Made by a program: the position numbers and the translations under genes
Part shown: piece after piece, positions 1 through 64,000 of the stretch
Layout of the letters: each line of letters opens with the position of its first letter
Position numbering within the stretch: the stretch's first letter is position 1
Origin: Herpomyces periplanetae
Taxonomy: Eukaryota; Ascomycota; Laboulbeniomycetes; Herpomycetales; Herpomycetaceae
DNA length: 64,000 nucleotides
NCBI GenBank assembly: GCA_009733715.1
Contig: WMKJ01000013.1
Location: 117,657 to 181,656 of the forward strand
Direction of reading: 5' to 3'
The notes under the pieces: generated by a model
The model's input: the letters and a program-made list of their open reading frames with translations, nothing else
What the model was told of the DNA's origin: nothing
Databases searched by the model: none

Positions 1-759
1 GACGCTGGGGTACAGCAGTAGTTGAAGGAAGCGACGTAGTTAAGGGGAAATCTGTATTGTTTGCTAGAGTGGAAAGGGACGAGCAAGAAAGAGGTGGTGA
101 AAAATTACGAGGATATAGGGGAAGAGAAGGAGGGGGAATGCAATGTTGATCTAATGAAGTCCCGGAAGGATAAGTGGAAGAAATCGTATCAATATATGAA
201 TTAGAACTGAAGGGTGAGTTTGATGTTGAAGCATCGAGGGGAAGAATAGAGAGAGACGGAGGACTTCGTAAAGAACTAGTAACGTCCTGAAACGGCAGGG
301 AGCGAGTGGAGTCGCAGTTAGATGGGGAAGAAGATGATGAAGGTGATGACGACAAAGAAGAAGAAGCAAAAGTAGGAGATGATGGTGATAAATGAGGTAA
401 TTGAGAATATTGTTGAGTAACAATTTGAAGGGGAGAAAAAGCTGAAGAGGTTGTTTGTGAAGAAGTTGAAGAGGTAAGAATAAGGTTCAACTCTTGAATA
501 CGATTTCGGTAAGTGAGTTTCTGAGTATGTTAGAATATCAGTTTAATAAGGGATGAACGGCATGAAATAAAGAGTGGAGGAGACGAGAAAAACTTACGAC
601 AGAGTGGAGTTTCTCACGATCATCTGGTAAATCAGAATGAAGCATTACAATGTGTAAAAGGTCGCAAACCTCGGAATATAGGTGTAGAGCGGCTTCGAAA
701 TTTTGCGCATTGTCGAGAAGTACGGCTGTATTCGCCTTCTGTAAGGCACGCGCAAGCAT
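1..759 (-). CDS. MIT-domain protein, 3' part cut by the window edge
   Basis: The gene runs leftward off the window edge. The visible exons are 598-759 and 1-520, separated by an intron at 521-597 with a GTAAGT donor, a TTCTAAC branch site and a CAG acceptor. The first exon encodes ARALQKANTAVLLDNAQNFE followed by a second helix, and the next exon continues with TYRNRIQEL. Together these form the three-helix MIT (microtubule-interacting and trafficking) fold found near the N-terminus of a conserved ascomycete protein family. After the MIT domain the protein becomes a Ser/Pro/Thr-rich linker to the edge. MIT domains usually bind ESCRT-III tails, so an endosomal or cytokinetic role is inferred only. 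The ATG at 757-759 lies just behind an AG that could be a splice acceptor (TTTTCTTCAG), so an upstream coding exon may exist and the true start is uncertain. Confidence 0.78.
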
Positions 760-2307
760 TGCTGAAGAAAATGGGTAGCAGGGGGGAAGGAAATCGTGAT
801 GATGAACAGGAAATTGAGCGAACGAAGGGAAGAAGAAGCGGGAAAAGAGTGAAATACACACGGAGAAAGGTCAGTGAAATAGAAAAACGAATGACAGAAG
901 AAGAAAAAAAAATAAGGGAAAGAATGAAGAAATGCTCATGATTAAATATATCCAAAAAAGGAGAATTAGTCAGCGGAGGTGATAATACGAGGAAAGGAGG
1001 GGAGGATTAAGGGAAAGAGCGAGGAAAACAATATTAGAGACACGTGGATAAGGAAGGGACGATGGAACCGAATCTCTGATACTGGAGCTATTGAGATGTA
1101 GTGTGAACAAATCGGGAAGTCGCACGCCGCGACTTGGGAAGGTAGGACAAGGATGTATTGGAAGGTGAATTTTAGTTGTGGGCTAGACAGAGCTCGTGTA
1201 GAGTGACAGATGTGGAGATGACGTTTCGATCAAACATCAATTTGTTAGAGAGGTGTTGCTGAATGAGAGGAGTGTATAGCGAATGTTTTAAAAGTTGCAA
1301 GTATTTAATAATGCGTGTTGAATTACTAGAATAAAATGTGTATGATATCCAAATAGTATGTGCTCGTTCATTAAGTAAAATACAAAACCTTTATTATATT
1401 ATAATTCTTCAGCTTCTAGGAAAGCTATTACTTGCCACAATTGTATATATGTGCATATTGATACATATTATAATAGAGTCACAACTCTACACCGAATCGT
1501 TCAATATCAATATAATAGTTACTCAAATATAAAAACTACCAAACACATGACCGTATGCACACTTCCTCACCTTTTAAAATTTTATATGGCAATATCCCCA
1601 ACGTTACTCTTTTACCACAAATGAAATTAACTTCATCAAGCGGGAAATGATAAAAGAAACAAATCGGCTACATGAGCTTTAAATCCCTCCCAAATAATGA
1701 AAATCCCGATGCTCCCAAGCCAAATTAACAAATATATACAAATCATTTAACAAACAAGACTAAATCTATACCAACACTCCAACAAAATCTTTCATCTACA
1801 TACCCCCAACCCGTCCCTACACCCCAAACCACTTATTCCACCTAGTACCACGTGACTTTTTCCGATAATGTTCCGTCTTGGCGGTTTTGTCGTCAACATA
1901 ATTCGGCAAGCCGAGTCTTTTTAGCGAGTTAGTGCAATCACCGCGTCAAAGGCGAGATAATCCGCATTTACCGCGCATTTTTTTGGTTCGTTTTTCCTTT
2001 TTTTACCATTTCCTTTCCTTTCTCTAACATTTTCCTCTAAAAAGTCACCTTTTACATTTATCATTTATCAGAAAACTTTTGATCCTCACCGTCATCCTTT
2101 TCTTCCCCGCTTTCCCCCAAGAATCCCTCCATCATCCTGCCACATATCCCCAATCTTGCCTGAAACTCCTTTATTCATCAAACTTGATACCTTTTCCTTT
2201 TTTATCCCCGATACCGACGCGATCTTGATATCCCTCATCACGGAATGATGGGCTTTACTGTTTTACTTGGCACCTAAACTGTTCTTTTAGCTTTCTTGCC
2301 GCTCTAA
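760..2307. promoter_or_regulatory. Divergent intergenic region, MIT gene / EAF1
   Basis: No convincing gene is visible. Positions 760-1260 are purine-rich on the + strand, that is, pyrimidine-rich in the sense of the leftward MIT gene, as in other leaders of this window. One CACGTG E-box lies at 1041-1046 and another (CACGTGAC) at 1849-1854, about 450 nt before the EAF1 start. The stretch 1300-1560 is AT-rich. Positions 1980-2250 are strongly pyrimidine-rich on the + strand and probably form the EAF1 leader. Confidence 0.5.
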
Positions 2308-5300
2308 ATGTCATTACTCAACACCGTTCGCGAAGTGGTATGGAGTGCAAAAAAGGCGGATGAAAGGTAATATGTGTGGGTGCTTACTTTCAAGTTTTCG
2401 CTGACCGACTGACTTTTGCCGATCAAGAAAATCCGCCGAACTACATCGTAATCTTTTGCGGGCTCTTTTTGCCGTTAGCTCTGGAAACATACCCTCCATC
2501 TTCCTTCCTACCCAGTCTTCTCCTTTACAAGATGAAGCCAGTTTCCTAGATAGCAATGATATCTCGAAGTAGGTTTTTGCTCTATTTGTAGTTTATCACT
2601 AATGGCTCACAACTTCTTAGAGGACGCTTTCTTTGCGAAAATTCAATCCCTTTCCCTCACCAACTCAGAGTTCTCATGCAAAAGTCGCTTGAAAAGTCTG
2701 CCAACGTTGCAGTGAACAATTCTCCCCCTTCTCCGACTTTTTTAACTCCAGCTGCCCCCGTATTCCCCCAAACTGCCGATCAGGCTTTTGGTATTCCCTC
2801 TTCTCCCTCTCATCAGCTTAGACAGACTCCAATCCCAGATGACTCACTTACCTCCCAATGTCAACCATCTTACTCACCCCTTCGTCCACGGTCAAAATCG
2901 CGTAGTTTATCACCTTTAACTGCGTATGACAAACCTTTGACAGATCCAAATCCCTTAAACGATGTTTCTGGGGATCATTCACTTTCAAAATCACCACGCC
3001 GTTCAGCATTGGCTTCTGCTTCCTCCCCCCCTATCACTCCATTGAAATCTCGATCCCCCTATTCATCTCTTACCCAGCTAGCGAAGCTGTCTACAGACGA
3101 AGACCAAATTTCACCAACTAAATCACCCAATTGTCAAACGGCAGAATCCTGTGTCGTTATACCCCCATCTCCAACCCTAGCACCTTCAACCGTACTAGGA
3201 AAACGCTTACGAGAACCTGACTTGATTACGTTGGAACAAAACGCTGGGCTCTTCTCTGGCAAGAGGCTGTCAGTGGATAATCGATCAATCAAGACCGATA
3301 AGTCAACCTTAGACTCATACGATGTTGATATTTGCCCACCCGCTGCAACTTCTCCTGGAAATATACCTTCATTTCCTTTCACAGTTGCATCCCCTAGTGT
3401 TCTTCAAGAAAATTTCGTACTGGCTTCCAAGTGTACCGTGAAAGTTGAACTGCAGCAAACTGATCAAAAACCCGATGAAGTTTCCACAGTAGACAGTATC
3501 TTGACGCAGGAGGATCCAAACTCAATCAAATCCGATAACGCAGTTGGCAATGCTCCTACTGCAGACGTTGAGCTCCAAGCAAGCCAAGATAGCAATTGTT
3601 CCAATGGCAAAGTTAGTACAATGGATATTCCACCTGAACGAACGCAGCAGGTTGATGTAATGCCAGTAGCGATGACAATGAGTGAAAAATCACCCCAGTT
3701 TGCAAATTGGTGTATTAACACGGATGAATTGAGACGAGCAACATTTTCTAATCGGGCCCAAGGCTGCTTTGTTAGTGATGAAAAGTTGGGATGGGAAATA
3801 TATTTTTGGCAGCGTCCGGACTGGTTGAAAATTCTACCAAAAACGGGCGTTACATGCTACGAAGAGGCTGAGGTTAAGATGGAGGGAAGTAAAATCACAT
3901 CTAGCAAGAATGGTATAGCCCGAAAGTCAAAGCGCCAGAAGAACCGTTTACGACCAAAAGTTCGATTAGTACGTGAAGCTGATGCGAGATGTCAAAAAGT
4001 TGAATCGAATTGCTGGGAAGGTCGGGTGAATGAAAAGACAATGGGTCGTCATTTTCTGAATGATTATTTTAAGCCGTTATTTACATTTCAATTTCAGCAA
4101 GGGGTTAGAGGCGAGTCCCTTCGTAGTTTAATGGCCCGGGCCAGCAAAACGATTACGACATCTAATTACGTCGCTATGGACCGGGAAATTTTAGATTATC
4201 GGATATTAAAACGTGTATATCAGTTACAAAGCGCAAATCGATGGTCGCTAAGGCAATTGAAGCAACAGAAGGAGCCTACTATGGAGATGTGCCATTTAGA
4301 TCACTTTCTTGAAGAATCAAAATGGATGTGGACGGATTTTCGTGAAGAACGAAAATGGAAAATTTCAGCCGCTCGATTACTGGCACAAAGCTGTAGAAAG
4401 TGGGTGACTAGCAGTGAACAGGAACGTTTAAAGCTGCAAGTTCTAAGAAAAGTGAAATCTGAAATTAACAGCATGTGTACTACTGATATGAGTACTTTGA
4501 AAACAATGCCACAAAATCGGCAGGAAAAGCTATGGATGTTATTAGATGAATCATTGTTTGACGTTGTACGAAGAATGCCCTCATTTGAACAATGCTTGTA
4601 TCAGTCGATTCAGCATTCAGCAAACCGGAGGGAAGATAACTCGAGAGTGTGTCCAGTATCAAAAATGGTTACCACTAAGATCGTTCCAGTCCGAGGAACA
4701 GTTGAAAGGGGTAGTCTGCTTGGTAGTCGATACGATTATGAGGATTTGGGAAGTGATATAGTTACAATGGAGAGGAATGAAGATCAAGAACTACTACCGG
4801 AATGCTCGGATGTGGCCCTATTTGACAAAGAGTATCGAGGGATGCGAGAGAGATTACGAAACTGTCATGCATTCCGACCTCCATCCGAGTTTCCAATGCC
4901 ATCACTAGGCTTCTACGAAAATCGTACAGCATCGTTATGGCTAATGGAAGAGGATCAAAAACTACGTGCCCTGGTTTTGAAATACTGCTATAATTGGTCC
5001 TTGGTGTCTTGTGAATTGTCGATGAGATCGTCGTTTAACTCAAGTGCAGAGAGACGATCCCCTTGGGAATGCTTTGAAAGATGGATACAACTGGAGGGAC
5101 TTTCGTCAGAAATGGCCAAAATGCAGTATTTTCGAACTTATTTGGCCAGGATTGAAGCGGGGGCTAAATTGGCCATGGCAAAGCAAGAAGTCGGTGAGCA
5201 GAATGGAGGAAATGGTCATCTGGATAGTGAGAAGAATTCCACAGTTGGAGGTGGAGCGAACAATGGATTGAATTTGAATATCGTTATTCCTCGCTCCAAA

Positions 5301-7194
5301 AAATTTGTGTTACCAATGCGCGTTGAACGAAGGCGTCACGAACGGTATTTAGCCATGATAGACGCGATGCGAAAGCTAGCGAAAAAACGTGAAGCCGCGA
5401 CTCAGAAACAAGAATGTAAGTTGAAAATTTTCTTCGTGCTGGGAACCTTTTTTTGGCGTTGCTTCGATTAGTGGATGGTTGGATAACGGGTTATGGGATT
5501 TTGCTATAACAGTACATAAAGCGGCAGTTCTTAAACGGGTTGGAGAGTCTTATCGACCGAGGAATCATGGAACTTATACACCCCAGGAGTTGAGTAGAAT
5601 TAAGTGGGAGCGCGAGATCAAAGCTGCCGAGAAAATTTCCCAGCAGTCAACTCGAACCAACTCTCGTATGCCATTAAACGTGTCTTCAACAGCAACAAGT
5701 CCATCGATATCGTTAACAGCTGGAACTGCTCCGGCCCCCGTTTTGGCGTCGTCTACAAGTCTGACAATGTCTACACCTACTCCAACAACAATACCTCATT
5801 TATCCACCCCAATTACGACAGCGGTGTCTTCCACTACTTTGCCGGTCTCAACGGCTAGTTTGACGTCTAATCCAACAACAGACTTGAATGCGCCATTTCA
5901 GCCAAGCTCAGCATCACCGGCTTCTGTTCCAGCTTCAACATCTTTACCCGTAGCTGCGAACTTACCGATTCATCCTCCTGGTCGAGTGGATATCTCGGGA
6001 AATTCTCCATCAATCCATTCACCAGTAATTAACCTTAATTCCACGATGCCACCTCCACAATCTTCATCGATTATTATTTCTAATGACCAAACTAACCAGA
6101 AAAGTCTTTCAAATGTTACCATTCTTCAAAATGATCACGTTCATGTTGCTGATACAGGCCGAGTCATTCACTCACAACAAAATATTTCATCATCAACAAT
6201 TCCCACTTCAACGACAACAATTGGCTCTAACTTTACACGACATCCGCCATCAGTTTGTTCTTCCCTTGGTACAACAGCCGTGCGGGTTGCCCAAAGACAG
6301 CAGCAACATCAAAGACCTTTACAGCAGCCACAGCAATTGGCTACTCATCAGCAGCGCTGTCCAATTCGTTCGACGAACTTCGTCCTGCCTGGTGATCTAG
6401 CGACGGCGCACTTATCTCCCGGACCCCCTGGTCAAACGACGTTGGTTAACGCATCTACTAAATTCAACTCTACTTTGCCCCCTACACCCACTTCTACAAC
6501 AATATCAATGGCATCACAGGTCCCTAACTCATCTTCAAGTGAACCTGCTCATCAACATTTAAACCAAAAAACTCAACATGCTAATGCCTTAAGCATGCAT
6601 CTTATATCACATCTCATGACCCATATTCTTACACTTAATCCTCAATTAACACCTGAACAAGCTCACCAACTGGCGCGAGATCGCTTTCTCGCAGCAGCAG
6701 CAGCAGCTCAACCACATAATCAATCATTACAACAAAACCAACAGCAGCATACACAACACAACCATCCAGTTTTAACTTCATTACCCACTGCTACAGACTT
6801 TTCTCGAACTCACTTAACACCTTTACTCCCATTCCCCGTTTCAGCTAATGCTGTTCCTTTACTCAGAACTCCTCAACCCCAGTCTCAGTCACTAACTCCT
6901 CAGATTCAATCTCAGTCACAATCGCAACCGCAACTTCAAACTCAGCTTCAACCACAACAGATAACTTCCACTATAACAATACCCTCTCCTACTCCGTCGT
7001 GCACACCATCTCCATTCTCTACGTCACATTCGATTGACGCTACTCCTATCACCATGTCTGTATTAGCTACACCGTCCATTAACCAAGGTCCATCATCGCA
7101 AACTAGTTTTCAACGTTCCGCAACCACTTCGACTTCCATTGAAACCACAGAAAATTCCATTCACATTAATCCACCTCCACTTAGACCTTCATGA
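2308..7194 (+). CDS. EAF1: NuA4 histone acetyltransferase scaffold Eaf1/Vid21 (HSA and SANT domains)
   Basis: I assemble four exons: 2308-2366, 2428-2568, 2621-5415 and 5513-7194, giving 1,558 residues. Eaf1 is the platform subunit of the nuclear NuA4 acetyltransferase. The small N-terminal exons restore the family signature LFAVSSG, then FLDSNDIS joined across intron 2 to KGRFLCENSIP; this junction is why the start is placed at 2308 rather than at the long frame's ATG at 2676. The HSA domain lies near residues 620-690 (ESKWMWTDFREERKWK), where Eaf1 binds actin-related proteins. A SANT/Myb-like domain lies near 838-895 (SLWLMEEDQKLRALV, with Trp residues). The third intron (5416-5512) follows LAKKREAATQKQE and leads to TPQELSRIKWERE. 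The C-terminal third is Gln/Ser/Thr/Pro-rich, as expected for Vid21. The gene converges on FAP1, 162 nt away. Confidence 0.92.
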
Positions 7195-7356
7195 ATCTTC
7201 CATCAAAGGCGTACGCAGACTGATTCCAATTGATTTACCGCTGAAACTTACCTCTGCTAACCTGTTAGGGTTTCTCTACTATAGACACCGTATAGGTATA
7301 CATCATTTCATTATATAAATACTTCAATGAACCACTTTTTACAGGCTTTAAACGGG

Positions 7357-10128
7357 TTACCACACCCAACGTTTCGATGATCTTGCTTTCGTCAGGTCAG
7401 ACTTTATGCGTAACGTTAAAGTATTATTCGTCCAAGCTTGTGTACTGGGCATCGTTTGTGCACTCTGCCCCCCATTGAACTTATTAATTTTACTAGAGGA
7501 TTCTTCCATTGTGAATTCTGGTTCTGCACGCTGCCCTTTATAGCTTAATATATTATCATTGCGCAAAAGGTATAATGGCACAGCAGGAACCCACATCGCT
7601 TTGGATTTTCGGGCTACTACATGTCGATGTGGCTCTTCGTCTTGTGCAAAGGAAAAAATTTTGAAATCATTGCACAGCAGGTGAATAAATTTCCGTTGAA
7701 CCCTAGGCATTGGCTTAAAATAATACCATTTTCCGTCGCTGATCGCGAACGTACGAACTTCATCTTCATGTAACTTAAGCCAATTCTTCCGAGGCTTTAA
7801 CTCCTCATTATTTTCAAAAATCCTCTGTTTATCATAAAATCTAATTGTATCCCTTGAATATACAATTGATTCATCATCGGAACTTTTTGGTAAATTGATC
7901 TCCGAGAATTTTTGGGCATTCAACGTCAACGCAGTACTTTTTTTCTTCCCAAATAGCCGGCACATTCTACAATCTACCAGTAATGGGACAACCTCTTCGT
8001 CATATTCCTGGTATTTGCTGCAACGAACTTGATCCTTGATGTCACCACAAGGACAAGTCATTGTTACGCTTTCATCACACTGATCAATTACACAAGGTGA
8101 CAAGCCATGGCATGGCGATTTGTGCCTATGTCCACAATTGAGCGTTCTGTTACATGACTGATTGCACACCATAATATCCAGTTTCGTGTTATATGTCGAA
8201 CTTTCGCAATCTCCCTCCTTATGACACACTTTTTGACAAAAGTGTGCCTCACATTGCAACTGTTTTCCACACACTTTTCCGCAATTTATTACTTCCTTCC
8301 AGCACGGCTGATTTGCGAACTTGGAGTTCCCGCACTGACATAACTTAACGGTAAAGAATGGGCAACGCGGACATGGCTCAAAGTCCCAATGGCATGCATG
8401 TTCTACTTGCGAATGCCCACAAGGTTTGGGTCTTCGACACGGATGTCCACATACGGGTGAACTTGTCCCGCAAGGCTGAGGTGGATTAAGCACTGTTTTT
8501 CGACAATTACAGTAAATATCCTCGAATATAGCCTCTAAACATGGTGGACAAGGTCCACGATGACACCTTAATCCACATCGGTGTAACCCACACTTGAGGA
8601 CTCTATTACAACTCTCCAGGCAAATGTGTTCTGCTTCGATAGTTTCCTCTGACGTTCCTAACTGGCTGAGTTTGCGTTTTGCTGCAAGACGTTTAGTGGC
8701 TTTGTCTTTTCCAGTGCAACATCTTTGTGAACACGTATGCCTACCACAAGACATTTTCTCACGACATACTCGATAACACATTGGTAACTCCATTTGTTTC
8801 TTTTGTTGACATAACGATCTTGATATCGAATTCCCACACTGGCAGGGAATTTCTATTGTCTTTGTACAAGGGGGACATGGAAGCTCATGACAAGCTGATT
8901 GGCATAAATGTCCACACTCGAGTAATTTCAAACATGTATCCCCACATTTAGGTATGGCATCTTCACAAGACTTCCGTAAGCCATTTGAAAAATTCTCGAG
9001 TCGGGTTTTTCCACACAAACAGTGGGTAATTAAATCTATTGACCAGGGACAATGAGCGGTGTCTCGATCCCTAGGATGACAAAGTCGAGTGCATTTGTGT
9101 TTGGTGCAGTCGAACATTCTTTCACAAGGTCTGTTGCAAGAGAAAACGCCAATCCATGCATCATTCACTTCTGGGGCTTCGGATGGTTTGGATTTTGATT
9201 GTTCAAAGCAGAGCATGGAACGTGTTACTATACCGCAGTAGCAACGGGCCTCGATGGGTACTTTACATTGTCCACAGTCACCTTCGTGACATACTCTTTT
9301 ACATTCATGCACACCACATGGCATCATTCTGCCACATTCAGAATTGCAACTCCAGCCATTGTTGTAATCGGTTTCCGCGCATAAGTTCTTTTTCGTTTTT
9401 GCACCGCAAAAACAACTTTTTTCTGGACCAACCAGCGTACACGGTGGGCATGCACCTGCATGACACATTAATGGACACGAATGTGGGCAATTATTGCGGT
9501 TTTTAGCACAAGTTTGTCCACATGAATAAGGTGGTAATCCTATTACATTTTTAGGATTATGTTCTTTGCCACACCAACACGTGAAGACGACAGCATGCCG
9601 ATTTAGAGAAGTGTTGCAACCCGGACATCTCCAGTCATAAGTTAACGATAGTTTTCCAGAATTATCGATAGCATTAGGAGTTCTCATTTCACTGCGTGAC
9701 CAAATTTTAATACAATTAAAGTGAAAAACGAGATAGCATTTTTTGCAAGCCCAAATTGCGGTGAGCCTTGTTACAGGGTCCATGCAAATAGGACAGTCTA
9801 GCTTTGATCTGTTGATGCCATCATGTATTTGAGTCATTAAGTTAGTACTATTGTAGGTTGGACTTGATGTATCTTCGTCCACCGCGAAATTGTCTGTATA
9901 TTCGGTAGACCCTGACTGTTCACATAAAATCATAGGTGCAGATTCTCCACATTCGTTCATTTCTAAACCTTTATTGACTACATTATGGTTATCATCAAAT
10001 TGTTCATTTGATTCACTTTGTAAATGTTGATAAGCATTTTCAGTCCTGACATTATGAAAATTGACACGTCTACGGCGACGTCGATGTTTTTTGGGGTTGC
10101 CAGTTACTGGCAATGTCGTACCGTCCAT
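7357..10128 (-). CDS. FAP1: NFX1-type zinc-finger protein (Fap1 homologue)
   Basis: A single uninterrupted frame of 923 residues. An Arg-rich N-terminus is followed by a RING/PHD-like motif near residues 110-170 (CPICMDPV, CKKCYLVFHFNCI, WRCPGC). A long array of NFX1-type cysteine/histidine repeats (pattern CG-H-C--CH-G-CPPC, many copies) then covers about residues 180-710. Near 785-845 is an R3H-like domain with MPRVQRKFIHLL and DEEPHRHVV, as in Fap1/NFX1/shuttle craft. Yeast Fap1 binds FKBP12 and competes with rapamycin; animal homologues bind DNA or RNA and may act as E3 ligases. Nuclear or cytoplasmic action here is inferred. The promoter is shared with PRP28 (627 nt). Confidence 0.94.
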   Translation of the reverse strand: MDGTTLPVTGNPKKHRRRRRRVNFHNVRTENAYQHLQSESNEQFDDNHNVVNKGLEMNECGESAPMILCEQSGSTEYTDNFAVDEDTSSPTYNSTNLMTQIHDGINRSKLDCPICMDPVTRLTAIWACKKCYLVFHFNCIKIWSRSEMRTPNAIDNSGKLSLTYDWRCPGCNTSLNRHAVVFTCWCGKEHNPKNVIGLPPYSCGQTCAKNRNNCPHSCPLMCHAGACPPCTLVGPEKSCFCGAKTKKNLCAETDYNNGWSCNSECGRMMPCGVHECKRVCHEGDCGQCKVPIEARCYCGIVTRSMLCFEQSKSKPSEAPEVNDAWIGVFSCNRPCERMFDCTKHKCTRLCHPRDRDTAHCPWSIDLITHCLCGKTRLENFSNGLRKSCEDAIPKCGDTCLKLLECGHLCQSACHELPCPPCTKTIEIPCQCGNSISRSLCQQKKQMELPMCYRVCREKMSCGRHTCSQRCCTGKDKATKRLAAKRKLSQLGTSEETIEAEHICLESCNRVLKCGLHRCGLRCHRGPCPPCLEAIFEDIYCNCRKTVLNPPQPCGTSSPVCGHPCRRPKPCGHSQVEHACHWDFEPCPRCPFFTVKLCQCGNSKFANQPCWKEVINCGKVCGKQLQCEAHFCQKVCHKEGDCESSTYNTKLDIMVCNQSCNRTLNCGHRHKSPCHGLSPCVIDQCDESVTMTCPCGDIKDQVRCSKYQEYDEEVVPLLVDCRMCRLFGKKKSTALTLNAQKFSEINLPKSSDDESIVYSRDTIRFYDKQRIFENNEELKPRKNWLKLHEDEVRTFAISDGKWYYFKPMPRVQRKFIHLLCNDFKIFSFAQDEEPHRHVVARKSKAMWVPAVPLYLLRNDNILSYKGQRAEPEFTMEESSSKINKFNGGQSAQTMPSTQAWTNNTLTLRIKSDLTKARSSKRWVW

Positions 10129-10755
10129 ACAATATACCTAAGTTAACGCCTTCGATTCCTAAATAAAACAAATCCAATATTTTTAAGGATAATACCAATA
10201 CTAATTTTGCAAAAAAAGGTGTTAATGAAAATAAGGTAATTTTTTAGATAGTATAAAATTAAGTTTTCCTTTGGATTGATAACCGTCGTCCTTTATGTTC
10301 ATGTGAACAAGTGTACAATACATGAAATATCACCTTAAGCACCCAAGCAGTTGGTATACACTTAGAACCAACAAGGTTATGACAGCGAACAAATTTGGCA
10401 TCAACCTAAAGCAATTTAAACGATAGCTCTAAGCGAAAAAATTGTGGTTTTCAAAATATTTTCGTGAAACCAGGTATACGCTCATCGAGCTGTTTGTAAT
10501 TCGTTCAAGCCAAAAAACGAATATTCGTTCGAACCGAAACCCTCTCACAAGCCACAGTGGCGTGTGGCTTGCGAAAATGTGGCGACGCAGAGTGTGTGGC
10601 GGATATCGGAAGAATGATGTTCCTATGTGGCTTAGTCAGAGGGGAAACGCGGTGTGAGGATAAAGAAGAGATTTGGGAATTTGGAAGCAAAATTCGGTAG
10701 TATTGGCGGGATAACGGTTTCCGTGGGTTTTGACATATAGATATTTCAGATATCC
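10129..10755. promoter_or_regulatory. Divergent promoter, FAP1 / PRP28
   Basis: No gene is visible. The FAP1-proximal half is AT-rich. The PRP28-proximal half contains short GTGGCTTG/TGTGGC-type repeats near 10552-10635. An ATTTCAG just before the PRP28 ATG could be the acceptor of a 5'-UTR intron. Unlike most promoters of this window, it carries no CACGTG site. Confidence 0.4.
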
Positions 10756-13152
10756 ATGGAAACTGTGGTACCATCATCACCACCACCACCACCACCACCT
10801 CCTCCTCCATCACCACCTCCCCCGCCACCATCACCACTTGAACCACCACCATCACCACCACCACCGCCCCCGCAATCACCACCACCACCTCCGCCTCTGG
10901 GACACACCGATGGCAAGTTAACTAATTTTATAAGAGGAATTGATGAAGGAAATAGATTACTAGCAAAAAAAGGATCGGGATCAGCTTTTAAACGAGAACC
11001 CATTAGCATTGATGATGTAGTGCAACGCAAGCGTGAGCAAGAAGCACTTGCTGCTCGTCCAAAGTTTCTCACTAAGGCTCAACGGGAAAAACTTGCTCAA
11101 AATCGTGCACAGGACTCTACGGGGCAAGACGTTAAAAAGCGTAAAGGTATGGAAATCAATATGGAACATGACGGGGACTCCCCTAGAAGAGCAAATGGAA
11201 ATTCTATTGCGGTTAAGTTTGGAATTGAATCCTTGAATAAAACTAGCGGGGGAGCCAAGTCAAAATCCAATCACAGTAATACGACTAAACAACGTGGCCA
11301 ACGCAAAGATGGTAACAACGATCGTGGATCGGATAGGTCAGGTCGAGCAAGCATTGGTGATGTCAATAGGGCGACGACCAAGAATGTCATGAACTCAGGA
11401 GATGCGGAAGATGATACGGAAACTCTAATGTTGCGACAACGTTACATGGGTACAAGTTGCGATACGCCTAATTTATCTACTAAGAAGAAAAGACGACGGA
11501 CCACAGAGAAGAAGTTCAACTTTGAATGGAGTGCAGCGGAAGACACAACACAATCACTCAATCCCATTTACGATGGTAGTGTTGAATTTAACTTTTTCGG
11601 ACACGGTAGGTTGGGTGGGTTTGTAGATAGCGGTGATTCGGCGGCAGAACGTTATGCAAAAGCTTTACAAGAACGAGACCCCGAAGCTGGTACAGCCCGA
11701 GCTCGAGAAATTTTGGAGATGGACCGTCGCAGGCGTGAAGAATCAAGTCGTACACAGCTTGACAAACATTGGAGTAAGAAAAAGTTGGAACATATGTTAG
11801 AGAGGGATTGGCGAATTTTTAAGGAGGATTTTAATATTAGTACAAAAGGTGGTTCAGTACCTAATCCCATGCGAAATTGGGATGAATCAGGTTTACCAAA
11901 ACGGTTACTTGACATTGTATACCAAGTAGGATATACCACACCAACACCTGTGCAAAGAGCGTGTATTCCTATTGCGCTAAAATCGCGAGATTTAATTGGG
12001 GTTGCGGTGACTGGATCTGGTAAAACAGCGGCGTTTTTATTGCCGTTATTGGTGTATATATCAGAATTACCAGAGCTGAATGAATTTACGAAGAATGACG
12101 GACCATATGCTATTATACTGGCACCAACGCGTGAATTGGCTCAACAGATTGAATCAGAAGCTAAAAAATTTGCCGTACCCTTTGGGTTTACGTGTGTGAG
12201 CATAGTGGGTGGACATTTAATTGAAGAACAAGCTTTCGCACTACGGAATGGAGCTGAAATAGTTATTGCGACACCAGGACGCCTATTAGATTGCATTGAA
12301 CGTCGAGTACTAGTATTATCGCAATGTTGCTATGTTATTATGGACGAGGCAGATCGTATGATTGATCTAGGTTTTGAGGAACCGGTTAACAAAATCTTAA
12401 GTGCCTTACCCGTACAAAATGAAAAGCCTGATACCGAAGAAGCAGAGAATTCTATTGTAATGTCCAAGTATATTGGCGATAAAAGTCGACATAGACAAAC
12501 AATGATGTATACGGCTACTATGCCACCGGCAGTTGAGCGTATAGCACGAAAATATTTGCGCCGGCCTGCTATTGTTACAATTGGAAATATTGGAGAAGCA
12601 GTAGAGACAGTAGAACAACGTGTGGAGTTTGTCGCAGGAGAAGACCGACGCAAGAAACGATTACAAGAAATATTGGCCACTGGAGAATTTGCACCTCCAA
12701 TAATTGTGTTTGTGAATATTAAACGGAATTGTGATGCTGTGGCGCGAGATATACGACATATGGGATATCAAGCGGTGACATTACATGGTAGCAAAACTCA
12801 AGATCAGCGTGAAGCTGCGCTGGCGCAGTTAAGAAATGGTACGGCGGAAATTCTCGTTGCGACGGATTTAGCAGGACGGGGCATTGATGTATTGGATGTG
12901 AGCCTGGTTGTGAATTTTAATATGGCGACAAGTATTGAAAGTTATACACACCGGATTGGACGAACGGGCCGGGCAGGTAAAAGTGGTGTGGCAATTACAT
13001 TTCTTGGGAATGAAGATTCTGACGTTTTATTTGATCTAAAACAATTATTATTGAAATCCAGTATATCACGAGTTCCAGAAGAGTTGCGCAAACATGAAGC
13101 TGCCCAACAAAAACCCACCAAAGGAGCCCGTTTAAGACCCATTGATCAATAA
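10756..13152 (+). CDS. PRP28: DEAD-box pre-mRNA splicing helicase Prp28 (DDX23 family)
   Basis: One exon, 798 residues. Prp28 releases U1 snRNP from the 5' splice site during spliceosome activation. The helicase core spans residues ~370-770: Q-motif region GYTTPTPVQ near 390, Walker A AVTGSGKT near 416, PTRELAQQ, DEAD near 530, TAT near 586, and [13 protein letters not shown] near 732. Ala-Val-Thr in motif I and TAT in place of SAT in motif III are characteristic of Prp28. Before the core is the family block FEWSAAEDT...LNPIY and the RDWRIFKEDF segment. The first ~50 residues are an unusual proline repeat encoded by (CCA/CAC)n. The lysine- and arginine-rich stretch at ~100-230 looks like a nuclear, RS-like replacement region. 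Confidence 0.95.
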   Translation: METVVPSSPPPPPPPPPPSPPPPPPSPLEPPPSPPPPPPQSPPPPPPLGHTDGKLTNFIRGIDEGNRLLAKKGSGSAFKREPISIDDVVQRKREQEALAARPKFLTKAQREKLAQNRAQDSTGQDVKKRKGMEINMEHDGDSPRRANGNSIAVKFGIESLNKTSGGAKSKSNHSNTTKQRGQRKDGNNDRGSDRSGRASIGDVNRATTKNVMNSGDAEDDTETLMLRQRYMGTSCDTPNLSTKKKRRRTTEKKFNFEWSAAEDTTQSLNPIYDGSVEFNFFGHGRLGGFVDSGDSAAERYAKALQERDPEAGTARAREILEMDRRRREESSRTQLDKHWSKKKLEHMLERDWRIFKEDFNISTKGGSVPNPMRNWDESGLPKRLLDIVYQVGYTTPTPVQRACIPIALKSRDLIGVAVTGSGKTAAFLLPLLVYISELPELNEFTKNDGPYAIILAPTRELAQQIESEAKKFAVPFGFTCVSIVGGHLIEEQAFALRNGAEIVIATPGRLLDCIERRVLVLSQCCYVIMDEADRMIDLGFEEPVNKILSALPVQNEKPDTEEAENSIVMSKYIGDKSRHRQTMMYTATMPPAVERIARKYLRRPAIVTIGNIGEAVETVEQRVEFVAGEDRRKKRLQEILATGEFAPPIIVFVNIKRNCDAVARDIRHMGYQAVTLHGSKTQDQREAALAQLRNGTAEILVATDLAGRGIDVLDVSLVVNFNMATSIESYTHRIGRTGRAGKSGVAITFLGNEDSDVLFDLKQLLLKSSISRVPEELRKHEAAQQKPTKGARLRPIDQ

Positions 13153-13662
13153 ACACACATCAACCTGAACCAATCTGGATTTTCCCCAGCCTATTCCTCA
13201 TGATTTTAACTTTTTCCACTTTCTTCGCATTTCGAAAACTCGAAAAACCGTCGGCCGATCCACGTGACCTGGTGCGGCGCTACTGTTATCCCGAGATCTA
13301 TTTTTAGCAGCAGGGTAGGTTTGCTTACGAAATGAAAGAGTTTGATTGGTTGGAAGTGGCCGGCCGAGGTGATTTTCCGCTCCGTGGTAAAACGAAAAAT
13401 TATCATTTTCTTGCTTCGAGACACGTCTGTTTAACAGTATCGTCAAGTTAACACTTCTTTCATTCAGTCGTTTTATACCTATTATCATTTATTTACCATA
13501 TGGATTAGGTTAATGTGTGTGATCGTGGGGATTTTTCAACTTATATACGTCCAAAGGTTGATTTTGCTTTGTTAATATTCACGAGTATCGCGTATGGTGT
13601 TGAATGGTTTTGAAGTAAAAAGCTACGAATTGTGTATTTATTTATATACGTTTTTCACGGAA
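13153..13662. promoter_or_regulatory. PRP28-SDH2 intergenic region
   Basis: No gene is visible. It contains the PRP28 3' end and the SDH2 promoter, with a CACGTGAC E-box at 13261-13266, about 400 nt before the SDH2 ATG. The last 150 nt are AT-rich. Confidence 0.45.
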
Positions 13663-14836
13663 ATGATGATCATCAGATCAGGTTTCCTTCATCGATCCCT
13701 TCGAGTTTCTCTTGGTACGTGAACTTAGATGTAATTTCTACTGAATTTATACTTTCATTGAATTCGTTTATCTTGACCTTTATACACGGGTTAACAGCAT
13801 AAACCTATTCGTGATGTTTTCATTGGTTTATTTTGGCATAATATATGTGACTAAATATTTGGATTGAGTAATTTAGTCGGTGATTTGCAACTTCGGAGTA
13901 TAACAAATAGGCGTACATTAGCAACGGTATCCGATGATATCAAATCAACAGGCAATGCGTCTGGTAAAGGTTCCCGATCAGTAATTTCTGAGCCAAAACC
14001 TACGGATACCCCCCGTTTTAAAAGCTTTCGAATATACCGATGGAATCCTGATGACCCTTCAACTAAACCTTACTTGCAAACTTACCGCCTGGATCTCAAT
14101 AAAACGGGACCCATGGTACTGGATGCTTTGATTCGAATTAAGAATGAACTTGATCCTACTTTAACATTTCGCCGATCCTGTCGTGAAGGAATCTGTGGTT
14201 CGTGTTCGATGAACATTGACGGCACCAATAATCTAGCATGTTTAAGCCGTATTGATGCTTCTCGTGATACTAGTATATATCCTCTACCTCATACTTACGT
14301 AGTGAAAGATCTGGTTCCAGATCTAACGCTCTTTTATAAACAATATCGAAGTGTTAAACCATATTTACGCAGAGAGACTCCTCCCCCCGATGTAAGTTTT
14401 TTGTATTATTTAATTTTTGCATATCGTTTTATCCTGGTTTTTTTACATTTTTCCTTTCCACCCTAGTATAAAGTAAATTATACGTAAACTTTACTTTAAC
14501 ATTAACCTTTCATAGGGACGAGAATACAGACAGTCGATTGAAGATCGAAGGAAGCTTGATGGTCTATACGAATGTATTCTTTGTGCATGTTGTAGCACGT
14601 CTTGTCCATCCTACTGGTGGAATTCAGATGAATATTTAGGACCTGCCATTTTATTGCAATCGTATCGTTGGCTAGCTGATTCTCGTGATGAACATGGTGG
14701 GGAGAGAAAGGATGCTCTTAACAATGGTATGAGTGTGTATCGATGTCATACAATTCTAAACTGTTCACGAACTTGCCCAAAAGGTCTTAATCCGGGACAT
14801 GCTATTGCAGAGATTAAAAAGTCATTAGCCCTTTAA
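13663..14836 (+). CDS. SDH2: Succinate dehydrogenase iron-sulfur subunit
   Basis: Three exons: 13663-13714, 13877-14391 and 14516-14836, giving 295 residues. It is the iron-sulfur subunit of mitochondrial complex II and passes electrons from the flavoprotein to ubiquinone. The N-terminus ([17 protein letters not shown] and the Arg/Ser-rich stretch after it) is a typical mitochondrial presequence. The 2Fe-2S ligands are in [10 protein letters not shown] (residues ~118-127) plus a following Cys; the 4Fe-4S and 3Fe-4S ligands are in [16 protein letters not shown] (~210) and [17 protein letters not shown] (~267). The second intron follows TPPPD in phase 0; the first is in phase 1 inside the presequence. 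All cluster ligands are intact and the length is normal. Confidence 0.98.
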
Positions 14837-16882
14837 ATTCATGACATTATTATCCTGTTGGCTCTGTTGAACAGATACAAATTTTCCGGTTAGGCATAAA
14901 CGTCGTCAACATTTAAATTTCCTACGTTTTTACACAAACTTTACTCATAGTCACAGAAACTGTGATAATTGAAGAGCATACTTTCGATTACTTGTTAAGA
15001 TGGAAAGTGAATACATATTCTAAAGGGGGGGACGAGTTAGTATGAATTCAGGTTGCATTATATTGTTTTACTTTAACAAGATTAACTTGAGTTCATGAAT
15101 CTTAAAGGATGGAACTTGGGCAGTCCAGATACTCACTCTTTAGCGCAGCTTTTTGGAAAGTTGCTAGTAAGTTAGTTGAATTTGCTGGCGTAATTTATTA
15201 CGTTTAGCAAGTTTTATCATCATTGAACATGCGAATTGTTTTATTAAGAGTAAAGGAACTAATCTGACGTTTGCTGCTTTCCTGAAATTATCTGGTTCTG
15301 TGTATACTCGAGGTTTAGCTCAGAGTTATACTCGTTCATGGTTGTACGTTTATTTATTCATACCGTGTAACCGTACAATCAAACATATTCATTAGCACTG
15401 TTTAGGTATACATCTTCATCTATTTTAGTCATGATATTTCTCATAACTCCACCTAGGGTTAAACGTAAAATCGTTTTTCTCTTGAGATCAAAAATCTGAA
15501 CAAAGCAGAATCTTTTTTGTAGAGTATTGTAGTAGTACGTAGGGAAGGATTTGAATGGATGATAAACGTGAAGTATTAACCATGGAGAAAAGAGTAAAAT
15601 CATCAGTACGAGAAAACGTAATAATTCTGTCTGTGTCACCAAAATATGAATTTCTGCGGATAAATGTATTGGAAGTTAGGTCTGTGTAGAGATGATAGTA
15701 CACAAGTGTATGAATGGGTACGTACGGGTACATAAATCTTTCTATACTTTGAAGGGCCATTCGGGTATATGCGTTTTATAGGGTTTCACTTCACATTGGG
15801 ATTTTTCGCGATCCGCTAACAAAAATGAAGTCATTGCAAGAGAGTTGACGGGTAACGTAGTAGAATACACAGTTCAGTCTTACAAAAGTGAACAAACCAG
15901 CACGCTAAGCTTCAATTAAGGTTAAAAGTGGTATCATCATGTTTAACAACTACTTAGATAGTGTGAACTGGCAGGTTTAGCCATAATATCTGTATAAATC
16001 TATTAGAAACAAATTTTTACTAGTGAACTTAACCAGATTCGTGGCATGGATCATGGAAAATTTATGGTACACCGTGTAAGCTAAACGTAAAATTTACAAT
16101 CTAAACAAACGAACCAACTATATAGCTTGCCAACATGAGATCAACCGCCAGATTATTATCGTCCATTATATTTATCATGTTTTTCCATCTACAAAGTTTA
16201 CACAAACATTATACATACAAAACGAATTACTGCTCATCTTGCACACTCTAGTACCCTGGACAATACGACATTTTACATATTTAAGATTTAATGGTAGAGC
16301 TAAATGCCTCAGAATTGCCTTGATCTAGGCTCAACTGACTAGTAGAGAGTGTATCCTGCATGCAGGATAATTGGCTACTTTAGTGTATAGAATCGTAGAG
16401 TCGGTAAAGTAGCCAGTTATGATACACTTGTAAGAGCTTGGGTATTAGATAGGTTTGTATGATAATTTGTGCAAGCCTATGTCCATTGACAGAAACATAT
16501 ACACAAACAGTTATATACAGACATTGACAAAAACATTTCACCCCACATCTGTCCACACCAACATCCATGTTCATCCTCGCTCTTTCGCAATTATCCTTAC
16601 ATCTTGTCAGGTATAAATATTCATGATAAGTCTCTTTCCCCCCGTTCCCCCTTCATCACATATATACCACTTCTACTCCCTCGTATTAACATCTTCTTGT
16701 TTTTAATTGATCAACTCCATCTATTAAACTGGTAACTTTTTCTCCCATACTCTATATATATTTATTCTAACTTACCGACTAACTTGATATTATCATATTA
16801 ACTAGGTAACTAAGAATTATTGATTCGGGATCTACCAAAACTCTTTTATGCTATACACAATTTTGATAGATATTTCACCAAT
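14837..16882. other. Intergenic region, SDH2 to DUF1993 gene
   Basis: About 2 kb in which I see no supported gene. Short leftward open frames at 15379-15760 are AT-rich and carry no recognisable motif. The one clear structure is the inverted repeat at 16348-16428, listed separately. The last 300 nt (16600-16880) turn pyrimidine-rich and contain several CTAAC/TTAACTAG motifs, so the leader of the downstream gene may be spliced. Confidence 0.5.
16348..16428. repeat. Imperfect inverted repeat (hairpin-forming)
   Basis: The left arm 16349-16382 and right arm 16405-16427 pair over 23 bp with one mismatch if an 11-nt insert (CTGCATGCAGG) in the left arm is looped out. That insert, with its flanks, forms its own 18-bp perfect palindrome, TATCCTGCATGCAGGATA. 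The loop is 22 nt. No transposase or target-site duplication is evident. Confidence 0.7.
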
Positions 16883-17413
16883 ATGTCTAATCCTGTATCC
16901 GTATATGAAGGCAGTGTTGTATACATGAGACATGGGCTTAAAACACTACGTTCAATACTCGAAAAATCTCAGGAACATGCTTCCAAACAGGATATTAAAC
17001 TTGACGATTTAGCACAAGCTCGTCTTGCTCCTGATATGTTTACATTGGCCAAACAAGTTGTCCTACTTAACTACTTTAGTCGCATGTTCAATATTTACTT
17101 TGGTGATGCCCCTGAAATAAATCTTACGGCTGAAATTAAGGAACCCGACTGGAAAGGTCTTTACACTTGGGTAAACGAAGCTGAAAGTGCCTTAATGAAT
17201 GTAAACGCCGAAACGTTTGAGGGGAAACTATCCGCTAAAAAAATCGTTAAACTACCCAAGAAGGAGCTTACTTTTGAAGGTTCTGCCTTGGTTACCCAAT
17301 TCCTTGTTCCTAATTTCTGGTTCCATTTGAATATGGTCTATGCTGTTCTTCGTAACCAAGGCATTCCACTCGGCAAACATGACTACCTCAGCGGCTTTAT
17401 GTCGTATAATTGA
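16883..17413 (+). CDS. DUF1993 family protein
   Basis: A single exon of 176 residues, close to the usual length of this family. The frame is open 21 codons further upstream, but the ATG at 16883 (MSNPVSVYEGSVVYMRHGL) matches the typical N-terminus. Family features are the helical start with GLKTLRSIL, the central LAPDMFTLAKQV, and the C-terminal VPNFWFHLNMVYAVLRNQGIP followed by LGKHDYL. DUF1993 proteins are small predicted helical-bundle proteins of the DinB-like type, found in many fungi and bacteria, and no biochemical role is assigned. No signal peptide or membrane segment is visible. Confidence 0.85.
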   Translation: MSNPVSVYEGSVVYMRHGLKTLRSILEKSQEHASKQDIKLDDLAQARLAPDMFTLAKQVVLLNYFSRMFNIYFGDAPEINLTAEIKEPDWKGLYTWVNEAESALMNVNAETFEGKLSAKKIVKLPKKELTFEGSALVTQFLVPNFWFHLNMVYAVLRNQGIPLGKHDYLSGFMSYN

Positions 17414-17946
17414 ATATCTTACTTCAACATATGTGTACTTGCATGAGGTCATTACTGGTGAATTTATTTCAGTCATCTTTTATTCACTCTGTTTGTTAAT
17501 TCTTTCCCCGTTCCCCAATTTATACGTAAAAACTTCCCTTCTGTTAACCTTGAATAACATCATCCTCCCACATTGTATCCCACAACCATCATCGTCATTC
17601 CCACTAAGCGAAATTTTCCCCCAAAACATCCAAATTTTCCTTTCAAAATCGCCCCCTCAGAGTCCCCTTCTGACGTCATATCACCATTACTAAGCGCCCC
17701 GTATCTCGTGTTCGGCACCAGGAACGCTGTTAATCCGGCCTTTTCCTCGTTGCTCACGTGTCTCATTGAGTGCGGAGCTGGAAATATATTTTTCCCTTGC
17801 GTGTATTTTTTCCCGATTTCATGCGATACAGATTCTCTGGCGCGTAATGTTAAGTAGGTTTTGAACGTCGATTTGGCATTGATAATATCCTATACCAGTG
17901 TGTGTGTACGCGCGCGCTTCCACATCTTTTTGCTTTCCTTCAGAAT
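17414..17946. promoter_or_regulatory. Intergenic region with bL34m promoter
   Basis: No gene is visible. Positions 17480-17680 are pyrimidine-rich. A CACGTG lies at 17755-17760, 190 nt before the bL34m ATG, and a GTGTGTACGCGCGCGC tract follows near 17903. Confidence 0.4.
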
Positions 17947-18578
17947 ATGGTGATTAGTTTGTGCAGCATGCCCAGTGGACTAGCGCGATTGGCTTGGGAT
18001 ATGTTACCGGGAAAACGAATACCCAAATTAACAGGGTAAGAACAATTTCTGTTTCGGCTTGGATAAATCTTAGTATACGCACTCGCATCATTTAACCGTG
18101 TAGTTCACCTTATTTGCTAAACCGATATTTGGCCTCCAGAATTTTACCCGCGAACATCTCCCTCACTTCACATTTGCCCAACTATGTTCGCTCAATCACA
18201 ACAATTACAGGACACAGCGCTTCCACTCGTCCTAGACTACCGCCGCAGCATTCACCTGCACGTATGGGATTATGTGGAGTTGCACCATGGTTAAGAGAAC
18301 AAGGCACACTACGTGAAACTGGCTTCAGTCGCCCGGATTGTCACGTATGCATTAACTTTGTCCCGTTAGCGTACCCGGAACACTTGTATACCGGTTTATA
18401 CCTCCCCACAACCTTGCCGCTCATCCAACGAAGGTTCGCGCCCCGTAACACAATGAATCGATGGACTCACCTTAAACGAAAGCGTCGGCACGGCTTTCTG
18501 GCCCGTCTTCGTTCCACCGGTGGCCGAGCAATCCTAAGCCGTCGAAGGCGTAAACGTCGTCGTTATCTCAGTCATTAA
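17947..18578 (+). CDS. MRPL34: Mitochondrial large-subunit ribosomal protein bL34m
   Basis: Two exons, 17947-18035 and 18104-18578, give 187 residues. The intron (68 nt; GTAAGA donor, TTTAACCGTGTAG acceptor) joins GG to T in phase. The last 45 residues are the bL34 domain: RKRRHGFLARLRSTGGRAIL and then an arginine run ending RYLSH, which binds 23S-type rRNA. The ~140 residues before it are an Arg/Ser/Leu-rich mitochondrial leader of the kind seen in fungal bL34m. The C-terminal domain is unmistakable; the start is less certain, since internal ATGs exist at codon 8 and in exon 2. It converges on STE24, 391 nt away. Confidence 0.92.
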
Positions 18579-18969
18579 CTCTCTACTCTACGTCCTTAAC
18601 AATTAACCAACTTGTAATATATTTCACTAGCAACTTTCACGCTATTCCTCCCTTACCACTTAATCAAATTTTCATTTAGACGCTCACTCTAATTAACTAA
18701 CTGTTAAACCATTGAATACACTTGGCCACTGCTGATCGGATGTTTGGTAAAACGCTTTCAAATTCTACGTAGTTAAGGCATTCCACTAAATACTTCTTGT
18801 GCAATGTCATCCGCTGCACGTCCCTAAAATACCAACGTGGACACCCTGGATGTACACATCAATGTTTGAATACAATTAATACGCTATTACGAGACCGTAG
18901 GCAGAGAATGGTCATATATCAAGGAACCAGCACGCTAGGATCAATAAAAACATTTTCAACACCGCCTTA
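18579..18969. other. Convergent intergenic region, bL34m / STE24
   Basis: AT-rich, with no supported gene. A short rightward open frame starting at 18797 overlaps STE24 antisense and has no family features. Confidence 0.4.
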
Positions 18970-20541
18970 TCAAAGTTCGCGACCTGACGTAAAAGCTTCA
19001 GATGCATCGTCTTTCTTATAAGGTGTCTTGTTTTGCGACTTTTGATCGGAAGAATCGCCTTCGCTAGTCCAATTCAAGGCTTTCAGACGTTCCGTTAGTA
19101 TGGGATGAGAATGATGGAAAGCAGAATAAAGCCAATCAGCGTCCATTGACGATAAATTTTTAATCTGAAGTTTAATCAGAGATCGAGCGAGTCCATCAGT
19201 GTAGCCCAGTTGAGCAGCAAAGGCATCTATAAGTATGGAAAGTTAGCCTCAATGATCAAAAGTAAGCCTAATATAATCTCAATATCGTACCAGCTTGATA
19301 CTCCATACGTCGCGTGAACATATTCATTAGGAATTCTACAACCGTGTCAACGGGACTGTAGATCATAGAAAACAGCAAAAACCCAATGACAATTGGACGT
19401 TGATTCGAAAACCCAAAGCTTGCGTAAAGACTTTTATTATCGATAAAACTGGACCAGAGGGCCAGGACGTAAAATAAGTGAGCTTGGCGGGACAGTAGCA
19501 TTCGGCTTGTGTGGCCCATTTTCCAATGTCCAAGTTCATGAGCAAGTACAGCTTCTACTTCATAATTTGTAGATTGCTCAAGAAGCGTATCAAAAATGAC
19601 AATTCGTTTTTTCCAAGGCAATCCAGTAAAATAAGCGTTGCTATGAGCTGATCTCTTGCTGCCATCAATGACCTGTAGTTCGTCCAAGGGAAAGCTTAAA
19701 CGACGACAAAGAGCTTCAACATTTTCTTTTAATTCACCAGGTTTCAATGGCGTTAACTTATTAAAGATGGGAACAATTAAAATCGGGTAAACGGTAATGG
19801 CTACAAGCTGGAATACAACCATAAACGCCCAGAGGTAATAGAAGAAAGATTGGCCAGTTTGACGAACGATTGCAAGAAAAGCGGCCCCTACGGGAGCACC
19901 AATTGCAACAGACAAAGCGATGCCTTTAAGCATATCCGTAATCCAAAGTCCGATGGTCATCTTATTGAAGCCAAACTTTTCCTCCAGTACAAAATGACGA
20001 TAATAATCCATGGGCAATCCAAGGAGTGTGTCAAAAATTGAAAAGCCAAACATGAAGAGTAAACTGTGTGAAATTTCACCGGAGAATCGAGTGGGGAAAT
20101 GTGTCGCTATAACGGACCCCGTCCATGACCAAGCTTTTGGAAATATATCATAGTATAAAACTGCAATAGATTTACACTCTCCAATAATTGAAGTGAAAAC
20201 TGAAAATTTAGCTTTTGCACGTGAATAGGCCTGACTTTTTTGGAATGTTTCACCATCGATTTCACGACGAATAGCAACCGGACACTCTGTGCGTTTGTAA
20301 ACCCGATACTGACGGTATAGTAGCCAATTTTCCAGAGTAAATTGGCCAAGTGAGAATAGCACCACTAATTTTTTCCATGGAAAATTGGGTATATCGAATA
20401 CCTCGGCTAGATACTGAATGATAACACATTTGAATAAGTATGATAAACATGATATTAACAAAGATGAAAAATTTTGGAAAATTCCCCCGCACATAAACAC
20501 AGTCCTCCAAATTGACTTACCCTTAAGGTTGATTGAATCAT
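18970..20541 (-). CDS. STE24: CAAX prenyl protease Ste24 (zinc metalloprotease)
   Basis: Three exons in transcript order, 20521-20541, 19291-20413 and 18970-19226, give 466 residues, close to the yeast length. Ste24 is a polytopic ER/inner nuclear membrane protease that trims farnesylated CAAX proteins such as a-factor. The family start VFDIPNFPWK, then LLYRQYRVY and SRAKAKFSVF, is clear. The catalytic HExxH is in AHELGHWKMGH near residue 302; the second zinc-ligand region, EYQADAFAAQLGY near 377, is recreated exactly across the last intron (19227-19290, phase 1). Several hydrophobic membrane spans are visible. The first coding exon is only 7 codons (MIQSTLR) before a GTAAGTC donor. It is divergent from ERG12. 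Confidence 0.97.
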
Positions 20542-21112
20542 TGTATCGAAAAATATAATTGGAGAAAGCAGATAAAAGACTCGAAAATTGAAATTCGCCG
20601 ACATCACCATCAACGCGTTTTCAGCTGAGTAAATCTGGCATCGTGGGCTGCACCGCCACATCTCAATTGCACATGACTCTTGCCAACAGGTTCTCAATTA
20701 ATTATTTTTCCGTTACTTATGCCTGTCACATGACTAAAGTACAGCATTATTGTTAATTCGCGAAGTAAGCAACTGTTTTGCTAGCCGTGCAGGATTTACT
20801 CCGGGCAATCTCTCAGCCACCAGTAGTCCCCCGACGTCACCGCCCATCACGTGCTCAATTTCATCAAGGTTTAGTCATGTGATGTTAATGCGCGTGTTTT
20901 ATGTGCTCGCCAAAATATGGTTTTTGCTGCCTCATGAATGAGAATGGGAAAATATCACGCGGGTGATCTCGTTTTAAATGAATTGAGTTTTTTGTGGTCT
21001 GTGTTTATGTGGATTATTCTAATAGTTTAAACAATTGGATGGGTTAATTAGTTACATTATACTCGCACGGCATATTCGCTTGGTTAACTTGCTTGAGTGT
21101 TTAACAGCTGGC
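20542..21112. promoter_or_regulatory. Divergent promoter, STE24 / ERG12
   Basis: 571 nt between the two start codons, with a CACGTG at 20848-20853 near the middle, a TGACGTCA-like half site (CCGACGTCACCG) at about 20831-20842, and CATGTGA near 20876. The two genes belong to the same prenylation-related chemistry, so co-regulation is plausible but inferred. Confidence 0.5.
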
Positions 21113-22693
21113 ATGGAATCAGCTCTTAATATTACAGATAATGAACCGAATAATATAACTAATCCCTGGATTGATTCGTTCATAGTATCTGCACCAGGCA
21201 AAGCAATAATTTTCGGAGAACATGCCGTAGTTCATTTTCAGGTTAGCACGGAAACTGCCATAACGCGATTCTGTTTCATTGATCTTGCCACTTCACATTA
21301 ATACTGATAGCAAAACGTTAAGCCGGCTATTGCAGCTTCTATTTCCTTGCGTACATATGTGCTTGTTCGATCTAACCATGAAACTTCGCCAATCGTACGC
21401 TTATATTTTCCTGACATTAAGTTTTCATTATCATGGAACTCCGTCAACTTACCGTGGAAAGAGTTTGGTCGACTACAGGAAAATATTGAATCACTAAAGC
21501 CAACTAACACGTTAAACGTTCAACATCTTAAGTTAATTCAGCCGTTCATAGTTAACGCACTAAAAAATGCCACGGAAATTTGCATTAAAACGTTCACCTC
21601 AGCTGCCACAGCTTTCTTGTTACTTTTCATGTACCTTGGGAAGCCTTATTGCTCCAATACGTTTATTATTCGTTCATCACTTCCAGTTGCGTCAGGCCTT
21701 GGTTCAAGCGCTTCGTTATCCGTTAGCTTAGCTTGTGCATTGTTAATACTTAACGGTCAAATCAGCCCGCCTAAGTCGTCCAGTCCATCAGATGAATCTA
21801 CCGCCCACTCAAACTTGATTAATGCGTGGGCCTACATTTCCGAAATGTGTTATCACGGAAATCCGTCAGGGATCGATAATACAGTTGTGTGCTTTGGTAA
21901 AGCTGTTTACTTTAAGCGTAATGCAGAAACTGGATCTTCAAACATACGTTGGATGGCCAATTTTCCGAGACTGCCCTTTATCATAACAAATACCCGCCAA
22001 CAACGGTCAACGGCGGATCTCGTGCGCCGTGTGACTTTGTTAAAAGAGACATTTCCTGCCATCGTAGATAAACTCTTCGAAGCAATCGGAGATGTAACCG
22101 AGAAAGCTTATTTACTACTAACACAGCACGCGGGTCCCGTAAATACGTCTTTAATTCATTCATTAGGAAAGCTAATGGTAATCAATCATGGGTTACTAGT
22201 TTCACTTGGCGTATCACATCCTCGAATTGAACGAGTGCGTGCCGCAATTGACTTTTGCGATAAAGGATGGTCAAAACTAACGGGAGCGGGTGGGGGAGGC
22301 TGCGTGATTTCACTTATTCGCCAAGAAATGTACCCTGTCCCAGATCGTCCCGCGGAAATGAATCATGAAGCAGAAGGAGAAAGTGAACTTATGCTAACGG
22401 CTCTGAAATCGTGTAATCCGTTTACCGAATCACAGTTGGCCAGGATAATGCTGGATCTCATGAAAGAAAGTCTTGAACCGCAAGAAGTTATGGTTGGTGT
22501 TGCGGGTGTAGGAATACTTACACCTAACTGCAGTGAGGAGTCAGGAAGAATTAAGAGTATCGACCATGAGTTATTTGTACAATGCACTGATATATCTTGT
22601 CTTTATGAACCCAAAGGCATAGAAAAGATAGATCTTAACACATCAGAATGGTCTTGGAAGCACTGGCAGCGTGAAAGTTATGCAGAGGTGTAA
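21113..22693 (+). CDS. ERG12: Mevalonate kinase
   Basis: Two exons, 21113-21241 and 21323-22693, giving about 499 residues. The enzyme phosphorylates mevalonate with ATP in the sterol/isoprenoid pathway (GHMP kinase family). The N-terminus has VSAPGKAIIFGEHAVVH; GHMP motif 2 is PVASGLGSSASLSVSLACAL near residues 165-180; HGNPSGIDN follows near 230; the glycine-rich motif 3 TGAGGGGCVISL is near 363. The intron has an unusual GTTAGC donor. I favour the acceptor AAG|CCG at 21322, which makes HFQPAIAAS in register with the family HGKPAIAAS; a TAG at 21310 would add four residues. The frame is open upstream to 21035, so an alternative start 26 codons earlier is possible. Confidence 0.96.
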
Positions 22694-23141
22694 TTCATTC
22701 TAACCCTTTGGAAGTATCACTGTGAACTAATGACAATGGTTTACACTGACTTCTAGACTATTTTAATCTAATCACAGGGTTTTGTTTGGTCAGTGAGTCC
22801 GTGTATATTATAATCTATCTACTAATCGATGTCCGTACCAAATGTATTAACATAAACGATTCATTAATGCGAGCAAGTTAAGCACAAAGAAAAAAACCAG
22901 AAAATCGCAAACCCATTCATGGAGACTTGAGCAGCAGACCCACCAACGTCTAGATTGATGGAAGCTCACTAACAAATTATGTATTGTTCTGTAACTCATA
23001 CAATGATTAAACGCAAGTAACAGAACGTGAATCCGCGCAGGAAACGAGGAATGAACGAACTTGGACGCTAACCAAGAATACATAGACGGTGAACGTCCTA
23101 GTCTGACAATCAATAATTTTTTAAATTTCCAATTGCCAGAA
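22694..23141. other. Convergent intergenic region, ERG12 / SHR3
   Basis: Two 3' ends face each other. I see no gene or notable repeat here. Confidence 0.4.
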
Positions 23142-24062
23142 TTAACCTCGTCGCCGTCTGGAATGGGATGCGGGATTCAGAGATCCAGAGGTCGACGAAT
23201 GAGAAGATGTTAAAGCAGATGAGCCCACGGTTGTGGGAGATGAGCGAGCGCGCGAAGAATTCGACGTTAACTGCGTTGAATGATCGTGACATGAAGAACT
23301 GTGATCATGGTGCGATGGTTTTCCTGCCATTGATCCGCAGCTAGCCTGTTGAATTTGCTCTAGTTCAATTTCTTCCTTACGGGCGGCATACCATTGACCT
23401 GTTTGTAAAACGAGAATTCCAATTAATAGCACTGCGAGTATCGTGTTAGATGCAGCCATAATGAGAAGACTGTCACGTCTTCCAAAGTATTCAGGTGCAT
23501 TCAAGGGTGTTGACGAAGAATAAGGTGTACTACTGGGGGATAATGAAGAAAGTGATGTGGACGAAGTTAACTCGGACAGAGAAGGTCCTGTGGGTAACAA
23601 AGTGGATCCGGTTCTGTTTATTGGCTTTCCATCGTAAATACCAATACTAACTACCCGCAAGCCTTGTATAATATTGGTGAGGTAAATGACTAGCCCAATT
23701 AAATAGAGGACAAGACTAGCCCCGTCGAAAAGCATATTACTCTCCGAGGGCTTGTATAGTTTAACAAGAAATCCCAAGATTCCCGTTCCCATGACCATAT
23801 GAAGGATACGAGGTACTAAAGGGGGTGAAGCATGTAGGAAGCGTAAATGAGATTCTTGAACATCAAGGTAATAATCTATAGGTTTTACCGAAGAGACTAA
23901 ATGTTTCAGTTTAGGGGCCGAGGCTAGGTTTTCCTTTGTGGGCATGGCCCATAATATGTAATAATCATAAGGAAGAAGAGAAAACAGTACACCAAGGAAG
24001 AAACATGTAGAGCCGACTATAAGAAAGGTGGCAAAAGAATGAGGCTGAATACACCGACGCAT
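23142..24062 (-). CDS. SHR3: Shr3-type ER membrane chaperone for amino acid permeases
   Basis: A single frame of 306 residues. Shr3 is an ER membrane protein that keeps amino acid permeases from aggregating and helps load them into COPII vesicles. The family features are all present: SFATFLIVGSTCFFLGVLFS with LPYDYYILW after it, HLRFLHASPPLVPRILHMVM, a third span with GASLVLYLIGLVIYLTNII, and a fourth span LLIMAASNTILAVLLIGIL with QTGQWYAARKEE after it, giving the four-helix topology. The luminal loop between spans 3 and 4 is extended by a Ser/Thr/Pro-rich insert. The cytosolic tail is His/Ser-rich and ends RRRRG. A TTCAG six codons in could be an acceptor, so a different first exon is possible. 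Confidence 0.92.
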   Translation of the reverse strand: MRRCIQPHSFATFLIVGSTCFFLGVLFSLLPYDYYILWAMPTKENLASAPKLKHLVSSVKPIDYYLDVQESHLRFLHASPPLVPRILHMVMGTGILGFLVKLYKPSESNMLFDGASLVLYLIGLVIYLTNIIQGLRVVSIGIYDGKPINRTGSTLLPTGPSLSELTSSTSLSSLSPSSTPYSSSTPLNAPEYFGRRDSLLIMAASNTILAVLLIGILVLQTGQWYAARKEEIELEQIQQASCGSMAGKPSHHDHSSSCHDHSTQLTSNSSRARSSPTTVGSSALTSSHSSTSGSLNPASHSRRRRG

Positions 24063-26283
24063 TGATTTCGTACGGGAAGATAAAACACCCCCAACTGTGG
24101 ACGAAACTGCAAAAATGTATGAATTGTAAAGGTTATTGAGGGTAAAGCAAGTTCTGTATTAATTTAGGTAGAAAGTCAGAAAATTTGGAAGATCCCACAC
24201 CGAGAGTATGGTGTATGGTCTAACCGCGTAAATTGTGTGAAAATTGAACGAATAGTGACAATGTAAATCATCAAAAAAATAGTTTACGAAAATATTTCCC
24301 TTGATGAAGTGAATTGGAAAAAATTGTTACACGGAGAATGAAAAAGACTCAGATGGAGGTGATAACATGGTAGATTAAGAAGTAAAAGCCAACCAGGAAA
24401 ACGGCAAATTCCAAATGTGAAAATCCAAAAACTTATCGATTCCAGCCCAAAACTTGATTATCACGCGACTCATCAGGTGACATGCCGAAACCCGGGTAGA
24501 ACCGGCTCGGGAACTACGTGCTCGAGCTTGGCGCACGGCTTCCCGGCGCGGGTCGGATTAAGTATGTTACGAGTGATGCTGGGCTTCGAGGAAGGGAAGT
24601 TTCGTGATAGATTTTGGGAGACTCTGGAGAGTTGAAAGAAACATTTCTTTGTCGTCTGTCTGATTAATCGTCTTATTTTTGCTGGGAAGCAAATATTAAA
24701 TGGGGGAAATTCGGAGTATCTTTTACACTTTTGATTCATCAGAGAAAAATAGTTCTATTATGCATGCTATTCAATTAAACTTTGTCGCCCACAAATCTAT
24801 TCTATCCCTACTACAAAGCTGTTCAAGCAATATTTGACCCATAAAATAAACCTTTCAACAACTGACTATAGGAGATGTTTTATAATGGTTGAGGAGAAAT
24901 GAATTGAACACGCTGCATTAAGCGAAGTGCGTATATTGACATTGTCATGTTGAACTGTCAATATGCTCGACATGCATGTGTAGTGTAATATGATAGTTAC
25001 AATGTGAAACAAGACAACCCTCGTAATTTTGTTCATTTAATCATTAAGTGCCTTCATCGGCTAATAAGAGCCTGGCAGATGGTTGAAAGCTAGGTAGTGA
25101 CTGAAGCTATAATGTTTTTATTATACGCCATACTAGTCGCAACGGTACTCCATGATCTTTTGGTATATTCGTACCAGTCGATATCATAACTTGGGCTTCA
25201 CCAAATAAAATTTGCCATGGACTACCGGAAATCCCAGCTCAGCTACTTAAAATGTACTTCACAGTTCTAAACTTTGAAACATGCTAGCTGAATACAGAGT
25301 CGATTGCAAATAAGTTGGCAAAACTTACAGTTTAGGTGAATGGTTTTCTGCAATTCCATGATTCGCAGAACTCGTTTCTTACATTGCACCTTTTCACCAT
25401 TTTCCGCTATACTTGTCAAAACCTCATCTGAAAATAGTAGTATAGTGCAATTATCCTTTTTTATCTTGAATCCGGCCCGCAGCTTCGATGGTTAACCGGT
25501 CAATTGGTACGAAGTAAACTCCATTGGCAGCTTATACGGCAACATGTTGCGAGCCCTCTCATAAGCCAAAAGTTTATTTTTGCAAATAAACTTTATTTAT
25601 TTATTTTTTTTAAGTTTACTACTAGGACTTGAGAACGTTATTAAACAGATTAAGCAATCCGTTGTGTCCTCCGAATACACTGATTTAAGACTTTATCGTC
25701 AAGCTAATTTAGCAAGCTATAATTACCGCAAAAAGTGTGAAATTTGTTTTCTCGACCATCACGATACACTAGTATACGATTGGAACTTTCATCATCTAAC
25801 AGTCTGTCCACATTTAAGTGCACACTCCATGCGAAGAACAACACACGATCGCCAAATCCGCTCAGAATGTATCAAGCATCTCAACAACCTCACTAGGGTT
25901 TACTTGAATGTGTAGCGTATCAATCATTCGGCTGCTCCCTGTGCAAAAGTTAGTTTGAATAGTAACTACGACTTTTGTCATCTGTTAAAATACGGAAATT
26001 TAGGTCAGCAATCTTACCCGAATAGTATTGATATCGAATGATACCAGATTGCTCGTGGGAGCCAAGATACGAACGAGTGACTGTGGGCACTAGTCATTGT
26101 CAATTAAAAACTGTTGGCGATTCAGGAAAATTAACTGAATGAAGTTCTCACGTTTCTATAGGCGCCTTTAATGTCGAAAATTTAAGAGTTTGGCTATTAG
26201 AAAGTTTAATTGTTGTTGCATAAATAGTGCGCTTCTACATTTTAGTAATTTTCAACCTTCATAGCAGAATTAACGTCAGCCTA
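24063..26283. other. Intergenic region, SHR3 / TPR-SET gene
   Basis: 2.2 kb without a supported gene. 24480-24560 is a GC-rich island with CCCGGG, CTACGTGCTCGAG and GCGCGGG, probably the SHR3 upstream control region. A 9-bp inverted repeat (ATATTGACA/TGTCAATAT) lies at 24933-24964. An open frame at 25580-25915 is described under findings. The rest is AT-rich. Confidence 0.45.
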
Positions 26284-29200
26284 ATGGCCGAAAAGGCTAC
26301 GGAATCGCAATTAATTGATGAATTATCAAGAGATGAATGCATATACACTAACAATGGAGATGAAGATCCCGTTGATGACAATTTTATTTCAGCTTTGCCC
26401 AATGTACCGGTTATTCTACCACTTCAACCTCGGCGCCACAAGAATGATCTGGTTGATATACTTGAGTACGATGAAAGAAATGACAAGAACGAGATTGGAT
26501 TATCAAAATCTTCATCCTTCGGCAATGATTACGATGGTAATGATCATTACGAAGTTAATGATGAAATTGAAGATTGGGATGCTAATGCTCAGTCAATTGA
26601 TTGCATGGAAAACATGAGCTTACCATTAAGGCCGGCGAAAGTAAATGAAGACGATAGTCAAGCCACTATAACGAGCAAGGACGACCAGAGATTCTCTGAT
26701 GAAGAGTATAATCGTCCAGAAACAGCGCTTGCGAATCATGCGACTGGACAGGAGGCCGAAACTATTGAGTCGGGATCATCGGGTGAAGTTACAGGTGATC
26801 CTCTGAGAGTTGAACATTTTATCAAATTGGTTGACTGTGGAAGACGCATTATCATTGCTAGTAATCTTTTTGCAGAAAATAAAGCATTGGAGGCGTGCCG
26901 AATGTATACTGATATCTTGAATAGCACATGCCCGGGACATCCACTTATCTATCTAAATCGCAGTTTAACTTACATGATAATGGGAAGCTGGGAATTGGCC
27001 GCAGCGGATGCGTCACGGGCGTCTAACTTAGCACTGTTAGCAACAGAAGATTTACATGATGAAACATCATCACAGATATCATTTAATACAAGATTGTACC
27101 TTCGGAGTTCATTACGAGCATTCTTAAATGATGCATGGAACAGGGATACGGCGGAGTCTATACCATATTTCGGCCGACATATCGGAAGAGTATCGTGTAT
27201 GGCATCGTTACACGTGGACGGATGTGCAGACTTACTGGACGAAATTGGGTATGAAAATTTGTACATGGCAGTTGGAGTACCACCCGATCGGTATGTTGCA
27301 CGAGCGGGTCATACGCATGGAGTATTCACATCTGGAGGACCACATGACAGATGGTTAAACTACCTAGATATAGTTGAACGAAACTATTTGGAACCTTTTC
27401 ATACGTTTAAACTAGCACATGAAATTTACCTAAAGGCACAATGGCGATTGGCATTAGCAATGTGGCACTTGGGAGCGGGTGCGGCGAAAGCGGCGTTTAA
27501 CAACCTTTCTAACCTGTGCGATCGATTATTCGTTCCGAGTAACGATGGAGAAGCTATAGAATTTATTGCTAACCAAAGACGAAGAATGGATGTAGCTAGT
27601 ATGGGAAATTTGAGAATGGGGCGAAATGGAAAAGTTGGTGGAACTTCCATAGTAGCGTGGAAATGCCAGAGGAGTGAACTAACTAGCTTAGCGGATGCAA
27701 TTCTAAAAGATATTCATGGGTGGTTGGACGATCAGTCAAACTGGGCGTTAGGTCATGGATTAAATGTGAATATGGTGCGAGATGAAATGATGAAATTTTT
27801 GGATTGGCAGTATACCAGATCAGAGAGGCCATCTGGTGTATGCGCTCTAGCAGCGTCAGTTGATACACCAGATGTTCTAGTGGCAAAGTTAAACCGGTAC
27901 ATACGAGGGTTGGAACCAGAGGATATGAGCCGAGGAATTGGTGCTTGCTTTTCACTGGTAAAAGGAACAGGAGCTATAGTATTATTGGCAACACGGGATA
28001 TACACCCAGGAGAAACGATATTTATGGAAAATGGAGTTATCACAATGTCTACAGAGCCAAATATAAATTTTGGAGCATTAGTTTGCGGGAATTGTTGCGC
28101 GGAGATTGGAGAGGAGGAGGAGGAGGAGGAAGATATAAAGAATATAATTTCGCAAGGTAAAAAAGATGAAAACAAAGAAAGGACTAAAATAAAGCAAAGT
28201 AAGAAGTCTGATAAGCTGAACGAGAATGTTTGGGGAAGACCACGAGGAAATTCCATAGTATTTGAAATGGCACAACCGGGAAGTTTCAAGCAAGAAATAA
28301 AAGTGGACAAAGGTAGTGAGAGTAGAGATGAACTGCAGGACGAGAATGAAAGAAACGTAAGCAAGGAGGATTCAGAACAATCAAAAGTCGACAAAACATT
28401 GTCACCATCACAGATTTTGATTGACGAATTTGACAGCGGAAACGAGGAAAGTGACTCGGGGTCTGATCAAGGCAAGAGCAATGGGCATGGGCCGGGTGCG
28501 GAAGGTGCAGATTTCCAGAAGCGGAAAGAGTGGAGTGGTAGGGCTGAAGCTGCGCAGAAAGATCAGACGATAAGGCTGTGCTCGTTGTGTAAAGCGGTTT
28601 TTTGTGGGGACAGGTGTATGGCGACAGCGCGAGATCGCCATTTGATATTTTGCGGAAGCCGGATTTTGGAATGGGCAAGATCGGCAAGTTTAGTTTGTGA
28701 TGAACAGAGTACAATTGATGCCCTGCTACCAAATTACAGTGAAAGATGTCTTCGAAACCTTATGATAGTTAAACTATTAGTCACTTGGGCCATCCGCAAT
28801 GGATTTACTAGTTACACGTCGGAAAGAAGAGTTAAAGAAAACATTTTGAATTTAGCTGGATTGGGATTTGGAGATTTACAGCAGCATTTTTTGGGAAAAG
28901 GCAGATCGGTACTTCCATCGTTAATGAGACATAACTTCAACATTGATAGAGATATATTACATGGACAACCTAAACCATGGCAGTTGTATCCAGAATTACG
29001 GGACGTACACCGTTTAAATAAATCCCAGGAAAAACGCCCGAAGAGGGGGCCTGATGCAATTTTGGAATCCAAGTTCTTCAGGGGAATGATAACACCATTT
29101 CCACACTACTGGTCTTTCACATCAAATATTCATGTTCCTCTACAGGCATTCAAAACGGTTCTTGGAAATGAAATGTTACATGATGGTGCATTTCTCGATA

Positions 29201-29622
29201 CCCCAACCGTTGCCACACTAAACCATGCTATAGCTAGCAGCATGCTTATCGAAAAAATCAATCCCGATGATTCTAGTGACTATCATGATACTGATACTTC
29301 AATGGACGGCTCTCCTGGTTCCTCGTATCGTCAGAAAAAAAAGTCCACCACACGACCACGTAGCCCATCTGGTAAAAATCTATCACGCGATACATACCGA
29401 GCCATGATCTCCGTTTTAGCGCGAATTATACCGCCTGAATCATCTAATAACGAAGCAACACCCAATGCTGTTTTAGTATATGATGCAAAACCTCTTACGA
29501 TAAGATTAGTCGCACAATCACCTTTAAATAAGCCCTTTATCCGTCGAGGTGATATAATCATTCGTCAAAAGTCCGTGAGAAGGATTGATGATCGAGGCAT
29601 TATCGACCTGTCACATGACTAA
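26284..29622 (+). CDS. TPR and SET-like domain protein (fungal SMYD-type family)
   Basis: A single exon of 1,112 residues from the ATG at 26284 (MAEKATESQL); the frame is open to 26227, but that extension looks like leader. The acidic N-terminal ~180 residues are followed by a TPR-like segment (~200-265: FAENKALEACRMYTDIL and YLNRSLTYMIMGSWELAAAD). The first half of a SET fold is near 575-610 (KGTGAIVLLATRDIHPGE, TIFMENGVI). It is interrupted by a Cys cluster (CGNCCAEI, then an acidic Glu-repeat linker of ~150 residues, then CSLCKAVFCGDRCM...H...C), a MYND-like arrangement. The C-terminal SET part is ATPNAVLVYDAKPLTIRLV and RRGDIIIRQ. The usual NHSCxPN and final Tyr are not evident, so methyltransferase activity is doubtful. 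I know no function for the family. Confidence 0.72.
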   Translation: MAEKATESQLIDELSRDECIYTNNGDEDPVDDNFISALPNVPVILPLQPRRHKNDLVDILEYDERNDKNEIGLSKSSSFGNDYDGNDHYEVNDEIEDWDANAQSIDCMENMSLPLRPAKVNEDDSQATITSKDDQRFSDEEYNRPETALANHATGQEAETIESGSSGEVTGDPLRVEHFIKLVDCGRRIIIASNLFAENKALEACRMYTDILNSTCPGHPLIYLNRSLTYMIMGSWELAAADASRASNLALLATEDLHDETSSQISFNTRLYLRSSLRAFLNDAWNRDTAESIPYFGRHIGRVSCMASLHVDGCADLLDEIGYENLYMAVGVPPDRYVARAGHTHGVFTSGGPHDRWLNYLDIVERNYLEPFHTFKLAHEIYLKAQWRLALAMWHLGAGAAKAAFNNLSNLCDRLFVPSNDGEAIEFIANQRRRMDVASMGNLRMGRNGKVGGTSIVAWKCQRSELTSLADAILKDIHGWLDDQSNWALGHGLNVNMVRDEMMKFLDWQYTRSERPSGVCALAASVDTPDVLVAKLNRYIRGLEPEDMSRGIGACFSLVKGTGAIVLLATRDIHPGETIFMENGVITMSTEPNINFGALVCGNCCAEIGEEEEEEEDIKNIISQGKKDENKERTKIKQSKKSDKLNENVWGRPRGNSIVFEMAQPGSFKQEIKVDKGSESRDELQDENERNVSKEDSEQSKVDKTLSPSQILIDEFDSGNEESDSGSDQGKSNGHGPGAEGADFQKRKEWSGRAEAAQKDQTIRLCSLCKAVFCGDRCMATARDRHLIFCGSRILEWARSASLVCDEQSTIDALLPNYSERCLRNLMIVKLLVTWAIRNGFTSYTSERRVKENILNLAGLGFGDLQQHFLGKGRSVLPSLMRHNFNIDRDILHGQPKPWQLYPELRDVHRLNKSQEKRPKRGPDAILESKFFRGMITPFPHYWSFTSNIHVPLQAFKTVLGNEMLHDGAFLDTPTVATLNHAIASSMLIEKINPDDSSDYHDTDTSMDGSPGSSYRQKKKSTTRPRSPSGKNLSRDTYRAMISVLARIIPPESSNNEATPNAVLVYDAKPLTIRLVAQSPLNKPFIRRGDIIIRQKSVRRIDDRGIIDLSHD

Positions 29623-29744
29623 TCCGTATTTAGGTAAAGCACACTGAAAATGAAGTTTTCTTGGAAGCGATTTTATAGTGAAAATTGGTTAAATGGTTTA
29701 CTTGTGCACAAAATTACAGTGTTTGATGGGTTAAATTAATTAGA

Positions 29745-30194
29745 ATGAATTCCTATCAAAAAAATCCCCCTTTAATTCACCGTGTAGAGGGTTCGACGCA
29801 GTGCTGTACGGTTAAAGAAGCCAGAGTCATGTTATCCGAGTATTTAAACCTTTCGCAAACCCGCGCTCATCTTCACCCTGACAGCGTGATTATGGCGGGA
29901 AAACGAGGAGAGAATCTGTTTTCAACTTGTAATTTATCCGTACGTGATATGGAGTTAGTGTGAGTACTAAAAATGGTTATAACTACTCATTGCATGGCTG
30001 AAAATATATTTTAACGTTAAGCATCCTTCAGTGATAATAATGAACGGCATTCGCTTGTATCAGGAATTGTTAATTTTGCGCCTGGGTGCGGGCGTGATGG
30101 TGGAGTAGTTTTGCACTGTTTAAGAAGATTAGAGCGGGGTTTGAACGGAGAAGTTTTAACGAACGACAATTTTCACGAAGCAAATGAATCCTAA
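29745..30194 (+). CDS. Small two-exon protein, not recognised
   Basis: Exons 29745-29959 and 30032-30194 give 125 residues. The intron is 72 nt with a GTGAGT donor, a TTTTAAC branch and a CTTCAG acceptor; the phase fits exactly (GT+T = Val) and the second exon stays open to a TAA. The product has HRVEGSTQCCTVKEARVML, PDSVIMAGKRGENLFSTCNL and, after the intron, IVNFAPGCGRDGGVVLHCLR. It has mixed, non-repetitive composition like a folded cytosolic or nuclear protein, without signal peptide or membrane span. It sits tightly between the TPR-SET gene (122 nt upstream) and the PRE3 3' end (78 nt downstream), which favours a real gene. I do not recognise the family. Confidence 0.55.
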
Positions 30195-30272
30195 TCAGAC
30201 AAGCCTATTTGATTCATATGAAGTTTACTCATACATTAATTAATTAAATTAGCGTTTTCTGCGAATAAAATT

Positions 30273-31353
30273 TCACTCAACTGCGCTTGAACACGAAACG
30301 CTAATCGACTGTAAACCTGGGCCAGAATAATCGCAATCTGGTAAGTAAAGATGACGCTGTGCGCCTTTGGCCGAAAGCACTACCATTCTAATCACACCAC
30401 CGGAACTTCCGTCCCACTTGATTGCTTCACAAAGTGCTCCTTTGACAAAGTTAATAGCATCTTCTTCGCTCATGTTCTCTCGCCAATTGGCATCACAATA
30501 TCCGTAGATATACGTCGATCCCGAGCCTCCTATAGCGTAGGATTGCTGGTGTAAAGAGCCACCCAGCGGGATAGCGTAAACAGAGCCGCCGTATTCCTTG
30601 TCGTAGCCTGCGATAATTAACCCCGCGCTGGAATTGTAGTCGGTTAATGTATGAATGACAAAGAGTACGGAACACTGATTAGATCAACACTTACCTTAAC
30701 ATACCGCGATTGGCGTAGCAAAATTCTTGAAACACGGCAGCAGCAATTTGTGTAGTCGGCGGGGTGCCGTTGTTTATAGCATACATGTTCATATGATAAC
30801 GAACCACATCAGCTACGGCTTGTGTATCAGCCGCTGAACCCGACCGACAGCACCATATGGTATCGTGAATTTGTGTTAACTTATCCGTTACACGATTTGC
30901 GATATACGCGCCCGTCGTAGTACGTGAATCCGCGCCAAGTATAACTCCATCACGGAAGTTGACCGCGATACTATTGAGTAATTAATAGCGTGAAAGTGCT
31001 ACGATTTGTCCCGCCGCGTAGATGCGCAAGTGTGCACATGCACATACTTACATTGAAGTTCCCAGACTGTGCATACGAGTAGGGACGTACGATTGCCGTA
31101 GTGATTAGCCAGGATAACTGTAGGTGTGAACGTGTACAATGTGCACACGTACAGAACTTGACTTACTTAACCTCTCCCTGCTTGAGATGGTTCATGTCAA
31201 CGTGAATTCCGTCTAGCGTAATCGCAATTAAAATGTAAGTTAACGTTAACTTTGTTTCACGGGAAAGCATGTATGCGCATCCGCACGTACACCTTTAGGA
31301 GTTATACATCCTCACGTTTACTTACCCGCTGAAAGTGTGCCTGCTACGGCCAT
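30273..31353 (-). CDS. PRE3: 20S proteasome subunit beta-1 (caspase-like activity)
   Basis: Five exons in transcript order: 31326-31353, 31167-31212, 31052-31066, 30695-30970 and 30273-30627, giving 239 residues. All four introns have GTAAGT-type donors and AG acceptors, and every junction restores conserved sequence. Pre3 forms the caspase-like (post-glutamyl) site of the 20S core. The propeptide ends at Gly27 and the mature enzyme starts at Thr28 within LGTSIIAVNF. Downstream are [52 protein letters not shown] and [17 protein letters not shown], all near-identical to the family. The third exon is only 15 nt. The protein is slightly longer at the C-terminus than yeast Pre3. It is divergent from the uS13m gene across 366 nt. 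Confidence 0.98.
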
Positions 31354-31719
31354 ACTTGTCAATTTATATGTATACGAAGGTTGGATAAATCGGTTAACCT
31401 TGACGCGTTTTCTTCAAGCTAAAACTGTCGAGTGATGTTAGGTTGGGCTAACGTTGACCGTACCGATGCGAGTTATCATGGCACCACGCTACTCCGTTTA
31501 TTAGCACGTGTCTTCGTCCTACTACGGCCTCAGACCGGTATATCACATGATTCCTGACTAAAGAATTCCTGGTGCAGACGCGTAGAGCCATTAGTTGGGG
31601 TAGATTGAATGTTAAGCTTCGGTATTGTGTGTTCTAGCGTTTTTACTCTTTTCCATAAATTGTTGGAAATGACATTCGTATATTTTAAATTATCATGGTA
31701 TGGGCTGCGATTTTCATTC
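31354..31719. promoter_or_regulatory. Bidirectional promoter, PRE3 / uS13m
   Basis: 366 nt between the two ATGs, with a CACGTG at 31505-31510 close to the midpoint, 152 nt before the PRE3 ATG and 210 nt before the uS13m ATG. No TATA box is obvious. No proteasome-type GGTGGCAAA element was seen. Confidence 0.5.
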
Positions 31720-32216
31720 ATGTTTTCTGTATTTTATTGTGCATACGGTCAACTAATTTACACGGTACAGGTTTTCATACTCGGAGTTCCATTTGCAGAT
31801 AGTCTGCTAGTGAGGGTATGTTAGTGGCAAAGTTAAACGATTGAGTTAACATGATAGAGCAAACGTTTAACATATAGGCGTACGCGCAATGCGTATAGAA
31901 AGCTTTACAAAAATTTTACGGTATAGGAGTTCATACAAGTGAACAAATCATGGCACGCCTGTATATACATCCAACGGCAAAGTTAAGCATGTTGGGAGAT
32001 TCGGCATTGCGCAGTTTAAACGCCGAGTTAACGAGAATGAAACTGGATAGCGATACGCAAGCACGAAATCGGTTGCGTGACCGGTTACGTGAAATGAAGG
32101 ATATTGGATTGTACAGGGGCAAACGTCACGCCATGGGCTTACCTGTACGCGGACAACGGACACGATCCCAGATCAGCACAGCGCGAAAGCTAAATCGTAT
32201 CGAACGAGCTGGATGA
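31720..32216 (+). CDS. SWS2: Mitochondrial small-subunit ribosomal protein uS13m
   Basis: Three exons, 31720-31728, 31771-31815 and 31899-32216, give 123 residues. uS13m sits in the head of the mitochondrial small ribosomal subunit. Exon 2 encodes VFILGVPFADSLLVR, matching the family start; exon 3 begins KALQKFYGIGVHTSEQIM and ends with the diagnostic GLYRGKRHAMGLPVRGQRTR followed by a basic tail NRIERAG. Both introns are phase 0. The first coding exon is only three codons (MFS), before a 42-nt intron with a CTAAT branch and ACGGTACAG acceptor; without it the frame also stays open, adding YCAYG... residues, so the start is the least secure part. Confidence 0.92.
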
Positions 32217-32899
32217 TCATTTTAAACTACTTTAACCCAAAAGACCGGAACATGTGCTACGTAGACTTGCATTGGCGAACTATGGGTTGGCATACAAGTC
32301 AAGCCCTATCGGCACAAAGCAAAATGGATTATGTAATCCAACGATTTGAGGGCGGATTAACCACATACACTGAGAAATCGGGCGTTGTTTCGTACAAATT
32401 CATATAAAGTTGTGTTGTCGATCAAAATGTAAACTAGAGAAGTGAGTATATATAATGGGTATATATACATGAGTGAGTGGTTCACGTGTCGGGACAAGCG
32501 TCAGTTAACGGACTGATTTGGAAGGGAAACTTCCAAAAGTTAACATAGCGGCGTAAAAAAATATGGGTGAAATAAACGGGGAGAAGAAAGTCTAAGCTGG
32601 CGGGAAAGAGTTGTACTCCCACATACATTTGTATATGTGGCAAGTATGCGATTAAACTGGTTGAATGAGACAGTGTAATGAAAGGGACTGTAATTAGGCG
32701 CTGCACAAGAAAAGTAAGTCGTGCGAGCCCACTGCAAACGATGGCCACATGAAGCATTGTAGAACATGACCGACCAGGCACAGGGTGGGACGCGGGCGCG
32801 CAGTTTCGGAGCTAGAAACACCAATATTCAAGCGTGTTGACAAACGGACGAAACGCTATTCTGTAAGTGTGACGGTTCCAAGGTACACGATATGAGTAG
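32217..32899. other. Convergent intergenic region, uS13m / bem46
   Basis: 680 nt between two 3' ends, with one CACGTG at 32483-32488. No supported gene; a 64-codon open frame directly after the uS13m stop (32213-32407) has no recognisable features. Confidence 0.4.
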
Positions 32900-33981
32900 C
32901 TACTTTGCCATAACGTGAGCAGTGATGAATTTGTGAATAGCCTCAAAATAACCGGGTTGGGTGAAAGTTTCATTGTGTGAGCCATTAGGAAAGTCTGTCC
33001 ATACTTTAACTCGGGCTTGACAAAGATGGTAGAGTTCACGAAGTTGTGACGGCCTGGAAGACGGGCGTAGATATTGAAATAGAACGGTGAGTTAATAACT
33101 TGGAGACTAACGGGAAGCATTAAGGACTTATACGGAAAACTTACGGGACTATTTCATCTTGTAAACCGCTGAGGAACAAAATTGGGATGTCGGTGATGCA
33201 CGGTAAAAGTTTTTCGTTGGGCCAAATTTGATGGCAAAGTGGAGCAAGGTAGCGTGCGGGAGGCATGGCACTAGGGGGAAGAGCAGGAGCGTTAGAATAA
33301 GTGAAACACAGTTGCTGGGAATACGAGCGGGCAAATCAAAAGAGGAGATTGACAAGCATACGCGGGAATCATTTTACGAATACTGAGAAAGGTATTTTCG
33401 AGGATAACACCGCGAATCACATGTTTGCGCATGTTCTGAGATGCCAGGTAGATTGCTACTGCACCGCCTAGACTTTGACCGTAGAGCACGATTTTTGTGT
33501 TGCGCAATTCGGGATGGTTAAGAACGTAATCTAGTGCAGTTTGGGCGTCAATATGGAGACCTTTTTCACTAGGCGAACCGGTACTCAAGCCGTAGCCACG
33601 ATACTGTAGCATTAGTATATTACAGGATAAACAAGCCTCGAGAACTTTAGCGATAGGTAGCCGGTGACCTATGTTTCCCGCATTGCCGTGAAACATTATA
33701 AGAGTAACAGGTAAAGACGTTGAAGGGTTCGACGGACGAATTAAAAAAGCGGCAAGCGAAACACCATCGGGCGTGAGTAAAAGTAACTCTTCATACTTGG
33801 AAATGCCAAAATGGGAGGGTCGCAAAACTTCCGTTCGTGAACCAGCCGGAACATTTCGCGGGTAGATAATCGCACTGTAAGTGAAAAGGAGGGCGGATGT
33901 TAACAAAGTATGAAGATTAATGTACGGTAGAATGAAGGAAAAATGGGGGTAGAGATTTTTGGAAAGAAAAGTAGAGAGCAT
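32900..33981 (-). CDS. bem46: Bem46-type alpha/beta hydrolase (ABHD13-like), membrane-anchored
   Basis: Three exons in transcript order, 33362-33981, 33145-33270 and 32900-33053, give 299 residues. An N-terminal hydrophobic segment (~residues 18-40) precedes AIIYPRNVPAGSR. The hydrolase core has FHGNAGNIGHR with LPIAKVL after it (oxyanion region), ILMLQYRGYGLSTGSPSEKG, the nucleophile elbow GQSLGGA (Ser near residue 172), and ENTFLSIRKMIP; the second and third exons add PPARYLAPLCHQIWPNEK, LFLSGLQDEIVPP (catalytic Asp) and FPNGSHNET (catalytic His near 271). Both introns are 91 nt and restore the family sequence exactly. Fission yeast and Neurospora Bem46 localise to ER/plasma membrane and affect polarity; the substrate is unknown. 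Confidence 0.95.
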
Positions 33982-34861
33982 ACTTTTGCTTGAAGTAGAG
34001 TAAACAGGATAAAATAGCTGCGAAACCAGATGAAGCCAGCATGGGTAAACGAAGATACGAAAACGCTAATGTTACAAATTGTAGCATTGTTCACGAGCGA
34101 GAAGGTAAAAGTAAGAGAGAGAGAAGGTAGGAAAGAAGGAGGTGAGGGAACTATGAAGCGGGCAAGCAAGGGAGATGGAGAATGAGAGAGTAAAAGCGCA
34201 AAAGCGTTAACAATGTAAGAACAAAATTAACGCCCTTTCACGCGGAATCTCTCATTTTGTGCACGCACGCATGCGAAACGACGATTAAGCTAAGCTTCAA
34301 AAAAGGGTTATACAATGATAGAAAGATGAAGGGAAAAAGTAGCCGAAACAAAGTGCGTGCGCGTAGAAGACGCTAGAGATGGCGTTTAACGCCGTAACCA
34401 AGAAAATTGCCGATTATTTTGCAACAAGGTAAAGTCGAACTACTAGCAAATTAGACAAGGAAGAGGAGAATGCACGTCAAAAGATGTTCTCGAGATAATC
34501 GGGGAACTTGGCCACTTTATACGCAAAATTTGGGCGGCGGCAACGGCAGTCTCACGTCATCGGAAAAATTATTCGCCGCCCGGCTGAAGTCCGGAAATTA
34601 GCAAAAGTAATTTAACGGGCGGTGGGAAGATTTTAACCCCGGGCACAATCACGTGTGTTTCTCGGGAGGCCGCGCCTCGTTTGAGCACGTGCGTGGCGCA
34701 GAAACGCGGCTGGGGTTTGGCGGGAAAATATTTGGTGATGGACCCTTTGGGGGAAGACTTTACCTTTTTTCCCTGCTCCAAAAGAAAATTGGATATTTAT
34801 CGCGTCTACTTTCAACTGGGAAATTCGACTTTTTTTTGGATATTTACACGTGTTGAAATTT
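33982..34861. promoter_or_regulatory. Divergent promoter, bem46 / cyclophilin
   Basis: 34070-34200 is purine-rich on the + strand, that is, a pyrimidine-rich leader in the bem46 sense. The cyclophilin side is GC-rich (34480-34720) and carries three CACGTG boxes at 34650-34655, 34686-34691 and 34847-34852. GGCGGGAAAA occurs near 34718. Confidence 0.5.
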
Positions 34862-36267
34862 ATGGGCAAAATGCAAATGTTTCTTACGTTTTTCTTACTT
34901 TTTGTTTCGACCGCTTTAGCGGTCGGTCCAAAAATCACTGATAAAGTAGGCTTAACATTTCATGCTTTTTGGCTTTTTTAATTATCATATTTGTTTGTTC
35001 CCTGATATCTTTCACTAATCATTACACTTCATCATACCTTTACCTTAGGTTTATTTTGATATGAAACACGGTGATGAAAATATCGGTCGCATTGTCGTCG
35101 GTATTTATGGGAAATCATTACCTCGCGTAAGTTTTTCTCGTACTTTACCACTACTGCTGATGTTACCACAATCTAATCGTAGCGGTAGCGGTCACTAAAC
35201 TAGTTTATCCACGTTGTTTTTACGTTAATACATCTTTGCTAACTAAACGATTTTCTTGTACAGACTGCGAAGAATTTTGTGTACGTTTAATTATCTTTTA
35301 ATCACATATACTCGATAACTCATTCATCTCTTATACACATTCTCGTGGTGTATTTTTGAGTAATGTATACTGTATAGTACCTTGGCGAATAAACCTCAGG
35401 GTGAGGGTTATAAAGGCAGTAAATTTCATCGAGTTATCAAAGGCTTCATGATTCAAGGTGGTGATTTTACCAAAGGTGATGGCACGGGTGGTAGATCAAT
35501 TTACGGTGACAAGTTCAAAGATGAGGGCTTCAAATTTAAACACAGCAAACCTGGCATGCTAAGTATGCACTAATTACCCTTCCGTCTTATCCATGGCGAT
35601 CCTTGCTGCGTTTTCGCATGATTTTTTTCCCAAGTCAACTCCACTCATCAATTTTACCTTTTCATTAACTTTCACCCTAAATCATCGTCTAGGTATGGCT
35701 AATGCGGGTCCTGACACAAATGGGAGTCAATTCTTCATTACTACGGCTGCGGCTCAATGGCTTGATAATCTTCACGTTGTGTTCGGCGAAGTCATGGAGG
35801 GTTATGATGTTGTTGATAAAATTGAAAATTTACCCACCGATCAAGGGGATCGCCCGATCAAAGATGTGGTCATCGCGGATAGCGGCTCTCTAGACGTTCC
35901 CCCTGAAGGTTTGCGCGCCGAATTGTAATTCTGTTTTATCATACCCGTCTCCTTAAATTTTTTCATGTTACCCCCTTCCCCTCAACACCATGGCCATTTA
36001 TTCCTTAAATTTATCATGTTTACCGTAATATGTTCATTGGTTTTCAATACTTCCATTAATTCACCCCTAATTACCTAAATCATCCTTTTTCGTCTTCCAG
36101 GTATCCCCGGGACTGCTCAACCCCAAAATGCCGACTTCACTGAACCCGACGCCGCCGCTCTAATCGATACTGACCCAGGTTTAACGTTCTTTCAGAAAGT
36201 ATCCTACACCAGTGCTATATTTGTCCTTTTATTCATATTTTTGCGTTTGCGCAAGCTGCTTCGTTAG
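34862..36267 (+). CDS. cypB: ER cyclophilin (peptidyl-prolyl isomerase), two possible C-termini
   Basis: Exons 34862-34945, 35049-35126, 35264-35280 (17 nt), 35378-35562 and 35693-35928 give a 199-residue protein. It starts with a signal peptide ([20 protein letters not shown]). The isomerase core has [54 protein letters not shown] and the conserved Trp in [12 protein letters not shown]. This form ends PPEGLRAEL, an ER-retention-like [KRH]xEL tail. Alternatively, splicing from 35908 (GAAG|GTTTGC) to a well-formed acceptor at 36100 (TTTTTCGTCTTCCAG) adds exon 36101-36267, giving 248 residues that end with an acidic linker, a hydrophobic span ([11 protein letters not shown]) and RLRKLLR. Both lengths are whole codons. 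The role would be proline isomerisation during folding in the ER. Confidence 0.96.
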
Positions 36268-36931
36268 TCTCAGATTGGGCATCCCTACTGTATAACTTGA
36301 CCCCTCGTACGCCGTTCCTACTCGTCTTCGCACTTGCAAATATCCCCCGCACGAATTCTTTTGCATGCACGCACGCCTGCACGCGCTTTTCTTTTCATGT
36401 GCACCCGTTAATGCTGGGTCTCACCCTCTGCGTAGCTAATTTCAATCATCTCTACATTTCACTACATGCAATTAACCCGCCATCCCACATTTAAAAACTT
36501 CACGCCATCTTCTACCGATTACTCGATTCAAGGTACAGTATTCTTTGATACACAGTTGCTCTGCCCATCTCCGACAATGCCACACATATTTACAACGTAC
36601 GAAGCTACAAGACGTGAAAAACGTGCGAAACGCAACTCTAAACGAAAATCTTCAAAACAAAATTCTCCAACTTCGCAAGCCGCGCGCCCGTCTCTCCATA
36701 AACTTTCTGGCAAGATATTGGCGGAGATGCATAATTTAATAACATCTCATATGTCCCCTAGAAAACCATACCTCATTTCTATCGAACAATCTACCCGCTC
36801 CACTCCCGTCCAATTTCCAGTCAAAATTCCAATTACGTAGATCCTTTTTAACCACACATCAACCTTAATGACATCCACCTATTCATTCATTACTGCTGTT
36901 ACGATGACAATCCCCTTAGGTGCTTAATTAT
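36268..36931. other. Convergent intergenic region, cyclophilin / DED1
   Basis: About 660 nt between two 3' ends. A 124-codon rightward frame (36466-36840) with a basic middle (RREKRAKRNSKRKSSK) is open but matches nothing I know; see findings. Nothing else is evident. Confidence 0.4.
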
Positions 36932-39080
<2,149 letters not shown>

Positions 39081-41349
39081 AATGAAGTTAAAATTCGGGG
39101 AAGAGAAATTGTAGGAGAAGGAAGAAGAGTTTAAGGAAAAAAAAGATATGGGAACACTTTAACACGGGATGAGGTTGGGAAAGAGAAACGACAAAAGCAC
39201 AGCTTGGATTGTCCGGCTTAGTAATCGAGGGAAAAGAAACGAGCAAGATTATGAGGAGCAGGGGATGAGAGGAAAGGAATTAGTAGAGGATAACGGTGTT
39301 CGGGGATAGAAGGGTAAAGTTACGGAAGAAGAGGATAGATGAGCAATGGTAAAAAGGATAACTTTCTAGATGGTGGAAAATCCGGTGGGTGAAGTTGGAA
39401 CGCGAGAGGGATAGGAGGGGAACGATAAGGGTAGGAAGGGCAGAGTAAGTGGGAATAGAAGAAAATGGAAAGAAAGTGATGAGAAAAATGCGAACAAATA
39501 GCAGGATAGAGAGGAGTAGTAAATGGGAAAAAAATACCCGGACAGGGTGAAGGAAGGAAGTGAGTGGGCGCAGAAGGGAAGAAATATGAAGGGGATGGGG
39601 GAAGAGAGAGGAGGTGAAAGGATAAAAAGATGAATGAAGGGAATTGGAAGGGCGAGTTAAAGGAAATCAAGGAAAAAGGGATACGGCGAAAAACAGGAAA
39701 TGGACGACAACAGGAAGAAAAAAGAAGATTGTAAAGAAGAAAAGTGAACGAGCCGCCCGCAAAGCGAGAAATTTAATTCAACACACATATGATTATGTAA
39801 GCAGGGATTTAGTGGACAATGGGACAGGATGCGGATGGGGATGGGGATGGGGATGGGAGAGGGAGGGAGAGGGGGAATTGGGAAGTGTTGGGAGGGAAGA
39901 GTGGACGGGACACGCGTGGGTGTGGGTGTGGGTGTGGATGTTGATTTGAAATCTAGGAGAGGTAGCATGGTGGGTGGGGGAGGGAGAGGTGATGAAAAAG
40001 AAAACTTCGAGGTGTGGAGGACGGAGGTGTTTGGGAGGGGGGGAAATGAAGCGATGTAGTGGTAAGCACTTAAGCGAAAGTAGCGTGAATTGCACGGGGG
40101 AGGGGGAAGAGGGTCTACGAGTCTATGTAGTGGATGAATAGAACAATGGGACGACGACAGCGAATGGGCGTGAGCGAGAATAGGAATGGCCGTTGGCGCT
40201 GAAGTCCGCGCTGGCATCGGCGTACAACACTCGGAACGCGACCCCGGATAAAACCCGGCTTCGGCTTCGGCCCGGTCACGTGGGTTACGTAATCCGGCGG
40301 CGTCGCTTTCGAGGCGCAGAATTTGAATTTCGCGAAGCAAAATTTAAACCGCAAGAGTGCTGTTGGGATACGAAAAGTTCTCGCGTTAGCTTCATGCTAA
40401 TTATTTGGCCGCGTCGTCTTCTTGCTTCTTCATTTTTCGACTTCTGCAATTTTACTCTCGCTTCTTTCCCTCCCCCAGCTTCTCTTCTCGTGTCTTCCTG
40501 TCCTATTACGTAATGATCCGTGATGAATTTTTGTGCACGAAAATGTGCTCAAACGACGGGAAATTTGTATTTTTTTCATCTCACGCCCTTTTACTTTAAT
40601 CAATTGTCCCTTTCTTCTTCCATTTAGAAGGTTTTTGCTTTTCCTATATTATACTTTACTTTCTGCAGAGATCTATTCTCTTTTACTACCTACTTCTCCT
40701 AATCATCTTTTTTTTACACCTTTATCACTCGTCCCCCGTTTTCTACATCCTCTTCCCATTATTCTATTTATCCCTACTAACGTACCAATTATCTTCAACA
40801 CCCAATCCACCTTCTCTTCAGCCAACTATTTTCTCCCTTTATGTCTTGGAATGCTTTATCTACGCTAATGTACTCTCAGCTACCTCCCGTATCTCTTCTT
40901 TTATAAACATTTTTCCTGTCCTATCATATCCCGTGTATTATCTTCTCCATACGCTCCCTCAAACTATCCTTTTCCCTCATTTGTATTTCACCGTCAAACT
41001 TTCCCTCAAACTATCCCTGTGTATGTTTATCCTCCCTCTGCCTCTCTACTCTAGCAAGGTCCACTTACCTACTCCATTTTACCAAACCACCACATTCTAA
41101 TACCTCAACATCCCGTGCCCTTACTTCGCGTCATATCTGTCTCTTCACTCTACTTTTACCATTCGTTCTTTTTTCCCTCTTATCACCCCTTTAACCGTCA
41201 TGATTATTCACTCTTCCGTGTCGTGATATCACCATTTTCTTATTAACATCATATTCACGTTCTTCCGCCCCCTTCGGCTTCTTCATCCTTTCTTACCCCC
41301 TCATCAAATTTCCTTCACGTTAAATTTAGAATCTCCACTTACCCGAGTA
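39081..41349. promoter_or_regulatory. Divergent promoter and leaders, DED1 / IES1
   Basis: 2.27 kb with mirror-image composition: 39090-40130 is almost pure purine on the + strand (DED1 leader in sense is pyrimidine) and 40430-41349 is pyrimidine-rich on the + strand (IES1 leader). The GC-rich centre, 40190-40350, holds CACGTG at 40277-40282 and an 8-bp palindrome TTACGTAA (bZIP-type) at 40285-40292. (GGGGAT)n and (GGGTGT)n repeats occur at 39836-39940. Open frames in this region are low-complexity Ser/Pro/Leu and are not genes. Confidence 0.55.
39836..39940 (+). repeat. G-rich simple repeats with G-quadruplex potential
   Basis: 39836-39875 carries four tightly spaced runs of three or more G separated by AT, followed by GGG-AGG-G-type runs; 39915-39940 is (GGGTGT)n. 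The G-rich strand is the + strand, so the DED1 leader RNA would be C-rich. Confidence 0.7.
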
Positions 41350-43977
41350 ATGTCAAAATCGTCCAAATCTTCTCCTACTACACTTTCTCTGCTTCCTGAG
41401 AACCTGAAAACCAGTGGAAATTCCGCCTCTAATTCCTCTCTTATCCTCACCGCTTCATCGCACAACTTACCATCCCCTTTTCAGGCATCTGATCAACACG
41501 GCGAATCATCGTCGAAAGATTCCCTTCCGTGGAATAATGCATCATCTTCATCCTCTCTCTCCTCAACAACAACAACACTGGCAACTACAAGTACAACTAC
41601 ACCGTGTTCTAAATCTGCCACAAGCATGAATTCAACTACTCCTGACCCTTCAGATACTAATAAGCCCACTACATTGCCTAATACTCGATGTGGAAATGCT
41701 AAAACCACCAGCAGAACTTCGAAAATCGCCCGCGGGAAAAATTCATCCATAAATTGCAAAGTTAATAACTCGGATAACTCTACGTCAAGATCAGCTTCAT
41801 GTACAGCAACTCTAGTTGCCTCACCTACCGGCCAGTCTTCTAGCAATGCTTCAGCCAAGAACCCATCGGAAACAGCTGGAGCTGGTCTCGGTCATTCCGC
41901 TAAACGAGTTGCTTCAGCACCCACGGATTCTGCCAGTGGCGGATCTGGCCTGAGTGTATCGAGTAATAAAATGCCTCACTTAAAAAAGGAAGATGGTTTT
42001 CCCCTATGGCGCCGGGATATTCAATACGACTTCCTTAAATATGTCTTCGAAAGTGATCAACGAGTCTTTCGAAAACCTGGAAATGATAAAGCGATGTATA
42101 CATTTGCCGACCTTTACATTGATTGTATGGCCTCGAGCAGTAAATGTAGTCGCATTTTACAAGATAAATTACTAATGGTTCGTTCTGCTGCGATAAACAT
42201 GGCCAAAGTCTGCTTGCTAGTTAACGTTGGACGAATGAATACCACACTCAACTTCTTCCCCGAAATGAGAGCCCAACTAAGAACTTACCATTCCATTCCC
42301 TCTCTCCAAGCGCATCAAGATGCCAACTCATACAAGCAACTACAAGATGCCCCGCGACTTAAATCAATATTAAAGGGTGCCGTAGAGGATACTCAACAAC
42401 CCACAACGTTAGATGAGCTTGCCCTTCTGCCTGCCCCACGGTCAAATCCCGTTAGCTTAATCTTTCTACTTACTCAATATGCGCCAAAAGTGTCTGCCCT
42501 TCATTTCGACTCATCACGAGATTTATTTGATTTAATCATGATGAATAAACTAAGCAGCAGAAGTCGGGCCCAAGCGTTTCTTTGGTTAATGTGGTGGTAT
42601 CTGGAAAGTGACTTTAGCAAAGAGAGTGCTCTAAACAATCCTTTTGGTTCAGGTCGCTATGGCGACTATCCATTACATTTACCCATCAAATGTCCTGAAT
42701 TTGAATACCTTACTGACAAGGAAGCTGAAAAAGAAAACGTTGATACAGCAGATGAATTGGAGTTTGGAGAACAAAAACGTCTTGAGAGACTTGTATTGCT
42801 ATGTTCTCGTGGTGAGGAAGCCATAATGGATTCGAGCGATCGAAGGCTTGATATTACCCCCGCAAGTCGTCGTGAGGGAAGTAGTAGAAAAAGTTTGGGC
42901 AATGGAAAACGTGGTGCATGGGAAGAAGGTGCGCCTACATGGAATGAATGTGGATCTGGAGAATCAAGTATGATTGGAACGGAAGATGTTGGCGGAAACA
43001 ATGGTGTTGAGGGAGAAGGGTTAGGCAAAGGCAATCATGTTCAAAAACGAGCACGGGGACGAAGTAGCTATCAACTGGCTGTGGAAAAATATCGGCAAGA
43101 GAAGACTAAACATTCACTAGATCAACAGCTTCGAATATTATATCGGAGGGTTGGCCGAAAACGAAATATGGAGGGACTACTATTACGATGTTGGATGCGA
43201 TTGAAGGATGAGAAGCTTTACAAGATTAAGGTTGGAGAAGATGAAATTTTAGGGGGTTCAAATTATGATTCCGAAGAGGAGAGGCCAGATGTGCTCGGTG
43301 GTTTTATGAGTATTGGAGGCCTATTGCCAGCGACCTGGGAACTGGAAAATTTACCGGATGATGGTAGGGCAGTTCGGATTACTGGATCGATGGAATTAAA
43401 AGGGAACGGTAGAAGAGGAAGTGCCAATATTTCTAGTGGAAAAGCTGAGTTGTCAGCCCCAATTGATTGGGGGGAGGAAGCCTATAGTATAGCACAAGGA
43501 CTCCGAAGATGTCAACGTCGACTGCGACGGTGGATTTTTGGTGAAGAGAATGTTACGAGTAATGAACAGGGTAAAGGTGATAAGTTGACTGGGGAGAAAA
43601 AGATGGATAAACTTATCGAGAAAGGTGTTAAAAGTGTACGACTAAGAGCTGAAAAGGGAAGCCTACGTCAATCGAACAACGGTACTGCCACGGGAGGCAA
43701 AGGTCGAAAACGAACTATCAGTGGATCCACTTCGCGAAAACGGACTAAGCTCAGTAAAACGAGTGCAAATGATATAACGACAACAGAAGAAGAAAATGCG
43801 GGAGGTTCAATTGAGCCGAAAGTTGGTGAACAAGATGAGACCTTTCTAAACGAAGACGGGGATGGCCTCAACACCTCAATAGTGAAAGCTGAAGTTGGTG
43901 GTGCCGAGATTATAGCGGAGTCTGATGGCGAAAGAATGGTTGAAGAATCTAGTGATGTTGTAATGGAGGGAATATGA
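41350..43977 (+). CDS. IES1: INO80 chromatin-remodelling complex subunit Ies1
   Basis: One exon, 875 residues. Ies1 is an ascomycete-type subunit of the nuclear INO80 remodeller. The conserved core, residues ~207-435, is plain: MPHLKKEDGFPLWRRDIQYD, TFADLYIDCMASSSKCSRIL, INMAKVCLLVNVGRMNTTLN, FPEMRAQLRTYHSIPSLQAH, then LIFLLTQYAPKVS and AFLWLMWWYLESDFSKESAL with NNPFGSG. The first ~200 residues are Ser/Thr-rich and low-complexity; the C-terminal ~430 are charged, with several basic nuclear-localisation-like clusters (RKRTISGSTSRKRTK) and an acidic end. The ATG at 41350 follows a long pyrimidine leader. It is convergent with ISM1. Confidence 0.92.
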   Translation: MSKSSKSSPTTLSLLPENLKTSGNSASNSSLILTASSHNLPSPFQASDQHGESSSKDSLPWNNASSSSSLSSTTTTLATTSTTTPCSKSATSMNSTTPDPSDTNKPTTLPNTRCGNAKTTSRTSKIARGKNSSINCKVNNSDNSTSRSASCTATLVASPTGQSSSNASAKNPSETAGAGLGHSAKRVASAPTDSASGGSGLSVSSNKMPHLKKEDGFPLWRRDIQYDFLKYVFESDQRVFRKPGNDKAMYTFADLYIDCMASSSKCSRILQDKLLMVRSAAINMAKVCLLVNVGRMNTTLNFFPEMRAQLRTYHSIPSLQAHQDANSYKQLQDAPRLKSILKGAVEDTQQPTTLDELALLPAPRSNPVSLIFLLTQYAPKVSALHFDSSRDLFDLIMMNKLSSRSRAQAFLWLMWWYLESDFSKESALNNPFGSGRYGDYPLHLPIKCPEFEYLTDKEAEKENVDTADELEFGEQKRLERLVLLCSRGEEAIMDSSDRRLDITPASRREGSSRKSLGNGKRGAWEEGAPTWNECGSGESSMIGTEDVGGNNGVEGEGLGKGNHVQKRARGRSSYQLAVEKYRQEKTKHSLDQQLRILYRRVGRKRNMEGLLLRCWMRLKDEKLYKIKVGEDEILGGSNYDSEEERPDVLGGFMSIGGLLPATWELENLPDDGRAVRITGSMELKGNGRRGSANISSGKAELSAPIDWGEEAYSIAQGLRRCQRRLRRWIFGEENVTSNEQGKGDKLTGEKKMDKLIEKGVKSVRLRAEKGSLRQSNNGTATGGKGRKRTISGSTSRKRTKLSKTSANDITTTEEENAGGSIEPKVGEQDETFLNEDGDGLNTSIVKAEVGGAEIIAESDGERMVEESSDVVMEGI

Positions 43978-44274
43978 TACTAGCCCGATGATTTTGGCGA
44001 TGATGAGCACGATGTCAGTAGGTGGAGGATATGAAAGTAACTGGTTCAGCAATTGCGAGAACGTTGTCGCCATGAGTATGTTGATAATTTGCGTATACGA
44101 CTCAGATTGACAGTGAACAAGAGTTTTTGGGCAGAAAAGTTGAGCAGGACGTGGTGTTTGTATAGCATCACCGGATTGCAAAACACGGGAAAAGAATTGT
44201 ATAGTTTGAGGATCTAAGGCACCGGCGAAATAAATAGACTGAGTATATAGAATTGCAATTCGGAGCAGCTGGAT

Positions 44275-47200
44275 TCACGTTTGCAGTGGAGTGTGATCAA
44301 TAATTTGGGAACAGTAATGACACAGATTATCGGGTTGAGGTGCAATCCGTTTCCAGCATCGTGGGCATTTATGTCGAGTAGCAGGACGAAGTAAAATGTG
44401 GCAAGATGATCGGAGTTGATGGGGCATCGAAGTTGATTGTAAATCACTCTCAATAATTGACGGGGGAATTAGCGAGTCATAAACTGCAGACGATGCGGAA
44501 TTTATGAATGATCCAAGTTTGGTTAATACTTCATGAAAATTGTAAATATTGTGATGAAATGACCACGAATCTGACGTAGATGGATCGTCCCGTGATACTT
44601 TTTCGTATGGATATTCGCGAGACGCAGGTAAGTGTGAAAATGTGGACTCCATCTCCGGTTTAAGTTTTCCCGTACAGTCTGCTTCGCCGGTATGGTAATT
44701 TGACGCTGAATCCGCAGAGCCAGAGTTGAGAATGAGATTTAGATGAACAATAGAAACGCCAAAAATATCAGCAAGTTGCCGCGAGATAGGATAACCCAGA
44801 GATCCGCACTGACGGTCCATCAAAATCTGAAGCCATGATAACGTTGGCGTCACACTAGCAGATGCTACATCACTCGTAACTGGTGTAAAAATATGGTCTG
44901 GAGCAAGTTTAATGTTTAGATGAAGTTCACAATCTAAGTTGGAACGGATAAAGTGAGATTGGCGTGCGCGTTCACACAAAGTTTGCACGGCGGAATTCAA
45001 CAATTCAACAAAATACTCCTTAACGACAAGTTTAGCCAATTGCTCACGCGAAAAGTCCAACGCAGGAAGTAAATTAAAGGGATTCCACACACGATATACT
45101 GGGGAGGGAAACTCAGTTGTTCTACTGAATGATAACTTTGTATGTTGGTGAACTTCGGATACAAGACATGGAACCAGCGGTGCTAGAATCTCGAGTAAAT
45201 TGGTTAACACGCATACACAGACTTCCTGGGCCGTGGACCGCAGCCCACCATGAGCAAGACCAGCGTATAATCTATCCTTTATACTTTCAAAGTAGAATGA
45301 TGATAGGTCAGTGTAAACGTAGCGATTAATCAGTTGAACAACTCGAGCGAATTCAAAGTTTTCGTAAGCCTGATATATCTTTTGCGATGTTACGTGAAGG
45401 TGAAATAACGCAAGTTGGTCGGGTAAACTAAATTTATCCAAGAATGAAGCTAGGCCACCGTAATTTTCACACGTTGTTTCAACGAAAGAGTGGTGAAAGC
45501 TACCATTGTCAAAATAGGTTTCACGAGATGTGAAGTTGTTCAGTACACCGGTTAACCATTTGAACGTTACACGATACTTGCTCAGATTCATGCGAGCCGT
45601 TTGTAAGCTATCTTCGTTAACGTGAATATCGCGCGTGAAGTCGTTGCTGACGACCCAAATGCGTAAAACGTCTATACCGAGATTTCCCTGTGTCCCGCGT
45701 TTTTGTCGCGAAGGGGAAGTGGTGAGACTATTGTTAATAATTTGCCACGGTGAAACCGTATTTCCAATTGATTTGCTCATTTTGCGGCCCGTTCGATCCA
45801 GTGTAAACCCGTGTGTGATAAGAGTTTTAAATGGCGCACGAGCTCCCTGTATTCCTTGCTGTAGATTCCATGCGACAAATGTTAAAAGTGACGATTGGAA
45901 CCATCCCCGGTGTTGGTCACTTCCTTCAATGTATACGTCTGCAACGCCTGCATCATCAGCTATATTACCATTGAGGAGTGTTGACCAGCTGGTTCCACTA
46001 TCGAACCAAACATCCATAGTGTCAGTTCCGCGGTATACACGGGTCGTAGGTTTAATATTATATTTATCATAAAATCCATCCGGTATAAATGTAGTACTGT
46101 CGTGTGGTTCAGTCCACCATGAATCTACACCTTGCGTGCTGATCACTTGAATGAAGCGGTTAATAACAGCCTCGTCCATTACAGCGTTCAAATGTCCACT
46201 TGTATCCGTATAGTACAGTGCGGGAATAGGTACACCCCATACACGCTGTCGTGATATACACCAATCACTACGTTTTAGTAGAAATTTGGTTAATCTTACC
46301 CGACCACTCTCCGGTACAAATCGAACATATTTTAACGCATCAATACACGTTTCCTTAATAGCATCAACGTTTGCAAACCATTGACGAGTAGCTCGTATAA
46401 CTACTGGTTGTTTAGTGCGCCAATCAATTGGATAACTATGCTTATACGAATGGGTCGCCAAAACAACAAGCTTTGGTTCACCATCAACGCCTTGCTGTTG
46501 CATATGTATATAATCGATTAATGAGCGCATTCCATCGCCTAACACACACTTTCCGCGTAAAACGTCTGGGGAAGCTGGTAAAGCTTCACTTGTAAATCTA
46601 GCGTAATCGTCAATTGGCGCAAAAGCTTCCATATTCGGCACACGCTTTAAGCAAACTTCAAAATCTTCAAGTCCATGCCCCGGTGCCATGTGTACTAAAC
46701 CCGTTCCCACATCGCTCAATACAAACTCGGATTCAATTAGGTGTTGAGTGTGGGCGCGTGGCTCCTGTAACATATTAATGTACTTGAGATTTCTTTTTAG
46801 CAATTCTGCGCCTGAGAAATGTTCGCTTACTACTTTTAAGCTTGCTTTAACATCAAGCATATCGTGAATTGCTTGTAACCGTGAAACAGCAATAATGAAG
46901 TAAGCAGAAGTCGGTAAGCCTTCTGTGGTAATCTCTACTAAGCAGTAATTGATGTGTGGACCAACGCCGATTGCCTTATTAGCAGGTAATGTCCATGGTG
47001 TAGTCGTCCATACTAGCGCGTAAACTGGTTTACCTGGGTCCAGTTTGCTAGAGTATGGATCCGCGGCAAATGTACTCGATGGATTATCCTCCAGAGTATT
47101 ATCGAGTATATTAAACAATCGGTAACCCACTAAAGCACAAGTTGAAGTATGATTTTCATTGTACTCCAATTCTGACTCTGCTAATGCAGTCCCAGATGAT

Positions 47201-47841
47201 CCCGACCAATACACAGGCTTGAGAGCATGATAAATTAGTTGATTAGCCACCATTTGTTTAAATATTTCCAGTTGAGCTACAATATACTTCACGTCCAAAC
47301 TTTTATACGCCTTATCCCAATCTGCCATGATAGCCCAGCTGCGAAATGTTGACTTTTGTGCTTCAATTGTTTCCAGTGCTACTGTTTCGGCACATTTACG
47401 TATGGCTACCGCGTTTAATGAGCGATAATCTTCAATTGATGTACCATTTTGATTTATGATACATCGATTATTGCGTTGAGCAATCGATTGCAAAGCTTTT
47501 AATTCAATTGGTAAACCGTGACAATCCCATCCCGGTATATACTGGATACGTTTACCGCGAGTGACGTTGTACCGACAAATAACATCTTTAAGAATTTTGT
47601 TAACCGCATGTCCCAAGTGCAGTTCTCCGTTAGCATAAGGTGGACCATCGTGTAAGATAAACGTGTTTTCTACCGTCTTATCGTGAGAATCACGCCGAAG
47701 TTGCCAGGCGTAAAGCTCATCTGAACATTGGTTCACGTAATGTGTCGTAGGCAATGGTCTGGCGGGAAAACTTGATACGGGTAAGTTAAGGGAGCTAGTC
47801 CATAGGGCTCGTAACCCGCCCACCGAATATCGCATATTCAA
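44275..47841 (-). CDS. ISM1: Mitochondrial isoleucyl-tRNA synthetase
   Basis: One exon, 1,188 residues; charges mitochondrial tRNA-Ile. A mitochondrial presequence (MNMRYSVGGLRALWTSSLNL) precedes the class I catalytic domain. HIGH is HLGHAVNK near residue 75, followed by IQYIPGWDCHGLPIELKAL; the editing (CP1) domain includes VWTTTPWTLPANKAIG and TGLVHMAPGHGLEDFEV; KMSKS is RKMSKSIGN near 687. The C-terminus has a four-cysteine zinc motif, CPRCWKR and CHYCSQ, like bacterial-type IleRS, which supports the mitochondrial paralogue rather than the cytosolic one. The promoter to the right carries three CACGTG boxes. Confidence 0.97.
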   Translation of the reverse strand: MNMRYSVGGLRALWTSSLNLPVSSFPARPLPTTHYVNQCSDELYAWQLRRDSHDKTVENTFILHDGPPYANGELHLGHAVNKILKDVICRYNVTRGKRIQYIPGWDCHGLPIELKALQSIAQRNNRCIINQNGTSIEDYRSLNAVAIRKCAETVALETIEAQKSTFRSWAIMADWDKAYKSLDVKYIVAQLEIFKQMVANQLIYHALKPVYWSGSSGTALAESELEYNENHTSTCALVGYRLFNILDNTLEDNPSSTFAADPYSSKLDPGKPVYALVWTTTPWTLPANKAIGVGPHINYCLVEITTEGLPTSAYFIIAVSRLQAIHDMLDVKASLKVVSEHFSGAELLKRNLKYINMLQEPRAHTQHLIESEFVLSDVGTGLVHMAPGHGLEDFEVCLKRVPNMEAFAPIDDYARFTSEALPASPDVLRGKCVLGDGMRSLIDYIHMQQQGVDGEPKLVVLATHSYKHSYPIDWRTKQPVVIRATRQWFANVDAIKETCIDALKYVRFVPESGRVRLTKFLLKRSDWCISRQRVWGVPIPALYYTDTSGHLNAVMDEAVINRFIQVISTQGVDSWWTEPHDSTTFIPDGFYDKYNIKPTTRVYRGTDTMDVWFDSGTSWSTLLNGNIADDAGVADVYIEGSDQHRGWFQSSLLTFVAWNLQQGIQGARAPFKTLITHGFTLDRTGRKMSKSIGNTVSPWQIINNSLTTSPSRQKRGTQGNLGIDVLRIWVVSNDFTRDIHVNEDSLQTARMNLSKYRVTFKWLTGVLNNFTSRETYFDNGSFHHSFVETTCENYGGLASFLDKFSLPDQLALFHLHVTSQKIYQAYENFEFARVVQLINRYVYTDLSSFYFESIKDRLYAGLAHGGLRSTAQEVCVCVLTNLLEILAPLVPCLVSEVHQHTKLSFSRTTEFPSPVYRVWNPFNLLPALDFSREQLAKLVVKEYFVELLNSAVQTLCERARQSHFIRSNLDCELHLNIKLAPDHIFTPVTSDVASASVTPTLSWLQILMDRQCGSLGYPISRQLADIFGVSIVHLNLILNSGSADSASNYHTGEADCTGKLKPEMESTFSHLPASREYPYEKVSRDDPSTSDSWSFHHNIYNFHEVLTKLGSFINSASSAVYDSLIPPSIIESDLQSTSMPHQLRSSCHILLRPATRHKCPRCWKRIAPQPDNLCHYCSQIIDHTPLQT

Positions 47842-49560
47842 GTTTCTAACGAAGCTATGCTTCGTCCTACTTCACTAGCACCGTATACTGACAATCAATG
47901 TTTTGAGCAAGCACATGCTAAGTAAATCATTTCAAGAAACAGTAAAATCTTCGTGATAATCCATTTTTCAAACCGCGCGACTATGGGCACGCACGAATTT
48001 TAAGCATACCACACGTGAGTTTGGAAAAAACGATGACTAAACTCGGAACACCAGCCTGATATCACGTGCATGGGCTTAGGGAAATTGCAGTCCCGGTCGT
48101 TCGGTTTGCCGGTCGGATTGACTACGGAGTCAAGAAAGCACGTGATTACATTTGGAGTTTTCGGGGTCAGGTAGGATGGGATGCAATGATCCATGATAAT
48201 GTTTTGTTTAGGGGAGTGGAGGTGATTTTGTGGGTTAGAGGAGGTAAATAAGGTTTAGCTTGGGGAGTAATTTAATGATTAATTATTGTAGGTATGCCTT
48301 GGTCATTAGCGAAAATATTGCGAGTATGAATGCATGAACGAATTCACCCACGTCAAATTAACAAACTCGTCGTATCATGCATTCGTTGATCATTATACAA
48401 AATACTAAAGTACACGGTTGCACTTTATGTTGCTCATCATTCCACATTTCATCAGTAAGCTAACTCTGTAGCCCTACTACATTAGGCTAATGGTAAGGAT
48501 ATTCGATTTACTAGCGGTAAATGTATCGGGTTATACGAAGGCCCAGAATCTGTAACGTTAAATTGGTGCTTCATGAAATAGGGACGTTAATAGTTGCAAA
48601 AATTAAGAGTTATTGTTATCGTTAATATTGATTTTAACGAAAAAATTAGCTTGTACCGCTAGGTACAGGTGGCCGAAACCAAGCTAGTGAAAATTCATCC
48701 GAGAATTAGAGGTGTATGCTTCCAACATTCGGGCGGGCATGTTTTAAAGTGTATACATTTAAGGAGAAAGGGTGTAGTAATGCGCATCGATTAATTAAAA
48801 GCTTGCACACCGCGCCATACAAGTTCAACGCCTTAGTGTCACATAGTATCGTATAGTTGGTTACTTCCTGAGCACACACATACGCGCATACAGAATGAGC
48901 ATCATATGTTATAGTTTACCAGAATTGATAACCTCTATATAATTGAAGGCCCAAGTGTGCACAACAGATACGGCTACATTTAAAAGTGAAGAGTTAACGG
49001 CAGCTTATATTTTTGACAATTTACATTCCATTTATACGTGCGGCGTTCCTGGTTGCTTGTCTGCTCACCTTATCAATATTACCTGAAGGTTAGGTTAATT
49101 TAGGCTGGTGAGCTTGAAATAAATTACTAGAGTTACCCTGGACGGTTTGTTATTATTCTACTATTTGGGCATGAATGATAACTCAATAGGATACAAATGA
49201 ACACATGAAATAACTGATAAACGTAATTCTTTGGTTGTGTACTATTATGAAAGGGCGTGTAAACTTGCATACCCTGTAATTTAAGTATTTACTTGGACTG
49301 ATACTATGCCTAATCATTATGTTTGCGAAAAATCGAAGCCTATCGAGTTCAAGAATCAGATGCATCAAACGGGGGTACAGTATCAATTGAATCGGTGTAA
49401 GAAAAATGTCAAATTGATATATTTGGCCATTAAATATTTTTCGGTTACCGAATGGATTAATAGCCGGGAAGGCTCTACGCGTTTAATGCGCGGCAACGTG
49501 AAGTATTTGGTGGATGTATGGTTGTTTATATATTTGTAACGACCATATTGTACATGATGC
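47842..49560. promoter_or_regulatory. ISM1 promoter and AT-rich intergenic sequence
   Basis: CACGTG occurs three times within 133 nt, at 48012-48017, 48063-48068 and 48139-48144, that is, 171-300 nt before the ISM1 ATG. Beyond 48250 the sequence is AT-rich with no supported gene; open frames at 48066-48251 and 49306-49539 are short and featureless. Confidence 0.5.
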
Positions 49561-52500
49561 GCGTGTTGATAATATTACACTTAACCCCATAGCGGGAAGC
49601 TTAGGTGACAAGCGGATAAAGTAGGTAATGGCTGGCTAAATTTTGGATAGATCAACAAAGAAAACAAAATTTTAAGAGTCAGTTATTGTAGCAGTATAAT
49701 TGAGAATAGAGAAGGATAAGTTCAATGATAAAAAGTATCCCTAGAGGCATATAAGCGTGATAGGCAAGATGACGTGTAAGAATGATTAAAAGCAGGTAAG
49801 CACTTGGGAAGAAAGTTGATAAATCAATGTAGCGGAAGTTATCACGAGGGGGGGAGAAGGAAGAAGCTAGGTGCGTGCTAGGAAAAAGTTTGTATTATCA
49901 ATAGAAGAGAATTCATGGATACATCGAAAAGGCTGACAAGCAAGTTCAAGGTATAGGGCGCCGCACATCTGATGATGGACGTAATAAACTTGTAATGAAG
50001 CAAAGCAAACGTTGAAGGGAACTAGAGTAAGCGCTATCGACAATGCAGGTAGAAATAGTTACAACTACCTGTGAATTATAGGTTAGTTTTACACAATGGA
50101 TGAAGAGCAAGGGTTATGACGAAAGAGAAGAATTGACTCAGTCCAATTAACCGTAGTAACATCACGATCAGTTGGAAGGAAGGATAGTAAAGGAATAATG
50201 CACAATAACATATTGTTGGCGTGAGCAGCCATTCATACTGGGCTGATGGGGGAGCATCTGGAACTTTGGCAAAATTTCCCGATCGGGTATACTGACATAA
50301 TTTAATGGATGAAAACGAGCGAATGGTCTAGGGAGATAGTGAGTGCAAGAGTCGTACCCTACTCGTAAGACGCAGATTCACTTTGGTAGGTATACAGGAG
50401 AGAAATGAACAAAATTTTGACGGTAGGACAAAATAGAACAGGGCAGAGTAAGGAAAGACGGAGCAAATTATGTAGCTTAAGTTAATGGGACGAACTACGC
50501 GTGCAGCCAAGGTGGGTAGTACGAAGAGCGAATTAATACTGACCCGCATGTCTCAGTTGGATTGACCATGCGTATACGATTATCAACAACTTGTGCTGCA
50601 AATAAGAAGCTTGTCGAATATCGGGCGACATTAAAGGTGATATGTTTAGGAAAGTTAAATCTCCTGAGGAAAAGATTATTCCTGGATAGGCAAATTAAGG
50701 ATTCTAATGGGTGTTGACAGACGAGTAGATGAGAAGGAGGTTGAAGAGCAGACCAAGAGCAGGTTGAGGCAAGTTCAATTAATGATATCAATTTGGATAC
50801 AAAGCGTAATTGAACTACCAACAGGAGAAATCATATGTTTGTATTGGTGATGGGATTTTGTTTGGCAAACTAGGGGAAAATGTACATGTGAAGCGCATAA
50901 TTAATATGTAGATCGTAATGTTGGGTGTGCGTGCGAGCATTAAAGCTTACAAGTTAGTTGGATTGGATGGTACGCCTACATTTGGAGGTGAGTTAAGCTA
51001 GGACGAGTCGGAGAGATAATGATAAAAATGATGAGTACATCAGCACATGCACACACGCAAATACGCACGAGAATAACGTTATCTTTGGCTAGGAATTGGC
51101 GTATGTGTTAAATCAGCAAACGGAGAAAGATTCAAATAGTAAAGTGCTTTATCTAGGTCCTGCGGACAAGGCTAGTAGATTTAAGGCAATTCTAAGCGTC
51201 AGAGGTGGCATATTACGTGCGAGGTGCGTAATGACTGATTAATTTGGGTTTGGCATCGAACGGCTTTGAGGTATCATGTAGGAGACTTGGGTAAAACTGT
51301 GACATTGCACATGCACACACAAACAGTAAGTTGGTGTAGCACGCAGGTTCTTGTTAGAGGGTAGCGTACTAAATATTAGTTGAGCAGGGAACGCCTGTAA
51401 ATTGAGGATAAGGCAGACCGCAAAAAAATTCCAAAATAATTTACAAAATGAGGTATACATGCTTCTCCTGGAACGGAAAGGGATTATGGCAGCGGCGGCG
51501 GAGAGACCCGTTGATTCATTTGATAGCGCGAGTTTGTTCAAGGAAGATGGCGATTAAACTTGTTTGGGGAATGGAATTTTTCGATAGGGAAAGGTAAGAC
51601 TCGATTACTTTTTCAAAGTATTTACAAGGGAAGAAAGGATTGAGACTAGTATCTGGTAGGATATAGGTAGTAGAGTTTATCAGTGATGGAGTAAGATTCA
51701 TGATCATCGACGCAATGTCACAAGCGACGGATAAATGTTTGGAGGCAAATTTGTCGGTAAATTCGGAAGTTAGTGTTGATCGAGACTGCGATACAATACG
51801 TATTCCGTTTATAAGTGTACTACTGGATAAACAAATGGCGATATAGTAATGTTTACGTCTGGATATGCGTATATATCAGAAGCTATATACATGTACATAC
51901 AAACATGCATATATACTTTTACATAGAGGCAATAATAAACCTGGTGGGGTCCTAGGCTTGCGATATTGCATGTACAAGTACAAACCCGCGAATAGCGTGA
52001 GAAGATTAGTTAAGTGATAAATTAGAGGGATAGGCTTGCTATATAATTTTATGGTTATAGTAGAGTTTAAGCGAGATAAAATGTGCGTACAGATGTGAAA
52101 GATCGGCAGGTCAAAAAATAAAATAAAAGAGCGGTGTAGGGCGAAGAGGTTAGGCAATAATGGCAATAACAATAGCAAATATTGGATAGAGAATGATGAT
52201 CGGAGCATAAAATATCGGAGAAAGTAGAGTGAGCGAAGAAGATTAGTCGGTAAAAGGCGTAAGGAATGAGGAAGTGGATGAAGTAAAGGGATAAAATTAA
52301 AAATAATTATATCAGTGTAGCAATAATGAGGTCATACGAAGACAAAAGGAAAATTATATTGTTTTGGGGCAAGAAAAACCACGAAAAAACAATTGCTACA
52401 AACAAAATTTAAAGCAAACGAGCCACTAAAACCAATTCGGCATAAAGCAGGTTGGCCGAGTCTTGGCAGTCGGGTAGAACGGGTGGGAAAATACCGAGCA

Positions 52501-55500
52501 GAGAACAAAGAACACCCACCACACAGATGGGGAACCGAAATCAAAAGTTTCCGAACTCTGTAAAAGAAATTACAAAATTAAAATATCGGTAGGCCGAAGA
52601 GGGGTGAAGGAGGACCTACCAATTTAGGAAGGGATTACTGGAGGGCGGATGAGACGCCGAGATTGGGATTGAGGAGTTTATCGGAACGGGTTCGGGAAGG
52701 GGGGGTCTTGGGTATGGTGAAGACGTCGACCACTGTTATCATCACCAATATCATCCCTATCATTGCGCCAGTTAGTCACCCACAAATGTTGCCAATACAA
52801 GACAAGGCTGATAATGGAGTTGTAAACGTACAAACGAACAAAATTGCCTCTTGAAGCGGGGTCAAATGCGTAGACGGGAATTGACAATTAGAGAATTGAT
52901 CCTTCATTGTACACTAGATGCGGCAGTGATTATTTCACTAGATTCAGACTTGGGGCATGGTTTGCACGTCCCGAAGGTCCGTTTGTTCGGGAGGATTATT
53001 CCACATAGGTGTTTGTACGCATGTGCGCGTGGACGGGTGTGTTGCATACACGTATATGCATGCGTAAGCGGATGAGTACTAGCGTCACTTCCTTGCCGCT
53101 TTACACCCACGCTAACAGACCGCTTGTACTTGGTAAATCTTTTTAAACGTTGAATCCGCGTCTCGTATAGTCATGCATACCCGGATGATATTAGCTTACA
53201 CACTTGTTTCCTAGCGTCGGGGTAACTAATAAATATAAGCCGCGTTCAATAAATCTCAGTCACGCAACAGGACATGTTTCAACTTAAGAGGTAATGATTG
53301 CACAAGACAAAAGGAAATTCGATGTATATGTTAAAATTTATACTACACACACTCGCCTTCACTCTCATACATAATACGATATTATGCATCAGGTCTGTCC
53401 ACTGACCCGTAATGCAATACTTGATTGCTCCGGCTCCGCACGGTTGCATCTTTACTTATATGGTATACGACACCCGTACGACACGACTTTTCACCCTCAG
53501 TCAATGACTATATTTAATGACTAGCTTTATTCACATAGCACGAACTAAATTTATGTAAGTGTACGCGCAAAAACGCCAATCTCGGCAATTAAATAAAAAA
53601 GCACTTGCACGTCTGCGATGCGATGTAATGCGACGGGACGAGATGAACGCGGCACAACGAGATTGGTGCGAGATGAAATGGGATATTATGCTGTGCAGTC
53701 GCGGTACATGTACATAGAGTGTGTAGTGATCTGCAGGATATTGTTATTTGGATAAAGGTTGGAAAAAGGTAAAAAGAGGTAGCAGTGAAGAAATCAACCA
53801 CTTAATATGAATTAGCTGGGAAAATGGTGTTGAACAAGGTATCAGAGGTGTTTTGTTAGCGGCGGCCATAGTATTATGTTAAGTACAGTGGTTCACATAT
53901 GTCTAGCCAGCAAATATGCCGTAACTTTGATACAACGAAAGTTTTGGGTTAGCATACCTATTTGCTAGTGTATGGGAATCTACAATTTCTCTACGTTTCT
54001 TCAATATGATAGATTTTATGTAAGCACGAGTATCAAGTTGTACGACGAGCAGAGAACTCGTATGTGTAAACATCAGCATATCTTGTACCAATATAACGGA
54101 AAGAGTATATTCATCACAAATAAGATACGACCATGAATGCATGAAGCAAGGAAGATTCATCCTTGATACTTACATGAAAGGTAATGTGAATGTTAGTGTA
54201 GCGTCAACATAGCATGGCATATCAAGGCTTTAACATAAAGAAGGTAAAAGTTATGATGCGATGAGGTGTATTGGCAAAGTGATTAAGTGACTAGCTAGTG
54301 TATAATTAAGAGTTATTGAGGCAAAGTTAAGTAGAATTTAACGCAAATTTCGCGCCTAATTGAATTTGCATTATAAAATTTAACCTTCGCAAAACGGTAA
54401 GGTTGTAAGCGGGCACTAAATTGGTTGTTGTTCAGAGGTAAAATTATTTTGCAACAATACAATTGGTGGCAGCGTGTGCGCACGACGATGGAGAAGGCGG
54501 CGACGCCCCATCCTTCTTATTGATTATAGATTAACATGCAGCTCCACCATTTGACAAAGTTGGCAAATAAGAAAGAATGGGAATTACGTGTTTCGAGGCC
54601 AAGACAATTGAGTGTGCTGAAGGGTATGTTAAAAGGGGAAATACAAATAAGGAAAAGTATAGCGGCAACAATACGCAATAAGGAGTAATATGGAAGGGTT
54701 ATGGAAAAGTGCAATAACGGAACGCCAAAGTTGACGGGATGGTTCAATTAGGCTATTTCGTTGGGCGAAAACTGAAAGCTGGAATAACCGGACCTTAATA
54801 AAGCAGCATCACCATGCGGTGGTATGCAGAAAACCAACGGCATAATGGGATGAAGCATATGAGGAATTTCAGGATTGAATGTGCATAAGAAAAGAAGGCG
54901 TTTAATGGTGGGTTCGCGCGCATTGGCTTGACATGGGCTGACCGAATGACTGTAGTTTACATTAAAGCGATTTACGCATGGTTACAGAAGACCCTCACAG
55001 GTGGTCCCCTTGCAATAACAGTAAAAAGGCTAGACGATAAACTTTGCATATGGTAAACAATCGATAACGTTAAAGAAGTGGTTTGTAGGGCGGGAAAAGT
55101 GGTGCACGGAAGGAGAAGTGGTTAGTTGGCTAGTTAGGAGGTTATGGCAAACCATTTTTTTTAAGAATAATTTAGTGGTGTATGTAATTGAAGATGACGA
55201 AAGGAGTTGACGTGGAAATAAGGTAAAGAAGAGTGATTAACTTGATCATAATTTACTACGCATGAGAACGGTAAAAGTAGCATTGGGGAATTAAATGAGA
55301 GGTATGGGTAAGAAGTTACACATTAATATAGAATTGCCACTGAATGGTGTAGACTAGCCATAGACGAAGTAATGGTAAAACCGTTGATAGCAGGTGGTAA
55401 TACGAATGGGTGAGGGCTTTGCCTCACTTCACCAGTGTGGATAAGCCCGGGTACGGAAAGGTTTGAGTAAGAAGGGTTAGTTTAGAATGGGAATATCACA

Positions 55501-56829
55501 CATATACTTTGAAAGTTTAAGGATAATGGATAAGCCAGGTGAGTGTATAGATAGGCCATATGAAATTTTGCAAGGGGAGGGAATTAGCAGGTCGGCCGGG
55601 TTAATAGAGACGGGAGGGTGCACAGTGCGAAGTTAAGTACTATTACATGCGAAACTCAAGGATTGGACTGGGCTTTAAGGGTAATAGAGGAGAAGCAGGG
55701 GTAGAAAGATATTCGGTAGATACACATTAACGGTGAAGATGAGGAGAGAGGGGGGGGGGATTTTGTGGTGATTTGAGTTGGGGACGAAGAGACTGAAGGA
55801 AGATGGCTATAAGATTACGGGCTTAGGATAATGGGAACGGGAGTGAGAGTGAGCAAATTATGGGAAGGGATGTATGTGAGAGTGTTCACGATAGGAAGTA
55901 TTAGAAGGGATGGAGAGACGGGAAAATGAAGATCTTCGATTGTTGGGCAAAAGATGGGGGGCTAAGCATCATGGGAAAATACGTTGGTTGGAACTAGGAG
56001 GGGGAAAATTGTGTAGTGATACGTACGGTTAGGCAGATATTAAGGAAGGGATAAGTTAGGGAGAGGAAACTAGTGTAATGATACCAGGAAGTTTGATTTG
56101 GAACAGAACGAGTGAGGATGTGTTAGCGTAGAAGGAAGGGTGTGGGTATGAGATGGAGGCACGAGAATTTTTAATGAAGAAGTACGGCCAAATTAGTGAA
56201 AAGAATTAGATTATAACGTAGTGATATGTAAGGAAGGATAGAAGCGAGAGTGAAATTAGAGTATACAGAGTAAAAGAGTGCAGGATTAGCGTGAAAATGG
56301 AGGTTAAGTGACTAAAGATTACAGGCAGCGCATATATACGTAAAAGTACTGGCAAATACAGGTTATGAAATGGGGTTTAAGGAGGGAGAAGTAGAGTAAG
56401 AAAGAAAAGTTCAAGAGCATATACAAGTAATATCACAGCAGGGTATTGAGATAGGATATCACGGAAATAAAAGAAAAGACGCGTGTTAAAAAATAGGAAG
56501 TGGAAAAGGGGAAGTGAAAGAAGAGTGGATTGGGGCAGGTAAATGGGTAATTTGGCGAATAAGATTGTCGTGAAAATTGGATGAACCGGCTTTACGAAGA
56601 AGGGAGCCGGGAAAGGGTTTACGAGTAGCAGGAGTAGCGGGGGATGAGTAGTTTAGTAGATGAAGACAAAAAGTAAAACATCTAGGGTAATTGGATAGGC
56701 GGTAATGGAGCAAGCGTGGATGAAACTGGGGGAAAATGGAGGGGTAAAAGCACAAGTTTGTGCGTAGAAGTAAGAATTCCGTGAGGCGCTGACACGAAAG
56801 CTTGATTGTCCAAAGTTTCACGGGGGAAA
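49561..56829. other. Gene-poor region, purine-rich on the + strand
   Basis: Over 7 kb without a recognisable protein gene. 49560-52700 and 53590-56820 are clearly purine-rich on the + strand, resembling the leaders of leftward genes here; 52700-53590 interrupts this. All open frames are about 110 codons or shorter, near what chance allows. The most protein-like one is on the - strand at 51516-51858 (see findings). A poly-G run of about 10 occurs at 55750-55759. No transposon, tRNA or satellite was found. Confidence 0.5.
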
Positions 56830-57500
56830 TTCCCGTTGAAGCCGACGATGTACTATGTCAAACGCCAAATGCACGGAAAGTGTACAACGTACAGCGTATG
56901 GGAATAGCTAGACCAGACATACTACTGTGAGCATTGTTGCCAAATGCTCAGGTAGATTATACGATATAACGATTTTGAAAGGCAACGCCATCTAATGGGG
57001 ATGGGCTTGATTGGCCACAAGGGTATTTAGTAGAAGATGATGACGGTGACGGTGATGCTCACGCTCACAAAGTTTGACACAAAGACCCTAAATATCGCCA
57101 AACAGTCGCTGCTAAAATATTCCGCCCACTATACTCAATGGGGGTGTGTATTAACCGGGCATCTAGCGTAATGTTTCACGATATCCTACGATTTATTTAG
57201 CCCGGTACCGTGATATTGAGTTGGATGGCTGATACACACTTTACAAGGTTTAGTTACAAATTCTCGAGATGCAAGATACGCCCAAACATCCTTAACTTGA
57301 TTCATCCAATTCTGGTGTAGCTCGGGCCGTTGTGCACATTTTTAAACCATGATGTGTGCCGTGTGTTCGTACCCACCTACTGGTTAATTAGTTTTCACCG
57401 GTTTGTTTCATTCGGGAAAAATACCCGTGTTGGTGCACTATAAAAGGTCGCCGAGTTAATTGGGTTGGAGATAGCGTTAGTCTACATGTAGAGCGGCGGC
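56830..57500 (+). promoter_or_regulatory. Composition switch point with TATA box
   Basis: Between the purine-rich block to the left and the pyrimidine-rich block to the right. A consensus TATAAAAGG lies at 57439-57447 pointing rightward, and pyrimidine-rich sequence begins about 60-90 nt downstream. This is the expected layout for a divergent promoter, by analogy with DED1/IES1 in the same window. The assignment is inferred. Confidence 0.4.
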
Positions 57501-58202
57501 TGCGAATGATGGATGGATTGTACGGCGTAGTTTGGTGTGGCATCGCCAGACTTATTTGATACAAAATCTTCTACTCCCGCTCTCCCTGCCCTGCCATGCG
57601 CTGTGCCGTGCCATGCAATGCAGTTGCCAAAATTATGGTGATGCGAAACATGATGAATCGCTTGTCCTGTCTGTCTCGCTTCTATCCGGTGTGCCCTCTT
57701 GGAATGTCCTTGATGTAATATTTTCGTTCTATATCCATGGCTTACCCTATCAATTTCTGCTAGTATTGATTGCCCGTAAATTAATCTCCTTCACTCGTTC
57801 GCTCTTCCGCTGGTCCATATCTTAATTATTACAATACTAAGCTAACTATATTAATACTAACCAAATCTAACATCTCCAACCCAAACCATCGTCTCGGGCC
57901 GCACAGTATCGGGAAGGCTTTTCGCATTCCAAACGCTCTCAAATCATAACTTTACTCTAATTAACGCAACTCGTATTAATTAACTCTAATCAGCCGTTTG
58001 CCCATGCAGCGAACTTTTCCTCTTCATCCACCTTGCTCATCCTGTTCATGACATCTATACTGAGCATTGTGTCCGTCCGTTAATCCACTCAGTCCATTAA
58101 CGTAACCTACACAAATGGCAATTTCTTGTTTGATTCAGATAAATTATTCCCTTTTTATCCACTAAATTTTTGCCGCCCGTTACTCGTTCATACTCCCGTT
58201 TT

Positions 58203-58258
58203 CACTATACACTATACACTATACATTGTACACTGCACACTGCACACTGCACACGACA
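58203..58258 (+). repeat. Heptanucleotide tandem repeat
   Basis: Eight 7-bp units in register: three CACTATA, one CATTGTA, three CACTGCA and one CACGACA. The array drifts from one variant to another, as in a small minisatellite. Confidence 0.9.
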
Positions 58259-59575
58259 TACAATTATTCCCCTCATAGCTCACGCCACTGCCCTTAATTA
58301 TTTTGTCGTATCTTAGAGTATCTTCCTCGTTCCATTGCCCTATCTTATTTGGTACATACAGCACACCCAATGATAGTTATAAAATTTACCACTTATTCTT
58401 ACCACCTTCACACGATCATATCCTAACTGCGCTACTCGTTCCCACACGTTTACCGGTTCTCTTGTGCCCCTGCTTTCATCTCCCAACTTAACCCTCCCCA
58501 ATAACAATTATACGTGTGCTATCGCCAACTATTGCCAAGTCAGGCCAGTCCAGTCCATGCCATATCGTCATTAAGTCTAAACTATCAAAATTTCTACGTT
58601 GGTTTTACAAGTCCACTTGACAGTGTAGCACACACCTTAATCCATGATTTCCGGGCAGCCAGGTCACTCGTCACTTGGCTGATGAGTCTAAGTGTGCGTT
58701 TGTATCGATTTGTACATATGATCCGAAACAACATATCCACACGTTATCCATCTTTTTCACACGACAAATTAGGCTGATGTACGCACGCACGCTAATACAT
58801 CAACTACTGCTCACTATCCCAACCTATTCCCTAAATCATTCCTTCCAACGTGTCCTTAATAGTCCAACTAGTAGTGTTATCATGATCAAAAAGTTAATTA
58901 CATAAAATTCCATTTTTGCCCGCGTAGATATTCACTGATAGTACACTGAACTAAGTGAAACTTGATGAGCTTTGAATGCCTTTTTTAACTCTCATTCATA
59001 ACCGTTCTTACGAAACAGCTGTTAATGCACACCCAACTGGTTTGCTGAAAAATTTTCCATACGCTTTTCGTAAAGTTTTCCACGTTATCACTACTCATGC
59101 TGTTACCCTTTACTTACCGTTGTTTATCAGTTGCCCATACTTCCAATCATGGCCATGTCAGTTGACATAGTTAACTGACCGTGACACTTATCACCGTAAA
59201 CTAGAGTAAAATGCTTTATTTTTTTGGCCAGCCAGCTCACTCTCCTTATCCCAACCAATGCCCAAGATGAGCATCCATGTGACGCAACTGCCTTCTGAAT
59301 CTCTAGCCCACTTTTGATGCAGAGTCTGGTCAACTTCTCGCACACAGGAGTTTTAGGGCTAGCAAGGCCTGTCTCTCTCACTTGTCACAAATCGTGCATC
59401 TATACCGAATGTCCCGCTTTCTTTATCCCCTCCGCACACTACCGCTCCCCTCCCCTCTTCTCTCCTCCTGTTCACTTATCGCTCTGCTCCACCAACTTTT
59501 CCACACGTGTATCTTTATACATCCATCCACTTCAACTTTGAATCATTACTCTACCATGTTATGACGTGACATGTC

Positions 59576-59630
59576 ATGCTATGCTATGCCATGCTATGTT
59601 ATGCCATGCCATACCATACCATACCATATC
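59576..59630 (+). repeat. Pentanucleotide tandem repeat
   Basis: Eleven 5-bp units of the form ATGCT, ATGCC, ATGTT, ATACC and ATATC in perfect register. Confidence 0.9.
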
Positions 59631-62090
59631 ATTCTCTAGCTAACCCATGACTCTTCATTTCTATATGGATTACTTTGCATGCCCGTAGATTAATTCCCTA
59701 AAAACAAGTTTCCATGTAAACTACATTCAATACTCATTTTACATGCTACCGTGCGTTTTATTTTGTCGAAACCTTGGTCAATGATTCTATCATTGCTGGT
59801 TAGTTAGCTTTCCATTTAACATATTCGACTGAATACTAGACCATCCAAGTAAGCGTGATTCTGCTAAATAATTAGGGTCAAGGTTCCAGACACCATTGGT
59901 ATTACTTTTTATACATATTATCGACCCCTCCTATCTATCTTGTTATCTACACATTTTATTAGTGTAAAGCATGGCTGCGTTTCATTAATTCAGTCGCAAC
60001 CATCGCCCTCGCCGCTGCCGCCGTCACTTTAGTAGCCGCTGCCACCTATTGCTCACTCGCTTGCACACTCAATCTTATATTTCGACTTGCTAATTATTGA
60101 TTGCTCATCCGCCCTGTTCCTCCTTTCCCATTTTGTATATTCATAACCTTGAGCAAGCTTACTCTCAAGTAAGCTGTGCTGCACTGCACCGCTCTGCATG
60201 GAACATTATCTATCGAGAAAATCCGTTTATCCGCTCCGCGTTATATCCCATTTCCGCTCGTTACGTAAATACTTACCAATCAATAAACTTTCCCTAATTA
60301 TTCCAAATTTACTTGCACTCCACATCCTCTTAAATCGGCCTTAATCGGTAATTTCATCCAATTTAATGACTGCTGTTCTCGTAGGTTTGGCTTGCTGTGT
60401 AAATCGATGAAATCATTTATTGCTTGATTCATGTACATTTTGCCGTATGAGTACATCCGTCAGCATTAACTTCCTATTACTACAGTTGCCGCCATCTTTT
60501 CTATCAGCGTAATCCATTTTCGCCATGATTGATGTACTTGTAATCATTACCATCGATGTACCGTAGACTTGTATACTCATAGCTGTCATTACTGTACAAT
60601 ACCACGGCCCCGCTACTACGGTAGTTCAACTCAGTATGCTTGTGCACGATAATCGCCGTCTCACTCAATTCACATAAATTTCTTTGAGCGCATATGCAAT
60701 ATCGGCGATTCTTTATTCCTGGGTTGGGTAAGTTCTTTGAAGGGTTTTTATCTTCACCGTCGCGCGTACGCCCACACACGCACACACAACGCATGCTTCC
60801 ACTCGAGCCTCGCTTGCACATACACACACACACACACATTTTCACACCCACACCTCCCTCAACATTGCAATCGCTCCTTCCTGACTTCCCAGCTCCATCA
60901 GACCCTTCCTTCCAACTTCCCCACTTTTTCTCTTCTCACCCGATTTCAATATTTATCTATTCTCGAATAAGAAATGCAATTCCAATATAAAAAAGAAATT
61001 ATTTCCTAAACAGACAATATTTCCTATTCACTCTTTCTATCTTTGTTAGTGTCTTTTATCCGTGAATGACATAATTGCTCTTCTGGATTCGTCATTCTCT
61101 CAACTCCGCCGGCACCCGTGTTTGACTGCCCCCCATCCACTCTGTTTTAAATACCGAAGCTAAACCCCTCATCTCCACCTCACCTGCCATCATCTTCCTC
61201 TTTTTCCCCTTCTTCACTCTTTTACTCACTCCAACTCCAACATCTTCACCTTCCCTTCTCCGCTCCATTATCCCTCTCCTCTTAATTCTTCCTTATTATT
61301 CAATCCTCTCACCCACTTCCCCAATGTCCTCCCTCTCGTCCCATTAATGCTCCTTTTCCCCTAATATTCTCCTACGCCATAACCTTACCTTACTTTTTAC
61401 CTCTATCCGTCAATTTTCTTCCAATATCCAATATTTCTCAAATCTCCATTGTGCGTCGGAATTTTTTCCTGGGCTTCTTTCGTCCCACTTACTGAACACT
61501 CATTTTATACCCCCCCCTCTCTTCAATTCTTTTCGTTTCAACCTCGCGGATTTTTTTTCATCCACTTTACCCTCAACCACCTCACTCTCTTCAAATCACC
61601 TCTCTACCTTTCTTCTGCCCTTCCCATTTCGCTTTATCATCTAATAAATACTCCCCACCCTCTCCTCCCTCCGAGACTTTTCTTCTTTCTCCTCCAGCCC
61701 TTTCCTCTATTTTCTTATCGCTCTCTCTCCACTCACGCTTTCACTTTTCCCTCTCATCTACCGTTTGTTCTCATCACTCTTTTCTCCTTCATCCCTCCCG
61801 CTCATCCAAATTTAATCATTTCCTCATCCTCCCAACTTTCCTTCCATCTCAAGTCTTTCATTCACCTCATCTTCAATATATATTCTGCTCAGCCCACACT
61901 CTTCTCTACACTGCCTCATCCTGAATTTCCCAATTTCTCTCGCTTTCCTTCTTATAAGAAGTTCTATCTCCTACACATATCACATTCCATTCAGTCTCCC
62001 CCAATACCGCTGTTCCCTCCAAAATACCATCTTCCATTCTTCTCTTTTACCTCATTACATACCAATTTCCTCACCTTACAGTTCTCTTCT

Positions 62091-63740
62091 ATGGTTTGCA
62101 ACCTTCCCTCTTCGACTCCGGCGTCGAATTCGATTCAGGCCGATTATTCTCCATCCCTATCCGCTGATGTTCTATTGGGAACAGTCCTCTCGGGATGGCT
62201 TCAGTTAATTGGTATTCTAGGCGTTGGTGCTTACGGAGTCGTCTACTTAGCCCGTGATATAACTTACGACACCCTCTACGCCGTGAAAGCTCTACGGAAA
62301 CTTGGTATAGAGCCACGGCAGGCTCAGTTCCAGGCCCGTGAATTAGCTCTTCACGCCGCCGCCAGCACTCATGAGAATGTCGTTTCTCTTTTATGCATCA
62401 TAGATTCCCCCGAAAATACCTTCGTTGTCCTGGAGTTCTGTCCCGAGGGTGACTTGTTTTCAAATATAACATGCAAAGGTCGCTACGTCGGTAACGACGA
62501 GCTTGCCAGATCTGCTTTTCTACAAATCCTCGATGCAGTCGAATTTTGTCATTCTTTAGGCATATACCACAGAGATTTGAAGCCTGAGAACATACTCGTT
62601 GCCGAGTCTGGCAAAACAGTTAAACTCGCCGATTTCGGCCTAGCAACTACTGATGCTGTTAGCTCCGACTTTGGCTGTGGTTCTACTTTCTACATGTCTC
62701 CTGGTAAGTCTAACTTTTCGATTTCCGTTCTTTTATCGCTCTTGCATTGTCCGTACCTGCTCCAATGCGTTCCGTACACCTTTCGTTCGTATCCCCTCAT
62801 TCCTCTTAGTTGTCCTCCCTTTGTAAAATTGTGCCTAACTTCCCATTTAGAATGCCAACAAGGTCGACCTGTTGCCAATTCAACCTACGCTTCAGCTCCC
62901 AATGATGTGTGGAGCCTTGGTGTAATTCTCATTAATCTCATTTGCGGGCGAAATCCCTGGAAAAGAGCGTCTGTAAAAGACACCACTTTTCGCGCCTTTT
63001 CTCAAAGGGACCCTGCATTTCTCTGCAGCATTCTCCCAATTTCTTTCGAGTTAAGCGTCATCCTTAATAAGGTTTTTGAATTTGATCCCGTCCGTAGAAT
63101 GGGAATCACAGAGCTAAGACATTCCATCATGCGCTGTGAACGACTCTCAGCTCCACCACAGTTAATATTATCAATGGCATTTTCCCCCGTTTTCTTTGAC
63201 AACCCAGGCCTTGTTGATCATTGTGCTGCAACTACCGTCGCGGCCACCCCCCCCGCACCATCAGTAGCTTCAGCATACTCAAAAAACTATCATCCGGGTG
63301 TCGAGCATACCCATCCCCCGCTTGCAGAATCCCCTCGTTTTGGATCAGAAAATGATTTACCCCCGTCTGCTTTTCCCACTTGCACCAAGATCCGCTCTTC
63401 CGATAGTTTGTTCGAAAGTTCGTCTCCCCTGCGTCACCAAAGTAGGACTTCTCAATATGTCAGTGGTAATGGTAGCTTCGCATCTTCGTGCTGTCAGTCC
63501 TCCACTGCTTCATCTCCCGTCACCTCCCCTGTGGAGGTTAGTAATGCGCCTAATCTGGGCTACGCCGATGATGCCAATTTGCCGCATGGTGGGCGCTACT
63601 TTTATCCATCGTTGAATCCTTGGTCTTGGTTTGGTAAAATTCCACCTTGTTACTTATCCGGAGCGTTTCAACCCGTATATGCGGGTTCTGGAAATGGGTG
63701 TGCGTCCCATGCGTTAATGTCTTTGACGCCAGTTTGTTAA
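62091..63740 (+). CDS. Ran1/Ksp1/Sks1-type serine/threonine protein kinase
   Basis: Two exons, 62091-62703 and 62851-63740, give 500 residues. The kinase domain spans ~35-300: glycine loop GVGAYGVVY (~44), VK (Lys ~65), EFCPEGDLFS, HRDLKPEN (~160), DFG (~181), GSTFYMSP|ECQQG with Glu restored across the intron (CCT G|AA), and SAPNDVWSLGVILINLICGR with NPWKRAS after it. The ECQ and ASAPNDVWSLG features are typical of the fungal Ran1/Ksp1/Sks1 group, which controls meiosis entry, nutrient response and filamentation. The C-terminal ~200 residues are Ser/Pro-rich. The frame is open a further 214 codons upstream, but that stretch is pyrimidine-leader sequence (Phe/Ser/Leu/Pro only), so I place the start at 62091. 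Confidence 0.92.
   Translation: MVCNLPSSTPASNSIQADYSPSLSADVLLGTVLSGWLQLIGILGVGAYGVVYLARDITYDTLYAVKALRKLGIEPRQAQFQARELALHAAASTHENVVSLLCIIDSPENTFVVLEFCPEGDLFSNITCKGRYVGNDELARSAFLQILDAVEFCHSLGIYHRDLKPENILVAESGKTVKLADFGLATTDAVSSDFGCGSTFYMSPGKSNFSISVLLSLLHCPYLLQCVPYTFRSYPLIPLSCPPFVKLCLTSHLECQQGRPVANSTYASAPNDVWSLGVILINLICGRNPWKRASVKDTTFRAFSQRDPAFLCSILPISFELSVILNKVFEFDPVRRMGITELRHSIMRCERLSAPPQLILSMAFSPVFFDNPGLVDHCAATTVAATPPAPSVASAYSKNYHPGVEHTHPPLAESPRFGSENDLPPSAFPTCTKIRSSDSLFESSSPLRHQSRTSQYVSGNGSFASSCCQSSTASSPVTSPVEVSNAPNLGYADDANLPHGGRYFYPSLNPWSWFGKIPPCYLSGAFQPVYAGSGNGCASHALMSLTPVC
62704..62850 (+). other. Stop-free 147-nt intron in the kinase gene
   Basis: The GTAAGT donor, GCCTAAC branch site and CATTTAG acceptor are canonical, and splicing recreates the conserved MSPE motif. 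The intron is 49 codons long and contains no in-frame stop, so an unspliced mRNA would encode a full-length protein with an insert at the APE position. Confidence 0.85.
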
Positions 63741-64000
63741 CTCATTCCTTACATATACACGTTTACACATACATTCATACCACAGTGAAAGTCCTCATTG
63801 ATTTGTGGTTTAGAAGGATTATTGTTTTGATAACATCGAGTGCATTTATTTAGCGTTGCGCGGGAGTGATTTGTTCTGTCGACTACATCAGCAGCGTGCT
63901 TCTGTTCGCCGGTTTGATTATACGATTTGACATTGTTGTTTCTGCTCCACACCACATGGGCTTTATCGGTTGTCTTTTTCATATTACATTATTTTTTCCT

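Follow-up and report, generated by a model that had tools for sequence, protein, structure and literature searches.

Membrane-bound isomerases and soluble/membrane choices in described systems

The Drosophila protein NinaA is an ER cyclophilin and an integral membrane peptidyl-prolyl isomerase that serves rhodopsin (PMC2568879). The gene analyzed here would resemble it in encoding an ER cyclophilin bound to the membrane, in the present case by prediction; NinaA is, however, an animal photoreceptor protein for which the accessible text mentions no short soluble form, and the likeness drawn here is one of description (PMC2568879). Fungal cyclophilin B proteins, classified as Group G by Pemberton (2006), carry an ER signal N-terminal to their cyclophilin domain, an organization predicted for the present protein from its signal-like N-terminus, but the Group G rows in the accessible part of that survey list a PPIase domain only and mention no membrane anchor (PMC1618848). 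Yeast Cpr4, in Group H, is a further cyclophilin of the ER and carries a putative transmembrane domain; Group H is however stated in the same text to be restricted to the Saccharomycotina, and Cpr4 was also compared by description (PMC1618848). Human FKBP11 possesses a signal peptide, an isomerase domain and a C-terminal transmembrane region, the organization predicted here, although it belongs to the FKBPs and not to the cyclophilins (PMC9027113).

For the heavy chain of IgM and for soluble VEGFR-1, splicing versus poly(A) site use at an intron, whether terminal or internal, is known to decide between the soluble and the membrane form (PMC5546720, PMC7554721), and the present gene would be similar if both of its potential endings were used. 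These are, however, animal genes with mapped RNA ends, whereas the endings considered here were read from the DNA, where neither AATAAA nor ATTAAA occurs within 35901-36900, in intron 5 and after exon 6 alike, which says little on either form. Fungi also relocate proteins via intron retention or splicing, as described for PTC7 (PMC3597508) and for peroxisomal isoforms (PMC4207609). Yeast PTC7 has one form with a membrane helix, but this helix is encoded by the retained intron itself, near the N-terminus, and that intron contains no stop (PMC3597508).

The first-pass annotation of this locus had proposed a choice between luminal and membrane isomerases by alternative splicing as its best candidate for an undescribed arrangement, but arrangements of this class are described, with similar logic in IgM, soluble VEGFR-1 and yeast PTC7 (PMC5546720, PMC7554721, PMC3597508). 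ER isomerases bound to the membrane are already known, as is a switch between soluble and membrane forms at a last intron; what would be new, as a variant, is their combination in one cyclophilin B gene. In a literature search with most subscription papers outside its coverage, no case was found of intron retention giving membrane forms of isomerases or cyclophilins. If exon 6 is used, the gene would encode a cyclophilin B that carries its own membrane anchor, a feature unmentioned for Group G in the accessible part of the fungal survey (PMC1618848); if both endings are used, an IgM-type soluble/membrane choice would be extended to an ER folding enzyme.

Gene structure and encoded protein

The cyclophilin B gene spans 34862-36267 (+) of the window, i.e. 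the whole 64,000-nt stretch of DNA that was analyzed, and comprises six exons if intron 5 is removed (Table 1). Introns 1-4 were positioned via spliced alignment to human cyclophilin B. Self-trained dynamic-programming gene finding was dropped because it over-predicted introns, and was replaced with spliced alignment to conserved proteins. When left unspliced, exon 5 reads via GLRAEL into a TAA (35926-35928), giving a protein of 199 aa, whereas the join of 35908 to 36101 is a phase 1, GT-AG junction that keeps the frame open and gives 248 aa. The length of intron 5 is divisible by three, its acceptor AG ends 172 nt 3' of the read-through TAA, and exon 6 provides two bases finishing a Gly codon, then 54 codons and a TAG. 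Upon re-reading the sequence and the join, all coordinates of the first-pass annotation held to the exact base, and the frame-keeping join to 248 residues that it described was reproduced.

Table 1. Features of the cyclophilin B gene, in window coordinates.
Feature	Position	Strand	Content	Basis
Exon 1	34862..34945	+	signal-like hydrophobic N-terminus	end set by spliced alignment to human CypB; hydropathy
Exon 2	35049..35126	+	cyclophilin domain	spliced alignment
Exon 3	35264..35280	+	17 nt, cyclophilin domain	spliced alignment
Exon 4	35378..35562	+	cyclophilin domain	spliced alignment
Exon 5	35693..35908	+	end of cyclophilin domain and PPEG	start by spliced alignment
Donor and alternative ending	35909..35928	+	GTTTGC; LRAEL + TAA if intron 5 is kept	sequence; donor score
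Intron 5	35909..36100	+	192 nt	acceptor score; length versus 13 comparison introns
Exon 6	36101..36267	+	acidic linker, hydrophobic segment, RLRKLLR, stop	linker periodicity, hydropathy

The Pfam cyclophilin domain (PF00160) was found at residues 31-184 of the joined 248-aa protein (E = 3.5e-49) and is intact in both the 199-aa and the 248-aa forms. Among PDB sequences, the top matches were PPIase B and PPIase 5 chains, the first being PPIase B chain 8k0f (E = 2e-74), with CypA chains far below, and the identity to human CypB was 61%. Judged by these similarities, the gene product is nearest to CypB within the cyclophilins. By hydropathy, its N-terminus is hydrophobic (19-residue Kyte-Doolittle maximum of 1.90). 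Given the 35908-36101 join, a C-terminal hydrophobic peak of 15 residues (227-241; 19-residue Kyte-Doolittle maximum of 1.77) is followed by the basic end RLRKLLR, and the acidic linker, hydrophobic span and basic tail previously read in the 54 codons are present in the joined frame. Proteins are called tail-anchored, in the usual sense, when they are without an N-terminal signal; the signal-like sequence at the N-terminus suggests that the 248-aa form would instead be a type I membrane protein, and the earlier designation as tail-anchored was abandoned.

The gene end was also searched for in other contigs. With the 248-aa protein as query, no relative was confirmed in viral contigs (one pattern match), and a single relative was obtained from 43 pattern matches in genome contigs, namely a 185-aa cyclophilin without a membrane tail, on a contig titled cyanobacterium. 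An alignment-based search of viral contigs retained 10 loci (L002-L011) from 74 pattern matches, and a membrane tail like that of exon 6 was absent in all four loci read at the frame end (L002, L003, L004 and L011, with frames containing GSQFF or NGSQFF). Across the viral-contig and genome-contig searches, with four of the 10 viral loci read at the frame end, no relative sharing this gene end was found.

Splice sites of intron 5 and coding signal in exon 6

The 13 homology-placed introns of the window served as a yardstick for intron 5, and belonged to this gene (four), the genes for proteasome beta1 (three), SDHB, a Ste24-type protease, mevalonate kinase and mt uS13 (one each), and an ABHD13-like gene (two). 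The intron of the mt ribosomal protein uS13-like gene (31760-32213, +) was read as 31816-31898 after its donor had been shifted by hand from GTTAGT, as placed by the aligner, to GTATGT. In the mevalonate kinase intron (21242-21322, +), the donor CAG/GTTAGC was placed by alignment and the acceptor is uncertain: the intron may end with the AAG at 21322 or with another AG slightly farther upstream.

At 5.85 bits, the intron 5 donor AAG/GTTTGC fell inside the range spanned by the 13 comparison donors in leave-one-out scoring (1.15-9.58), and it ranked first among the 23 GTs within 35693-36100; 4.2% of the 7398 GTs in the window scored as high or higher. All 13 comparison donors possessed a G at +5, while 12 had an A at +3 and one, the mevalonate kinase donor, a T as in intron 5. 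Pairing with the 5' end of U1 amounted to -4.9 kcal/mol and was not set apart from that of the other 13 donors (-1.9 to -10.3), and the RNA fold at the donor showed nothing unusual (z = 0.28). The acceptor at 36100 scored 6.95, a value reached by 1.8% of the 6955 AGs in the window, and was the highest-scoring AG within 35950-36420, the next being 36195 with 6.57. A branch-like CTAAT lies near the end of intron 5, and similar motifs were seen by eye in other introns of the window. The acceptor had been considered strong, in agreement with these scores, but the donor, formerly called weak, is ordinary by the standard of the window. The 192 nt of intron 5 exceed the length of all 13 comparison introns (64-137 nt, mean = 96, SD = 23).

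Coding potential was measured as the periodicity of base position within codons, which is independent of overall composition, with noncoding stretches selected by the absence of long open frames, so that they may contain exons, and with overlapping windows. Exons 1-5 reached z = 5.04 and the whole of exon 6 z = 1.44; 35.6% of 118 coding windows of the same size were as low as exon 6, and its value was attained by 16.3% of the noncoding windows that were stop-free (n = 203) and by 8.7% of the noncoding windows overall (n = 3064). When exon 6 was split into two parts, post hoc and with the sequence already seen, the linker showed z = 3.65 in the joined frame, a value reached by one of 1678 stop-free noncoding, three of 6872 total noncoding and four of 245 coding windows, whereas the hydrophobic half showed z = -1.33, below all 12 hydrophobic coding windows compared. 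In a sliding scan, periodicity downstream of exon 5 peaked in the window whose first base is 36100, read in the same frame as exon 5. Codon log-odds per codon were 0.029 in exon 6 versus 0.158 in exons 1-5, with 74 of 367 stop-free noncoding windows as high as exon 6, and third-position C was 0.35 versus 0.22. Purine content was 0.40 in exon 6, 0.36-0.41 in the 3' flank and 0.52 in exons 1-5.

To estimate how often comparable tails arise, acceptors were counted that possessed both a pyrimidine tract and a branch-like motif and led into an open frame of at least 40 codons with a membrane-like segment. When the 792 nt downstream were dinucleotide-shuffled with the donor fixed, 93 of 5000 shuffles contained such a tail, and 126 of the 7298 usable GTs of the window, real genes included, led to one, so that the tail alone is an event of about 2%. 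Other joins at this locus also produce hydrophobic open tails, such as that of donor 35909 to acceptor 36195, after which 99 codons stay open and the Kyte-Doolittle maximum reaches 1.67. Beyond the tail itself, most of the further support for exon 6 comes from the periodicity of the linker. All in all, exon 6 is probably a real exon: the donor and acceptor of intron 5 score like those of the homology-placed introns, and the linker is periodic.

The region 35929-36900 lies between the cyclophilin gene and a DEAD-box helicase gene convergent with it; its + strand contains few purines and little G, a bias only slightly less marked in exon 6. Within the region, an open frame of 106 codons (36174-36494, +) overlaps exon 6 in another frame and can be reached via the acceptor at 36195; its translation looks unlike protein.

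A probable constitutive membrane anchor and its alternatives

The sequence shows a joined frame that stays open, a cyclophilin domain complete upstream of exon 6, splice signals of a strength usual in the window and coding periodicity in the linker. The probable reading is a six-exon gene for a CypB-type cyclophilin of the secretory pathway, whose product would be held constitutively in the ER membrane as a type I protein. The hydrophobic span with its basic end and the departure of RAEL from the quoted retrieval pattern also speak for this reading. Intron 5 would be spliced out as a rule, and the resulting 248-aa protein would consist of a predicted signal peptide, a luminal peptidyl-prolyl isomerase domain, a short acidic linker, a single putative membrane span and a short basic cytosolic end. 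By analogy with NinaA serving rhodopsin (PMC2568879), the anchor may hold the isomerase on the ER or early Golgi membrane, next to membrane-bound clients. The LRAEL ending would then be the read-through product of an unspliced intron 5. The length of intron 5, the negative periodicity of the hydrophobic half, the weak whole-exon periodicity and codon log-odds, the flank-like composition of exon 6 and the rarity of RAEL-type endings were counted against this reading. The likelihoods given here to the different readings express judgement and are not computed posteriors.

A regulated switch is considered unlikely, although several observations would fit it. Retention of intron 5, or an RNA ending inside it, would yield the 199-aa form as a soluble luminal protein with the RAEL ending, and splicing would yield the 248-aa membrane form; as the donor falls inside the terminal codons of the 199-aa form, the soluble and membrane forms would be mutually exclusive. 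The stop of the short form sits in the last intron, the unusual length of this intron is compatible with regulation, and endings of the type [KRHQSA]-x-E-L preceded only six of the 5128 stops in the six frames of the window, RAEL included, with two stops following the strict pattern [KRHQSA]-[DENQ]-E-L and 18 following any ..EL. For one preset gene, a chance RAEL-like ending is unlikely, but this one was spotted after the fact, among many genes. RAEL also departs from the ER-retrieval pattern [KRHQSA]-[DENQ]-E-L given in the accessible text of PMC5588793, with an alanine in the third-last place. Carboxylesterases are nevertheless retained in the ER through HTEL and HIEL, so the third-last residue may fall outside the quoted set (PMC4624787). 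The GLRAEL-stop ending read in the first-pass annotation is present and of a rare type, but its likeness to an ER-retrieval tail does not extend to the quoted pattern.

Further points against a switch are that the splice sites of intron 5 are no weaker than those of the other introns in the window, that the fold at its donor is ordinary, and that intron retention in fungi is said to yield mostly nonfunctional RNA (PMC3597508, accessible text). The narrower claim that splicing of the last intron sets the shares of isomerase free in the lumen (RAEL, ER-retrieved) and tethered to the membrane, from one ER cyclophilin gene, is held to be quite unlikely. Concerning the two endings proposed in the first-pass annotation, the membrane ending is fairly well supported as an exon by the donor, the acceptor and the linker periodicity, whereas the use of both gained no direct support, with ordinary splice scores at intron 5 and an off-pattern RAEL.

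Seven of the nine signal-bearing ER cyclophilins in the accessible table of PMC1618848 have a mass of 22.6-23.4 kDa, nearer to the short form, which would suit both a switch and a gene that simply ends at RAEL after five exons. The latter, a soluble ER cyclophilin followed by a chance open frame in pyrimidine-rich intergenic DNA, would also fit the base composition downstream, the alternative hydrophobic joins and the tails found in shuffled sequence, but it is improbable and the least credible of the readings, since chance would have to bring together the top-scoring donor and acceptor, a matching frame and a linker periodicity reached by a single one of 1678 stop-free noncoding windows.

The density and content of genes in the window suggest a fungal genome. 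Elsewhere in the window, the gene at 41350-43974, for which no Pfam match was obtained, presumably encodes an Ies1-like protein. Very small exons occur twice: the 17-nt exon 3 of the cyclophilin gene, and a 15-nt exon of the proteasome beta1 gene (31052-31066, -) flanked by introns of 100 and 81 nt.
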